NCBI GenBank assembly: GCA_031270285.1
Contig: JAISXY010000009.1
Span: 1 to 40,135 of the forward strand
Length of the DNA stretch: 40,135 nt
Origin: Campylobacteraceae bacterium
GTDB lineage: Bacteria > Campylobacterota > Campylobacteria > Campylobacterales > Campylobacteraceae
Reading direction: 5' to 3'
How positions within the stretch are numbered: position 1 is the first letter of the stretch; every line of letters starts with the position of its first letter. Below, piece by piece: positions 1 to 40,135 of this stretch. Position numbers and translations under genes: made by a program. Under the pieces are notes generated by a model, which was given only the letters and a program-made list of their open reading frames with translations, was not told the origin of the DNA and made no database searches.

Positions 1-1037
1 TTGCCTTGAATTATTTCATCGTATATATAGCTATCGCCGTTATTGGCGTTCAATGAGAGCGTTATAAACTCTTTTTGCCCTTTGTATATCACTACGCCTT
101 TTGTCCTGTTCTCGCTTAAAGCGGCAAACAGTTCAAAATTCTTTTTCAGCCCGGTAGAACTTAACTGCCAAAATCCGTTCCACCAGCCCTCCTTGCAGTC
201 ATATTTCAAAGAAGCCTCGTCCTCTTCGCCGTAATAAACCAAAGCACAGCTCTCTTTTATCTTTTCCATTTTGTTATTCACCGGCTTAAATGCCGTATAT
301 ATATTTATCTCGCCGAAATTTATATCATAACTATTGTCCTGCGTGATTGTTTTGGTCGTTTCGTCAAATTCCAAATTGCCTCCGCCAAACTCGGTTAAAA
401 TAAACTCTTTTTTCTTTGGGTCGTATAAAAAGTATATTCTGCTATCGCCCCCAACGCGGCTATACGAATAAAACAGCGAAAAATCCTCCGCGCCGTCAAA
501 GTTATAATCCCGGACCGATAAGCAAGCGCTCGGACAAAACCCACTGTATCCCAAGTCAACTTTTTTCTCGCTTTGGCTTGCCTCGCCGTAAATCCTTTGC
601 ACAAGCTTGTTTGAAGGCTTTTCAAAAATTAAAACCTGCTCGTACGCGCCATCATCTCCAGAGTCGTAAGACAAGCCTATATAATGCCCTTTTGTCTGCG
701 CAAGCTCCTTGATATAAATATCCTCTATCGGACCCGCGTAAATAAATTTTTGAGCTTTGGAGTCATATTTGTATTCAGCCGCGCTATACTTGTTATCACA
801 TATGATAGCAAACGCAAGCGGTTCTTTCTCGTAAATGCCCGTAAAAAGAAGATTTATGCTGCATGGATTGTTCCACTCTTCCATTATCTCTTGAAACGGC
901 TTTTTACCTTTAAATATCTCTATTTTCGTGCTGTTTTCCTGCAATGTGGATTTGACGGAAAATTCGCCGATATTTATCGTATTGTTTCCGAACAGTACGC
1001 TGAGGCATAACGCCAGTGTTATCGCAATTTTTTTCAT
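1..1037 (-). CDS. Secreted protein with FG-GAP/VCBS-like repeat, 3' end off window
   Basis: An open reading frame runs on the minus strand from ATG at 1037 through the left edge, giving 345 codons without a stop. A ribosome site (GGGAGAG) lies just upstream of the ATG. The N-terminus MKKIAITLALCLSVLFG is a clear Sec signal peptide with likely cleavage before NN. The middle holds DYNFDGAEDFSLFYSYS, a D-x-N-x-D-G calcium-loop-like motif of the FG-GAP/VCBS kind also seen in XAC2610-type secreted proteins. Several Cys pairs (CPSAC, SCAL, YDCKEG) fit an oxidising periplasmic or surface location. The true C-terminus is not in the window. Function is unknown; periplasmic or outer-surface placement is inferred from the signal peptide only. 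Confidence 0.8.
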   Translation of the reverse strand, partial: MKKIAITLALCLSVLFGNNTINIGEFSVKSTLQENSTKIEIFKGKKPFQEIMEEWNNPCSINLLFTGIYEKEPLAFAIICDNKYSAAEYKYDSKAQKFIYAGPIEDIYIKELAQTKGHYIGLSYDSGDDGAYEQVLIFEKPSNKLVQRIYGEASQSEKKVDLGYSGFCPSACLSVRDYNFDGAEDFSLFYSYSRVGGDSRIYFLYDPKKKEFILTEFGGGNLEFDETTKTITQDNSYDINFGEINIYTAFKPVNNKMEKIKESCALVYYGEEDEASLKYDCKEGWWNGFWQLSSTGLKKNFELFAALSENRTKGVVIYKGQKEFITLSLNANNGDSYIYDEIIQG

Positions 1038-1064
1038 TTTTACTCTCCCATGAAACTTTTTTTG

Positions 1065-1070
1065 ATTATA
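1065..1070 (-). promoter_or_regulatory. -10 box for the secreted protein
   Basis: TATAAT on the minus strand, 27 bp upstream of the ATG at 1037. No clear -35 box is visible, which is common in Campylobacterota. It lies back to back with the promoter of nnr in the 113-bp divergent gap. Confidence 0.5.
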
Positions 1071-1119
1071 CAAATATTAAACTTACAATCAATTATAATG
1101 AGTTTTAGCATAAAATCGG

Positions 1120-1125
1120 TATAAT
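1120..1125 (+). promoter_or_regulatory. -10 box for nnr
   Basis: TATAAT on the plus strand about 25 bp before the nnr start codon, in the divergent gap. No strong -35 box is seen. Confidence 0.5.
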
Positions 1126-1150
1126 TAGCCATTTCAAATCGGACTTTATC

Positions 1151-2515
1151 ATGCAGAAGATTTTTTACAAAACCGACATTTTGGACAGGCGTGCGCAAAA
1201 AAAGTTTTTTTTAAGCGAAGAGATACTCATGGAAAATGCCGCGCGCGGCATAGCGGAGTTTGTCAAGACAAAAGCCAAAAAAGGTTTCCATGTTCTATTT
1301 CTCTGCGGCGGCGGCAATAACGGTGCTGACGGATATGCGGCGGCAAGGATGTTAGCCGGCTTTTTTAATGTATCCGTTTTTTGTATTTGCGCACCGAAAT
1401 CGCCTCTTGCCAAACTCCAATTTGAGCGTTTAAAACCCTTACATGTAAAGATTTTAAAGACTCTGCCCAAAAGCGCCGATGTTTTCGTGGAGTGCATATT
1501 TGGAAGCGGACAAAAAGGTGAGATAGATGAAGAGGTTAAAAAGATACTTTTGGATATAAACGCTAAAGACGGTATAAAAATTGCCTGCGATATACCCGCC
1601 GCCATATATTCGCCCGTACCGTTCAGGGCGGATTTTACGTTCAGCATGGGCGCTTTGAAAGCAGTTTTGTTTGAAGATTTTGCAAAAGAGTACACAGGGG
1701 AGATTGTCTGCTGCGATTTGGGAGTTGACAGGAGCGTATTTGAGGATAAAACGGACCTGTTTTTGCTTGAAAAAGATGATCTGGTTTTACCTGTGAGGGA
1801 ATGCAAAAACTCTAACAAAGGCGACTTCGGACATCTTGTCGTTGTTAGCGGCGAAAAGAGTGGAGCTTCGGTATTATCGGGACTAACAGCGATTAGTTTT
1901 GGTACAGGACTCGTTAGTTTGTTAGTAAAAGAGAAACTTTTTGAGTTCAATCCCTCTTTGATGCAAACTTTTTCCATGCCCTCAAAAGCTACGGCTGTTA
2001 TCGCGGGCATGGGGCTTGGAAAGAGAGAAATAGACTCTTCATGGTTTCGGGATATACCATTTGTTATAGATGCCGATTTGTGTCATGAAAGAAAAGTCAA
2101 AGAGTGGGACAGTCCAAAATGCGTGATAACGCCGCATCCAAAAGAGTTTGTGAGTCTGCTTGAAACATTTGATTTCGGCAAGCATATGGTAGAAGAGATA
2201 CAACGACAAAGATTTTTTTGGGCTAAAAAGTTTTCACTTAAGTTTCAAGGTGTTTTGGTCTTAAAAGGCGCTAACACGATAATCGCCCAAAAAGGCGTTT
2301 TGTATGTCTGCCCGTTTGGTTCTCAAGCGTTAGCAAAAGGCGGTAGCGGCGATGTATTGGCAGGACTTATAGGTGCGCTTTTAGCTCAAGGGCGCACGCC
2401 TTTAAACGCAGCCGTGAACGCTGTGTTAGCTCATGCGTTAGTTAGTTCAAATTATAAAGCAAACAATTATGCGCTGACTCCCGAGGGTTTGATAGAGGGA
2501 GTCAAATGGCTTTGA
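1151..2515 (+). CDS. nnr: Bifunctional NAD(P)H-hydrate epimerase / ADP-dependent NAD(P)H-hydrate dehydratase
   Basis: Repairs NAD(P)H damaged by hydration: the N-terminal YjeF domain epimerises R-NAD(P)HX to S, the C-terminal ribokinase-like domain dehydrates S-NAD(P)HX using ADP. Seen: LCGGGNNGADGYAAAR near residues 51-66 (epimerase nucleotide loop), a linker near residue 200, then KGDFGHLVVVSG, VITPHPKEF, VLKGANT and GGSGDVLAGLIGALLAQG near residue 398, all typical of the dehydratase. The 454-aa length is slightly short of the usual ~500 aa but both domains look complete. It is cytoplasmic, transcribed divergently from the secreted protein, and purN follows after 77 bp. Confidence 0.93.
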   Translation: MQKIFYKTDILDRRAQKKFFLSEEILMENAARGIAEFVKTKAKKGFHVLFLCGGGNNGADGYAAARMLAGFFNVSVFCICAPKSPLAKLQFERLKPLHVKILKTLPKSADVFVECIFGSGQKGEIDEEVKKILLDINAKDGIKIACDIPAAIYSPVPFRADFTFSMGALKAVLFEDFAKEYTGEIVCCDLGVDRSVFEDKTDLFLLEKDDLVLPVRECKNSNKGDFGHLVVVSGEKSGASVLSGLTAISFGTGLVSLLVKEKLFEFNPSLMQTFSMPSKATAVIAGMGLGKREIDSSWFRDIPFVIDADLCHERKVKEWDSPKCVITPHPKEFVSLLETFDFGKHMVEEIQRQRFFWAKKFSLKFQGVLVLKGANTIIAQKGVLYVCPFGSQALAKGGSGDVLAGLIGALLAQGRTPLNAAVNAVLAHALVSSNYKANNYALTPEGLIEGVKWL

Positions 2516-2592
2516 ACAACCCCATTTTTATACGCCGCTTTTAATCTTTTAAGTGGAAACAATGAGAATTATATCTGGTTATAAGGAGTAAA

Positions 2593-3165
2593 ATGACAAC
2601 AAAAAAAATTGCGGTTCTTTTCAGCGGTATGGGGACAAATCTGGAAAATCTGTTTTTGAAACTTCACAATAAAACATTTAACGATACAAAGCTTGAAATC
2701 GCCCTCACGCTTTGCAATAAAGAAGCGGCGCTTGGCATAGAAAAGTCCCGCAGATACGGCGTGGAGAGTGTGATATTGAAACACGAGAGTTATCCGCAAA
2801 GAGAGGATTTTGATAAAAAGCTTGTGGAGATTATAAGAGCGCATGATATTGATTTGTCTGTTTTGGCTGGATTTATGCGGATATTGACGCCATATTTTAC
2901 AAAAAATGTGAAAGCCATCAATGTCCATCCCTCGCTTCTGCCGCTTTTCAAAGGAGCGGATGCGATACACAAAGGTTATGCTTCGGATGAAAAAGAAGCG
3001 GGAGCGAGCGTGCATTTTGTCAATGAAGAGTTAGACGGCGGAGAGATAATCCTGCAAAAGAGTTTTAAGCGAACTTTTAACATGAGTTATGAAGAGTATG
3101 AGGCAAATATTCACAAGATAGAGTATGAGATCTTGCCGCAGGCTGTGATAAAACTTTTGACATGA
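2593..3165 (+). CDS. purN: Phosphoribosylglycinamide formyltransferase (GART)
   Basis: Transfers a formyl group from 10-formyltetrahydrofolate to GAR in purine synthesis. Seen: N-terminal IAVLFSGMGTNLENL substrate loop; the family formyl-binding/active-site stretch INVHPSLLPLFKGADAI with the catalytic N-x-H; and GASVHFVNEELDGGEIILQ with the conserved Asp. Length of 190 aa is normal. AAGGAG sits 6-8 bp before the ATG. The last 60 or so bases of the gene recur, inverted and with a 27-bp in-frame loss, at 6003-6058, so this gene's 3' end was the source or partner of a duplication. Confidence 0.95.
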   Translation: MTTKKIAVLFSGMGTNLENLFLKLHNKTFNDTKLEIALTLCNKEAALGIEKSRRYGVESVILKHESYPQREDFDKKLVEIIRAHDIDLSVLAGFMRILTPYFTKNVKAINVHPSLLPLFKGADAIHKGYASDEKEAGASVHFVNEELDGGEIILQKSFKRTFNMSYEEYEANIHKIEYEILPQAVIKLLT

Positions 3166-3365
3166 TGCGCTGCTCGTTTCATTTTTATTATATTTTTTTG
3201 CTGCTACCTCGTCATTCTTGCACTTAGCGCCGAGCTTTTAAAAAAAATGTAAGACATGGAGACCAAGCAGGGATCCATCTTTGGTAATCATAAAAATACA
3301 TCATGAGATCTATTTTGAATATTTTCAATTCATTCTACTCATGACTTGACTTTTGGTTTTTTTGG

Positions 3366-3385
3366 ATACCCGATTACTCGGGTAT
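3366..3385. repeat. Palindrome ATACCCGA-N4-TCGGGTAT
   Basis: Perfect 8-bp stem with a 4-base loop, embedded in GGATACCCG...GGTATGAC. The same palindrome recurs at 5785-5804 in the other inverted-repeat arm. Confidence 0.75.
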
Positions 3386-3422
3386 GACAGAGGGAAATGT
3401 CATTCCCGCTTCCTTTTATGTC

Positions 3423-3443
3423 ATTCCCGCTTCATGCGGGAAT
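3423..3443. repeat. dRS3/REP-like palindrome ATTCCCGC-N5-GCGGGAAT
   Basis: 8-bp stem in the context GTCATTCCCGC...GCGGGAATCC. The ATTCCC...GGGAAT core is the kind of short palindrome known as dRS3 in Neisseria and found in many proteobacterial gaps. A diverged copy is at 5748-5768. Confidence 0.7.
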
Positions 3444-3753
3444 CCATATTTTATTTTTTTCTTATAGGTATAAAACAAATTATTCTATGTTTGTTTTACT
3501 TTTTTTGGATACCCGCCGCACTCCTCGCAATAACGGAGAAAAGAGTATGCCAGCATTCCTTGCAAATATCGTTTCTTTTAAAAACTCTTTGTTCGTGCGG
3601 GAATGACAAAATGGGACATGAAATGATGAAAAAGAGCGTTGTTCTCGTTTTAACAATATACGGCGGTTATATTGTTTATGCAGGTATGACAAAAACCGAT
3701 AATCACAGTCGGGTTGATATAAATAACGGTATTTGACAAGAAGACAATTTTAC

Positions 3754-3855
3754 TCAAATTTCAAATCCGAACTTTAAACCAATACTGATTTTATTGCCTC
3801 CATAAAAAAACTTTGATATACTTTTATCTTTAAAACCAAGGCGATAAAATGGAAT
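3754..3855 (-). pseudogene. Possible remnant of an outer-membrane protein C-terminus
   Basis: Read on the minus strand, this gives an open 33-codon stretch ending in KISIGLKFGFEI and TGA, an alternating-residue ending with an aromatic near the C-terminus like the last strand of an outer-membrane beta barrel. There is no start or upstream gene body, and the terC promoter and start codon lie over it. It may be a decayed gene end or chance. Confidence 0.25.
3794..3822 (+). promoter_or_regulatory. Promoter of terC-thiG
   Basis: TTGCCT (3794-3799), a 17-bp spacer, and TATACT (3817-3822), 27 bp before the terC ATG. Good sigma-70 geometry. It would drive both terC and thiG, which are separated by one base. 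Confidence 0.55.
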
Positions 3856-4574
3856 TTATGAACTTAATCAGCGATCCGAATGCATGGATTGCATTAGCGA
3901 CTTTAACGGGACTCGAGATAGTTTTGGGGATAGACAATATCATCTTTATAGCTATTTTGGTAGGTCGCCTGCCAAAAGAAAAACGGCAAAAAGCGAGGAT
4001 TCTCGGACTCTCTTTGGCTATGGGTACGAGGATTTTGCTGCTTTTATCGCTGTTTTTGATCATGAAGCTCACAAAGCCGCTGTTTAGTCTGTTTGAGCAT
4101 GGATTTTCGGGGCGGGATCTGATACTGCTGTTTGGAGGACTGTTTTTGATAGCAAAATCCACTCTGGAGATTCATCACAACATAGACCCCGAAGAAGAAA
4201 AGAGCAAAAAAAGCATCCATGTGGCAAAAGGTTTTATGGGTATTTTGATACAGATAGCTCTATTGGACATAATATTTTCCCTTGATTCTGTAATCACCGC
4301 CGTGGGAATGGTAAGTCAGATAGAGATCATGATACTGGCTGTCGTGATAGCTGTGTTTATCATGATGGTGGCTTCAAAGGGCATAAGCGATTTTATAGAT
4401 ACTCATCCTACTTTAAAGATGATGGCTTTGGCGTTTTTGATATTGATCGGGGTTGCTTTAGTGGGAGAAGGACTTGGGTTTCATATACCAAAAGGGTATA
4501 TATATTTTTCTATGGCTTTTGCTTTGGCAGTAGAGGCTCTCAATATCTATGCAAAATCAAAAAATAAGGAATAA
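3849..4574 (+). CDS. TerC/YkoY-family integral membrane protein
   Basis: Polytopic inner-membrane protein of the TerC superfamily (tellurium-resistance TerC, YkoY, YgdQ); members have been tied to metal-ion (Mn2+) export and to metal loading of exported proteins. Seen: about seven hydrophobic segments; the conserved acidic membrane motifs [13 protein letters not shown] (residues ~20-32) and [17 protein letters not shown] (~139-155), which carry the family's metal-binding Asp/Glu residues; 241 aa, normal for the single-domain form without CBS domains. AAGGCG precedes the ATG. No ter or tellurium genes are nearby, so a resistance role should not be assumed. It is followed after one base by thiG, and the pair lies between two inverted repeats. 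Confidence 0.88.
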
Positions 4575-4575
4575 C

Positions 4576-5364
4576 ATGACAGATGTATTAAAAGTCGGCA
4601 AGTATGAATTTGAAAGCCGTTTGATAGTAGGAAGCGGCAAATACAAAGATTTTCAGACGACAAAAGATGCTACAATCGCAAGCGGTTCAAATCTCATAAC
4701 AGTTGCGGTAAGGCGCGTAAATATCACTAATAAAAATGAAGAAAATTTGACAGATTATTTTAAAGGTACAAATGTAATGCTTTTGCCAAACTCTGCCGGC
4801 TGCGTAAAGGCTGAAGAGGCGATAGCGCTTTTTCGTATGGTGCGCGAAGCTGTGGGGTTGGAGCTGATAAAACTTGAGATCATAGGCGATACGGCAAAAA
4901 CCCTGTATCCTGATATCATGGAAACTTTAAAAGCATGCGAAGTACTGGCAAAAGATGGGTTTACTATCATGTCTTACACAAATGACGACCCGATAACCGC
5001 AAAAAAATTAGAAGATGCTGGAAGCGCTGCTGTTATGCCTTTGGCTGCTCCTATTGGCAGCGGGCTTGGCATACAAAACAGATACAATATCATGTTTATC
5101 AAAGAGGCTGTAAAAGTGCCCGTTATTGTTGATGCCGGTATCGGGTGTGCAAGCGATGCGGCTATAGCTATGGAGATAGGCGCAGACGGAGTTTTGACTA
5201 ACAGTGCATTAGCGTATGCAAAAGATCCGGTTTTAATGGCAGAAGCGATGAAGCATGCCGTTATAGCCGGACGACAAAGCTTTTTGGCAGGCAGAATGGC
5301 CAAAAAACCGTTTGCCTCGGCAAGCAGCCCAAGCGAGGGAGTTGTAGAGTTTAGACGAGGGTAA
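4576..5364 (+). CDS. thiG: Thiazole synthase
   Basis: Forms the thiazole phosphate of thiamine from deoxyxylulose phosphate, dehydroglycine and ThiS-thiocarboxylate. Seen: [15 protein letters not shown] at the start of the TIM barrel; LIKLEIIGD with the lysine that forms the imine with the sugar; [14 protein letters not shown] and [12 protein letters not shown] phosphate-binding loops. I place the start at 4576 (MTDVLKVG), giving 262 aa; AAGGA lies 6-7 bp upstream. An earlier in-frame ATG at 4549 lies inside terC and lacks a site. The other thiamine genes (thiS, thiF, thiH) are not next to it, so thiG here is separated from its usual cluster. Confidence 0.95.
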
Positions 5365-5442
5365 GGATTTATAAGATCTATACCCCGATAAATTCTACCA
5401 TGAAAACCAGCCGACAACGATCAGTTTTTTACCGCTTTAGTG

Positions 5443-5613
5443 CTAAACGGCGGGCTTGTTTATGCGTTTGAATTTTACCGACTCACATGAGGGTTCGTAG
5501 CCGTCGTACCTGCACAATTTCCGTTCCTTTTCGTTTTTTGTTATCCAGTCTTTGTCCCAATATTTTTCATCTACGATAAACTTTCCTGCGCCCACATCAA
5601 GACCCTTGCTCAT
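5443..5613 (-). pseudogene. Orphan 56-aa frame, probably the 3' end of a lost gene
   Basis: A minus-strand frame from ATG at 5613 to TAG at 5443, hydrophilic and coding-like, beginning MSKGLDVGAGKFIVDEKYWD and containing two Cys. No ribosome site precedes the ATG, and the frame stays open a few codons further upstream (QYRIP before the M) until it meets a REP-like repeat. This suggests a C-terminal remnant whose front was replaced by repeat DNA. I do not recognise the family. Confidence 0.3.
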
Positions 5614-5747
5614 CGGTATGCGATACTGTCATCTCCGTCATACCCGCAAAAGCAGGAATCTAAAAAGAATAAAAAAGTAAAAGGTTTTTTGATTTTATGC
5701 GCTTCATTTTACTTGAATACATACAAGGTTTTTAAAATGCGCTTTAG

Positions 5748-6058
5748 ATTCCCACATGAAGCGGGAATGACATTTCCCTCCGTCATACCCGAGTAATCGG
5801 GTATCCAAAAAAACCAAAAGTCAAGTCATGAATAGAATGAATTGAAAATATTCAAAATAGATCTCATAATGTATTTTTATGATTACCAAAGATGGATCCC
5901 TGCTTGGTCTCCATGCCTTACACTTTTTTTAAAAGCTTGGCGCTAAGCGCAAGAATGACGAGGCAGCAGCAAAAAAATATAATAAAAGTGAAACAAGTGG
6001 CATCATGTCAAAAGTTTTATCACAGCCTGCGGCAAAATCTCATACTCTTCATAATGTA
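5748..6058 (-). repeat. Inverted repeat arm 2
   Basis: Reverse-complement partner of 3083-3443. Within it the palindromes ATTCCC...GGGAAT (5748-5768) and ATACCCGA...TCGGGTAT (5785-5804) match those of arm 1. Its outer end carries the purN tail. Confidence 0.85.
6003..6058 (-). pseudogene. Inverted copy of the purN 3' end
   Basis: On the minus strand this reads HYEEYEILPQAVIKLLT then TGA, matching the purN C-terminus apart from a 9-residue in-frame loss. The loss falls exactly between two copies of GAGTATGAG that lie 27 bp apart in purN (3094 and 3121). It has no start and cannot make a protein by itself. Confidence 0.8.
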
Positions 6059-6083
6059 TGTTTGATTTATTGTAATTTCGCCC

Positions 6084-6433
6084 TTAAAATCGCAATAATT
6101 TCCCTTTGTCATCGTTTGACCTTTTTGTGCTGTATTTAAGCGATGCGACCTTTTTTATCTCATCAAACACAATATAAAGCCGCCAAAAGTCATCGCCGAT
6201 ATAGCCCAAAAAATTGCAGTCGTACTCTTTTGTGTCCATGAAGAGCGGTGCAAAGTTGTATTTGCTTAACTCAATTGCATTGATTGACGTTAAGTCTTTA
6301 TATTGTGCCGTACTTTGTTCATGAAGTAGATTGAGCTGCTGTACGCTTAAATCTTTAAAGGCATTTTCTCCTCCGAAATCTCCCCGCAAAAGCCAAACAC
6401 AGCTATCAAACCAATCAAAACAGCTCTTATCAT
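6084..6433 (-). pseudogene. Frameshifted small exported protein
   Basis: The minus strand from ATG at 6433 encodes MIRAVLIGLIAVFGFCG, a good signal peptide, but this frame stops after 28 codons. The next frame over continues without a stop to 6084 with a coherent soluble domain (AFKDLSVQQLNLLHEQS, then YDCNFLGYIGDDFWRLYIVF). One extra G in the GGGG run (cccc at 6382-6385 on the plus strand) would join the two into one protein of about 116 aa. So this is either a recent frameshift, a sequencing error, or rarely a slippage product. Family not recognised. It sits just beyond inverted repeat arm 2. Confidence 0.6.
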
Positions 6434-6554
6434 GTTGCATTTCTGTTTTTTTACTTTGTTTATTATATTATTTTCAATAAAATTCGCATAGTTTTTTAAA
6501 AGGCTTAAAAATATATCCGAAAATGAGCCAAATTGACAAAACAAAAAACAAGTC

Positions 6555-6583
6555 TTGACAAAAACAGGCGTTTTGTGTAAACT
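6555..6583 (+). promoter_or_regulatory. Promoter of the tRNA cluster
   Basis: TTGACA (6555-6560), 17-bp spacer, TAAACT (6578-6583): the best -35/-10 pair in the window. Transcription would begin near 6590, about 80 bases before tRNA-Pro, and could read through all five plus-strand tRNAs. Confidence 0.65.
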
Positions 6584-6671
6584 TTCAACCTTGTTTTTAA
6601 TTTGCAAGCGGCAGAATATGAAAATTTATGTCGAAAGACTTTAAAAGTTGTCGCAGATTGGATGATTTAGT

Positions 6672-6748
<77 letters not shown>

Positions 6749-6759
6749 TTTTTTATTAT

Positions 6760-6836
6760 GGTGAGTTTAGCTCAGTTGGTAGAGCATCAGATTGTGGTCC
6801 TGAGGGTCGTGGGTTCAATCCCCATAACTCACCCCA
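6760..6836 (+). tRNA. tRNA-His (GTG)
   Basis: Acceptor GTGAGTT/AACTCAC with the histidine-specific extra G at -1 opposite C73, anticodon loop TTGTGGT (GTG), T-loop GTTCAATCC, encoded CCA. 11 bp after tRNA-Pro. Confidence 0.96.
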
Positions 6837-6845
6837 TTTGAGTAT

Positions 6846-6922
6846 GCGCTCGTAGCTCAATTGGATAGAGCAACAGACTTCGGATCTGTGGGTTGTAGGT
6901 TCGACTCCTATCGAGCGTACCA
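6846..6922 (+). tRNA. tRNA-Arg (TCG)
   Basis: Acceptor GCGCTCG/CGAGCGT, anticodon loop CTTCGGA (TCG, reads CGN), T-loop GTTCGACTC, encoded CCA. It and its downstream spacer resemble the tRNA-Arg(TCT) unit 205 bp further on. Confidence 0.95.
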
Positions 6923-6992
6923 TTTGATTTCGCATGAAAGCAAAGCTTCTATTTGCGACAAAGGATAAACCCTTTTGAAACCCTAAAGCTAT
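6923..6992 (+). repeat. tRNA-Arg spacer repeat, copy 1
   Basis: About 70 bp after tRNA-Arg(TCG), nearly identical to 7128-7199 after tRNA-Arg(TCT); a handful of differences by eye. A hairpin CTCGC-AA-GCGAG (6993-7004) follows. Together with the similar tRNAs this shows a tandem duplication of about 205 bp. Confidence 0.85.
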
Positions 6993-7050
6993 CTCGCAAG
7001 CGAGGAGAATTTAGCGGCGGCGGATTTGAAGTTGGTTTTGCGGATTTTAT

Positions 7051-7127
7051 GCGCTCATAGCTCAGCTGGATAGAGCAACGGCCTTCTAAGCCGTAGGTCA
7101 GAGGTTCGAATCCTCTTGGGCGTACCA
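7051..7127 (+). tRNA. tRNA-Arg (TCT)
   Basis: Acceptor GCGCTCA/TGGGCGT, anticodon loop CTTCTAA (TCT, reads AGA/AGG), T-loop GTTCGAATC, encoded CCA. Shares its acceptor and D-arm sequence with tRNA-Arg(TCG). Confidence 0.95.
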
Positions 7128-7199
7128 TTTTGATTTCGCATGAAAGCAAAGCTTCCATTTGCGACAAAGGGTAAACCCTTTTGAAACCTCTAAAGCTAC
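7128..7199 (+). repeat. tRNA-Arg spacer repeat, copy 2
   Basis: Second copy of the spacer that follows tRNA-Arg(TCG) at 6923-6992. After this point the two spacers diverge. Confidence 0.85.
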
Positions 7200-7309
7200 C
7201 CGCTTTGCGGGAGAGGGTAAATTTTTAAAACCAAAACCGCTGTTTTGCGGTGGTTGGCGGACAAATTGAGTTTGACTTTGTCCGAAATTTTAAAACGCCT
7301 TACAAGGCG
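7199..7309 (+). other. Run of four hairpins between tRNA-Arg(TCT) and tRNA-Leu
   Basis: Hairpins seen: CCCGC-TTT-GCGGG (7199-7211), ACCGC...GCGGT (7236-7251), GGACAAA...TTTGTCC (7259-7283) and CGCCTT-AC-AAGGCG (7296-7309). No coding frame is convincing. They could be processing signals, weak terminators, or a small structured RNA. Confidence 0.5.
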
Positions 7310-7327
7310 CACTTATTTTATTGTTGT

Positions 7328-7412
7328 GCGGATGTGGTGAAATTGGTAGACACACCAGACTTAGGATCTGGCGCCGCGAGGCATGGGAGTTCGAGTCTCT
7401 TCATCCGCACCA
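7328..7412 (+). tRNA. tRNA-Leu (TAG)
   Basis: 85-nt class II tRNA with acceptor GCGGATG/CATCCGC, anticodon loop CTTAGGA (TAG), a variable arm, T-loop GTTCGAGTC and encoded CCA. Last tRNA of the cluster; the next gene is convergent. Confidence 0.96.
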
Positions 7413-7446
7413 TCTAAAAATCACTTAACCTTAATCAAAGTATTTT

Positions 7447-8733
7447 TTATTCGTATTTATAGATTGGCTCAAAAGTGCAAACAGTGTTTATGTGCTCGCT
7501 GCCGTTATCTGACTTTGCAATTTCGTTCAAACTGATTAGACCTGTATTGCCGCTAACCAAAATATAATTCTTTTCACCGATGGATATTGGCTCCTCTCTG
7601 GCTTCTATATAACAATCATGAAGCGAATAAAATTCGCCTCCTCCGATGTGGCTTCGGCGGAGTTCATCGCCTTTGTGCGGGTCGTAGAGAGCAAGATAAC
7701 CATATCCGCAGCCCGCTCCCGCAGCCGAACCGTAGGTAAGATTTAACACGATATGTTTTTTGCCCTCATTTGCATAATCAACAAAGTAACCGTTATTTTC
7801 AATGCAAGAAAGATACCAACCCATGAAACGGTTTGTTTCATTGAAATCAGCCTCAAGTTTTTGAAACTCTTTTTCGTTAAGAACCAAACGCAAATCAACG
7901 GATAAAATCTTTTCGTATTCGCCTTTTGCCGCCTTTTGACATATTTTGTCCCTATTTGCATAGCCCGTTGTTGTTCTTTTTATTTTGCATGCTTGGTCAA
8001 AAAAGTAACTCTCTTTGTCAAGCGAAAAGATATAATGCGTCTCATCATCTCTTGTTGTAAAATTCAGATAAATAGCGTTATTTAGCGAAAACAGTTTAGA
8101 CCATCCACTCCAAGGTCTATGATACACATAAACTTTTCGCTCGGATTCGTCAAGATAAAATGGCTCCATTTCGCGTAAAAACTCGGTTTCATTTGTATCA
8201 ACAGGGACTTGTTCATAGAAAAAATACTTGAAATGCGCCGTTCCCTGATATTTGGTAAAAATCAAAGTTTTTGTTTCAGAGCTGTTTTTATATGAGATAT
8301 AATTTTCTTTAGAGCTTTGTAAAAATATTTTATTGTCTAAAATATTTTTACAAACAGGCGAATTTTTCGCTGTGGGAAACGGATCTATAATCTCTTTTTG
8401 CTGATTTTGAAATAGGCTCCCTAAAATATACTCTAAATGCCATTTGTTAATTTTGTTTTCCTTCATGCACCCGTAAAATTCATCCTCATTCTTGCTCTCT
8501 TTGCATTTAATTAGTGCGTCATTATAAAACCTTATAATCCCATCTTGGTTATTTGTGCGCTTAATAATCGCATTAAGATTTTTTGCCAACGCCGCATCCC
8601 TTTGCGTTTTTTCGCCAAGAACGGGGATATTTTTGTCATTGATAGCCGTAAACTCAAAAGGCTTTTGCTCTTGCGCAGTTGCATTTACAAAAAAGAGACT
8701 TGAGGCTAAAATGATAAATGAGAATATCTTCAT
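7447..8733 (-). CDS. Unrecognised 428-aa secreted protein
   Basis: I place the start at ATG 8733 (MKIFSFIILASSLFFVNATAQ), which has a signal peptide with an A-T-A-Q cleavage region and GGAG 7 bp upstream; a TTG five codons earlier overlaps that site. The mature protein has an N-terminal helical region with paired Cys (IKCKESKNEDEFYGCMKE), a Tyr-rich middle rich in predicted beta strands, and a C-terminal part with HIVLNLTYGSAAGAGCGYGY and DYANEG, weakly like the repeat-type secreted protein at the left edge of the window. It is probably periplasmic or surface. No enzyme motif or family is recognised. It is convergent with the tRNA cluster. Confidence 0.8.
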   Translation of the reverse strand: MKIFSFIILASSLFFVNATAQEQKPFEFTAINDKNIPVLGEKTQRDAALAKNLNAIIKRTNNQDGIIRFYNDALIKCKESKNEDEFYGCMKENKINKWHLEYILGSLFQNQQKEIIDPFPTAKNSPVCKNILDNKIFLQSSKENYISYKNSSETKTLIFTKYQGTAHFKYFFYEQVPVDTNETEFLREMEPFYLDESERKVYVYHRPWSGWSKLFSLNNAIYLNFTTRDDETHYIFSLDKESYFFDQACKIKRTTTGYANRDKICQKAAKGEYEKILSVDLRLVLNEKEFQKLEADFNETNRFMGWYLSCIENNGYFVDYANEGKKHIVLNLTYGSAAGAGCGYGYLALYDPHKGDELRRSHIGGGEFYSLHDCYIEAREEPISIGEKNYILVSGNTGLISLNEIAKSDNGSEHINTVCTFEPIYKYE

Positions 8734-8848
8734 ATGATAACTCCGCAAGATATAAATTTTATTGCATTAATCACACTGTCTGTAGGGGTCTTTGTCGCAG
8801 CCGCATTTAAGCAAAAATATTCTTAAAAGGTTATAAGCTTTGTTTGAG

Positions 8849-8923
8849 TGGTGACCCATACGAGATTCGAACTCGTGTTACCGCCGTGAAAGGGCGATGT
8901 CCTAACCGTTAGACGAATGGGCC
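8849..8923 (-). tRNA. tRNA-Glu (TTC)
   Basis: Minus-strand 75-nt cloverleaf: acceptor GGCCCAT/ATGGGTC, anticodon loop CTTTCAC (TTC), T-loop GTTCGAATC, encoded CCA. Confidence 0.96.
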
Positions 8924-8961
8924 GTATTGAAAAGCGGCTGAATATAAAAACAAAGGGTAGA

Positions 8962-8967
8962 ATTATA
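8962..8967 (-). promoter_or_regulatory. -10 box for tRNA-Glu
   Basis: TATAAT on the minus strand about 39 bp before the tRNA 5' end. No good -35 match 17 bp further up. Confidence 0.45.
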
Positions 8968-8986
8968 ACACGCATAGCTTAAATAT

Positions 8987-9014
8987 TTGTAAAAAGATTT
9001 TATGGTAATATAAC
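8987..9014 (+). promoter_or_regulatory. Possible promoter of the lipoprotein-nfo pair
   Basis: TTGTAA (8987-8992), 16-bp spacer, TATAAC (9009-9014), 47 bp before the lipoprotein ATG. Confidence 0.35.
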
Positions 9015-9061
9015 TGTATTTTTATCTGATTTTGCAGCTTAAAGCTGTATTTGGAGCGTAC

Positions 9062-9553
9062 ATGTATAGATTTTTAGCAGTATTTACGGGGGTTGTACTT
9101 TTTTTCAGCGCATGCAGTGTCAAAGAGCAGACTATAGAAACTTCGCAGCCTGTCAAGCTTATTATCAAAACCCCTTCTTTAAAATTAAGCGGTATAGGTT
9201 TTTATAAAAGAGGCGGCAAATACGCCAATCTTCAGATATTTTCAGCAGGCGTTGTAACGCTTGACTATAAATCGGCGGGCAATATCTGTGTCAATAACAG
9301 ATGTATGACGCGCGGCATTTTCAATGAAAAGTTTTTTTTACAGCCGCATTATAATGAACTGATAGACGATATTTTGGCACAAAAACCTATATATAAGTCG
9401 CAAAATCTTACAAAAACCGACAGCGGATTTTCTCAGTACATCGCTAAAACAGAATTTAATATCTCATATGATGTAAATGAAAGCTACGCTGATTTTAGCG
9501 ACTCTCAAAACAATATAACAATACAAATAGAAAAGCTTGGAAAAGAACAGTGA
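9062..9553 (+). CDS. Small lipoprotein of unknown function
   Basis: 163 aa from ATG 9062, chosen because GGAG lies 5 bp upstream and the frame then begins [18 protein letters not shown], a lipoprotein signal peptide with a lipobox-like FSAC (Cys18). The mature part is beta-rich with [20 protein letters not shown] and two Cys (CVNNRC). A lysine or arginine-rich sorting signal is not evident. Its TGA overlaps the GTG start of nfo (GTGA), so the two are translationally coupled, though a functional link to DNA repair is not implied. Confidence 0.75.
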
Positions 9554-10392
9554 AGCCAATAGGAGCGCATGTAAGCGCCGGCGGCGGAGTGGAAAATGCT
9601 CCACTGAATGCTAAAGCCATAGGAGCAAAAGCGTTTGCACTGTTTACAAAAAATCAGCGCCAATGGAGTGCAAAAGCCCTTGAAAAAAGCCAGATAGAGA
9701 GCTTTAAAAAAAGACTTGACGAAGTTGGGATATTGCCAAAACATATTTTGCCTCATGACAGTTATCTTATCAATTTGGGACATCCGGGAAAAGAGCAAAG
9801 ACAAAAATCTTTTGAAGCATTTTTGGACGAAGTAAAAAGATGCGAAGAGCTCGGGCTTCTTAAACTGAATTTTCATCCAGGAAGCCATTTAAAAGAGATA
9901 AGCGAAGAAGAGTGTTTAAACAATATATCGAAGTGCATGAATGAAGCGTTGAGCCAAAGCAACGGCATTACGCTTGTAGTTGAAAATACGGCGGGACAGG
10001 GGAGCAATCTCGGATACAGATTTGAACATTTAGCTTATCTTGTGCAAAATTCCATAGACAAATCGCGCGTCGGCGTATGCATAGATACATGTCATCTTTT
10101 TACTTCGGGCTATGATATACGCAAAAAAGCGGATTATGAAAAAACTATGCAAAAGTTTGATACTATTATAGGGTTTAAATATTTAAAAGGCATGCATCTT
10201 AATGATTCTAAAGCGAAATTTCAAAGTCGTGTTGATAGACATGAGAGTATCGGCAAAGGCGAAATAGGCTTGGATGCATTTTCGTTTATCATGAATGACG
10301 ATAGAATAGACGATATCCCTATGATATTGGAGACTATTGATGAGAGTATATGGGCGCAAGAGATAAACCTGCTCCATAGCTTGCAAAAATAA
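9550..10392 (+). CDS. nfo: Endonuclease IV (AP endonuclease)
   Basis: Cuts DNA 5' of abasic sites in base excision repair, with three zinc ions in a TIM barrel. Seen in order: [71 protein letters not shown] followed by [20 protein letters not shown]. These supply the family's zinc His, Asp and Glu ligands and none is missing. The start is GTG 9550, overlapping the stop of the lipoprotein gene; 280 aa is the usual length. Confidence 0.97.
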
Positions 10393-10413
10393 ATTTTTTA
10401 AAGGAATAACTTT

Positions 10414-11676
10414 ATGGAGACTGTAAATAATTTTAGCAGTTTGAATCTACAAAAAGACATTTTTGTCAAAATGTCGGTTATATCAGCGTTTCTTACCTCC
10501 TCTTTAACAGCTTCGGGATATAAGATACCAGAGCAGTCTTTGTCCGGTTTGGCGTTGGGAGCTGCAAATATAGCGGCTGTAAATGGAGCGGACGCAAGTT
10601 ACTATAATCCTGCGAATATGGCGTTTTTAGACGGCGGCAAAAGCGAAGTTGAAGCATTTATCACATATGTAAATCTGCCTAAGATGAGCTATACGGACAA
10701 TAGAGGCACATTTTATGACGGCGAATCAAAAGCCGAAAATATAGTCGCTCCGCTTTTTCATTTTGTAACACCGACATACAAAGAGGATTGGAGATTTGGT
10801 TTTTCAGTGGTAGTTCCGGGCGGACTTGCAAAAAGATGGGATACTCCGTACCAAGCGTCAACGGCAAAAAAATTCTCCTTGAGAATCATAGAGGCAAATC
10901 CTACGGCGGCATACAAAATAAATGATTGGGCATCTTTTGGTTTTGGAGCCAGAGCTGTTTACAGCATGGGCGAAGTAGCAAGCGATGCAAATGGTGTAGG
11001 ACAGCCTGTTAAAATGGACATGGAGGGAGATTCGTTTGATTTTGGCTACAATCTCGCTTTAACCGTCAAACCTGTTGAAGCATTAAGTCTTGCCGCAACG
11101 TATCGCTCAAAAGTAAATCTGACACTTGAAGGAGACGCTGATTTGCATTTATTGACGTATCCTCAGTATGACGGAAGCGCAAGCGTTGAGGTGCCGTTGC
11201 CCGCAGTGCTTGATTTGGCTATAGCTTACACATTTTTGAAAAAAACAACGGTAGAGTTTGTGTACGAGAGAGTTTACTGGTCGTCTTATAAAGGGATAGA
11301 TTTTAATTTTCCACATGAGAGTAGCGATCCAACCACAGCCTTTTTCGGAAGCTTAAAAGTTAAAAATTGGAAAGATTCCGATACTTTCCGTCTCGGCGTT
11401 ACGCATTTGGCGAGTGAAAATCTAAAACTTATGGCAGGTTTCACGATAGACAAAACGCCTGCTCCGAAAAATACTTTAGCATTTGAACTTCCCGACTCAA
11501 ATTCCAAAAACTACTCCGCAGGTTTTGAGTATAAATTAAATCAGGACATGAGCATAGGTATGGCATATCTGTTTTCAAATAAAGAAGACCGCGGCGCAGT
11601 CAATAGCAATATCAACGGCACATTCAGCGACGGCAGCGCTCATCTTGTAAATATGTCATTTAAATACAGGTTCTAA
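10414..11676 (+). CDS. FadL/OmpP1/TodX-family outer membrane transporter
   Basis: Fourteen-strand outer-membrane barrel of the FadL family, which takes up long-chain fatty acids or hydrophobic aromatics. Seen: signal peptide with an unusually long N-region (METVNNFSSLNLQKD... then hydrophobic to SLTASG), the mature start YKIPEQSLSGLALGAANIA, the family NPA motif in DASYYNPANMAFL (~residue 66), many alternating-pattern strands and a C-terminal aromatic (FKYRF). AAGGA lies 8 bp before ATG 10414; an internal Met20 would give a more ordinary signal peptide. The acyl-CoA ligase starts 2 bp after the stop, so import and activation are probably co-expressed. The true substrate cannot be read from sequence. 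Confidence 0.9.
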   Translation: METVNNFSSLNLQKDIFVKMSVISAFLTSSLTASGYKIPEQSLSGLALGAANIAAVNGADASYYNPANMAFLDGGKSEVEAFITYVNLPKMSYTDNRGTFYDGESKAENIVAPLFHFVTPTYKEDWRFGFSVVVPGGLAKRWDTPYQASTAKKFSLRIIEANPTAAYKINDWASFGFGARAVYSMGEVASDANGVGQPVKMDMEGDSFDFGYNLALTVKPVEALSLAATYRSKVNLTLEGDADLHLLTYPQYDGSASVEVPLPAVLDLAIAYTFLKKTTVEFVYERVYWSSYKGIDFNFPHESSDPTTAFFGSLKVKNWKDSDTFRLGVTHLASENLKLMAGFTIDKTPAPKNTLAFELPDSNSKNYSAGFEYKLNQDMSIGMAYLFSNKEDRGAVNSNINGTFSDGSAHLVNMSFKYRF

Positions 11677-11678
11677 AC

Positions 11679-13265
11679 ATGTTGGGATATAACTTTCACA
11701 ATTTTTATGAAATGGTAGAGCATAACGCTAAAGAGAGTCCTAAAAAAAGCCTACTTTTTATAGATAAACAAAAAACAAGCAATCTTGAGTTAAAGCAAAA
11801 AACGGATAAATTGGCAGATTTTTTGTATGAACTTGGTATAAGAGCAGGCGATACGGCGGCTATTATAGTCGCCAACAGCGAAGAGTTTATCATATCTTTA
11901 CTGGCGCTCTCAAAAATAGGAGCGGTAAGCGTGCCGATAAATACATTCCTGAAGCGCGAAGAGTTTGAGCATATTTTAAATGACTGCAATGCAAAACTTC
12001 TATTTTCTTCGGTAATTTATGCTAAAGAGACTAAAAAACTGTTAAATTCTACCAAAATAGAGGCTGTTATTTGGACGGAAGAGTATGAGTATTATGATGA
12101 TAAAAACTTAAGCTATAAAGCTGTCATGAGCCGTTCAAATAGTGATTATAGAGCATTCAAACAGCCAGGCATTGACGATATTGCCTGTATAGTTTATACC
12201 TCCGGCACCACAGGCAAACCTAAAGGCGCAATGTTAAGTTACCGCAATATGCTCTCAAATATGGTCGCCGCTAAAATCGCTTTTAAGATAGAAGCTGATG
12301 ACAGATTTATCGTATATCTGCCCATGTTTCATACATTTACGCTTACAATCATGGTGCTTTTGCCCATCTATTTTGCTTCGTCAATTGTTGTAGTAAAATC
12401 CGTTTTTCCATTTTCAAATATCTTAAAACAGACGCTTTTAAAAAGAGTAACGATATTTTTAGGCGTGCCTACCGTATATAATGCTCTCATAAAAGCAAGA
12501 ATTCCATGGTACTTCATGTGGTTTCATAAAATCAGGCTTTTTATATCCGGCAGCGCACCTTTAAGCGAAAAATCGCTTATTGATTTCAGCAAAAAATTTA
12601 CCCGTGGTATTTTACTTGAAGGATATGGACTCAGTGAGTGTTCTCCCGCTGTTGCGGTAAATCGTCTTGAAAAACAAAAACCGCTCTCCGTTGGTCCCGC
12701 ACTTCCGGGATATGAGATAAAAATAGTAGATGAAGAGATGATGGAGCTGCCTTTGGGTGAAGTTGGAGAGATAATAGTAAAGGGCGACTGCGCCATGCAG
12801 GGTTATTTGAACAGACCTGAAGCTACTGCTGAGACGCTGATAAACGGCTGGGTCAGGACGGGGGATTTGGGAAAACTTGACGAAGAAGGATTTTTATTTA
12901 TCGTGGACAGAAAAAAAGATTTGATAATCTCAAAAGGGATAAATATCTATCCGCGCGAGATTGAGGAGATTTTGTATCAGATAAGCGATATAGAAACCGC
13001 TGCAGTTATAGGCAAGAAAAGTGAGCTTGGCGATGAAGATGTTGTGGCGTTTATACAGTTTAAAGATGGCGTAGTTGAACCTATGGGCGAACTTCAAATC
13101 AAAAAATATTTAAAGCAGCATCTTGCTAACTTTAAGATACCGAAACATATATTTTTCGTCAAAGAGTTGCCTAAAAATGCCACAGGAAAAGTATTAAAAA
13201 GGGTTTTAAAAGAACAGGCGGCTAACATGGAGATAAAATATACGAATGAGAGTGATATTTTTTAA
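11679..13265 (+). CDS. fadD: Long-chain acyl-CoA synthetase (AMP-binding)
   Basis: ANL-family ligase activating a fatty acid through an acyl-AMP to acyl-CoA. Seen: YTSGTTGKPKGAMLSYRNM (P-loop, from residue 173), LFISGSAPLSE, LEGYGLSECSPAVAVN (A5-type adenine motif), GWVRTGDLGKLDEEGFLFIV (hinge-side Asp), DRKKDLIISKGINIYPREIE, and the catalytic lysine near the C-terminus in NATGKVLKRVLKE. 528 aa is normal. No strong ribosome site, consistent with coupling to the FadL-type gene two bases upstream. No beta-oxidation genes are present in the window, so the product may feed lipid synthesis rather than degradation. Confidence 0.88.
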   Translation: MLGYNFHNFYEMVEHNAKESPKKSLLFIDKQKTSNLELKQKTDKLADFLYELGIRAGDTAAIIVANSEEFIISLLALSKIGAVSVPINTFLKREEFEHILNDCNAKLLFSSVIYAKETKKLLNSTKIEAVIWTEEYEYYDDKNLSYKAVMSRSNSDYRAFKQPGIDDIACIVYTSGTTGKPKGAMLSYRNMLSNMVAAKIAFKIEADDRFIVYLPMFHTFTLTIMVLLPIYFASSIVVVKSVFPFSNILKQTLLKRVTIFLGVPTVYNALIKARIPWYFMWFHKIRLFISGSAPLSEKSLIDFSKKFTRGILLEGYGLSECSPAVAVNRLEKQKPLSVGPALPGYEIKIVDEEMMELPLGEVGEIIVKGDCAMQGYLNRPEATAETLINGWVRTGDLGKLDEEGFLFIVDRKKDLIISKGINIYPREIEEILYQISDIETAAVIGKKSELGDEDVVAFIQFKDGVVEPMGELQIKKYLKQHLANFKIPKHIFFVKELPKNATGKVLKRVLKEQAANMEIKYTNESDIF

Positions 13266-13369
13266 CCGATATATTGGATTTATAACGCTTTGCCGCTGTT
13301 TAAAACGGATATAAATTAACGAATAAAAAATGGGAGAGGAGATCTAAAAATTATCAAAAAGGAGAGAAG

Positions 13370-14308
13370 ATGAAAAAAGTTGTTTTGCTGGCAGCGGTAT
13401 CGTTGCTGCTTGGAGGCTGCGCACTTTTTGTTAATGAAAATCTAAAAGCAGGCAATGCCGCCATGAAAAGCGGCAATTACGAAGAGGCTATGAGATATTT
13501 TCAAACAGGTTGTAATGGAGACGGCGATAGATACTCATGCAATAATTTCGGCGTTTACAGCCATCAGAACAAGGATTATGTTCAAGCCGTCGCATATCTG
13601 CAAAAAGCGTGCAACATGAAATACGAAAACTCATGCGAAGCGCTTGGAGATATTTACAGCAACGGCGACGGCGTAACCAAAGACTATAAAAAAGCTCTTA
13701 ATTACTACGAACAGGCTTGCTACAGCGCTTCCTCCTATTCGTCAAACTGCGATAAAACGGCAGAGTTTTATAAAAACGGTATCGGCACGGAAAAAAATGA
13801 GGCAAAGGCGCAAAGCATATTAGAAAGAGCATGCACCGATACTTACGGCAGTAAAAACGAGTGTTATAATTTTGGTATGTCATATCTAAACAGCGGCGAT
13901 GTGGAAAAAGCGAAAAACTTTTTTGAGTTAGGTTGCGAAGGACGACATAGTACAAGTAGTTGCATAAAACTTAGCAGTTTATACATGCAAGGTTCGCAAA
14001 AAGATTATTTCAAGGCAAGTTCTTATCTTGAAAAAGCGTGCAATGCGTGGAATATGGAAAGTTGCTATGAACTTGCTGTTTTATATGCCGATAGAAAAAA
14101 TCCGATAGCAAATGCCAACATGGCAAAACAGTATTTTGACAAAGCGTGCACTGCAAAAAAAGACGCCGATATGTGCTATAAGGTAGGACTTTTATACACA
14201 GATAAAAGAGGCGGGGTATATAACATGCAAGAGGCGAAAAGTTATTTCAAAAAAGCGTGCGATTTTGGCTTAAAAGACGGCTGCAACGCTGCAAAAAAGA
14301 TACAATAG
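13370..14308 (+). CDS. Cysteine-rich Sel1-repeat lipoprotein (Hcp-like)
   Basis: 312 aa starting MKKVVLLAAVSLLLGGC, a textbook lipobox with lipidated Cys17, after a strong AAAAGGAGAG site. The rest is Sel1-like alpha-helical repeats (about 36 residues each) carrying paired Cys seven residues apart, as in SCEALGDIYSNGDGV, ECYNFGMSYLNSGD, SCYELAVLYADR and MCYKVGLLYTD. This disulfide-stapled type is the Helicobacter cysteine-rich protein (Hcp) family, some of which bind or hydrolyse penicillins weakly. Likely an outer- or inner-membrane-anchored periplasmic scaffold. The AAA+ gene begins 20 bp after the stop. Confidence 0.88.
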   Translation: MKKVVLLAAVSLLLGGCALFVNENLKAGNAAMKSGNYEEAMRYFQTGCNGDGDRYSCNNFGVYSHQNKDYVQAVAYLQKACNMKYENSCEALGDIYSNGDGVTKDYKKALNYYEQACYSASSYSSNCDKTAEFYKNGIGTEKNEAKAQSILERACTDTYGSKNECYNFGMSYLNSGDVEKAKNFFELGCEGRHSTSSCIKLSSLYMQGSQKDYFKASSYLEKACNAWNMESCYELAVLYADRKNPIANANMAKQYFDKACTAKKDADMCYKVGLLYTDKRGGVYNMQEAKSYFKKACDFGLKDGCNAAKKIQ

Positions 14309-14328
14309 ACAAATACAAAGGAATAAAT

Positions 14329-16065
14329 TTGGAATATCTGATAGATTTTTTGGAGAGCAAAGAGATAAAAAACAGCAAAATCTTTCCGCACTTAAAATGC
14401 AGTGAAGATGAGGCAAAGATACTTCAAGTATTGGTGCGCCATTATATAGAAGGCGAAATTGATATTGCGGTCAATGAGATATTAAACGAGATTTTCGGGC
14501 AGAAAGATTATGCGCAACTCCAAAAAATCCCGCTTTTAAAAAATATAATAGATCTCGGCTGGATTATACAGAGCAATTTTACGCAGTTAAAACTGAATGA
14601 TTTTTCCAATCTTGAACTGTATAACGGCATGATAACCCCAAGCCCTACATTTTTGAAGCTTTTGGAAGATGGGAATTTAGAAATGATACTGCCCGATATT
14701 GTGCCGTATAGCGATCATCTTGAGTATATAAAAGACCAGTTTTTCAGGATAGAGCTGTATCAAAAAATAAATTCCGCAAAACACAGCGTTACGCAAAATG
14801 CACCAGGTATTCACAGGCTTCAGACAAAATTGCAGTTACTTGAGGCAAGAATTAATGAGAGATTGAAAGTTACAAAAAATGAGGTCATGATAGAGACTCT
14901 TTTTAAAGAGCGCTCTTTGGATGTAAAAGAGCAGATTATATTTTTGGCGCTTTTAAAAGAGGAGTATTCGGGCGAATTTGAGAATTTAAGAGAGATGAAT
15001 ACGCTCATTGGGCTTGTCAGTTTTGATGAGTACGAACGTATCAAAAACCGCGCAATTTTGGAAGAGGGCTCAAGATTGATAGAGAGCGGGATTATTGATT
15101 ATGATGAAATGTTTACCGCTTTTGGCGGCGTGAGCAGAAGTTTTTATATAAATGAAGATATTTTGCAAAAAATTATGCATCCGGACAAAGAGAAAAAAAG
15201 CAAAAAGATGAAGCTTGACATGTTAATCGCCGAACAGGATATTTTTGAGCTTATAGAACCAAAGACAAATTTGAATGATGTTGTCATGTCGTCTAAAATA
15301 CGAGATGCATTGGAGAGTATTTTAAAACAGGCTGACAAGGTTGTGGTAGCGCGGCTTAAAGAGTGGGGCATAAAAGACAAAAGAAAAGGGATAGACGCTA
15401 AGATTATTCTTTATGGACCGCCCGGCACAGGTAAAACTATGACAGCTCTTTCATTGGCAAAATCGCTTAAAAAACAGGTTTTAAATTTTGACTGCTCAAA
15501 GATTTTATCCAAATATGTCGGTGAGAGCGAAAAAAACGTGCGAAATATTTTTGATACTTATAGAGAGCTTTGCTATAAAACAAAAACCGAACCGCTTCTT
15601 TTGCTCAATGAAGCAGACCAGTTTTTAAGCGCAAGATCAAGCGAAAGCGGGGCAAGTGCGGATAAAATGCACAATCAAATGCAAAATATATTTTTAGAGC
15701 AGATAGAGCGTTTTGACGGACTTTTGGTGGCGACCACAAATATGCTTGAAAATATAGACCCCGCATTTTCAAGAAGATTTGACTACAAGATAGAGTTTGA
15801 AAAGCCAAACCTCAAACAGCGCATAAAACTTTGGCAGCAGGCTTTGCCTGAGAGCGCTGCATATGAAGAGAATTTTGACATAAAAATTTTGGCAGGTTAT
15901 CCTTTGAGCGGCGGGCAGATACAGATAGTCTTAAAAAATACCGCTTTGAAAGTTGCATTGAAAAAAGAGGCTATTTTTACTTTGGAAGATTTCAAAGAGG
16001 CTATAGAGAGGGAAACCAAAGGGGCATTTGGAGAGTCAAATTCAGTTGGTTTTTTGAAGCAGTAA
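14329..16065 (+). CDS. AAA+ ATPase with a large N-terminal region
   Basis: I choose TTG 14329 (M/L-EYLIDFLESKE) because AAAGGA sits 8 bp upstream; longer starts lie inside the Sel1 gene. 578 aa: an all-helical N-terminal region of about 330 residues with no recognised domain, then one AAA module with Walker A YGPPGTGKT (from residue 362), Walker B LLLLNEADQF (Asn427 where Asp is usual, Glu428 kept), sensor-1 TTN and a double Arg SRRFDYKIEF finger. A C-terminal helical lid follows (LSGGQIQIVLKNTALK). No protease HEXXH. The NEAD form of Walker B occurs in other bacterial stand-alone AAA proteins. Cytoplasmic remodelling role is inferred; the target is unknown. Confidence 0.85.
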   Translation: MEYLIDFLESKEIKNSKIFPHLKCSEDEAKILQVLVRHYIEGEIDIAVNEILNEIFGQKDYAQLQKIPLLKNIIDLGWIIQSNFTQLKLNDFSNLELYNGMITPSPTFLKLLEDGNLEMILPDIVPYSDHLEYIKDQFFRIELYQKINSAKHSVTQNAPGIHRLQTKLQLLEARINERLKVTKNEVMIETLFKERSLDVKEQIIFLALLKEEYSGEFENLREMNTLIGLVSFDEYERIKNRAILEEGSRLIESGIIDYDEMFTAFGGVSRSFYINEDILQKIMHPDKEKKSKKMKLDMLIAEQDIFELIEPKTNLNDVVMSSKIRDALESILKQADKVVVARLKEWGIKDKRKGIDAKIILYGPPGTGKTMTALSLAKSLKKQVLNFDCSKILSKYVGESEKNVRNIFDTYRELCYKTKTEPLLLLNEADQFLSARSSESGASADKMHNQMQNIFLEQIERFDGLLVATTNMLENIDPAFSRRFDYKIEFEKPNLKQRIKLWQQALPESAAYEENFDIKILAGYPLSGGQIQIVLKNTALKVALKKEAIFTLEDFKEAIERETKGAFGESNSVGFLKQ

Positions 16066-16386
16066 AAATTATGGAGAATATCTGGTTTGATTTATTTTTG
16101 CATGCAATAAAAAAAGGCATAATATCTTTAATTTTGAAATAATGAAATATATATAATTTTCTTAAATAGTTATTTATTACATAATTTGCAACCAATTTAA
16201 AATTATCATTTTTATACCCTAACAGCCTCATTTCGCACCACTTAAAAACATATTTTTTCATTGTGTAAAAATGAAACATGTAAGCTCTAACTGCTTATAA
16301 AATATAATTTTTTGTTTTAGAAAAGCTTTTTAGAAATTTTTTTTAACTATAATAATAAATTAAATATATGCATTTGAGGTTCGCCA
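16066..16386. other. AT-rich gap before the nuo operon
   Basis: 321 bp, extremely AT-rich, with no convincing gene: a minus-strand frame here has no ribosome site or family resemblance. The 3' part holds the nuo -10 box. No clear terminator for the AAA+ gene is visible. Confidence 0.6.
16348..16353 (+). promoter_or_regulatory. -10 box of the nuo operon
   Basis: TATAAT preceded by T-rich tracts, the periodic AT-rich upstream pattern typical of Campylobacterota promoters, 34 bp before the nuoA ATG. GAGG lies about 8 bp before that ATG. Confidence 0.55.
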
Positions 16387-16776
16387 ATGAGTCACATGTC
16401 ATTTGTTCACCCATATTTTGGCGCTTTTTTTATGTTGTTTTTAGCGCTTGGGGTATTTGCTTTTATAACTTTTGCGGCAAATTCTATAAGCAAAAAGCTT
16501 GCGCGCAGAAATGATGAAAAGTTAAAATTGACAATTTATGAGTGCGGATTTCCGACCGTAAAACAACCAAACAGAATCAGTCCGCATTTTTATCTTTTTG
16601 CGTTATTATTTATTCTTTTTGATGTAGAAATTATTTTTATGTTTCCATGGGCGGTAAATTTTAAAGCTCTTGGAATGTTTGGATTTGTAGAAATGGCGCT
16701 TTTTATACTGCTTTTGGGAATAGGATTTGTGTATGCATGGAATAAAGGAGCGCTGGAATGGCACAACATAAAATAA
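16387..16776 (+). CDS. nuoA: NADH-quinone oxidoreductase subunit A
   Basis: Small membrane subunit of complex I near the quinone-site end. 129 aa with three transmembrane helices and the conserved [10 protein letters not shown] loop, the family's E-C-G loop, followed by [16 protein letters not shown]-like sequence ([11 protein letters not shown] is seen), where Asp/Glu are conserved. GAGG precedes the ATG. Its 3' end overlaps nuoB by 19 bp. Confidence 0.96.
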
Positions 16777-17267
16777 ACTATTTTCAAAACGGCGGACTTC
16801 CTGTTGCGCTGACGACTCTTGATAAGATTGTGCAATGGGGAAGAAGCAACTCTTTTTGGCCTGCCACTTATGGGCTTGCATGCTGTGCGATTGAGATGAT
16901 GGCTACGGGTGCGGGAAGGTTTGATTTTGACAGATTCGGAACAATTTTCAGAGCAAGTCCAAGACAGGCTGACGGTATTATTGTAGCCGGCACGCTCTCA
17001 AAAAAACATGCCCATCTCATGAAGAGAGTTTATGATCAGATCCCAGATCCAAAATGGGTCATTAGTATGGGAAGCTGTGCAAATACGGGCGGACTTTTCA
17101 ACACATACGCTACTGTTCAAGGAGTTGACAGGATAATTCCCGTTGATATTTATCTCCCGGGCTGCGCTCCTCGTCCGGAAACTTTGCAATATGCCGTGAT
17201 GCTGCTGCAAAAAAAGATCAGGTCTGAAAAAATAACAAGACAAAACAGACCGAAAAGGCTTATTTGA
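16758..17267 (+). CDS. nuoB: NADH-quinone oxidoreductase subunit B
   Basis: Carries the terminal [4Fe-4S] cluster N2 that passes electrons to quinone. Seen: [16 protein letters not shown] (double Cys), [12 protein letters not shown] and [11 protein letters not shown], giving the four ligands. 169 aa. Starts inside nuoA and ends one base into the nuoC start. Confidence 0.97.
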
Positions 17268-18067
17268 TGCGTCAATATATTAATAGAAAAAATGCTCAAG
17301 AAAGTCTCTATTTTCATGATAGGTTTAAAACCCCAAAACGCATTCCAAGAGTTAATGCGGACAATGATGAAATTTTTAAAAACGATCTTGAGAAAATCAG
17401 ATCAAAATTCAATGTCAATGACGCTTATATAGAGGCGGGACAGCTTGTTGTCTGGATAGAATCTAAAGACAATATAAAAGTATTGAAATTTCTAAAAAAC
17501 ACTTTAGAGTATAATAATCTTTCGGAGATGAGTGCTATTGATTTTTTGGCGGGAAGCGGAGAGTTTGAGATTTTTTATCAAATGCTTTCCATGAAAAAGC
17601 GCAGGCGAATGCGCATTAAGTGCCGAATAAAAGAGCATGAGCCTTTAAAAAGCGCCGTTGAAGTATATAAAAGCGCCGATTGGGCAGAGAGAGAGACATA
17701 TGACATGTTTGGTATCGTTATAGAAGGACACCCTTACATGAAGCGCATTTTAATGCCTGATGACTGGAGCGGCTATCCTCTCAGAAAATCTTATCCTTTG
17801 CAGGGCGATGAGGCAGCGCAATGGTATGAAATAGATCAGATATTCGGTAAAGAGTATAGAGATCTTATCGGTCCGGAGATAAGAGACAGCGCTTTAATAG
17901 AAAAAGAGAATACAAGAGGATATGCAAGAATTGGGCATGAGGTGCATTTTGATGAACCTTACAGTGAAGAGCCAAGCAAAATCGGCGAATATCAGGAAGA
18001 TAACGGAGTATTTCTTATTAAAAAGATTAAAAAAAGTAAATCCGTTACTCTTAAAAAAAGGCATTAA
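17267..18067 (+). CDS. nuoC: NADH-quinone oxidoreductase subunit C
   Basis: 30-kDa peripheral subunit of complex I. The signature [20 protein letters not shown] is present, followed by [21 protein letters not shown] start at ATG 17267, overlapping the nuoB stop by one base, giving 266 aa. NuoC and NuoD are separate genes here rather than fused as in E. coli. The N-terminal ~40 and C-terminal ~30 residues are charged extensions. Confidence 0.95.
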
Positions 18068-19305
18068 TGATGGCAATAGAGCAGCAGCCCAACAGATTAA
18101 AGCCGTTTTTTGAAAATATCTCTTTTGACAGAGATGATAATAATATGATTTTAAATTTAGGTCCGCAGCATCCGTCGGCTCATGGACAGTTGCGTTTGAT
18201 TTTAGAACTTAGCGGTGAAAAGATTATAAAAGCGATACCGGACATCGGCTACATGCACAGAGGCATAGAGAAGATGGCTGAAAATATGATATATAATGAA
18301 TTTTTGCCTGTAACTGACAGAATGGATTATATAGCGGCAACATCAAATAATTACGGCTTTGCGCTTGCTGTTGAAAAACTTATCGGCATTGAGATTCCAC
18401 GAAGAGCGCAGATAATCAGAATGCTGCTTTTGGAGATTAACCGCATCTCTTCGCATCTCTTTTGGCTTGCAACTCATGCTCTTGATATTGGAGCGATGAC
18501 AGTATTTTTATATGCTTACAGAGAGCGCGAGTTTGCCATGGATTTGATAGAAGATTACTGCGGTGCAAGACTTACACACAGTTCCATAAGAATTGGCGGC
18601 GTACCTTTGGATTTGCGCGAGGGGTGGCTTGAGAAACTTAGCGAATATTTAGATAAGCTGCCGGAGGCTATTAAGACATATGAAGGGCTGTTGGACGAAA
18701 ATAGAATTTGGAAAATGCGCCTTGAAAATGTTGGCATACTTACAAAAGAAGCGGCGCAAAGCTGGGGAGCTTCGGGCATAATGATAAGAGGAAGCGGCAT
18801 AGAGTGGGATATAAGAAAAGAGGAGCCTTATGAACTTTATAATGAAGTGGAGTTTGATGTTCCCGTAGCCTTTACATGCGATTGTTACGGCAGATATAAA
18901 CTCTACATGGAAGAGATGCGTCAATCCATGAGGATATTAAGACAGTTAATTCCAATGTACAAAGATACCAAGCCGCAGATTATGGCTGATGCGCCGGAAT
19001 TTATCAGCGCTCCCAAAGAGCAGATAATGACGCAAAACTACTCTTTAATGCAGCATTTTGTTTTAGTAACGCAAGGCATGAAACCGCCTGTCGGCGAGGT
19101 ATATGTTGCGACGGAATCCCCCAAAGGCGAACTTGGATATTATATAAATTCACAAGGCGGCGCGAATCCTTATAGATTAAAAATCAGAACCCCATCATTT
19201 TGGAATTGCAGTCTTTTCCAAGAAATAATGTGTAATTCATACTTACCAGATGCAATAGCGATGATAGCAAGTTCTAATATTCTGCTTGGCGAGACGGATA
19301 GATAA
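18067..19305 (+). CDS. nuoD: NADH-quinone oxidoreductase subunit D
   Basis: 49-kDa subunit forming the quinone pocket with NuoB. Seen: [16 protein letters not shown] with the quinone-binding His, [14 protein letters not shown], and the C-terminal [20 protein letters not shown], where the last residues match the family end. 412 aa. ATG at 18067 overlaps the nuoC stop; a second ATG follows at 18070. Confidence 0.97.
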
Positions 19306-20360
19306 TGAAGCGATATGATTTAAGACACCTTAAAAGTCGGTTTGCAGACAGAATCTTTGAATTGACAGACAACTCTTTAAGAGGCGAAGTATCAATATTT
19401 ATTTTTGAAATAGTCTCTAATGATGCGTTGCAGACTCTTATTAAAAATCTTAAACGCAGAGGACATGAAGTAATGAATTCGCTGCGTTTCAATGAAGTTG
19501 ATTGGACGATAGTCGTAAAAGCTTTTGTACATGAGCCGAGAGTTTCAAATCCTCTGTTTAACGCTTTTGAAAAGTATGGCGTAGAAGTTAAAAGAGTTGA
19601 TAAGAATGGCGTAATTTTGTGTATAGGTACACATTTTATCAAAGATAACGGTAGTTTAATGCAAGATATTATCAAAGAAAAAAAAGAGTTGATATATATG
19701 TCTGCGCAAGAAGATTTGAGTCTTAAAAAAACTGCTAAAATTTATATTAAGTATGAGACAGGTTCAGAAGCCGGGGTATTGGCGCTTATAGCAAAAAGCC
19801 TTTTAAAAGATATAGAAATCCCACAAGATGTAAAAAACTATCTTGAAGAGTTAGACGAGGGATATTTGAGCGCAGAGAGCAATGTAGGAGAAGAGGAGAT
19901 AGAAGAGGTAAAAAATCTCTTAATAAAAGATTCGCCGTCCTTGCTTTTAGGCTGTGATTTATACGAACATCATGATGCTGATTTAATAGCGGGATTGATA
20001 GCTCTTATTTTGCGTTTTAAGCCTTTAAGGGTGAGCGTTTTAAGCGATATAGAGTTAAAAGCAGAGCCAAAAACACTATTGCCGCAGCAAATTGGCGAGA
20101 TTAGAAGTTTTGACGGCACAATAGTCTATTTTTATGATGGAGCCGAAGAAGGTCCAAAACTTTACGGTTCTTTACAGTTTGCAATTGCAGCAAAACTTAA
20201 AGACGGCGATGAAGTTTCAATAAAGACTTCAAACGGCGATTTTGAAAGCGTATTTTCTCTTGATAAGAACATGAAAGGAACAATTGCAATTTTGGGTATA
20301 AAAAAGAGCGGATACAGGTATGAGACGGCAGCAGTTTCAAAAAGAGGGTCAAATGGCTGA
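19305..20360 (+). CDS. NuoE/NuoF-like replacement subunit, apparently fused
   Basis: 351 aa in the slot where nuoE and nuoF normally lie. It has no FMN- or NADH-binding glycine motif and no Fe-S cysteine set, so it is not a true NuoE or NuoF. Residues 1-75 ([13 protein letters not shown] to about DWTIVVKAF) resemble the ~75-aa NuoE-like protein, and the remainder the ~250-330-aa NuoF-like protein, that occupy this slot as two genes in Campylobacter (Cj1575c/Cj1574c) and Helicobacter (HP1264/HP1265); this comparison is from memory. In Campylobacter these are thought to let complex I accept electrons from flavodoxin instead of NADH. Starts in the nuoD stop; overlaps nuoG by 8 bp. Confidence 0.8.
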   Translation: MKRYDLRHLKSRFADRIFELTDNSLRGEVSIFIFEIVSNDALQTLIKNLKRRGHEVMNSLRFNEVDWTIVVKAFVHEPRVSNPLFNAFEKYGVEVKRVDKNGVILCIGTHFIKDNGSLMQDIIKEKKELIYMSAQEDLSLKKTAKIYIKYETGSEAGVLALIAKSLLKDIEIPQDVKNYLEELDEGYLSAESNVGEEEIEEVKNLLIKDSPSLLLGCDLYEHHDADLIAGLIALILRFKPLRVSVLSDIELKAEPKTLLPQQIGEIRSFDGTIVYFYDGAEEGPKLYGSLQFAIAAKLKDGDEVSIKTSNGDFESVFSLDKNMKGTIAILGIKKSGYRYETAAVSKRGSNG

Positions 20361-22740
20361 TATAATGATAACTATAAACGGTGTCAAAATAGCGGCAAAA
20401 GAGAATGAGACAATTTTAAATATAGCAAGAGCGAACGGTATTTTTATTCCCGCCATATGTTATATTAGCTGCTGTTCGCCGACACTGGCATGCAGACTTT
20501 GTATGGCAGATGTTGACGGCAAAAGAGTCTATACATGCAATGCAAAAGCTAAAGACGGGCAGGTTATTATTACAAATACGGAAGAAATAGAAGCAGAAAG
20601 ACGCGCGATAATGGAAGTTTATGCTGTCAATCACCCTTTGGAGTGCGGCGTATGTGATAAAAGCGGTGAGTGCGATTTGCAAAATTATATGCATGAGACA
20701 AAAGTAAACGAGCAGCGCTATGCCGTAACAAATACCTGTCGCGGGATAGAGGATTGGGGTAATATCCGCTATGATGCTTCGTTGTGTATAGTGTGTGAAA
20801 AATGTGTAACGGTATGTAAAGATAAAATCGGAGAAGCAGCCTTAAGAACTATACCGCGCGGCGAAGAGTTCGCTGTTCCCAAAGAGTACAAAGATATAAT
20901 GCCGAAAGATGCGTATGCCGTTTGGAATAAAATGCAAAAGTCATTGATAGATAAAGTACGAGATGAAAACGGTAATGCTGTGGAATGCGCAAAGTGTGGC
21001 GAATGCAGCGCAGTATGCCCAACAGGCGCACTTGTTGAAAGCAGTTTTCACTATATCTCAAATGCATGGGAGCTTAAACGAATACCTGCTGCAAATCCGC
21101 ACAGTTCGGATTGCTCATTGATATACTATGAAGTAAAACATCAAAGCATAGAGAATCCCTCTTTGAAAATTTACCGCGTACAGGGCGAACAAAATTTTGC
21201 TCCGCTTAATGCTGCGGCAAGATATGGATATGATTTTGAAAATAGTGGCGCAGTGAAAAATGAAGAGAAGAAAAAAGAGTTGGTGGAATTTATAAAAAAT
21301 GAAGCGGGAACGATACTCTTTAATAGTTTTATCACAAATGAAGAGGCGTTGATACTTCAAAAACTGAAAGAGAAATTTTCACTGAAACTTGTCAATGAAG
21401 ATGCTTATATATATCAGAGATTTTTAAAAGCAATGGGCAAATGTTCAGGCCATACTCTTTATAAAGGTACGCTTGAAAATATCCGCAAGAGCGATTTTAT
21501 CGTCAGTGTAGGCTCAATGATAAGATATGATGCCCCCAATGTCGGATATATGGTAAATAATGCCGCTAAATTAAACCGCGCCGCCGTTATATATTGTCAT
21601 CCGATCGGCGACAAGGTAGTACAGGGTTTTTCTAAAAATATATTGTCATTAAACTATCAATCGGGAAGTGAGGAGTCGCTTTTATATCTATTACTTGAAC
21701 TTTTTGCGCCGCTCTCGGAACTTGACGACGTAACAAGCGAATATCTGCAATCTTTTCATGTAATAAAAACAAAAATTGTAGATGATAAAGAGATTGAAGC
21801 GGTTACTTCAAAGCTTTGGGATATGACCGCTCTTGAAGATAAGAGCGCGCAAATAAAAGCGATGATGGCAGATAAAAATCGCCTTACACTGATAATCGGC
21901 GAAGATGTGCTGACACATCCAAGATGGCAGAACATGGCTTATATTGTGGGCATATTGGAGCATTTGGCAAATTTTGAAACAGTTATCATTCCTACACAAA
22001 CAAACACACTCGGCGTCTCTTTAATATGCGAACTTGATAAGTATGAAGAGGGTAAAACGCTTGGTTATAATCGGTTTGGCGATATGACCATGAGCGCATT
22101 TGGAGATGGATTTGATATGCCGGCCTTGAATCAGCAAGAGGGTACGTTTACTAGTATAGATAAAAGAGTAGTGCCTACAAATGCCGCACTTCCTTATAGC
22201 GGATATGAGTTAAACGATATTGCTTCCGCCCTTGGAATTAGCACAAAATATACGATTGATTATACACAAAAGTTACCCACTAATGCCGGTTTTAAACAGA
22301 TTGCATTTGATGATTTGGGGATAGATTTTGATAATGCGGGCAATGATAAAAGAGGTTATGAAGTTATCAACCAAAGCGTAGAAATATCAAAAACGCCTGT
22401 AAATTGTGAAAATGTGGCGCTGCATGGCGATATTGTATATAGATTAAATCCAATTTCACAATTTAGCATTTTTACAAATCGTGCGAGCCGATTAAAAAGG
22501 AAAGGCTCTCTTTTTGCTTCAAAAGAGTTTATTGATTCGCATAATCTTTTCAGCGGTCAAAATGTAAAAATAACATCTCAAAGCGGTGCGATTTTATATC
22601 TAAATATAGAAGAGGACAGAGATATAACGGGCAATTTCGCCTATTTGCCGACCTTTGATAAAATGCTTAATGTATATCCGTTTTTTGAAGAGTACAGATT
22701 TACTCCGTTTATGATAGAGGAAGTTTATAATGACGAATGA
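20353..22740 (+). CDS. nuoG: NADH-quinone oxidoreductase subunit G
   Basis: Largest peripheral subunit, relaying electrons through several Fe-S clusters. I start at ATG 20353 (MADIMITING), with GAGGG upstream. Seen: [2Fe-2S] Cys36, 47, 50, 62; HPLECGVCDKSGECD with His94 and Cys98, 101, 107 (cluster N5); CIVCEKCVTVC and CAKCGECSAVCPTGA for two [4Fe-4S] clusters. The C-terminal two-thirds is a degenerate molybdopterin-oxidoreductase fold; only one Cys (SSDCSLIYYE) remains where E. coli carries the off-path N7 cluster. 795 aa. Confidence 0.95.
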   Translation: MADIMITINGVKIAAKENETILNIARANGIFIPAICYISCCSPTLACRLCMADVDGKRVYTCNAKAKDGQVIITNTEEIEAERRAIMEVYAVNHPLECGVCDKSGECDLQNYMHETKVNEQRYAVTNTCRGIEDWGNIRYDASLCIVCEKCVTVCKDKIGEAALRTIPRGEEFAVPKEYKDIMPKDAYAVWNKMQKSLIDKVRDENGNAVECAKCGECSAVCPTGALVESSFHYISNAWELKRIPAANPHSSDCSLIYYEVKHQSIENPSLKIYRVQGEQNFAPLNAAARYGYDFENSGAVKNEEKKKELVEFIKNEAGTILFNSFITNEEALILQKLKEKFSLKLVNEDAYIYQRFLKAMGKCSGHTLYKGTLENIRKSDFIVSVGSMIRYDAPNVGYMVNNAAKLNRAAVIYCHPIGDKVVQGFSKNILSLNYQSGSEESLLYLLLELFAPLSELDDVTSEYLQSFHVIKTKIVDDKEIEAVTSKLWDMTALEDKSAQIKAMMADKNRLTLIIGEDVLTHPRWQNMAYIVGILEHLANFETVIIPTQTNTLGVSLICELDKYEEGKTLGYNRFGDMTMSAFGDGFDMPALNQQEGTFTSIDKRVVPTNAALPYSGYELNDIASALGISTKYTIDYTQKLPTNAGFKQIAFDDLGIDFDNAGNDKRGYEVINQSVEISKTPVNCENVALHGDIVYRLNPISQFSIFTNRASRLKRKGSLFASKEFIDSHNLFSGQNVKITSQSGAILYLNIEEDRDITGNFAYLPTFDKMLNVYPFFEEYRFTPFMIEEVYNDE

Positions 22741-23734
22741 AGCGGCTATGGTCTTAGAGACAGTTGTAAAATCTGTAATTGTACTTGCAATTGTAGCGTC
22801 TCTTGCAGGATTTGCGACATATGTAGAACGCAAAATTTTAGGCTTTATGCATCGCCGTTTGGGTCCCATGTATGTAGGACCGTTTGGACTTTTGCAGGCA
22901 GTAGCCGATGTTATTAAACTTTTCATGAAAGAGGACATTGTACCGCAAAACAGTGTGAAAGCGATATTTTGTTTAGCTCCTCTTTTGATAGTAGCAGCCA
23001 CCTTTACAGCGTTTGCGGCAGTGCCGTTTTTTCCTGAATTTGAATTTGGCGAATATAAGACATCAGCGATAATATCCGATATAAATGTAGGTATTTTATT
23101 TGTCATAGGCGTTTCATCAGCGGGTATGTATGCGCCGCTTCTTGCAGGATTGGGCAGCGCAAATAAATGGTCTATTTTGGGCGGAGCAAGAGCCGTAGTA
23201 CAACTGCTCTCTTTTGAAGTTATAACCGCTCTTGCTATTTTAGCTCCCGTAATGCTTACGGGCTCTTTATCGCTTGTAGATATAAATAATTTTCAAGGAG
23301 GAGGAGTTTTTGACTGGCTTATCTGGAAACAGCCTGTGGCATTTGTACTGTTTTGTATAGCCGGATTTGCCGAAACAAATAGAACCCCGTTTGATTTATT
23401 GGAACAAGAATCCGAAATAGTAAGCGGATATATCACCGAATATTCAGGCATGAGATGGGCGCTGTTTTTTCTCGGCGAATATTCCAACATGATACTAATC
23501 TCATTTTTAGTTGCACTAATGTTTTTAGGAGGTTTCAACTCCCTTTGGTTTATACCGGGAAGTATTATGATGCTTTTGAAAATATTAGGCTTCATGTTCT
23601 TTTTTATGTGGGCGCGCGGTGCATGGCCTCATATAAGACCGGATCAATTAATGTGGCTTTGCTGGAAAATCTTAATGCCGATAGCCCTTTTAAATGTGCT
23701 GATAACAGGCATAGTTTTGCTTTTGGGAGCGTAG
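22730..23734 (+). CDS. nuoH: NADH-quinone oxidoreductase subunit H
   Basis: Membrane subunit next to the quinone entry, with about eight helices. Seen: [37 protein letters not shown] and [19 protein letters not shown], all highly conserved. 334 aa; overlaps nuoG by 11 bp. Confidence 0.97.
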
Positions 23735-23735
23735 T

Positions 23736-24356
23736 ATGTTAGACTGGTTTACAAATAGAAATACAAACGGATATATCTACTTCAAACATGAGCCGACTCC
23801 AAAAACAAATTGGCAGAAATTTTGCCGTGTTTTGAAAAGAAGCGTAAAATTAGAGCTTTTTACAGGACTCTGGATAGTATTCAGAGAAATGGCAAAAGGC
23901 AAAAAAAATTGTCACACAACGCAGTATCCGTTAGAAAAAATGCCGATAGGTCCGCGATACCGCTCTGTGCATAAACTTTTGCGTCTGTTGGAAAGCGGCA
24001 AAGAGAGATGTATAGGGTGCGGATTGTGCGAAAAGATATGCGTCTCAAATTGTATCAGAATAGAAACAGGCGTTGATAAAGACGGACGTAAAAAGATAAA
24101 AGAGTACAGTATAAATTTTGGGCGCTGCATCTATTGCGGCTTATGTGCCGAAGTATGTCCCGAGCTTGCAATAGTACATGGAAACGAATATGAATATGCC
24201 GCGGAACAGCGCTCGTATTACGGACTAAAAAACGATATACTGACCCCGATTGATAAATTCAAGCTTGATTTGCAAAAAGAGTTTGAAGGTTGTGGCAGCA
24301 TAAGCAATGAAGCGAATGAATATGTCAAAAAAACACCGCTTGCAGGAGATGAATAA
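23736..24356 (+). CDS. nuoI: NADH-quinone oxidoreductase subunit I
   Basis: Ferredoxin-like subunit with two [4Fe-4S] clusters (N6a, N6b). Seen: [17 protein letters not shown] and [16 protein letters not shown], each giving CxxCxxCxxxC. The N-terminal amphipathic region and 206-aa length are normal. One-base gap from nuoH. Confidence 0.97.
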
Positions 24357-24874
24357 TGTATGAATTTATCGCTTTTTATCTATTTGCAACAGTAATCACC
24401 GTACTGTTTTTGATTACGGTATTCAGCAAAAACGCACTCTATTCCATGAGTGCATTAGCCGGCGGCATGATTTTTATAAGCGGTCTCTTTTTTCTTTTGG
24501 AAGCCGAATTTATAGGAGTTGTACAAATAGTTGTTTATACCGGCGCAGTTATGGCTCTATACGCTTTTGGTATGATGTTTTTTGATACGGCAAGGGAGGT
24601 TAAGGAGAATATTGCAGCCAAAAAAGTGATATATACTTTATGGATATTTGTGTCAATTCTGCTCGTTGTGATAATCTGCGCCCCGATATTTACAGGCAGT
24701 ATCCAAGCTTCCACGCCGATAGATGAAAATTTAAGTAATACGGCGGCATTGGGACTTTTGATGTTTACAGAATATCTGGCAGCTTTTGAACTTACTGCCG
24801 TGATGCTTTTAGTAGCTATGATGGCAGGCATTATTTTAGTAAGCCGCCGTCTTGATACGGGGGTTTCATCATGA
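24356..24874 (+). CDS. nuoJ: NADH-quinone oxidoreductase subunit J
   Basis: Five-helix membrane subunit of complex I. The pattern FLLEAEFIGVVQIVVYTGAV, with conserved Glu in the second/third helix, is typical. 172 aa; starts in the nuoI stop and overlaps nuoK by 4 bp (ATGA). Confidence 0.94.
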   Translation: MYEFIAFYLFATVITVLFLITVFSKNALYSMSALAGGMIFISGLFFLLEAEFIGVVQIVVYTGAVMALYAFGMMFFDTAREVKENIAAKKVIYTLWIFVSILLVVIICAPIFTGSIQASTPIDENLSNTAALGLLMFTEYLAAFELTAVMLLVAMMAGIILVSRRLDTGVSS

Positions 24875-25173
24875 TAGGATTTTATCACTACTTGATATTG
24901 AGTGCACTTTTATTTGTAATAGGCTTGGCGGGAGTTTTAAGGAGAAAAAATATTTTGATGCTCTTTTTTTCTACGGAAATTTTATTAAATGCCGCAAATG
25001 TCGGCTTTGTTGCCGTATCAAAGTTTTATATGGATTTGGGTGGACAAATATTTGCTCTGTTTATCATAGCAATAGCCGCAAGTGAAGTCGCAGTAGGGCT
25101 TGGGCTTTTAACGCTATGGTATAAACGCACAGGCTCTATTGATCTTGACAGCTTAAATATTATGAAGGGATAA
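24871..25173 (+). CDS. nuoK: NADH-quinone oxidoreductase subunit K
   Basis: 100-aa, three-helix membrane subunit. Seen: LRRKNILMLFFSTEILLNAAN with the conserved membrane Glu used in proton transfer, then FIIAIAASEVAVGLGL with the second Glu. Typical length. Confidence 0.96.
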   Translation: MIGFYHYLILSALLFVIGLAGVLRRKNILMLFFSTEILLNAANVGFVAVSKFYMDLGGQIFALFIIAIAASEVAVGLGLLTLWYKRTGSIDLDSLNIMKG

Positions 25174-25175
25174 GA

Positions 25176-27026
25176 ATGGAATTTTTCATATATACAGCCC
25201 TTTTTGCACCGCTTTTTGCCGCAATTTTTGCCGCAATTTTTGCCATGAAAGAAAAAAATATTATTACGGGAGTCGTAAATTCTGCTCTTATTGCGATTTC
25301 AACTATTGCTTCAATAATACTTTTGTGCAATATCGGCGAAAATAGCTGGCATGTAAAACTGACAGGGTGGATAAATGCGGGCGATTTGGATATTCCGTTT
25401 GGATTTGTTGTTGATAAGGTAAGCGTTATAATGATGGTAACGGTTGGTATTGTTTCAACGCTGGTGCATATTTACTCCATAGAATATATGGCTCATGACA
25501 AGTCGTTTAACCGCTTTTTTTCATATTTGTCGGCATTTGTTTTTTCCATGCTTGTACTTGTTATGAGTGATAATTTTGCAGGACTTTTTATCGGATGGGA
25601 AGGCGTTGGACTTTGCTCATGGATGCTGATAGGATTCTGGTACGAAAGAGGGAGCGCATCATGGGCGGCAAACGAAGCTTTTATCATGAATAGAATAGCC
25701 GATCTTGGTATGCTGCTCGGCATATTTGTGATTTATTGGCAGTTTGGGACTTTGCAATATGATACCGTTTTTGCCGCTGTATCAGATATGGATACGGTAG
25801 TTTTAACAACTATCGGTATTTTGCTCTTTATCGGCGCTATGGGTAAATCAGCGCAATTTCCTCTGCATACATGGCTTGCCGATGCGATGGAAGGTCCGAC
25901 TCCCGTTTCTGCTCTTATACATGCGGCTACGATGGTAACGGCAGGCGTATATCTATTGATACGCGCCAATCCTATTTATATAAACATTCCCGATACAGGC
26001 TTTTTTATAGCGTCTTTAGGAGCATTTGTAGCGGTCTTTGCCGCTCTCATGGCGCTTGTAAATAATGACTTAAAGCGAATTATAGCTTACTCCACACTTT
26101 CGCAGCTCGGATATATGTTTGTAGCGGCAGGTCTTGGAGCGTATTGGATAGCGTTGTTCCACCTTGTAACGCATGCCTACTTTAAATCACTTCTGTTTTT
26201 AGGCGCAGGAAATGTTATGCATGCTATGCATGAAGAGTTGAATATCAAAAATATGGGCGGATTATATAAGACGATGAAATATACCGCTATTTTGATGATA
26301 ATAGCCTCTGTTGCGCTCGCAGGTATCTATCCGTTTGCAGGGTTCTTTTCAAAAGATAAGATACTGGAGGTCGCACTGAATGAAAATGCATATATTTTAT
26401 ATTCCGCTCTTTGGGCAGGCGCAGGACTTACGGCATTTTACAGTTTTAGACTGATATTTATTGTATTTTTCGGCAAAAAAGTATGGGAAAAACAGCATAT
26501 TCATCCGCATGAAGCAGGTCAAACAGCGATTTTTGCTATGCTGCCGCTTGGCATTTTGGCTGTTATAGCCGGCTTTTTTGAGAAAAGATTTGAACATTTT
26601 GCGACAGAACTGTTGCCGGAGTATATGTTTAATATCTCGCACAGTACGGCTGTTTTGATGATTGCCGCAACGCTTGGGATAGCTCTGTTTGGAATATTTT
26701 TCGCATTTTATATGTATATCATAAGAGGCGGCTTTCCAAAATGGATAGAAGATAAAGCCGTATATAAATTTTTATTTAATCAATATTACATTCCGCAGCT
26801 TTATCAGACCTATATTGTGCGTCCGTTTGAGGCTGTGGCAAGATTTTTCTGGAAAGAGCTTGACGAAAAGAGTATAGACGCAAGTGTGGATATGATAGCA
26901 AAAACATTAGAGCGCGGCGGCGATAAAGCGCGACACATGCAAAGCGGCAATCTCTCCGTCATGATCAGATGGATGGTGGTCGGTTTAGTCGTACTGCTTT
27001 TGACGGCAGTTCTTTGTCAGGTATAA
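25176..27026 (+). CDS. nuoL: NADH-quinone oxidoreductase subunit L
   Basis: Distal antiporter-like proton-pumping subunit. Seen: FIGWEGVGLCSWMLIGFWYE with the conserved Glu, MGKSAQFPLHTWLADAMEGP and TPVSALIHAATMVTAGVYLL with the core Lys and His residues, and HAYFKSLLFLGAGNVMHAMH. A C-terminal amphipathic arm with a final helix follows. 616 aa. Two-base gap from nuoK. Confidence 0.97.
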   Translation: MEFFIYTALFAPLFAAIFAAIFAMKEKNIITGVVNSALIAISTIASIILLCNIGENSWHVKLTGWINAGDLDIPFGFVVDKVSVIMMVTVGIVSTLVHIYSIEYMAHDKSFNRFFSYLSAFVFSMLVLVMSDNFAGLFIGWEGVGLCSWMLIGFWYERGSASWAANEAFIMNRIADLGMLLGIFVIYWQFGTLQYDTVFAAVSDMDTVVLTTIGILLFIGAMGKSAQFPLHTWLADAMEGPTPVSALIHAATMVTAGVYLLIRANPIYINIPDTGFFIASLGAFVAVFAALMALVNNDLKRIIAYSTLSQLGYMFVAAGLGAYWIALFHLVTHAYFKSLLFLGAGNVMHAMHEELNIKNMGGLYKTMKYTAILMIIASVALAGIYPFAGFFSKDKILEVALNENAYILYSALWAGAGLTAFYSFRLIFIVFFGKKVWEKQHIHPHEAGQTAIFAMLPLGILAVIAGFFEKRFEHFATELLPEYMFNISHSTAVLMIAATLGIALFGIFFAFYMYIIRGGFPKWIEDKAVYKFLFNQYYIPQLYQTYIVRPFEAVARFFWKELDEKSIDASVDMIAKTLERGGDKARHMQSGNLSVMIRWMVVGLVVLLLTAVLCQV

Positions 27027-27035
27027 GGAGATATG

Positions 27036-28562
27036 ATGGGTAATATACTGCTACTTATAACGGTTTTGTTTCCTTTGCTTGCAGGCTTTTTGGGTTTTTT
27101 TGTAACACAGAGAAATATTAAAATTTACGGAATTATATCTGCTTTTATAGAGTTTATACTCTCTTTAGCGCTTTGGGCTGTGTTTGATATAAATCAGGGC
27201 GGTTTTCAAATGATTGTGAGCCTGCCTTTGATACCGAGCTTTGGCGTGGCATTTTTACTTGGCATTGACGGCATATCTCTGTTTTTAGTGATTTTAAGCA
27301 CATTTATAACATTTGTAGGGCTTATTGCGCTTGGTGAAATGAAAAGTATGAAAAATCTCATTCTCTCCATACTTTTTTTAGAGATGACTATGGTAGGAGT
27401 TTTTGTAAGTCTTGATCTGCTGCTTTTTTATCTTTTTTGGGAACTCTCTTTGGTGCCTATGCTCTATATTATTGGTGCATGGGGCGCTGATAAAAGAATT
27501 TATGCGGCTGTCAAATTTTTCTTATATACATTTGCGGGTTCCGTATTGATGCTGGTTGGTATTTTATATTTTGGTTATTTATATCATGAAGTAAGCGGCG
27601 TTTGGAGTTTTTCACTGATTGATTGGGAGAGTCTGCCGCTTTCATACAATGTACAATTATGGCTTTTCGGAGCGTTTTTCTTGGGATTTGCGATAAAAGT
27701 ACCGATGTTTCCTTTTCATACATGGCTGCCATATGCTCATGGACAAGCTCCTACGATAGGATCAGTTATTCTTGCGGCTGTACTTTTAAAGATGGGAACT
27801 TATGGCTTTGTAAGATTTTTACTGCCGCTTTTTCCTGACGCTACAGTCTATTTTTTAATACCTATTGCGGTCGTGTCCGTGATAATGGTTATTTATGCGG
27901 CGCTCATAGCATTTGCTCAAAACGATATGAAGCAGGTTATTGCTTACTCCTCAATTTCACATATGGGCATTATTATATTGGGAACATTTGCTCTAAATAC
28001 AGAAGGCATATCGGGATCCGTATTTTTCATGATAAGTCATGGAATCGTAAGCGGCGCTCTGTTCATGCTGGTGGGCGTGATATATGACCGCAGACATACA
28101 AAAATGATGCATGAGTTCGGAGGGCTTGCTTCGGTAATGCCAAAGTATGCGGTAATCTTTGCTATTGTCCTCATGAGCGCAGTAGGACTTCCTCTGACAA
28201 TAGGATTTGTGGGCGAATTTTTATCTCTCATAGGATTTTATAAAATAGATTGGCTTTTAACCGCATTTGCAGGCACAGGCATAATTTTGGGCGCAGTTTA
28301 CATGTTAAGGCTGTATAGAAAATCTTTCTTTGGAGAGATTACAAAAAAAGCAAATAAAAATTTGAAAGATTTATACCCAAGGGAACTTTTTGCGCTTGTG
28401 CCGATAACTATTTTGATAATAGTTTTGGGTGTCTATCCCAGAGCGGTTTTAGATCCTGTGCAGGAGAGTGTCAAAAGTACGCTTCAAATAATGTCGCAAA
28501 ATGCGCAAAAATATGAGACAAAACTCTTTTTAGAGCAAGCTGCCGCAAAGGAGACAAAGTAA
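27036..28562 (+). CDS. nuoM: NADH-quinone oxidoreductase subunit M
   Basis: Antiporter-like membrane subunit. Seen: YLFWELSLVPMLYIIGAWG (conserved Glu), GFAIKVPMFPFHTWLPYAHG with the core Lys, and FAQNDMKQVIAYSSISHMG. I start at the second ATG (27036), 5 bp after AAGGAG; the first at 27033 is only 2 bp away. 508 aa. The stop overlaps nuoN by one base. Confidence 0.96.
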   Translation: MGNILLLITVLFPLLAGFLGFFVTQRNIKIYGIISAFIEFILSLALWAVFDINQGGFQMIVSLPLIPSFGVAFLLGIDGISLFLVILSTFITFVGLIALGEMKSMKNLILSILFLEMTMVGVFVSLDLLLFYLFWELSLVPMLYIIGAWGADKRIYAAVKFFLYTFAGSVLMLVGILYFGYLYHEVSGVWSFSLIDWESLPLSYNVQLWLFGAFFLGFAIKVPMFPFHTWLPYAHGQAPTIGSVILAAVLLKMGTYGFVRFLLPLFPDATVYFLIPIAVVSVIMVIYAALIAFAQNDMKQVIAYSSISHMGIIILGTFALNTEGISGSVFFMISHGIVSGALFMLVGVIYDRRHTKMMHEFGGLASVMPKYAVIFAIVLMSAVGLPLTIGFVGEFLSLIGFYKIDWLLTAFAGTGIILGAVYMLRLYRKSFFGEITKKANKNLKDLYPRELFALVPITILIIVLGVYPRAVLDPVQESVKSTLQIMSQNAQKYETKLFLEQAAAKETK

Positions 28563-30040
28563 TGCATGAGAATATATCGCTTATAACGCTGGAAAGTTTA
28601 AATCTTTGTACTCTTGCGCCGACAATAGTTTTATGTTTGGGTGCGTTGGTCATAATATGCATAGAAATATCTATAAAAGGATTAAGCCGAAATTTTTATG
28701 TTGGCATAAGTTCGTTGTTTTTGCTTGGCTCGCTTGTTTGCATTATATCGTTAGGCGCTGAAGATGAGACAGGTTTTTTTAATACAATGCTGATAGACGG
28801 TATGTCAAAGTTATCGCATATTATCATTATCGCCGCCTCTTTGCTTTTTGCTCCTTTGGCTCTGTGCAAAAAAGAGTTTGCCGAACATAAATTTGCCGAA
28901 TATTTTGCTCTATTGCTTTTCATGACGGCAGGTTTTTCATTTATGGCATCTACGACAAATCTTATATTAATATTTATAGGGCTTGAGACGGCATCTTTGT
29001 CTTTATATGCAATGATAGCAATGCATAATCGTAAAAAGGCTATAGAAGCGGCGTTGAAATATTTTACTATGGGCGCATTGGCGAGCGGATTTTACGCATT
29101 TGGCGCAATGATATTTTATGCGATGACCGCAAGCGTGGATATAAATGAGATATTAATCAGGCTTTTAAATAGAGATTTTTATCCTCTGCTTGGCGTTATG
29201 GGCGCACTTGCGCTGATATTGGGAGCTATGGGCTTTAAACTTTCGCTTATACCGTTTCATACATGGATGCCTGATGTTTATGAAGGCTCTTCCGCACCGC
29301 TTGCGGGGTATATTTCAGTAGTTCCGAAGATAGCAGCATTTGTAGTTACTGTGAGAATATTTGAACCGTTTATAGCCAACAATATAGTCTGGGCGGAGAA
29401 TATATTTTATCTGTTAGCCGTAGTTACAATGACGCTTGCAAATCTCATGGCGCTGGTACAGACTGATGTAAAAAGAATGCTTGCTTTCAGTTCCATATCA
29501 CATGCGGCATTTATATTGTGCGCTGTTCTTGCGGGTACCGAACAGGCTAACAGCGCGATATTTGTCTATTGGATACTGTTCATGTTCGCAAATATGGGCG
29601 CATTTGCACTTTTATGGGCTGCGAGAAACGATACTAACTTATATGATTTTAGATTTCAACATCCGTTTATCAAATTTTCAGGGCTTATTAAAACCGCTCC
29701 CATAACGGCTGTACTGATGGCTTTATTTATGCTCTCATTGGCTGGCATTCCGCCGTTTTCGGTATTTTGGGGTAAGATATATATCATGAGTGCGGTAATA
29801 AATGACGGATATATCATATTGGCTGTCATCATGGCGATAAACAGCGCCATAGCGGTGTACTATTATCTGAAATTAATTGTATATATGTTTTTAAAGCGGC
29901 CGTCCGAAATTGACGGCAAAATTTATGCTCAAAACGCTTCTTTGAGCGTCAGCATAGTTGTTGGGATAACAGCGGCGGTAACGCTTACGGCAGTGCTGCT
30001 GGCAGAACCCGCTATGAAATTGACGAGCTATTTTTTATAA
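28562..30040 (+). CDS. nuoN: NADH-quinone oxidoreductase subunit N
   Basis: Antiporter-like membrane subunit, last gene of the operon. Seen: IFIGLETASLSLYAM (Glu), AMGFKLSLIPFHTWMPDVYE with the core Lys, and LVQTDVKRMLAFSSISHAAF. 492 aa. Ends just before a hairpin and convergent miaA. Confidence 0.96.
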   Translation: MHENISLITLESLNLCTLAPTIVLCLGALVIICIEISIKGLSRNFYVGISSLFLLGSLVCIISLGAEDETGFFNTMLIDGMSKLSHIIIIAASLLFAPLALCKKEFAEHKFAEYFALLLFMTAGFSFMASTTNLILIFIGLETASLSLYAMIAMHNRKKAIEAALKYFTMGALASGFYAFGAMIFYAMTASVDINEILIRLLNRDFYPLLGVMGALALILGAMGFKLSLIPFHTWMPDVYEGSSAPLAGYISVVPKIAAFVVTVRIFEPFIANNIVWAENIFYLLAVVTMTLANLMALVQTDVKRMLAFSSISHAAFILCAVLAGTEQANSAIFVYWILFMFANMGAFALLWAARNDTNLYDFRFQHPFIKFSGLIKTAPITAVLMALFMLSLAGIPPFSVFWGKIYIMSAVINDGYIILAVIMAINSAIAVYYYLKLIVYMFLKRPSEIDGKIYAQNASLSVSIVVGITAAVTLTAVLLAEPAMKLTSYFL

Positions 30041-30063
30041 AGCCCCGTATCAATTACAGGGCT
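30041..30063. terminator. Hairpin between convergent nuoN and miaA
   Basis: AGCCC...GGGCT stem (30041-30045 with 30059-30063), extended by GTA/TAC past one mismatch, loop TCAAT. It overlaps the miaA stop codon. T-rich DNA flanks it but neither side has a perfect U-run, so bidirectional termination is plausible rather than certain. Confidence 0.5.
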
Positions 30064-30958
30064 ATTTGCATAAAAACTTCATAATCTCATCGCCCATTTT
30101 TGAAAGCTCTTTTTTAATAATCGGCTGCAAAAACTGTGTACGGTTGAATGTGCGCTGCCTTTTAGCCAACTTTACCGTATTGGCGACTATTTTCTCTTCA
30201 GCGCCCGCTATATCGTTAAGTCCGTCAAAATACTCTATTACCTCTTTGATTCCGATGGATTTCATGCAGTTAGGCTCTCTCGTGTATTTTTTTTCCAGCC
30301 TCGCAACTTCGTCCACCAGCCCCATTTCAAACATATTTTTTGTGCGTTTTTTAATCCGTTTCAACAACTCTTCTTTGTCTGTTTCTATCTCAAATATCGT
30401 TAAATCTTTAATGATAGGGTCTTTTTTTGTGCGTTTCAAAAAATCGCTCGGAATCTCGCCTGTCTCGTAGTAAATCTCATACCATTTTTCTATGCGGTAC
30501 ATGTCGTTTTTTTCCACTTTTTTGGCATATTGGGGATCTATTTGCGTCATATTTTCATATGCGCTTGAAAGGTCGCGCAGCATTCTAACGACTCTTTTTT
30601 GATTTTCATCGTTTACAAGCGGTTTGTCGCTAAGACCGGAAAGAAGCGCTTTTAGATAAAAACTTGTGCCGCCTACGATGATAAGAGGCACGCCTTTGGT
30701 ATTCGCATCAGCGATAGCTTGTTGATAAAGGTCAAAAAAGATTGTTACATTAAAGCTCTCGTTTGGCGCAATAACATCTATACCGTAGTGTTTTACGCCT
30801 AGCATTTGGGACGGCGCAGGCTTAGCCGAAGCAATATCTATCTCTTTATAAACAGACAGAGAGTCTAAAGAGAGTATCACAGCGTTAGTTTTGCCCGCTA
30901 TTTCAAGAGATAAACCGCTTTTTCCGCATGCAGTTGTTCCGATAAGCGCAAGTTGCAT
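30062..30958 (-). CDS. miaA: tRNA dimethylallyltransferase
   Basis: Adds an isopentenyl group to A37 of tRNAs reading UNN codons. Seen: P-loop LIGTTACGKSG (residues 5-15; the usual form is GPTA.GKT/S), SLDSLSVYKEIDIASAKP with the catalytic Asp, VKHYGIDVIAP, IIVGGTSFYLKALLSG, and the C-terminal RQRTFNRTQF. 298 aa. GGAG lies 7-8 bp before the ATG at 30958. Diverges from mqnP. Confidence 0.95.
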   Translation of the reverse strand: MQLALIGTTACGKSGLSLEIAGKTNAVILSLDSLSVYKEIDIASAKPAPSQMLGVKHYGIDVIAPNESFNVTIFFDLYQQAIADANTKGVPLIIVGGTSFYLKALLSGLSDKPLVNDENQKRVVRMLRDLSSAYENMTQIDPQYAKKVEKNDMYRIEKWYEIYYETGEIPSDFLKRTKKDPIIKDLTIFEIETDKEELLKRIKKRTKNMFEMGLVDEVARLEKKYTREPNCMKSIGIKEVIEYFDGLNDIAGAEEKIVANTVKLAKRQRTFNRTQFLQPIIKKELSKMGDEIMKFLCK

Positions 30959-30982
30959 AAAAACTCCTAAATTATTTTCTAA

Positions 30983-30988
30983 ATTATA
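30983..30988 (-). promoter_or_regulatory. -10 box of miaA
   Basis: TATAAT on the minus strand 24 bp before the miaA ATG; TTTATT 17 bp upstream may serve as a weak -35. Confidence 0.5.
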
Positions 30989-31066
30989 TCTATATTTTTG
31001 ATGTAAATAAATTTAATTTTTTGGCAATTTGATGTAAAATTTATCATTTAAAAGAAATGAGGTTTC

Positions 31067-31951
31067 ATGAATCGTTTTTGGACTGTTTTAAAAGATATAA
31101 ACGAGTTGATAGTTTTCAAACATTCCGTTTTTGCTATGCCGTTTATCTTTATCGCAATGATAATAGCTTCATACGAGGTAAACAATTCGGCATGGTTTGG
31201 TTTCAAACTGTTGATACTCGGACTGTTCTGTGCCGTGAGTGCAAGGAATTTTGCAATGGCGCTCAATAGATTTGCAGATGAAGATATAGACGCTTTGAAT
31301 CCCAGAACAGCGAACCGCCCAAGCGTGGACGGCAGAATTGGCAGGCTCAATCTAATAATATTTATCGTATCTAATGCAGCTTTATTTATTTTTGTCGCAT
31401 GGCTTATCAATGAGACGGCGTTTTTTTTGTCCTTTCCCATACTTATTGTGCTTGCAAGCTACTCTTTTTTTAAACGGTTCTCTCCTTTTGCTCATTTGAT
31501 TTTGGGGCTTTCATTGGGGCTTGCTCCGATAGCAGGCACTATTGCGGTTTTAGGCGCAACGCATATCTGGTCATGGCTTTTGTGTTTTGGCGTTATGTTT
31601 TGGGTGGCAGGATTTGATCTTTTATACTCTCTGCAGGATATTGAATTTGACCGAGAACATGGGCTTTACTCTATTCCTTCGCGCTATGGACGAGAAGCGG
31701 CGTTTATCATATCGGCAGGATTTCATGTCATGGCGATTATATTTTGGCTGTTGTTTGCGGCGGACGCTTCACTTGGTTTTGTCTCTTATGCGGCGGTAGC
31801 AGTAAGTGCGGTGATACTGTTTTGCGAGCATGTTATAGTAAGGCGTGATTTTGAAAAGATAGACAGAGCGTTTTTTACACTTAACGGTTATCTGGGCATA
31901 CTGTTTTTTATCTTTGTTTTGATAGATATTGTTTTTATAATAGGAGATTAA
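31067..31951 (+). CDS. mqnP: UbiA-family prenyltransferase, likely MqnP
   Basis: Membrane prenyltransferase joining a polyprenyl chain to an aromatic acid. Seen: ALNRFADEDIDALNPRTANR (first Asp-rich motif, N-x-x-x-D-x-x-x-D) and LLYSLQDIEFDREHGLYSIP (second), with about eight hydrophobic helices over 294 aa. Campylobacterota make menaquinone by the futalosine route, where this family member is MqnP; that assignment rests on the lineage, as no other mqn genes are in view. ATGAGG precedes ATG 31067. It heads a tight run of plus-strand genes. Confidence 0.85.
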   Translation: MNRFWTVLKDINELIVFKHSVFAMPFIFIAMIIASYEVNNSAWFGFKLLILGLFCAVSARNFAMALNRFADEDIDALNPRTANRPSVDGRIGRLNLIIFIVSNAALFIFVAWLINETAFFLSFPILIVLASYSFFKRFSPFAHLILGLSLGLAPIAGTIAVLGATHIWSWLLCFGVMFWVAGFDLLYSLQDIEFDREHGLYSIPSRYGREAAFIISAGFHVMAIIFWLLFAADASLGFVSYAAVAVSAVILFCEHVIVRRDFEKIDRAFFTLNGYLGILFFIFVLIDIVFIIGD

Positions 31952-31952
31952 C

Positions 31953-32381
31953 ATGAGCGGCGATATTTTAATGTTTATTGCTCTGTTGGCAGCGATGTTT
32001 TTACTCGTTGTTTTTATTATTGTGCGCGACAAAAATGTGCTGACAAGACTCGCTATTTTGGAGAAAGTTATAGAGGATTTGAATCAAGAGAATCATAAAT
32101 TAAATAAAGTCGTTAAAAAACAGAATTTGGATATTGACGGCGGCATACAAAAAATTGTTGAAGATGAGGTTCAAAATCGCGTTGTTCCTTTAAAGCAGTC
32201 TCTGCAAGAGGTCAAAAAAATCACCGAAGAGTTTAGAGAACAGCAAAATAACACACTTGATTATGAAAAAAAAGTCATAGAGCTGTATAAAGAGGGTAGA
32301 AGCGAAAATACTATAGCGCAGATTATGGGGCTTACGGTGTCGCAGGTGGAGCTTATATTATCGCTGAATGATCCGCAATGA
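31953..32381 (+). CDS. Membrane-anchored coiled-coil protein, DUF6115-like
   Basis: 142 aa: one N-terminal transmembrane helix (about residues 5-24), a charged coiled coil (residues ~30-105), and a C-terminal helix-turn-helix-like segment VIELYKEGRSENTIAQIMGL then SQVELILSL, which resembles the end of DUF6115-type proteins. TAGGAG precedes ATG 31953, one base after the mqnP stop. Topology suggests the HTH-like tip is cytoplasmic. Function unknown. Its TGA overlaps the next ATG (ATGA). Confidence 0.75.
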   Translation: MSGDILMFIALLAAMFLLVVFIIVRDKNVLTRLAILEKVIEDLNQENHKLNKVVKKQNLDIDGGIQKIVEDEVQNRVVPLKQSLQEVKKITEEFREQQNNTLDYEKKVIELYKEGRSENTIAQIMGLTVSQVELILSLNDPQ

Positions 32382-33094
32382 TAACGGTACATGAGAGCTG
32401 GAGCGAAACGATAAATCATGCATACAGTGCAACAGATATGGAGTACCGCTCATTTTTAGAAAGCAATCTTGAGTATTTTCCGAATTTTGATAACTTTTTA
32501 AACGCTTTTAAAACTTTGCCCAAATTTAAAACTAAATCCATACTTTTCGGACAAGACCCGTATCCAAGGCGTGCAAGCGCTATAGGATATGCTTTTATAG
32601 ACGGTGCGGTAAAGACTGTTTTTTCAGACAGAGGTTTATCATGCGAAATAAACCGCGCTACAAGTTTGAGAAATTTTATTAAAATGCTTCTGCTCGCCTC
32701 AAATCTCCTTAAAGAAGAGGAATTAACGCAGGAAAATATTATGCGGCTTGATAAAAAAGGTTTGATAAATTCCATACATGAATTGAAAAACAACTTTGAA
32801 AAAAATGGCGTTTTATTGCTTAACAGTGCGCTTGTTTTTACAAAAAAAGAGGACACTAAAAGACACGCAAAAGCTTTTAAGCCTTTTATTCGCACGCTTT
32901 TGAGTGAATTGGCAGATGAAAATATAGAACTTATACTGCTTGGTTCAATCAGTAAAGAGATAGAGCTGCTTCTGCCGCCTTCTCACAACTTCAATATTTT
33001 TTACGCCTGCCACCCGTACAATATAGAGTTTATTGGCGACAAAAGAGTGATCGAACGCTTTCGCAGAATGGAACTTTTAAAACAATGTATTTAG
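32378..33094 (+). CDS. Divergent family-1 uracil-DNA glycosylase
   Basis: Removes uracil from DNA. Seen: SILFGQDPYPRRASAIGYAF (residues ~54-73), matching the water-activating motif GQDPY with Asp60, and VLLLNSALVF, matching the LLLN motif. The other family signature HPSPLS is replaced by ACHPYNIEFIG, which keeps the catalytic His. 238 aa. Start overlaps the previous gene; the end overlaps queE by 10 bp. The altered leucine-loop motif means the enzyme may differ in DNA binding from standard Ung. Confidence 0.8.
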   Translation: MITVHESWSETINHAYSATDMEYRSFLESNLEYFPNFDNFLNAFKTLPKFKTKSILFGQDPYPRRASAIGYAFIDGAVKTVFSDRGLSCEINRATSLRNFIKMLLLASNLLKEEELTQENIMRLDKKGLINSIHELKNNFEKNGVLLLNSALVFTKKEDTKRHAKAFKPFIRTLLSELADENIELILLGSISKEIELLLPPSHNFNIFYACHPYNIEFIGDKRVIERFRRMELLKQCI

Positions 33095-33846
33095 TTGAGA
33101 GTTTTTTGAGTATTCAAGGCGAGGGAAAATATATGGGATATCCCTCTTTATTTGTGCGATTTGGCGGGTGCAACCTGCAATGTAAAGGTTTTGGTTGCGA
33201 GTTTATCTCTCCTCTAAACGGCTCAAAACTTATAGGCTGCGATTCGCTTTTTGCAGTAGATGAGGAACATTTCAAAAATGAGTGGGAGAGATTTGACGAT
33301 GCGCAAAAACTTTTCTTAAAAGTTACCTCACATGTAAAGAGTGCGGGTTATCTGCCGCATCTTGTCATCACAGGCGGCGAACCTTTGATACACTATAAAA
33401 ACCCCGTGTTTTACGGCTTTTTGGAGTTGGCATTAAATTACGGTTTTAAGATTTTTTTTGAAACCAATGCGACAATAAATCTTGATTTCAAAACATTTGC
33501 TTTGTATAAAAAAGCGGGATTTGCCATGAGCGTGAAACTTTCAAATTCTCTTGAAAAATATGAGAAACGCATCAATAAAAAGGCAATACAAAATATCGTT
33601 TCACACGCTAAAGAGGCGTTTTTTAAGTTTGTCGTGGATAAAAAAATGATACTTAACGGCAGTGCGCAAAAGGAGATAGAAGAGATAACCGCAGGATTTG
33701 ATGTGCCGATATTTTGCATGCCGCTCGGAAGCAGTGCAGAAATTAAAAAAAACAGTAAAATAACGGCACTTTTTTGTATAAAAAATGGTTACAATTATAG
33801 CCATAGAATCCATATTGATTTATGGGGTGATAAAAAAGGAGTTTAA
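33085..33846 (+). CDS. queE: 7-carboxy-7-deazaguanine synthase
   Basis: Radical-SAM enzyme of queuosine synthesis that contracts 6-carboxytetrahydropterin. Seen: ESFLSIQGEGKYMGYPSLFV (family N-terminus), GGCNLQCKGFGCEF with cluster Cys29, Cys33 and Cys38 (CX3CX4C rather than the usual CX3CX2C), and LVITGGEPL. 253 aa. The next gene is queD, which makes its substrate; two bases separate the stop from the queD start region. Confidence 0.92.
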   Translation: MYLVESFLSIQGEGKYMGYPSLFVRFGGCNLQCKGFGCEFISPLNGSKLIGCDSLFAVDEEHFKNEWERFDDAQKLFLKVTSHVKSAGYLPHLVITGGEPLIHYKNPVFYGFLELALNYGFKIFFETNATINLDFKTFALYKKAGFAMSVKLSNSLEKYEKRINKKAIQNIVSHAKEAFFKFVVDKKMILNGSAQKEIEEITAGFDVPIFCMPLGSSAEIKKNSKITALFCIKNGYNYSHRIHIDLWGDKKGV

Positions 33847-33847
33847 T

Positions 33848-34429
33848 ATGATTATCCGTAAAATATTTAAGTTTGAAAATACGCATATTGTGCGCGGCTG
33901 CGTTACAAAAAAGTGTCGTACAAGCATACATGGACACTCATACAAAATAGAAGTGCTTTTTGAGTCAAAAAACCTTGACGATGCGCAGATGGTATATGAC
34001 TTTGGTTTGATGAAAGGCTACATGCAGGATTTGATTGAGTCGTTTGACCATTCTGTTACTTTATGGAATAAAGATGATGCGGGTTATATTGCAGCGATGA
34101 AAAAGTATTCCGACAGATGGGTGGAACTTCCCGTAAGTCCAACAGCCGAACAGTTTGCAAGAGTTATATTTTTGATGGTTGATCTGCTATTGACAAATAC
34201 GGTTTTTACAAATGGCGAAGGAAAGATAGCCGTTAATTCCGTTATCGTTCATGAAACCGATAGAGGTTATGCCAAAGCCGATGTAGAAGACGCTTACAGC
34301 GAGACGATGGGCATTATAAATCCAAACAACATCGTTTTTTCTACGGGCGTGAGAGAGGATTGGGGCGATATTGACTTGTGGAATAAAATTCTAAACAGCG
34401 AACAGTTTATAAATCCAAAAACTATTTGA
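33848..34429 (+). CDS. queD: 6-carboxytetrahydropterin synthase
   Basis: Converts dihydroneopterin triphosphate to 6-carboxytetrahydropterin. Seen: FKFENTHIVRGC (zinc His13), KKCRTSIHGHSYKIEV with catalytic Cys23 and zinc His28/His30, FDFGLMK-type YDFGLMKGYM, SFDHSVTLW and a C-terminal HETDRGYA. I start at ATG 33848, with AAGGAG 6 bp before; an upstream in-frame ATG lies inside queE. 193 aa, longer than the ~120-aa E. coli enzyme, as in other Campylobacterota. Confidence 0.92.
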   Translation: MIIRKIFKFENTHIVRGCVTKKCRTSIHGHSYKIEVLFESKNLDDAQMVYDFGLMKGYMQDLIESFDHSVTLWNKDDAGYIAAMKKYSDRWVELPVSPTAEQFARVIFLMVDLLLTNTVFTNGEGKIAVNSVIVHETDRGYAKADVEDAYSETMGIINPNNIVFSTGVREDWGDIDLWNKILNSEQFINPKTI

Positions 34430-34439
34430 AAGGGATAAA

Positions 34440-35102
34440 ATGAGAAATATATTAATAAGTGCGGCAATTGCGGCTGTTATATTGTCTGGCTGCGGCGACA
34501 AAAAAGAGACGAATACGCTTAAAGAGATAAATAAAACAGCGCAAAATGTTCTATCTGATGTGAAAAGCGGTGTTTCTGATGCGATTGAAAAAGCAGATGA
34601 AGCGGCTCAAAAGATACATGAAGTCAAAAATGATATTGCAGAACAGGCGGAAAAAACCGAAAAAGAGGCAAAAGAAGCATTGGAAAAAGCCACAAATACG
34701 GGAAAAGAGATTTTACAGAAAGCGAATAATACGATAAATGACGCTGAAAAAGCGGCAGATAAGATTATCAATGAAAATATAAAACCGACAATTGATACGG
34801 CAAAACAAAAAGCCGAAAATATAGCCGAAGCGGCAGCAGCCCCAGTAGTCAATGCGGATAAAGGTAAAAAACTTTTTACTACATGCATACCGTGCCATGG
34901 CACAAAGGCTGAAAAATCAGCCGTAAATAAGAGCCAAATCATCAATAAATGGAGTAAAGAGCAAATCCTGAAAGCGCTCAAAGGATACAAAGACGGCACA
35001 TATGGCGGCGCATTTAAAGCCACTATGACGCCTACAGTCAAGAAATTGAGCGATGCTGACATGGAAGAGTTAGCCGCATATATAGCCGATCTTGGAAAAT
35101 AA
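34440..35102 (+). CDS. Lipid-anchored cytochrome c on a helical stalk
   Basis: 220 aa. Residues 1-18 (MRNILISAAIAAVILSGC) are a lipoprotein signal with lipidated Cys18. Residues ~24-130 are an Ala/Lys/Glu-rich, heptad-like helix with no aromatic residues. Residues ~137-220 are a small class I cytochrome domain: KKLFTTCIPCHGTKAEKS (heme Cys149, Cys152, His153) and TMTPTVKKLSDADMEELAAY with probable axial Met196. So a single heme is held away from the membrane on a long stalk in the periplasm. Partners are unknown; the family resembles cytochrome c553. AAAGGG precedes the ATG. Confidence 0.85.
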   Translation: MRNILISAAIAAVILSGCGDKKETNTLKEINKTAQNVLSDVKSGVSDAIEKADEAAQKIHEVKNDIAEQAEKTEKEAKEALEKATNTGKEILQKANNTINDAEKAADKIINENIKPTIDTAKQKAENIAEAAAAPVVNADKGKKLFTTCIPCHGTKAEKSAVNKSQIINKWSKEQILKALKGYKDGTYGGAFKATMTPTVKKLSDADMEELAAYIADLGK

Positions 35103-35103
35103 T

Positions 35104-35499
35104 ATGGACGATACGATAGAACTTGTGAAAAGTATTTTATCGTTTAGTTTTTTTGCTTTTATCGTAACGGCACTAACGGGTTTTATACTGTTTTGCCTTA
35201 CGGATAAAAACGAAATTTTGCGGAAATATTTCCGCTCTGTGATGCCGATATATTATATGTTTTTGGCAATTATATTTTTATGTATTCTTTTACTACTGGC
35301 ATTTAAAAGCTTTCGTATAACGCTTATAGAGAGCGCCGCACTTATCACATGGATATGCGTTTTATACGGTGCGATAACTGTTTATAAACTTGGCAAAAAT
35401 GATAACAAAAAATTTAAAAATTTTGCTCTCAAAAAATATGCGCTTGATGTTATTCTCTGCTTTGTTATCTATTTTTTATGGGTTAGCGGGATTGTTTAA
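35104..35499 (+). CDS. Small four-helix membrane protein, unknown
   Basis: 131 aa from ATG 35104, one base after the cytochrome stop. Four hydrophobic segments (about residues 10-32, 48-66, 75-93 and 112-130) with a basic loop NDNKKFKNFALKKYALD. Not recognised; no cofactor motifs. The stop overlaps rsmE by one base, so it lies in the same transcription unit. Confidence 0.7.
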   Translation: MDDTIELVKSILSFSFFAFIVTALTGFILFCLTDKNEILRKYFRSVMPIYYMFLAIIFLCILLLLAFKSFRITLIESAALITWICVLYGAITVYKLGKNDNKKFKNFALKKYALDVILCFVIYFLWVSGIV

Positions 35500-36170
35500 T
35501 GCAGTTTTTATATCATGAGAGAGCCGGAGAAGAGAGCATTGTCATAGAAGGCGAGAGTTTTACGCACCTGTTTAAATCGCGCAGATACGATATAAAAAAA
35601 CCGCTTCGGCTGCGCAATTTACGAGATGATTTTTTATATGAATACAATATAAAAGCCATCAACAGACGAGAAGCAGAGTGCGTTTTACATGCTAAAAATA
35701 TGCCGATAAGAAAAACGGTAAAACCGCTTCAGATCGCATGGTCGGTAGTAGAGCCGAAGATTATAGAAAAAACGCTTCCGTTTTTGAATGAAATCGGTTT
35801 GAAAAAGCTTATTTTTGTATATACAAAATTTTCACAGCATAGTTTTAAGATTGATTTTCAAAGACTGAGAAGAATAGCTATAAACTCATGCGAACAGTGT
35901 GGAAGAGCTGATTTGATGGAATTTGAGATGTTAGGTTCGCTTGAAGAGTTTATAAAAAAGTATCAAAATTTCGGCGTTGCAGATTTTTCTTCAAACAGAC
36001 TTTGCGATATAAAAAATCCGCCCGATACTTGGATAATAGGCTGCGAAGGAGGTTTTAGCATGGACGAAAAGGAGCAGTTGAAAATTTATCCCATTTTTGG
36101 CTTTGAGAGCGAAAATATTTTGCGAAGCGAAAGTGCAGTTATGGCGCTTGCGGCAAAAATTCTTCTTTAG
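35499..36170 (+). CDS. rsmE: 16S rRNA (uracil-1498-N3)-methyltransferase
   Basis: SPOUT methyltransferase acting on 16S rRNA. Seen: the N-terminal PUA-like part (FTHLFKSRRYDIKKPLRLRN), NSCEQCGRADLMEF, WIIGCEGGFSMDE and FGFESENILRSESAVMALAA, i.e. the SAM-binding knot elements. 223 aa, slightly short. Starts in the stop of the membrane-protein gene. Confidence 0.92.
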   Translation: MQFLYHERAGEESIVIEGESFTHLFKSRRYDIKKPLRLRNLRDDFLYEYNIKAINRREAECVLHAKNMPIRKTVKPLQIAWSVVEPKIIEKTLPFLNEIGLKKLIFVYTKFSQHSFKIDFQRLRRIAINSCEQCGRADLMEFEMLGSLEEFIKKYQNFGVADFSSNRLCDIKNPPDTWIIGCEGGFSMDEKEQLKIYPIFGFESENILRSESAVMALAAKILL

Positions 36171-36173
36171 ATA

Positions 36174-36202
36174 TTGAATTATCATAAACTTTTTGATATA
36201 AT
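36174..36202 (+). promoter_or_regulatory. Promoter of rpmE-rsmI
   Basis: TTGAAT (36174-36179), 17-bp spacer, TATAAT (36197-36202). The leader of about 50 bases contains a weak AGCTT...AAGCT hairpin (36208-36227). Confidence 0.6.
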
Positions 36203-36258
36203 CATCAGCTTATTTAATTAAAAAGCTATTGATTTTTAAAATAACAAAGGAAATTTTG

Positions 36259-36459
36259 ATGAAAAAAGAGATTCACCCACAATATGTAGAGTGTACGGTT
36301 ACTTGTGCTTGCGGCAATACTTTTAAGACAATGTCAAACAAAAAAGAGATGAAGATAGATATTTGCAATGCGTGCCATCCATTTTTTACAGGCAGTGAAA
36401 AAATTGTTGATTCTGCGGGTCGTGTAGAAAAATTTAAGAAAAAATATAATATGCAATAA
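36259..36459 (+). CDS. rpmE: 50S ribosomal protein L31 (zinc form)
   Basis: 66-aa ribosomal protein starting [20 protein letters not shown], with CTVTC and [13 protein letters not shown] giving the four-residue zinc site (C+ form). I choose ATG 36259 because AAAGGA lies about 9 bp upstream and the family starts MKK(D/E)IHP. Overlaps rsmI by one base. Confidence 0.96.
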
Positions 36460-37283
36460 TGCTGTATTTTATTCCTACCCCGATAGGAAATCTTGAAGAT
36501 ATAACTATAAGGGGCTTAAAGCTCCTTACCTCCACCCCGCTTATTTTTTGTGAAGATACAAGAGTGGCAAAAAAGCTGATAAATCTTCTCAAAGAACGCT
36601 TTGGCAAATCAGAAGAGACAAAACAGAAATTTATATCACTCCATTCTCACAATGAACAACACGTGATAAATAGTTTGAATGTTGATGATTTTTTAACTTC
36701 CGATACTGTGTATATAAGCGATGCAGGAATGCCTTGTATCAGTGATCCAGGCGCTGTACTTGTAAAATTTGCACAGGAAAACGGTATCCCTTTTTGTGTA
36801 TTGCCGGGAGCTAATGCACTTTTATTGGCTTTGGCTGCAAGCGGGTTTGAGGGGACAAAATTTTATTTTCATGGATTTTTACCGCATAAAAAAGAGGCGC
36901 GCATGAAGGAATTGCGGGAAATTTTACCGCTTAAATATAACAGTGTGCTTTATGAATCAACCCATAGAATTTTACAGCTCTCTTTAGAACTTGCCAAAAT
37001 TGCGCCGCAAAGAGTTATTTATTTGATAAAAGAAGCTACAAAAATGTATGAAACCCATTATAAAGGCAGCGCTTCAGAGTTGGCAGAAAAGTTAAAAACA
37101 GCAAATCTAAACGGCGAATGGGCTGTTGTCATAAAAGGCGAAGAACAAAAAAAAAGCGAATATTTAACCAAAGAGGATATTTTACCGCTTTTGCTGCCTG
37201 CAAAACAGAAAGCTAAACTTTTGGCAAAAGTAACAGGCGAAAGCGTTAAAGAGTGGTATGATATTTTAATTAAAGACAATTAA
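36459..37283 (+). CDS. rsmI: 16S rRNA (cytidine-1402-2'-O)-methyltransferase
   Basis: Tetrapyrrole-methylase-fold enzyme modifying C1402 of 16S rRNA. Seen: LYFIPTPIGNLEDITIRGL, FCEDTRVAKKLI, LHSHNEQ, ISDAGMPCISDPGAVLV, PGANALLLALAASGF, FHGFLPHKK and the YESTHRI motif. 274 aa. Start overlaps the rpmE stop. Confidence 0.95.
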   Translation: MLYFIPTPIGNLEDITIRGLKLLTSTPLIFCEDTRVAKKLINLLKERFGKSEETKQKFISLHSHNEQHVINSLNVDDFLTSDTVYISDAGMPCISDPGAVLVKFAQENGIPFCVLPGANALLLALAASGFEGTKFYFHGFLPHKKEARMKELREILPLKYNSVLYESTHRILQLSLELAKIAPQRVIYLIKEATKMYETHYKGSASELAEKLKTANLNGEWAVVIKGEEQKKSEYLTKEDILPLLLPAKQKAKLLAKVTGESVKEWYDILIKDN

Positions 37284-37410
37284 GCAATTCTAAAATCAAT
37301 CCCAAGACTCGTATTAAGAAGTTGGAGAGGATTTGATATAGATATACCGAAAAACACTCCAACCGAAAACTTGCTTAACACCCCCCCATGTTAAATCTTT
37401 TTTAAGAAAA

Positions 37411-37512
37411 TTATAATTCACTTAAAATAGTACACTCTCTTTCACCAAAATCGTTTCCATATTTAGCTGTAAAGCCGAGCTTGCTATATAAAAATCGGAG
37501 TTTTCTCGTAAA
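37411..37512 (-). pseudogene. Possible acetyltransferase (GNAT) C-terminal fragment
   Basis: The minus strand reads LRFLYSKLGFTAKYGNDFGE then RECTILSEL and a stop. The F/LY-x-KLGF motif is the usual end of GNAT acetyltransferases. Upstream the frame meets a stop and no start is seen, so this would be a decayed 3' end. Another frame here is also open, so the reading is uncertain. Confidence 0.3.
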
Positions 37513-37568
37513 TTTGCAAAAATAGACAATAAAACGTCTGCAAGAGTTATCTTTAAGAGATTTTTAGA

Positions 37569-37574
37569 TAAAAT
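37569..37574 (+). promoter_or_regulatory. -10 box of rlmB
   Basis: TAAAAT only 7 bp before the rlmB ATG, so transcription would start at or next to the start codon. No Shine-Dalgarno sequence is visible. Confidence 0.35.
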
Positions 37575-37581
37575 CCCCTTT

Positions 37582-38265
37582 ATGTTAATTTATGGCAAGC
37601 AACTTTTTTTGTATCTGTTAGAGCACAATCCAAAGCGGATACAACGAGTGTATCTGGCTAAAGAGTGTGATAAAAAACTGTTCGCAAAAATAGCAAAATT
37701 AAATGTTAAAATAGAACGATTGGATGAAAAAAAGGCACAGGCTCTGGCAAAGGGCGGCAATCATCAAGGGTTTCTTGCCGATGTAGAACCTGTTCTGCCC
37801 GTTTCGCTTTCGTCGCTGAAAGATGAAAATTTTTTGGTTATGCTTTGCGGCGTTACCGATATGGGCAATATAGGCGCAATTATAAGAAGCGCTTACGCTT
37901 TTGGTTTTGGCGGAATTATTATTTCGGGGCTGAAAGAGTTGAAGATTGAGAATGTTTTGCGTACGTCAAGTGCGGCGGCGTTTGAACTTCCCGTATGTAT
38001 TATGCCTAATGCGCTGGATGCTGTGAATGAGTTAAAACTCTCAGGTTTTAGCGTTTATGGGGCGGACATGAGGGGAGAAAATGCAAAGGATGCGGTATTT
38101 AGTAAAAAAATGGTTTTGATTTTGGGCAGCGAAGGAGAAGGAGTTCCGAATCGCCTACTTGATAAGTGCGACAAAATAGTCTGTATTAAAATGGGCAGAG
38201 AGTTTAACTCTTTAAATGTAAGCGCTGCTGCGGCAGTTTTGTTTAACAGGATATATAATGGATAG
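37582..38265 (+). CDS. rlmB: SpoU/TrmH-family 23S rRNA ribose methyltransferase, RlmB-like
   Basis: Methylates a ribose 2'-OH in 23S rRNA (Gm2251 for RlmB). Seen: start MLIYGKQLFL typical of RlmB, GGNHQGFLADV, VTDMGNIGAIIRSAYAFG with catalytic Asn/Arg, ILGSEGEGVPNRLLDKCD, and EFNSLNVSAAAAVLFNRI (SPOUT knot). 227 aa. No ribosome site; possibly leaderless. Overlaps the next gene by 8 bp. Confidence 0.9.
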   Translation: MLIYGKQLFLYLLEHNPKRIQRVYLAKECDKKLFAKIAKLNVKIERLDEKKAQALAKGGNHQGFLADVEPVLPVSLSSLKDENFLVMLCGVTDMGNIGAIIRSAYAFGFGGIIISGLKELKIENVLRTSSAAAFELPVCIMPNALDAVNELKLSGFSVYGADMRGENAKDAVFSKKMVLILGSEGEGVPNRLLDKCDKIVCIKMGREFNSLNVSAAAAVLFNRIYNG

Positions 38266-39154
38266 TATTAAAGCATTAGAGAAGATAGGACTTAGAGAAG
38301 TTTCAAGAAGAACTTATATTGAGTTGAGTTATCTAAAATTGATGGCAGATAGAGATTTTGCGAAACTTCATCGTATCAAAACGCTTGGTTTTGTAAAGAT
38401 AATTAAGCGCGAGTACGGCATAGACATGAGCGATTGGGTCGCAGAATTTGAAGCATATCTTCAAGAAAGCGAGAAAAAAACCAAAGAGAAAAAAGAGTAT
38501 GTGTCTTTGCCTGCAGAGAGTTGGTACAAAAAAATAAGAGTTTACATGAACAGACAAAAGAGGATTTATGCTATTACGGGCATACTTTTTTTAATAATCA
38601 TCACAGCAGTTTTTTATGCGCTGCTTAAAGTGCGCGTAACATATATAGAAGATACTTCCTCAAGCGTATATCAAAATATAATGATAGCAGATACTGCTCT
38701 TCAGATAAACGGTACCGAAAATACAACAGAAAATAGTACGGCCAATAATCAAACGGCGGAAAATGTAACTATTGCGTCAGAAACCACCCAACCCAATCAA
38801 GCCGATATATCCCCGACTGTTTCCGTGAATACTCAACCGCCTGTTGCAGTTACGCCGAAGCGCACAAGTAAAGCGGTAGCGTCCATATCGCCGAATATTG
38901 AAATTTGGGTTGGTATCATAGACCTTACAACATTTAACAGAAGCACATATTTGCAAGGGTGGGATATTAAACTTGACACAAGCAAAGAACAAATTATTGT
39001 TACCGGACATGGCGACTTTAGATTGAAAGTAGAAGGCGAATCCATCAAATATTTTAATCCTCAAGAGATGGTATATCTGCATGTAAAGGACGGAGCGGTT
39101 TTACAGATAAACGAAGAGGAGTTTATGCAGCTTAACAGAGGCAGAAATTGGTAA
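38258..39154 (+). CDS. RodZ-like HTH/transmembrane protein
   Basis: 298 aa in RodZ architecture: an N-terminal HTH-like cytoplasmic part (GLREVSRRTYIELSYLKLMA then FVKIIKREYGIDMSDWVAEF), one transmembrane helix (about residues 103-124), a Thr/Asn/Gln-rich periplasmic linker (about 145-215), and a C-terminal beta domain (EIWVGIIDLTTF, GHGDFRLKVE). RodZ links MreB to the cell envelope in rod-shape control. Sequence identity is too weak to name the gene, and no mreB lies here. The stop overlaps the next start. Confidence 0.7.
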   Translation: MDSIKALEKIGLREVSRRTYIELSYLKLMADRDFAKLHRIKTLGFVKIIKREYGIDMSDWVAEFEAYLQESEKKTKEKKEYVSLPAESWYKKIRVYMNRQKRIYAITGILFLIIITAVFYALLKVRVTYIEDTSSSVYQNIMIADTALQINGTENTTENSTANNQTAENVTIASETTQPNQADISPTVSVNTQPPVAVTPKRTSKAVASISPNIEIWVGIIDLTTFNRSTYLQGWDIKLDTSKEQIIVTGHGDFRLKVEGESIKYFNPQEMVYLHVKDGAVLQINEEEFMQLNRGRNW

Positions 39155-39948
39155 AGCATCTTTTTTTAATCACAATATGCGCCGCCGTACTTTTAGCAAA
39201 TGTAGTTACAGATAAAGCGGAGAGTTTTGTAAATACAGCCTCTTCTAAAAAGCTTATCACATTTTTGTTTCAAAATGAAGATAAATATATAGATAAAAAT
39301 GGCGAGATAGACTCTATTCTTGTATTGAAAACACTTAAGGATAACTCTCTTCTTGAACTCTACTCCAAAGAGCCGCAGGAGATTGAGATGACATTTATTA
39401 CAAAACAAAATCCACTGCTTTTTGTGCGGGTCATCACAGAGTCTCTTAACTCTATGGGATATAACTTTTTCATTACAAAAAAAGCCGTTAAAACATCTGA
39501 AGAGTTCTCATGGAGTATCTCTCTTTCTACGCAGAATATTCCAAGTCCATTACTGCTCAACGACAATCTCAAAGCACATGGATGTACGATTTTGGATATA
39601 GAAAAAAAGAGTAATAACTGGATTTATAAGATAGATTCGCGCAGTGCAAAAATAGATACAATTCCCATCAGCGCAAAAGTAAAGACCAATCTTAAAAAGC
39701 CGCTTGTGCCGTACATTATAGCTGCAAATAATATAGACACGATAACTTTTTGGGCGCATGTATCTGACCATTGGTATCCGAAAATCAGCTTTTTTACTCA
39801 AAATTTACAGCTTATCAAAACTGTTGAACAAGACAAAAGGGCGCAGAGCGTAAAACTAAAACTGCCTAAAGGAAGCGCTTATATAAAAGTTGAAGATAAA
39901 TATACGCTGGAGAATATCAAAAGAGGATTGAGCGTTCTTATTGAATAA
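39148..39948 (+). CDS. Secreted protein of unknown function
   Basis: 266 aa from TTG 39148, with AGAGG 6 bp upstream and a signal peptide VKHLFLITICAAVLLANVV. The mature protein mixes helices and beta strands, with ITFWAHVSDHWYPKISFFTQ near residue 210 and a Lys-rich C-terminal third. No family recognised. In C. jejuni I recall a periplasmic protein (Cj0151c) in this same slot between a RodZ-position membrane protein and an aminotransferase, so it is likely a lineage-conserved envelope protein acting with the RodZ-like neighbour. Confidence 0.7.
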   Translation: MVKHLFLITICAAVLLANVVTDKAESFVNTASSKKLITFLFQNEDKYIDKNGEIDSILVLKTLKDNSLLELYSKEPQEIEMTFITKQNPLLFVRVITESLNSMGYNFFITKKAVKTSEEFSWSISLSTQNIPSPLLLNDNLKAHGCTILDIEKKSNNWIYKIDSRSAKIDTIPISAKVKTNLKKPLVPYIIAANNIDTITFWAHVSDHWYPKISFFTQNLQLIKTVEQDKRAQSVKLKLPKGSAYIKVEDKYTLENIKRGLSVLIE

Positions 39949-39968
39949 TACAGCTAAAAGGATAAATA

Positions 39969-40135
39969 ATGTTTGACGAAATAAGATTTAATACCATAGA
40001 AAGACTGCCGAATTACGTATTTGCAGTAGTTAATGAGCTGAAACTAAAAGCCAGACGAGCAGGCGAAGATGTTATAGATCTGTCCATGGGCAATCCGGAC
40101 GGCAGAACGCCGCAGCATATTATTGATAAACTGAT
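39969..40135 (+). CDS. Class I/II PLP-dependent aminotransferase, start only
   Basis: The first 55 codons, starting [20 protein letters not shown] and continuing with [20 protein letters not shown], match the N-terminus of class I/II aminotransferases (the D-L-x-x-G-N-P-D motif). AAGGA lies 8 bp upstream. In related genomes the homologue precedes homoserine dehydrogenase. The catalytic lysine lies beyond the window, so the substrate cannot be told. Confidence 0.85.

Follow-up and report, generated by a model that had tools for sequence, protein, structure and literature searches.

A predicted lipid-anchored cytochrome c of the c553 type with a long, drifting amphipathic stalk in the Campylobacterales

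Introduction

The window analysed here, a stretch of 40,135 nucleotides that makes up contig C75 of a 1.5 Mb draft genome, encodes a cytochrome c whose heme domain stands at the end of a long charged region following a putative lipid anchor. The locus raises the question of what such a stalk does: whether it is a rod across the periplasm, a spacer of fixed length, a helix lying on a membrane, or a tether on which the heme domain could move among its redox partners. Anchored cytochromes with linkers are known already; the variant here combines a lipid anchor with a long, phase-conserved amphipathic tether and occurs across an order. Among the titles that an open-licence library gave on c553, cytochrome c lipoproteins and LEA or hendecad periplasmic proteins none describes such a tether, and the excerpted part of PMC10968294 contains nothing on c553. 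The features of the locus are as follows.

33848..34429, + strand: queD (6-carboxytetrahydropterin synthase), upstream neighbour; PF01242, E-value 6e-23; conserved
34440..35102, + strand: open reading frame (ORF) of the cytochrome, 220 aa
34440..34493, + strand: predicted lipoprotein signal peptide with lipobox LSGC, from the sequence; Cys18 is the predicted lipidated residue
34494..34853, + strand: stalk of 120 residues (19-138), from composition and periodicity; no Phe, Trp or Tyr, amphipathic periodicity of 3.63, Pro116 and Pro135
34854..35099, + strand: single-heme cytochrome c domain of the Desulfovibrio vulgaris c553 type, from PF00034, PDB 1dvh and conservation; CIPCH at 149-153, Met196 as predicted axial ligand
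35104..35499, + strand: small membrane protein of 131 aa with about four hydrophobic stretches, 3' of the cytochrome in 14 of 14 loci

Domain organisation of the cytochrome

The C-terminal heme domain that a sequence-only reading had placed in this protein is borne out by profile comparison. Residues 139-218 match the Pfam family Cytochrom_C (PF00034) with an E-value of 3.4e-10 and 41.5 bits (cut-off 21.3), and the only CxxCH motif of the ORF, CIPCH, lies inside this match. The best relative of known structure is PDB 1dvh (E-value 6.9e-15 over the 76 residues 142-217), which we take to be the cytochrome c553 of D. vulgaris. Met196 aligns with the second methionine of the KAMMT motif in this structure, presumably the axial ligand Met57 in its numbering, and C149, C152, H153 and M196 are invariant in 14 of 14 aligned relatives. 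On these similarities the domain is predicted to be a class I cytochrome c of the c553 type, having the heme motif near the domain start and the Met ligand position.

The N-terminus consists of a short hydrophobic segment leading into a lipobox (L15-S16-G17-C18), of which G17 and C18 are invariant across the 14 aligned sequences. A signal peptide with lipobox and cysteine fits a bacterial lipoprotein, and the lipidated cysteine supposed earlier can now be named as Cys18 by prediction. The architecture of lipobox, helix-periodic stalk and c553-type heme domain is, as judged by sequence comparison, a recurring one across the order.

Gene neighbourhood and distribution

The gene lies in a tight block on one strand comprising queE, queD, the cytochrome, the small membrane protein, rsmE, rpmE (named by sight) and rsmI. 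All 14 loci examined keep this gene order; 13 of them belong to the genus, and L012 comes from a different genus in the same family. The small membrane protein, which had been described as starting one base later, indeed starts at 35104 with the stop codon of the cytochrome ending at 35102, and it belongs to the conserved block. P48, Y50, Y51, F53, K98, K111 and Y112 are invariant in its 13 aligned members; no Pfam family matched more than one member (13 of the 14 were scanned), and no NCBIfam family was found for it.

Seventy loci (L001-L030 and L036-L075) have been classified. Tethered forms, having a lipobox and a long linker, account for 43 and untethered forms for 26, while L041, with a lipobox and a heme domain outside the motif used by the script, has been placed in neither class; all but L074 and L075 are best matches of full-length queries, which biases the set to tethered forms. 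The gene queD adjoins 25 of the 43 tethered loci and is absent beside the other 18. These 25 are the 14 block loci and L018, L020, L051, L053, L055, L058, L059, L062, L068, L069 and L072, the latter eleven belonging to the family groups f4, f7 and f22; across the order, four family-level groups thus have tethered c553s next to queD. No queD has been found within flanks of about 1.5 kb beside any of the 26 untethered c553s.

In a first search, a c553-domain match at an E-value of 0.001 or below was present in 39 of 41 genomes, the own genome included. An order-wide sample gave matches at 1e-18 or below in 108 of 298 genomes, a count that mixes tethered and untethered proteins as seen from the open-frame lengths. 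In a tree of 72 heme domains (79 columns; 43 tethered, 29 untethered) the tether state appears to change at least five times, two of the changes being forced by starred branches. The near relatives are metagenome-assembled 'Campylobacteraceae bacterium' genomes, which we take to be termite-gut genomes; four of their five loci have a tethered cytochrome and the fifth (L035) has a 493-aa lipoprotein ORF of another kind.

Other arrangements of c553-like proteins have been observed in the order. An untethered c553 lies immediately 5' of rsmE in another family (L026, 1444-2395), and is possibly the same locus after tether loss. Both of the f22 loci L051 (1183-1395) and L053 (237-554) have a second c553-like match immediately 3' of the tethered one. 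A different kind of long linker is seen in L028 (1108-1773), where a long repeat of Pro, Ala and Lys precedes the c553 domain and no clear lipobox is seen.

Elsewhere in the window, positions 16387-30040 carry a run of complex I (nuo) genes, which we take to resemble the Campylobacterota-type complex I. No NuoE or NuoF has been seen within this run, and a 351-aa ORF (19305-20360) matches only a short stretch of the NuoG model. An ORF of 298 aa at 38258-39154 has one hydrophobic segment in mid-protein and no NCBIfam match at an E-value of 1e-5 or below.

Composition, drift and periodicity of the stalk

The stalk has one His among its residues and is 36% charged with a net charge of about zero. 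The picture of a long, aromatic-free, charged and helix-prone stalk drawn in the sequence-only reading agrees with this composition and with the helical periodicity described below; its length had been put at about 105 residues, and this figure has to be revised to nearer 120.

Among eight close relatives the mean identity is 53% in the stalk as against 87% in the heme domain, and over all the 14 sequences it is 40% as against 66%, with about 31 gapped positions per pair. The stalk has 70-121 residues across 13 members of the genus, and the distance from the Cys to the CxxCH motif is 62-158 (median 127) in 40 stalks of the order. Both sequence and length of the stalk drift, unlike those of a fixed spacer such as Lpp. 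Pfam and NCBIfam profile searches assigned the stalk itself to no family, giving only sub-threshold matches, and no second copy of the stalk has been detected in the own genome, the sole match at an E-value of 1 or below being the window itself. A stalk peculiar to this genome was considered and rejected, the complete ORF being present in 12 of 13 other genomes of the same genus; in the remaining genome (G008) the match covers residues 1-54 and lies at the end of a contig.

The hydrophobic periodicity of the window stalk has a power of 21.1 at a period of 3.63, the highest power among 2000 shuffles of it being 10.8 on a threefold coarser period grid. The method recovered synthetic strings of period 3.5, 3.6 and 3.67 to within 0.01. 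It has been applied to 40 of the 43 tethered stalks, L010, L013 and L037 being tethered but missed by the lipobox rule, and the peak lies at 3.58-3.75 in 38 of the 40. The exceptions, L016 and L024, are both short; L065 peaks within the range with a power of only 2.3, and the linkers of all three have little periodicity (z of 2.5 or below). Averaged over each of four groups, which together cover 33 of the 40 stalks, the periodicity peaks at 3.60 in the genus and at 3.64-3.68 in the other three groups; the powers are 12.7-22.0, and those of the shuffles do not exceed 3.5. The autocorrelation of hydrophobicity is maximal at lag 11 in all four groups (0.33-0.48), a maximum also reached at lag 18 in the genus and at lag 22 in f9; at lag 14 it is 0.26 in the genus and 0.12-0.16 in the other groups, and at lag 21 it is 0.12 or less. 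The 11-residue repeats are visible by eye in L015, L018 and L062.

A canonical heptad coiled coil has been rejected, the window peak being at 3.63 and the power of the genus mean only 1.5 at a period of 3.5 as against 19.4 at 3.6. The periodicity of the stalk points to a straight amphipathic helix, one face of which is formed by Ala, Ile, Val and Leu, and not to a left-handed coiled-coil rod.

Shape and reach of the stalk

Residues 23-118, which make up the first five sixths of the window stalk, stay within 36 degrees of phase at a period of 3.6, a spread that becomes 51 degrees at 3.63, and the last sixth, after Pro116, is about 85 degrees off phase. A four-part test of phase coherence gave 0.88 (p 0.43) for the window stalk alone. 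For 35 stalks the median coherence is 0.99 as against 0.84 for randomly shifted quarters, with p at or below 0.05 in 20 of the 35.

Predicted structure had been put forward as the arbiter of an extended stalk; AlphaFold2 models show helices in it at mean pLDDT values of 50 and 46, a confidence too low to separate a rod, a hinged arm and a bundle. The model of the whole protein has helices at 22-62, 64-99 and 105-149 (mean pLDDT 50.1, pTM 0.33), and that of the stalk alone at stalk residues 2-43 and 48-115, or about 20-61 and 66-133 of the protein (pLDDT 45.8, pTM 0.25). Both were built from five sequences each, and this shallow alignment is likely to be their limit, because the model of the heme domain is poor as well. 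The two low-confidence models share a break near residue 63, which may represent a hinge; the whole-protein model breaks also near 100-104.

If it were helical throughout, the stalk would measure about 18 nm (120 x 0.15 nm), and its in-phase part about 14 nm. In wild-type E. coli in hyperosmotic medium the membranes are 30-32 nm apart, and the size range of Lpp is very narrow, according to the available portion of PMC8824477. Measured against this distance, and with the range of lengths found in the genus and the order, the earlier idea that the stalk could span the periplasm is not sustained. The stalk is not considered a fixed spacer because its length varies, whereas Lpp keeps its length. 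It is possible that the stalk reaches from one membrane past the wall; a bridge between both membranes is not indicated. Of the flexible or rod-like carrier that had been suggested, the flexible form is reasonable, and the rod is disfavoured by a period of 3.6-3.7 instead of 3.5 and by the phase shift after Pro116.

Probable redox partners and role

In the own genome, CcoN and CcoO of a cbb3 oxidase score above the curated cut-offs and are adjoined by a sub-threshold CcoP (134 bits, cut-off 180). The genome also has a Rieske protein above cut-off adjoining a cytochrome b, two CCP_MauG proteins (CCP/MauG peroxidases) and a cytochrome c assembly protein. Among 10 genus genomes searched, cytochrome b has been found in all 10, COX1 in 9 and CCP_MauG in 8; COX1 was not found in G009, a genome 81% complete, and CCP_MauG was not found in G002 and G009. 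Since CCP_MauG is missing from two of these ten, a peroxidase would not be a universal partner, unless the drafts are incomplete.

We consider it probable that the protein is a periplasmic single-heme c553 held by a lipid and a long amphipathic helical tether, shuttling electrons from the bc1 complex to the cbb3 oxidase and/or to cytochrome c peroxidases. The heme domain would receive electrons from bc1 and pass them to either kind of acceptor, and the tether would hold it near the membrane and yet allow it to swing between docking sites, in the manner of the cytochrome cy linker. Selection would act on a soluble amphipathic helix of an 11- or 18-residue pattern, with Ala, Ile, Val and Leu on one face and Lys and Glu elsewhere, and not on the exact sequence or length.

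The neighbours of the gene, which are mostly RNA-modification genes and not respiratory ones, count against a respiratory role; mqnP and nuo genes are situated upstream within the window. The same genome also has an untethered c553-like protein (L074, 1899-2222) beside an apparent P-type ATPase gene. This protein alone could carry electrons from bc1 to cbb3, which counts against the tethered shuttle; since both forms occur in the genome, it is natural to suppose that a tethered and a free carrier divide the work. A third c553-like protein of the genome (L075, 1535-2149) differs in its N-terminal extension, which is acidic, and lacks a convincing lipobox.

Alternative readings of anchor and stalk

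The lipid might instead be held in the outer membrane, the long stalk crossing the peptidoglycan inwards to meet partners in the periplasm or the inner membrane, and this we regard as rather unlikely. Among the 46 ORFs listed, two of which (L030 and L075) are not tethered c553s, Gly is at +2 in 28 and Asp or Glu at +3 in 30; in E. coli such an acidic residue at +3 might favour retention, a rule which is E. coli's and may not hold in this phylum. If it did, it would speak against an outer-membrane anchor; the unconserved stalk length, unlike that of Lpp, speaks against it as well. In its favour, the stalk is long for a tether, and LolA-family matches occur in 14 of 15 genomes, the own genome among them with a weak match (20.6 bits, 26.6 with neighbours; cut-off 23.6). 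The part of PMC7240156 available adds that lolA and lolF are essential in H. pylori, with no lolB recognised there, and that lolB was not found in Epsilonproteobacteria. We lean slightly towards the inner membrane, since bc1 and cbb3, the presumed partners, are located in it. Another arrangement, in our view an unlikely one, has an amphipathic helix of the 11-residue type lying along the membrane surface like those of apolipoproteins and LEA proteins and keeping the heme domain close. The periods of 3.64-3.68 in three of the four groups are consistent with it, and so are sub-threshold matches to the Apolipoprotein family PF01442 in four of five relatives scanned (L015 1.4e-8, L062 1.1e-5, L012 1.1e-4, L059 0.0055; the L059 and L062 frames are partial), with none in L018; ApoLp-III reaches an E-value of 0.013 on the window protein. 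However, the PF01442 scores are at most 35.1 bits (the best, L015) against a curated cut-off of 90, and PF01442 is not among the best 25 of 30 families for the window protein. Membership of the Apolipoprotein A1/A4/E family itself has been rejected at that best score. The lipid-binding discriminant, with the formula and thresholds (0.68 and 1.34) that we take for it, exceeds 1.34 in 4% of the sequence windows of L015 and 0.68 in 27% of those of L047; against these, the mean for the stalk under study is 0.12, with 14% of its sequence windows above 0.68 and none above 1.34.

Folding back of the stalk into a hairpin or compact helical bundle, giving a globular lipoprotein, would account for the breaks in the two AlphaFold2 models and for the failure of the whole window stalk in the coherence test. 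The mean pLDDT of these models is, after rounding, at most 50; the hydrophobic stripe holds over residues 23-118, and the median coherence of the 35 stalks argues against loops of arbitrary length, which would break it. We hold such a fold to be quite unlikely. A low-complexity linker without selected structure, in which length and solubility alone matter, agrees with the low identity and many gaps of the stalk over the 14 sequences and with the three linkers of little periodicity, but the peak held in 38 of 40 stalks despite the drift makes it improbable. We also give little credence to a wider proposal, in which an order-wide class of lipid-anchored cytochromes has a fast-evolving, phase-conserved 11/18-residue amphipathic tether (LEA- or apolipoprotein-like) that switches between two states, an extended arm with partial disorder and a helix bound to a membrane or to a partner, an outer-membrane-anchored heme domain patrolling past the peptidoglycan to inner-membrane and soluble partners.

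The tethered shuttle from bc1, which remains our preferred reading, bears on wider questions. Tethered carriers decide whether electrons pass inside fixed supercomplexes or via a shared periplasmic pool, and the order holds both tethered and untethered c553s, the tethered form standing at a conserved queD site in several families. In the tether it is seen cleanly how a periodicity can be kept while sequence and length drift. The requirements of a redox tether thereby become testable: that it be soluble, long enough, amphipathic, or a ruler.

Comparison with known systems

The cytochrome c553 of D. vulgaris (PDB 1dvh, 1c53) shares with the window protein the CxxCH motif, the position of the Met ligand and a match of 76 residues; its solved chain of 79 residues is without stalk or lipobox. 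The anchor of the heliobacterial cytochrome c553 is a lipid. This protein, listed among the membrane-anchored cytochromes in the excerpt of PMC7876108, is likewise an anchored c553, from another phylum.

Braun lipoprotein Lpp is similar in being a lipid-anchored helical protein of the periplasm; it is a coiled coil of near-fixed length in the portion of PMC8824477 covered, whereas here the period is 3.6-3.7, the length is variable and a heme domain is terminal. Against the Lpp/OprI alanine-zipper model NF040598 the window protein scores 22.3 bits, below the cut-off of 43. An Lpp-type coiled-coil spacer has been rejected, neither the heptad period of 3.5 (the peak being at 3.63) nor a narrow range of length having been found. 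The azurin Laz of Neisseria has a repeat-rich linker. Laz is comparable as a lipid-anchored small redox carrier, and is a copper protein, unlike the heme protein here, as given in the partial text of PMC6277709.

In the excerpted account of PMC7876108, cytochrome cy of Rhodobacter consists of a membrane helix of 30 residues, a linker of 69 residues and a c domain that is mobile and serves bc1 and cbb3; about 45 linker residues suffice for respiration. The uncleaved N-terminal transmembrane anchor of cytochrome cy has no counterpart in the window protein, whose sole N-terminal hydrophobic stretch ends in the lipobox, and by analogy the greater length of the 120-residue tether may count against a cy-like tether. 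With the cytochrome cy of Rhodobacter capsulatus, as described in that excerpt, the protein shares a membrane-held single c domain on a long linker, here of 120 residues; the two differ in that a transmembrane anchor with a 69-residue linker is replaced by a lipobox with an amphipathic linker of about 120 residues.
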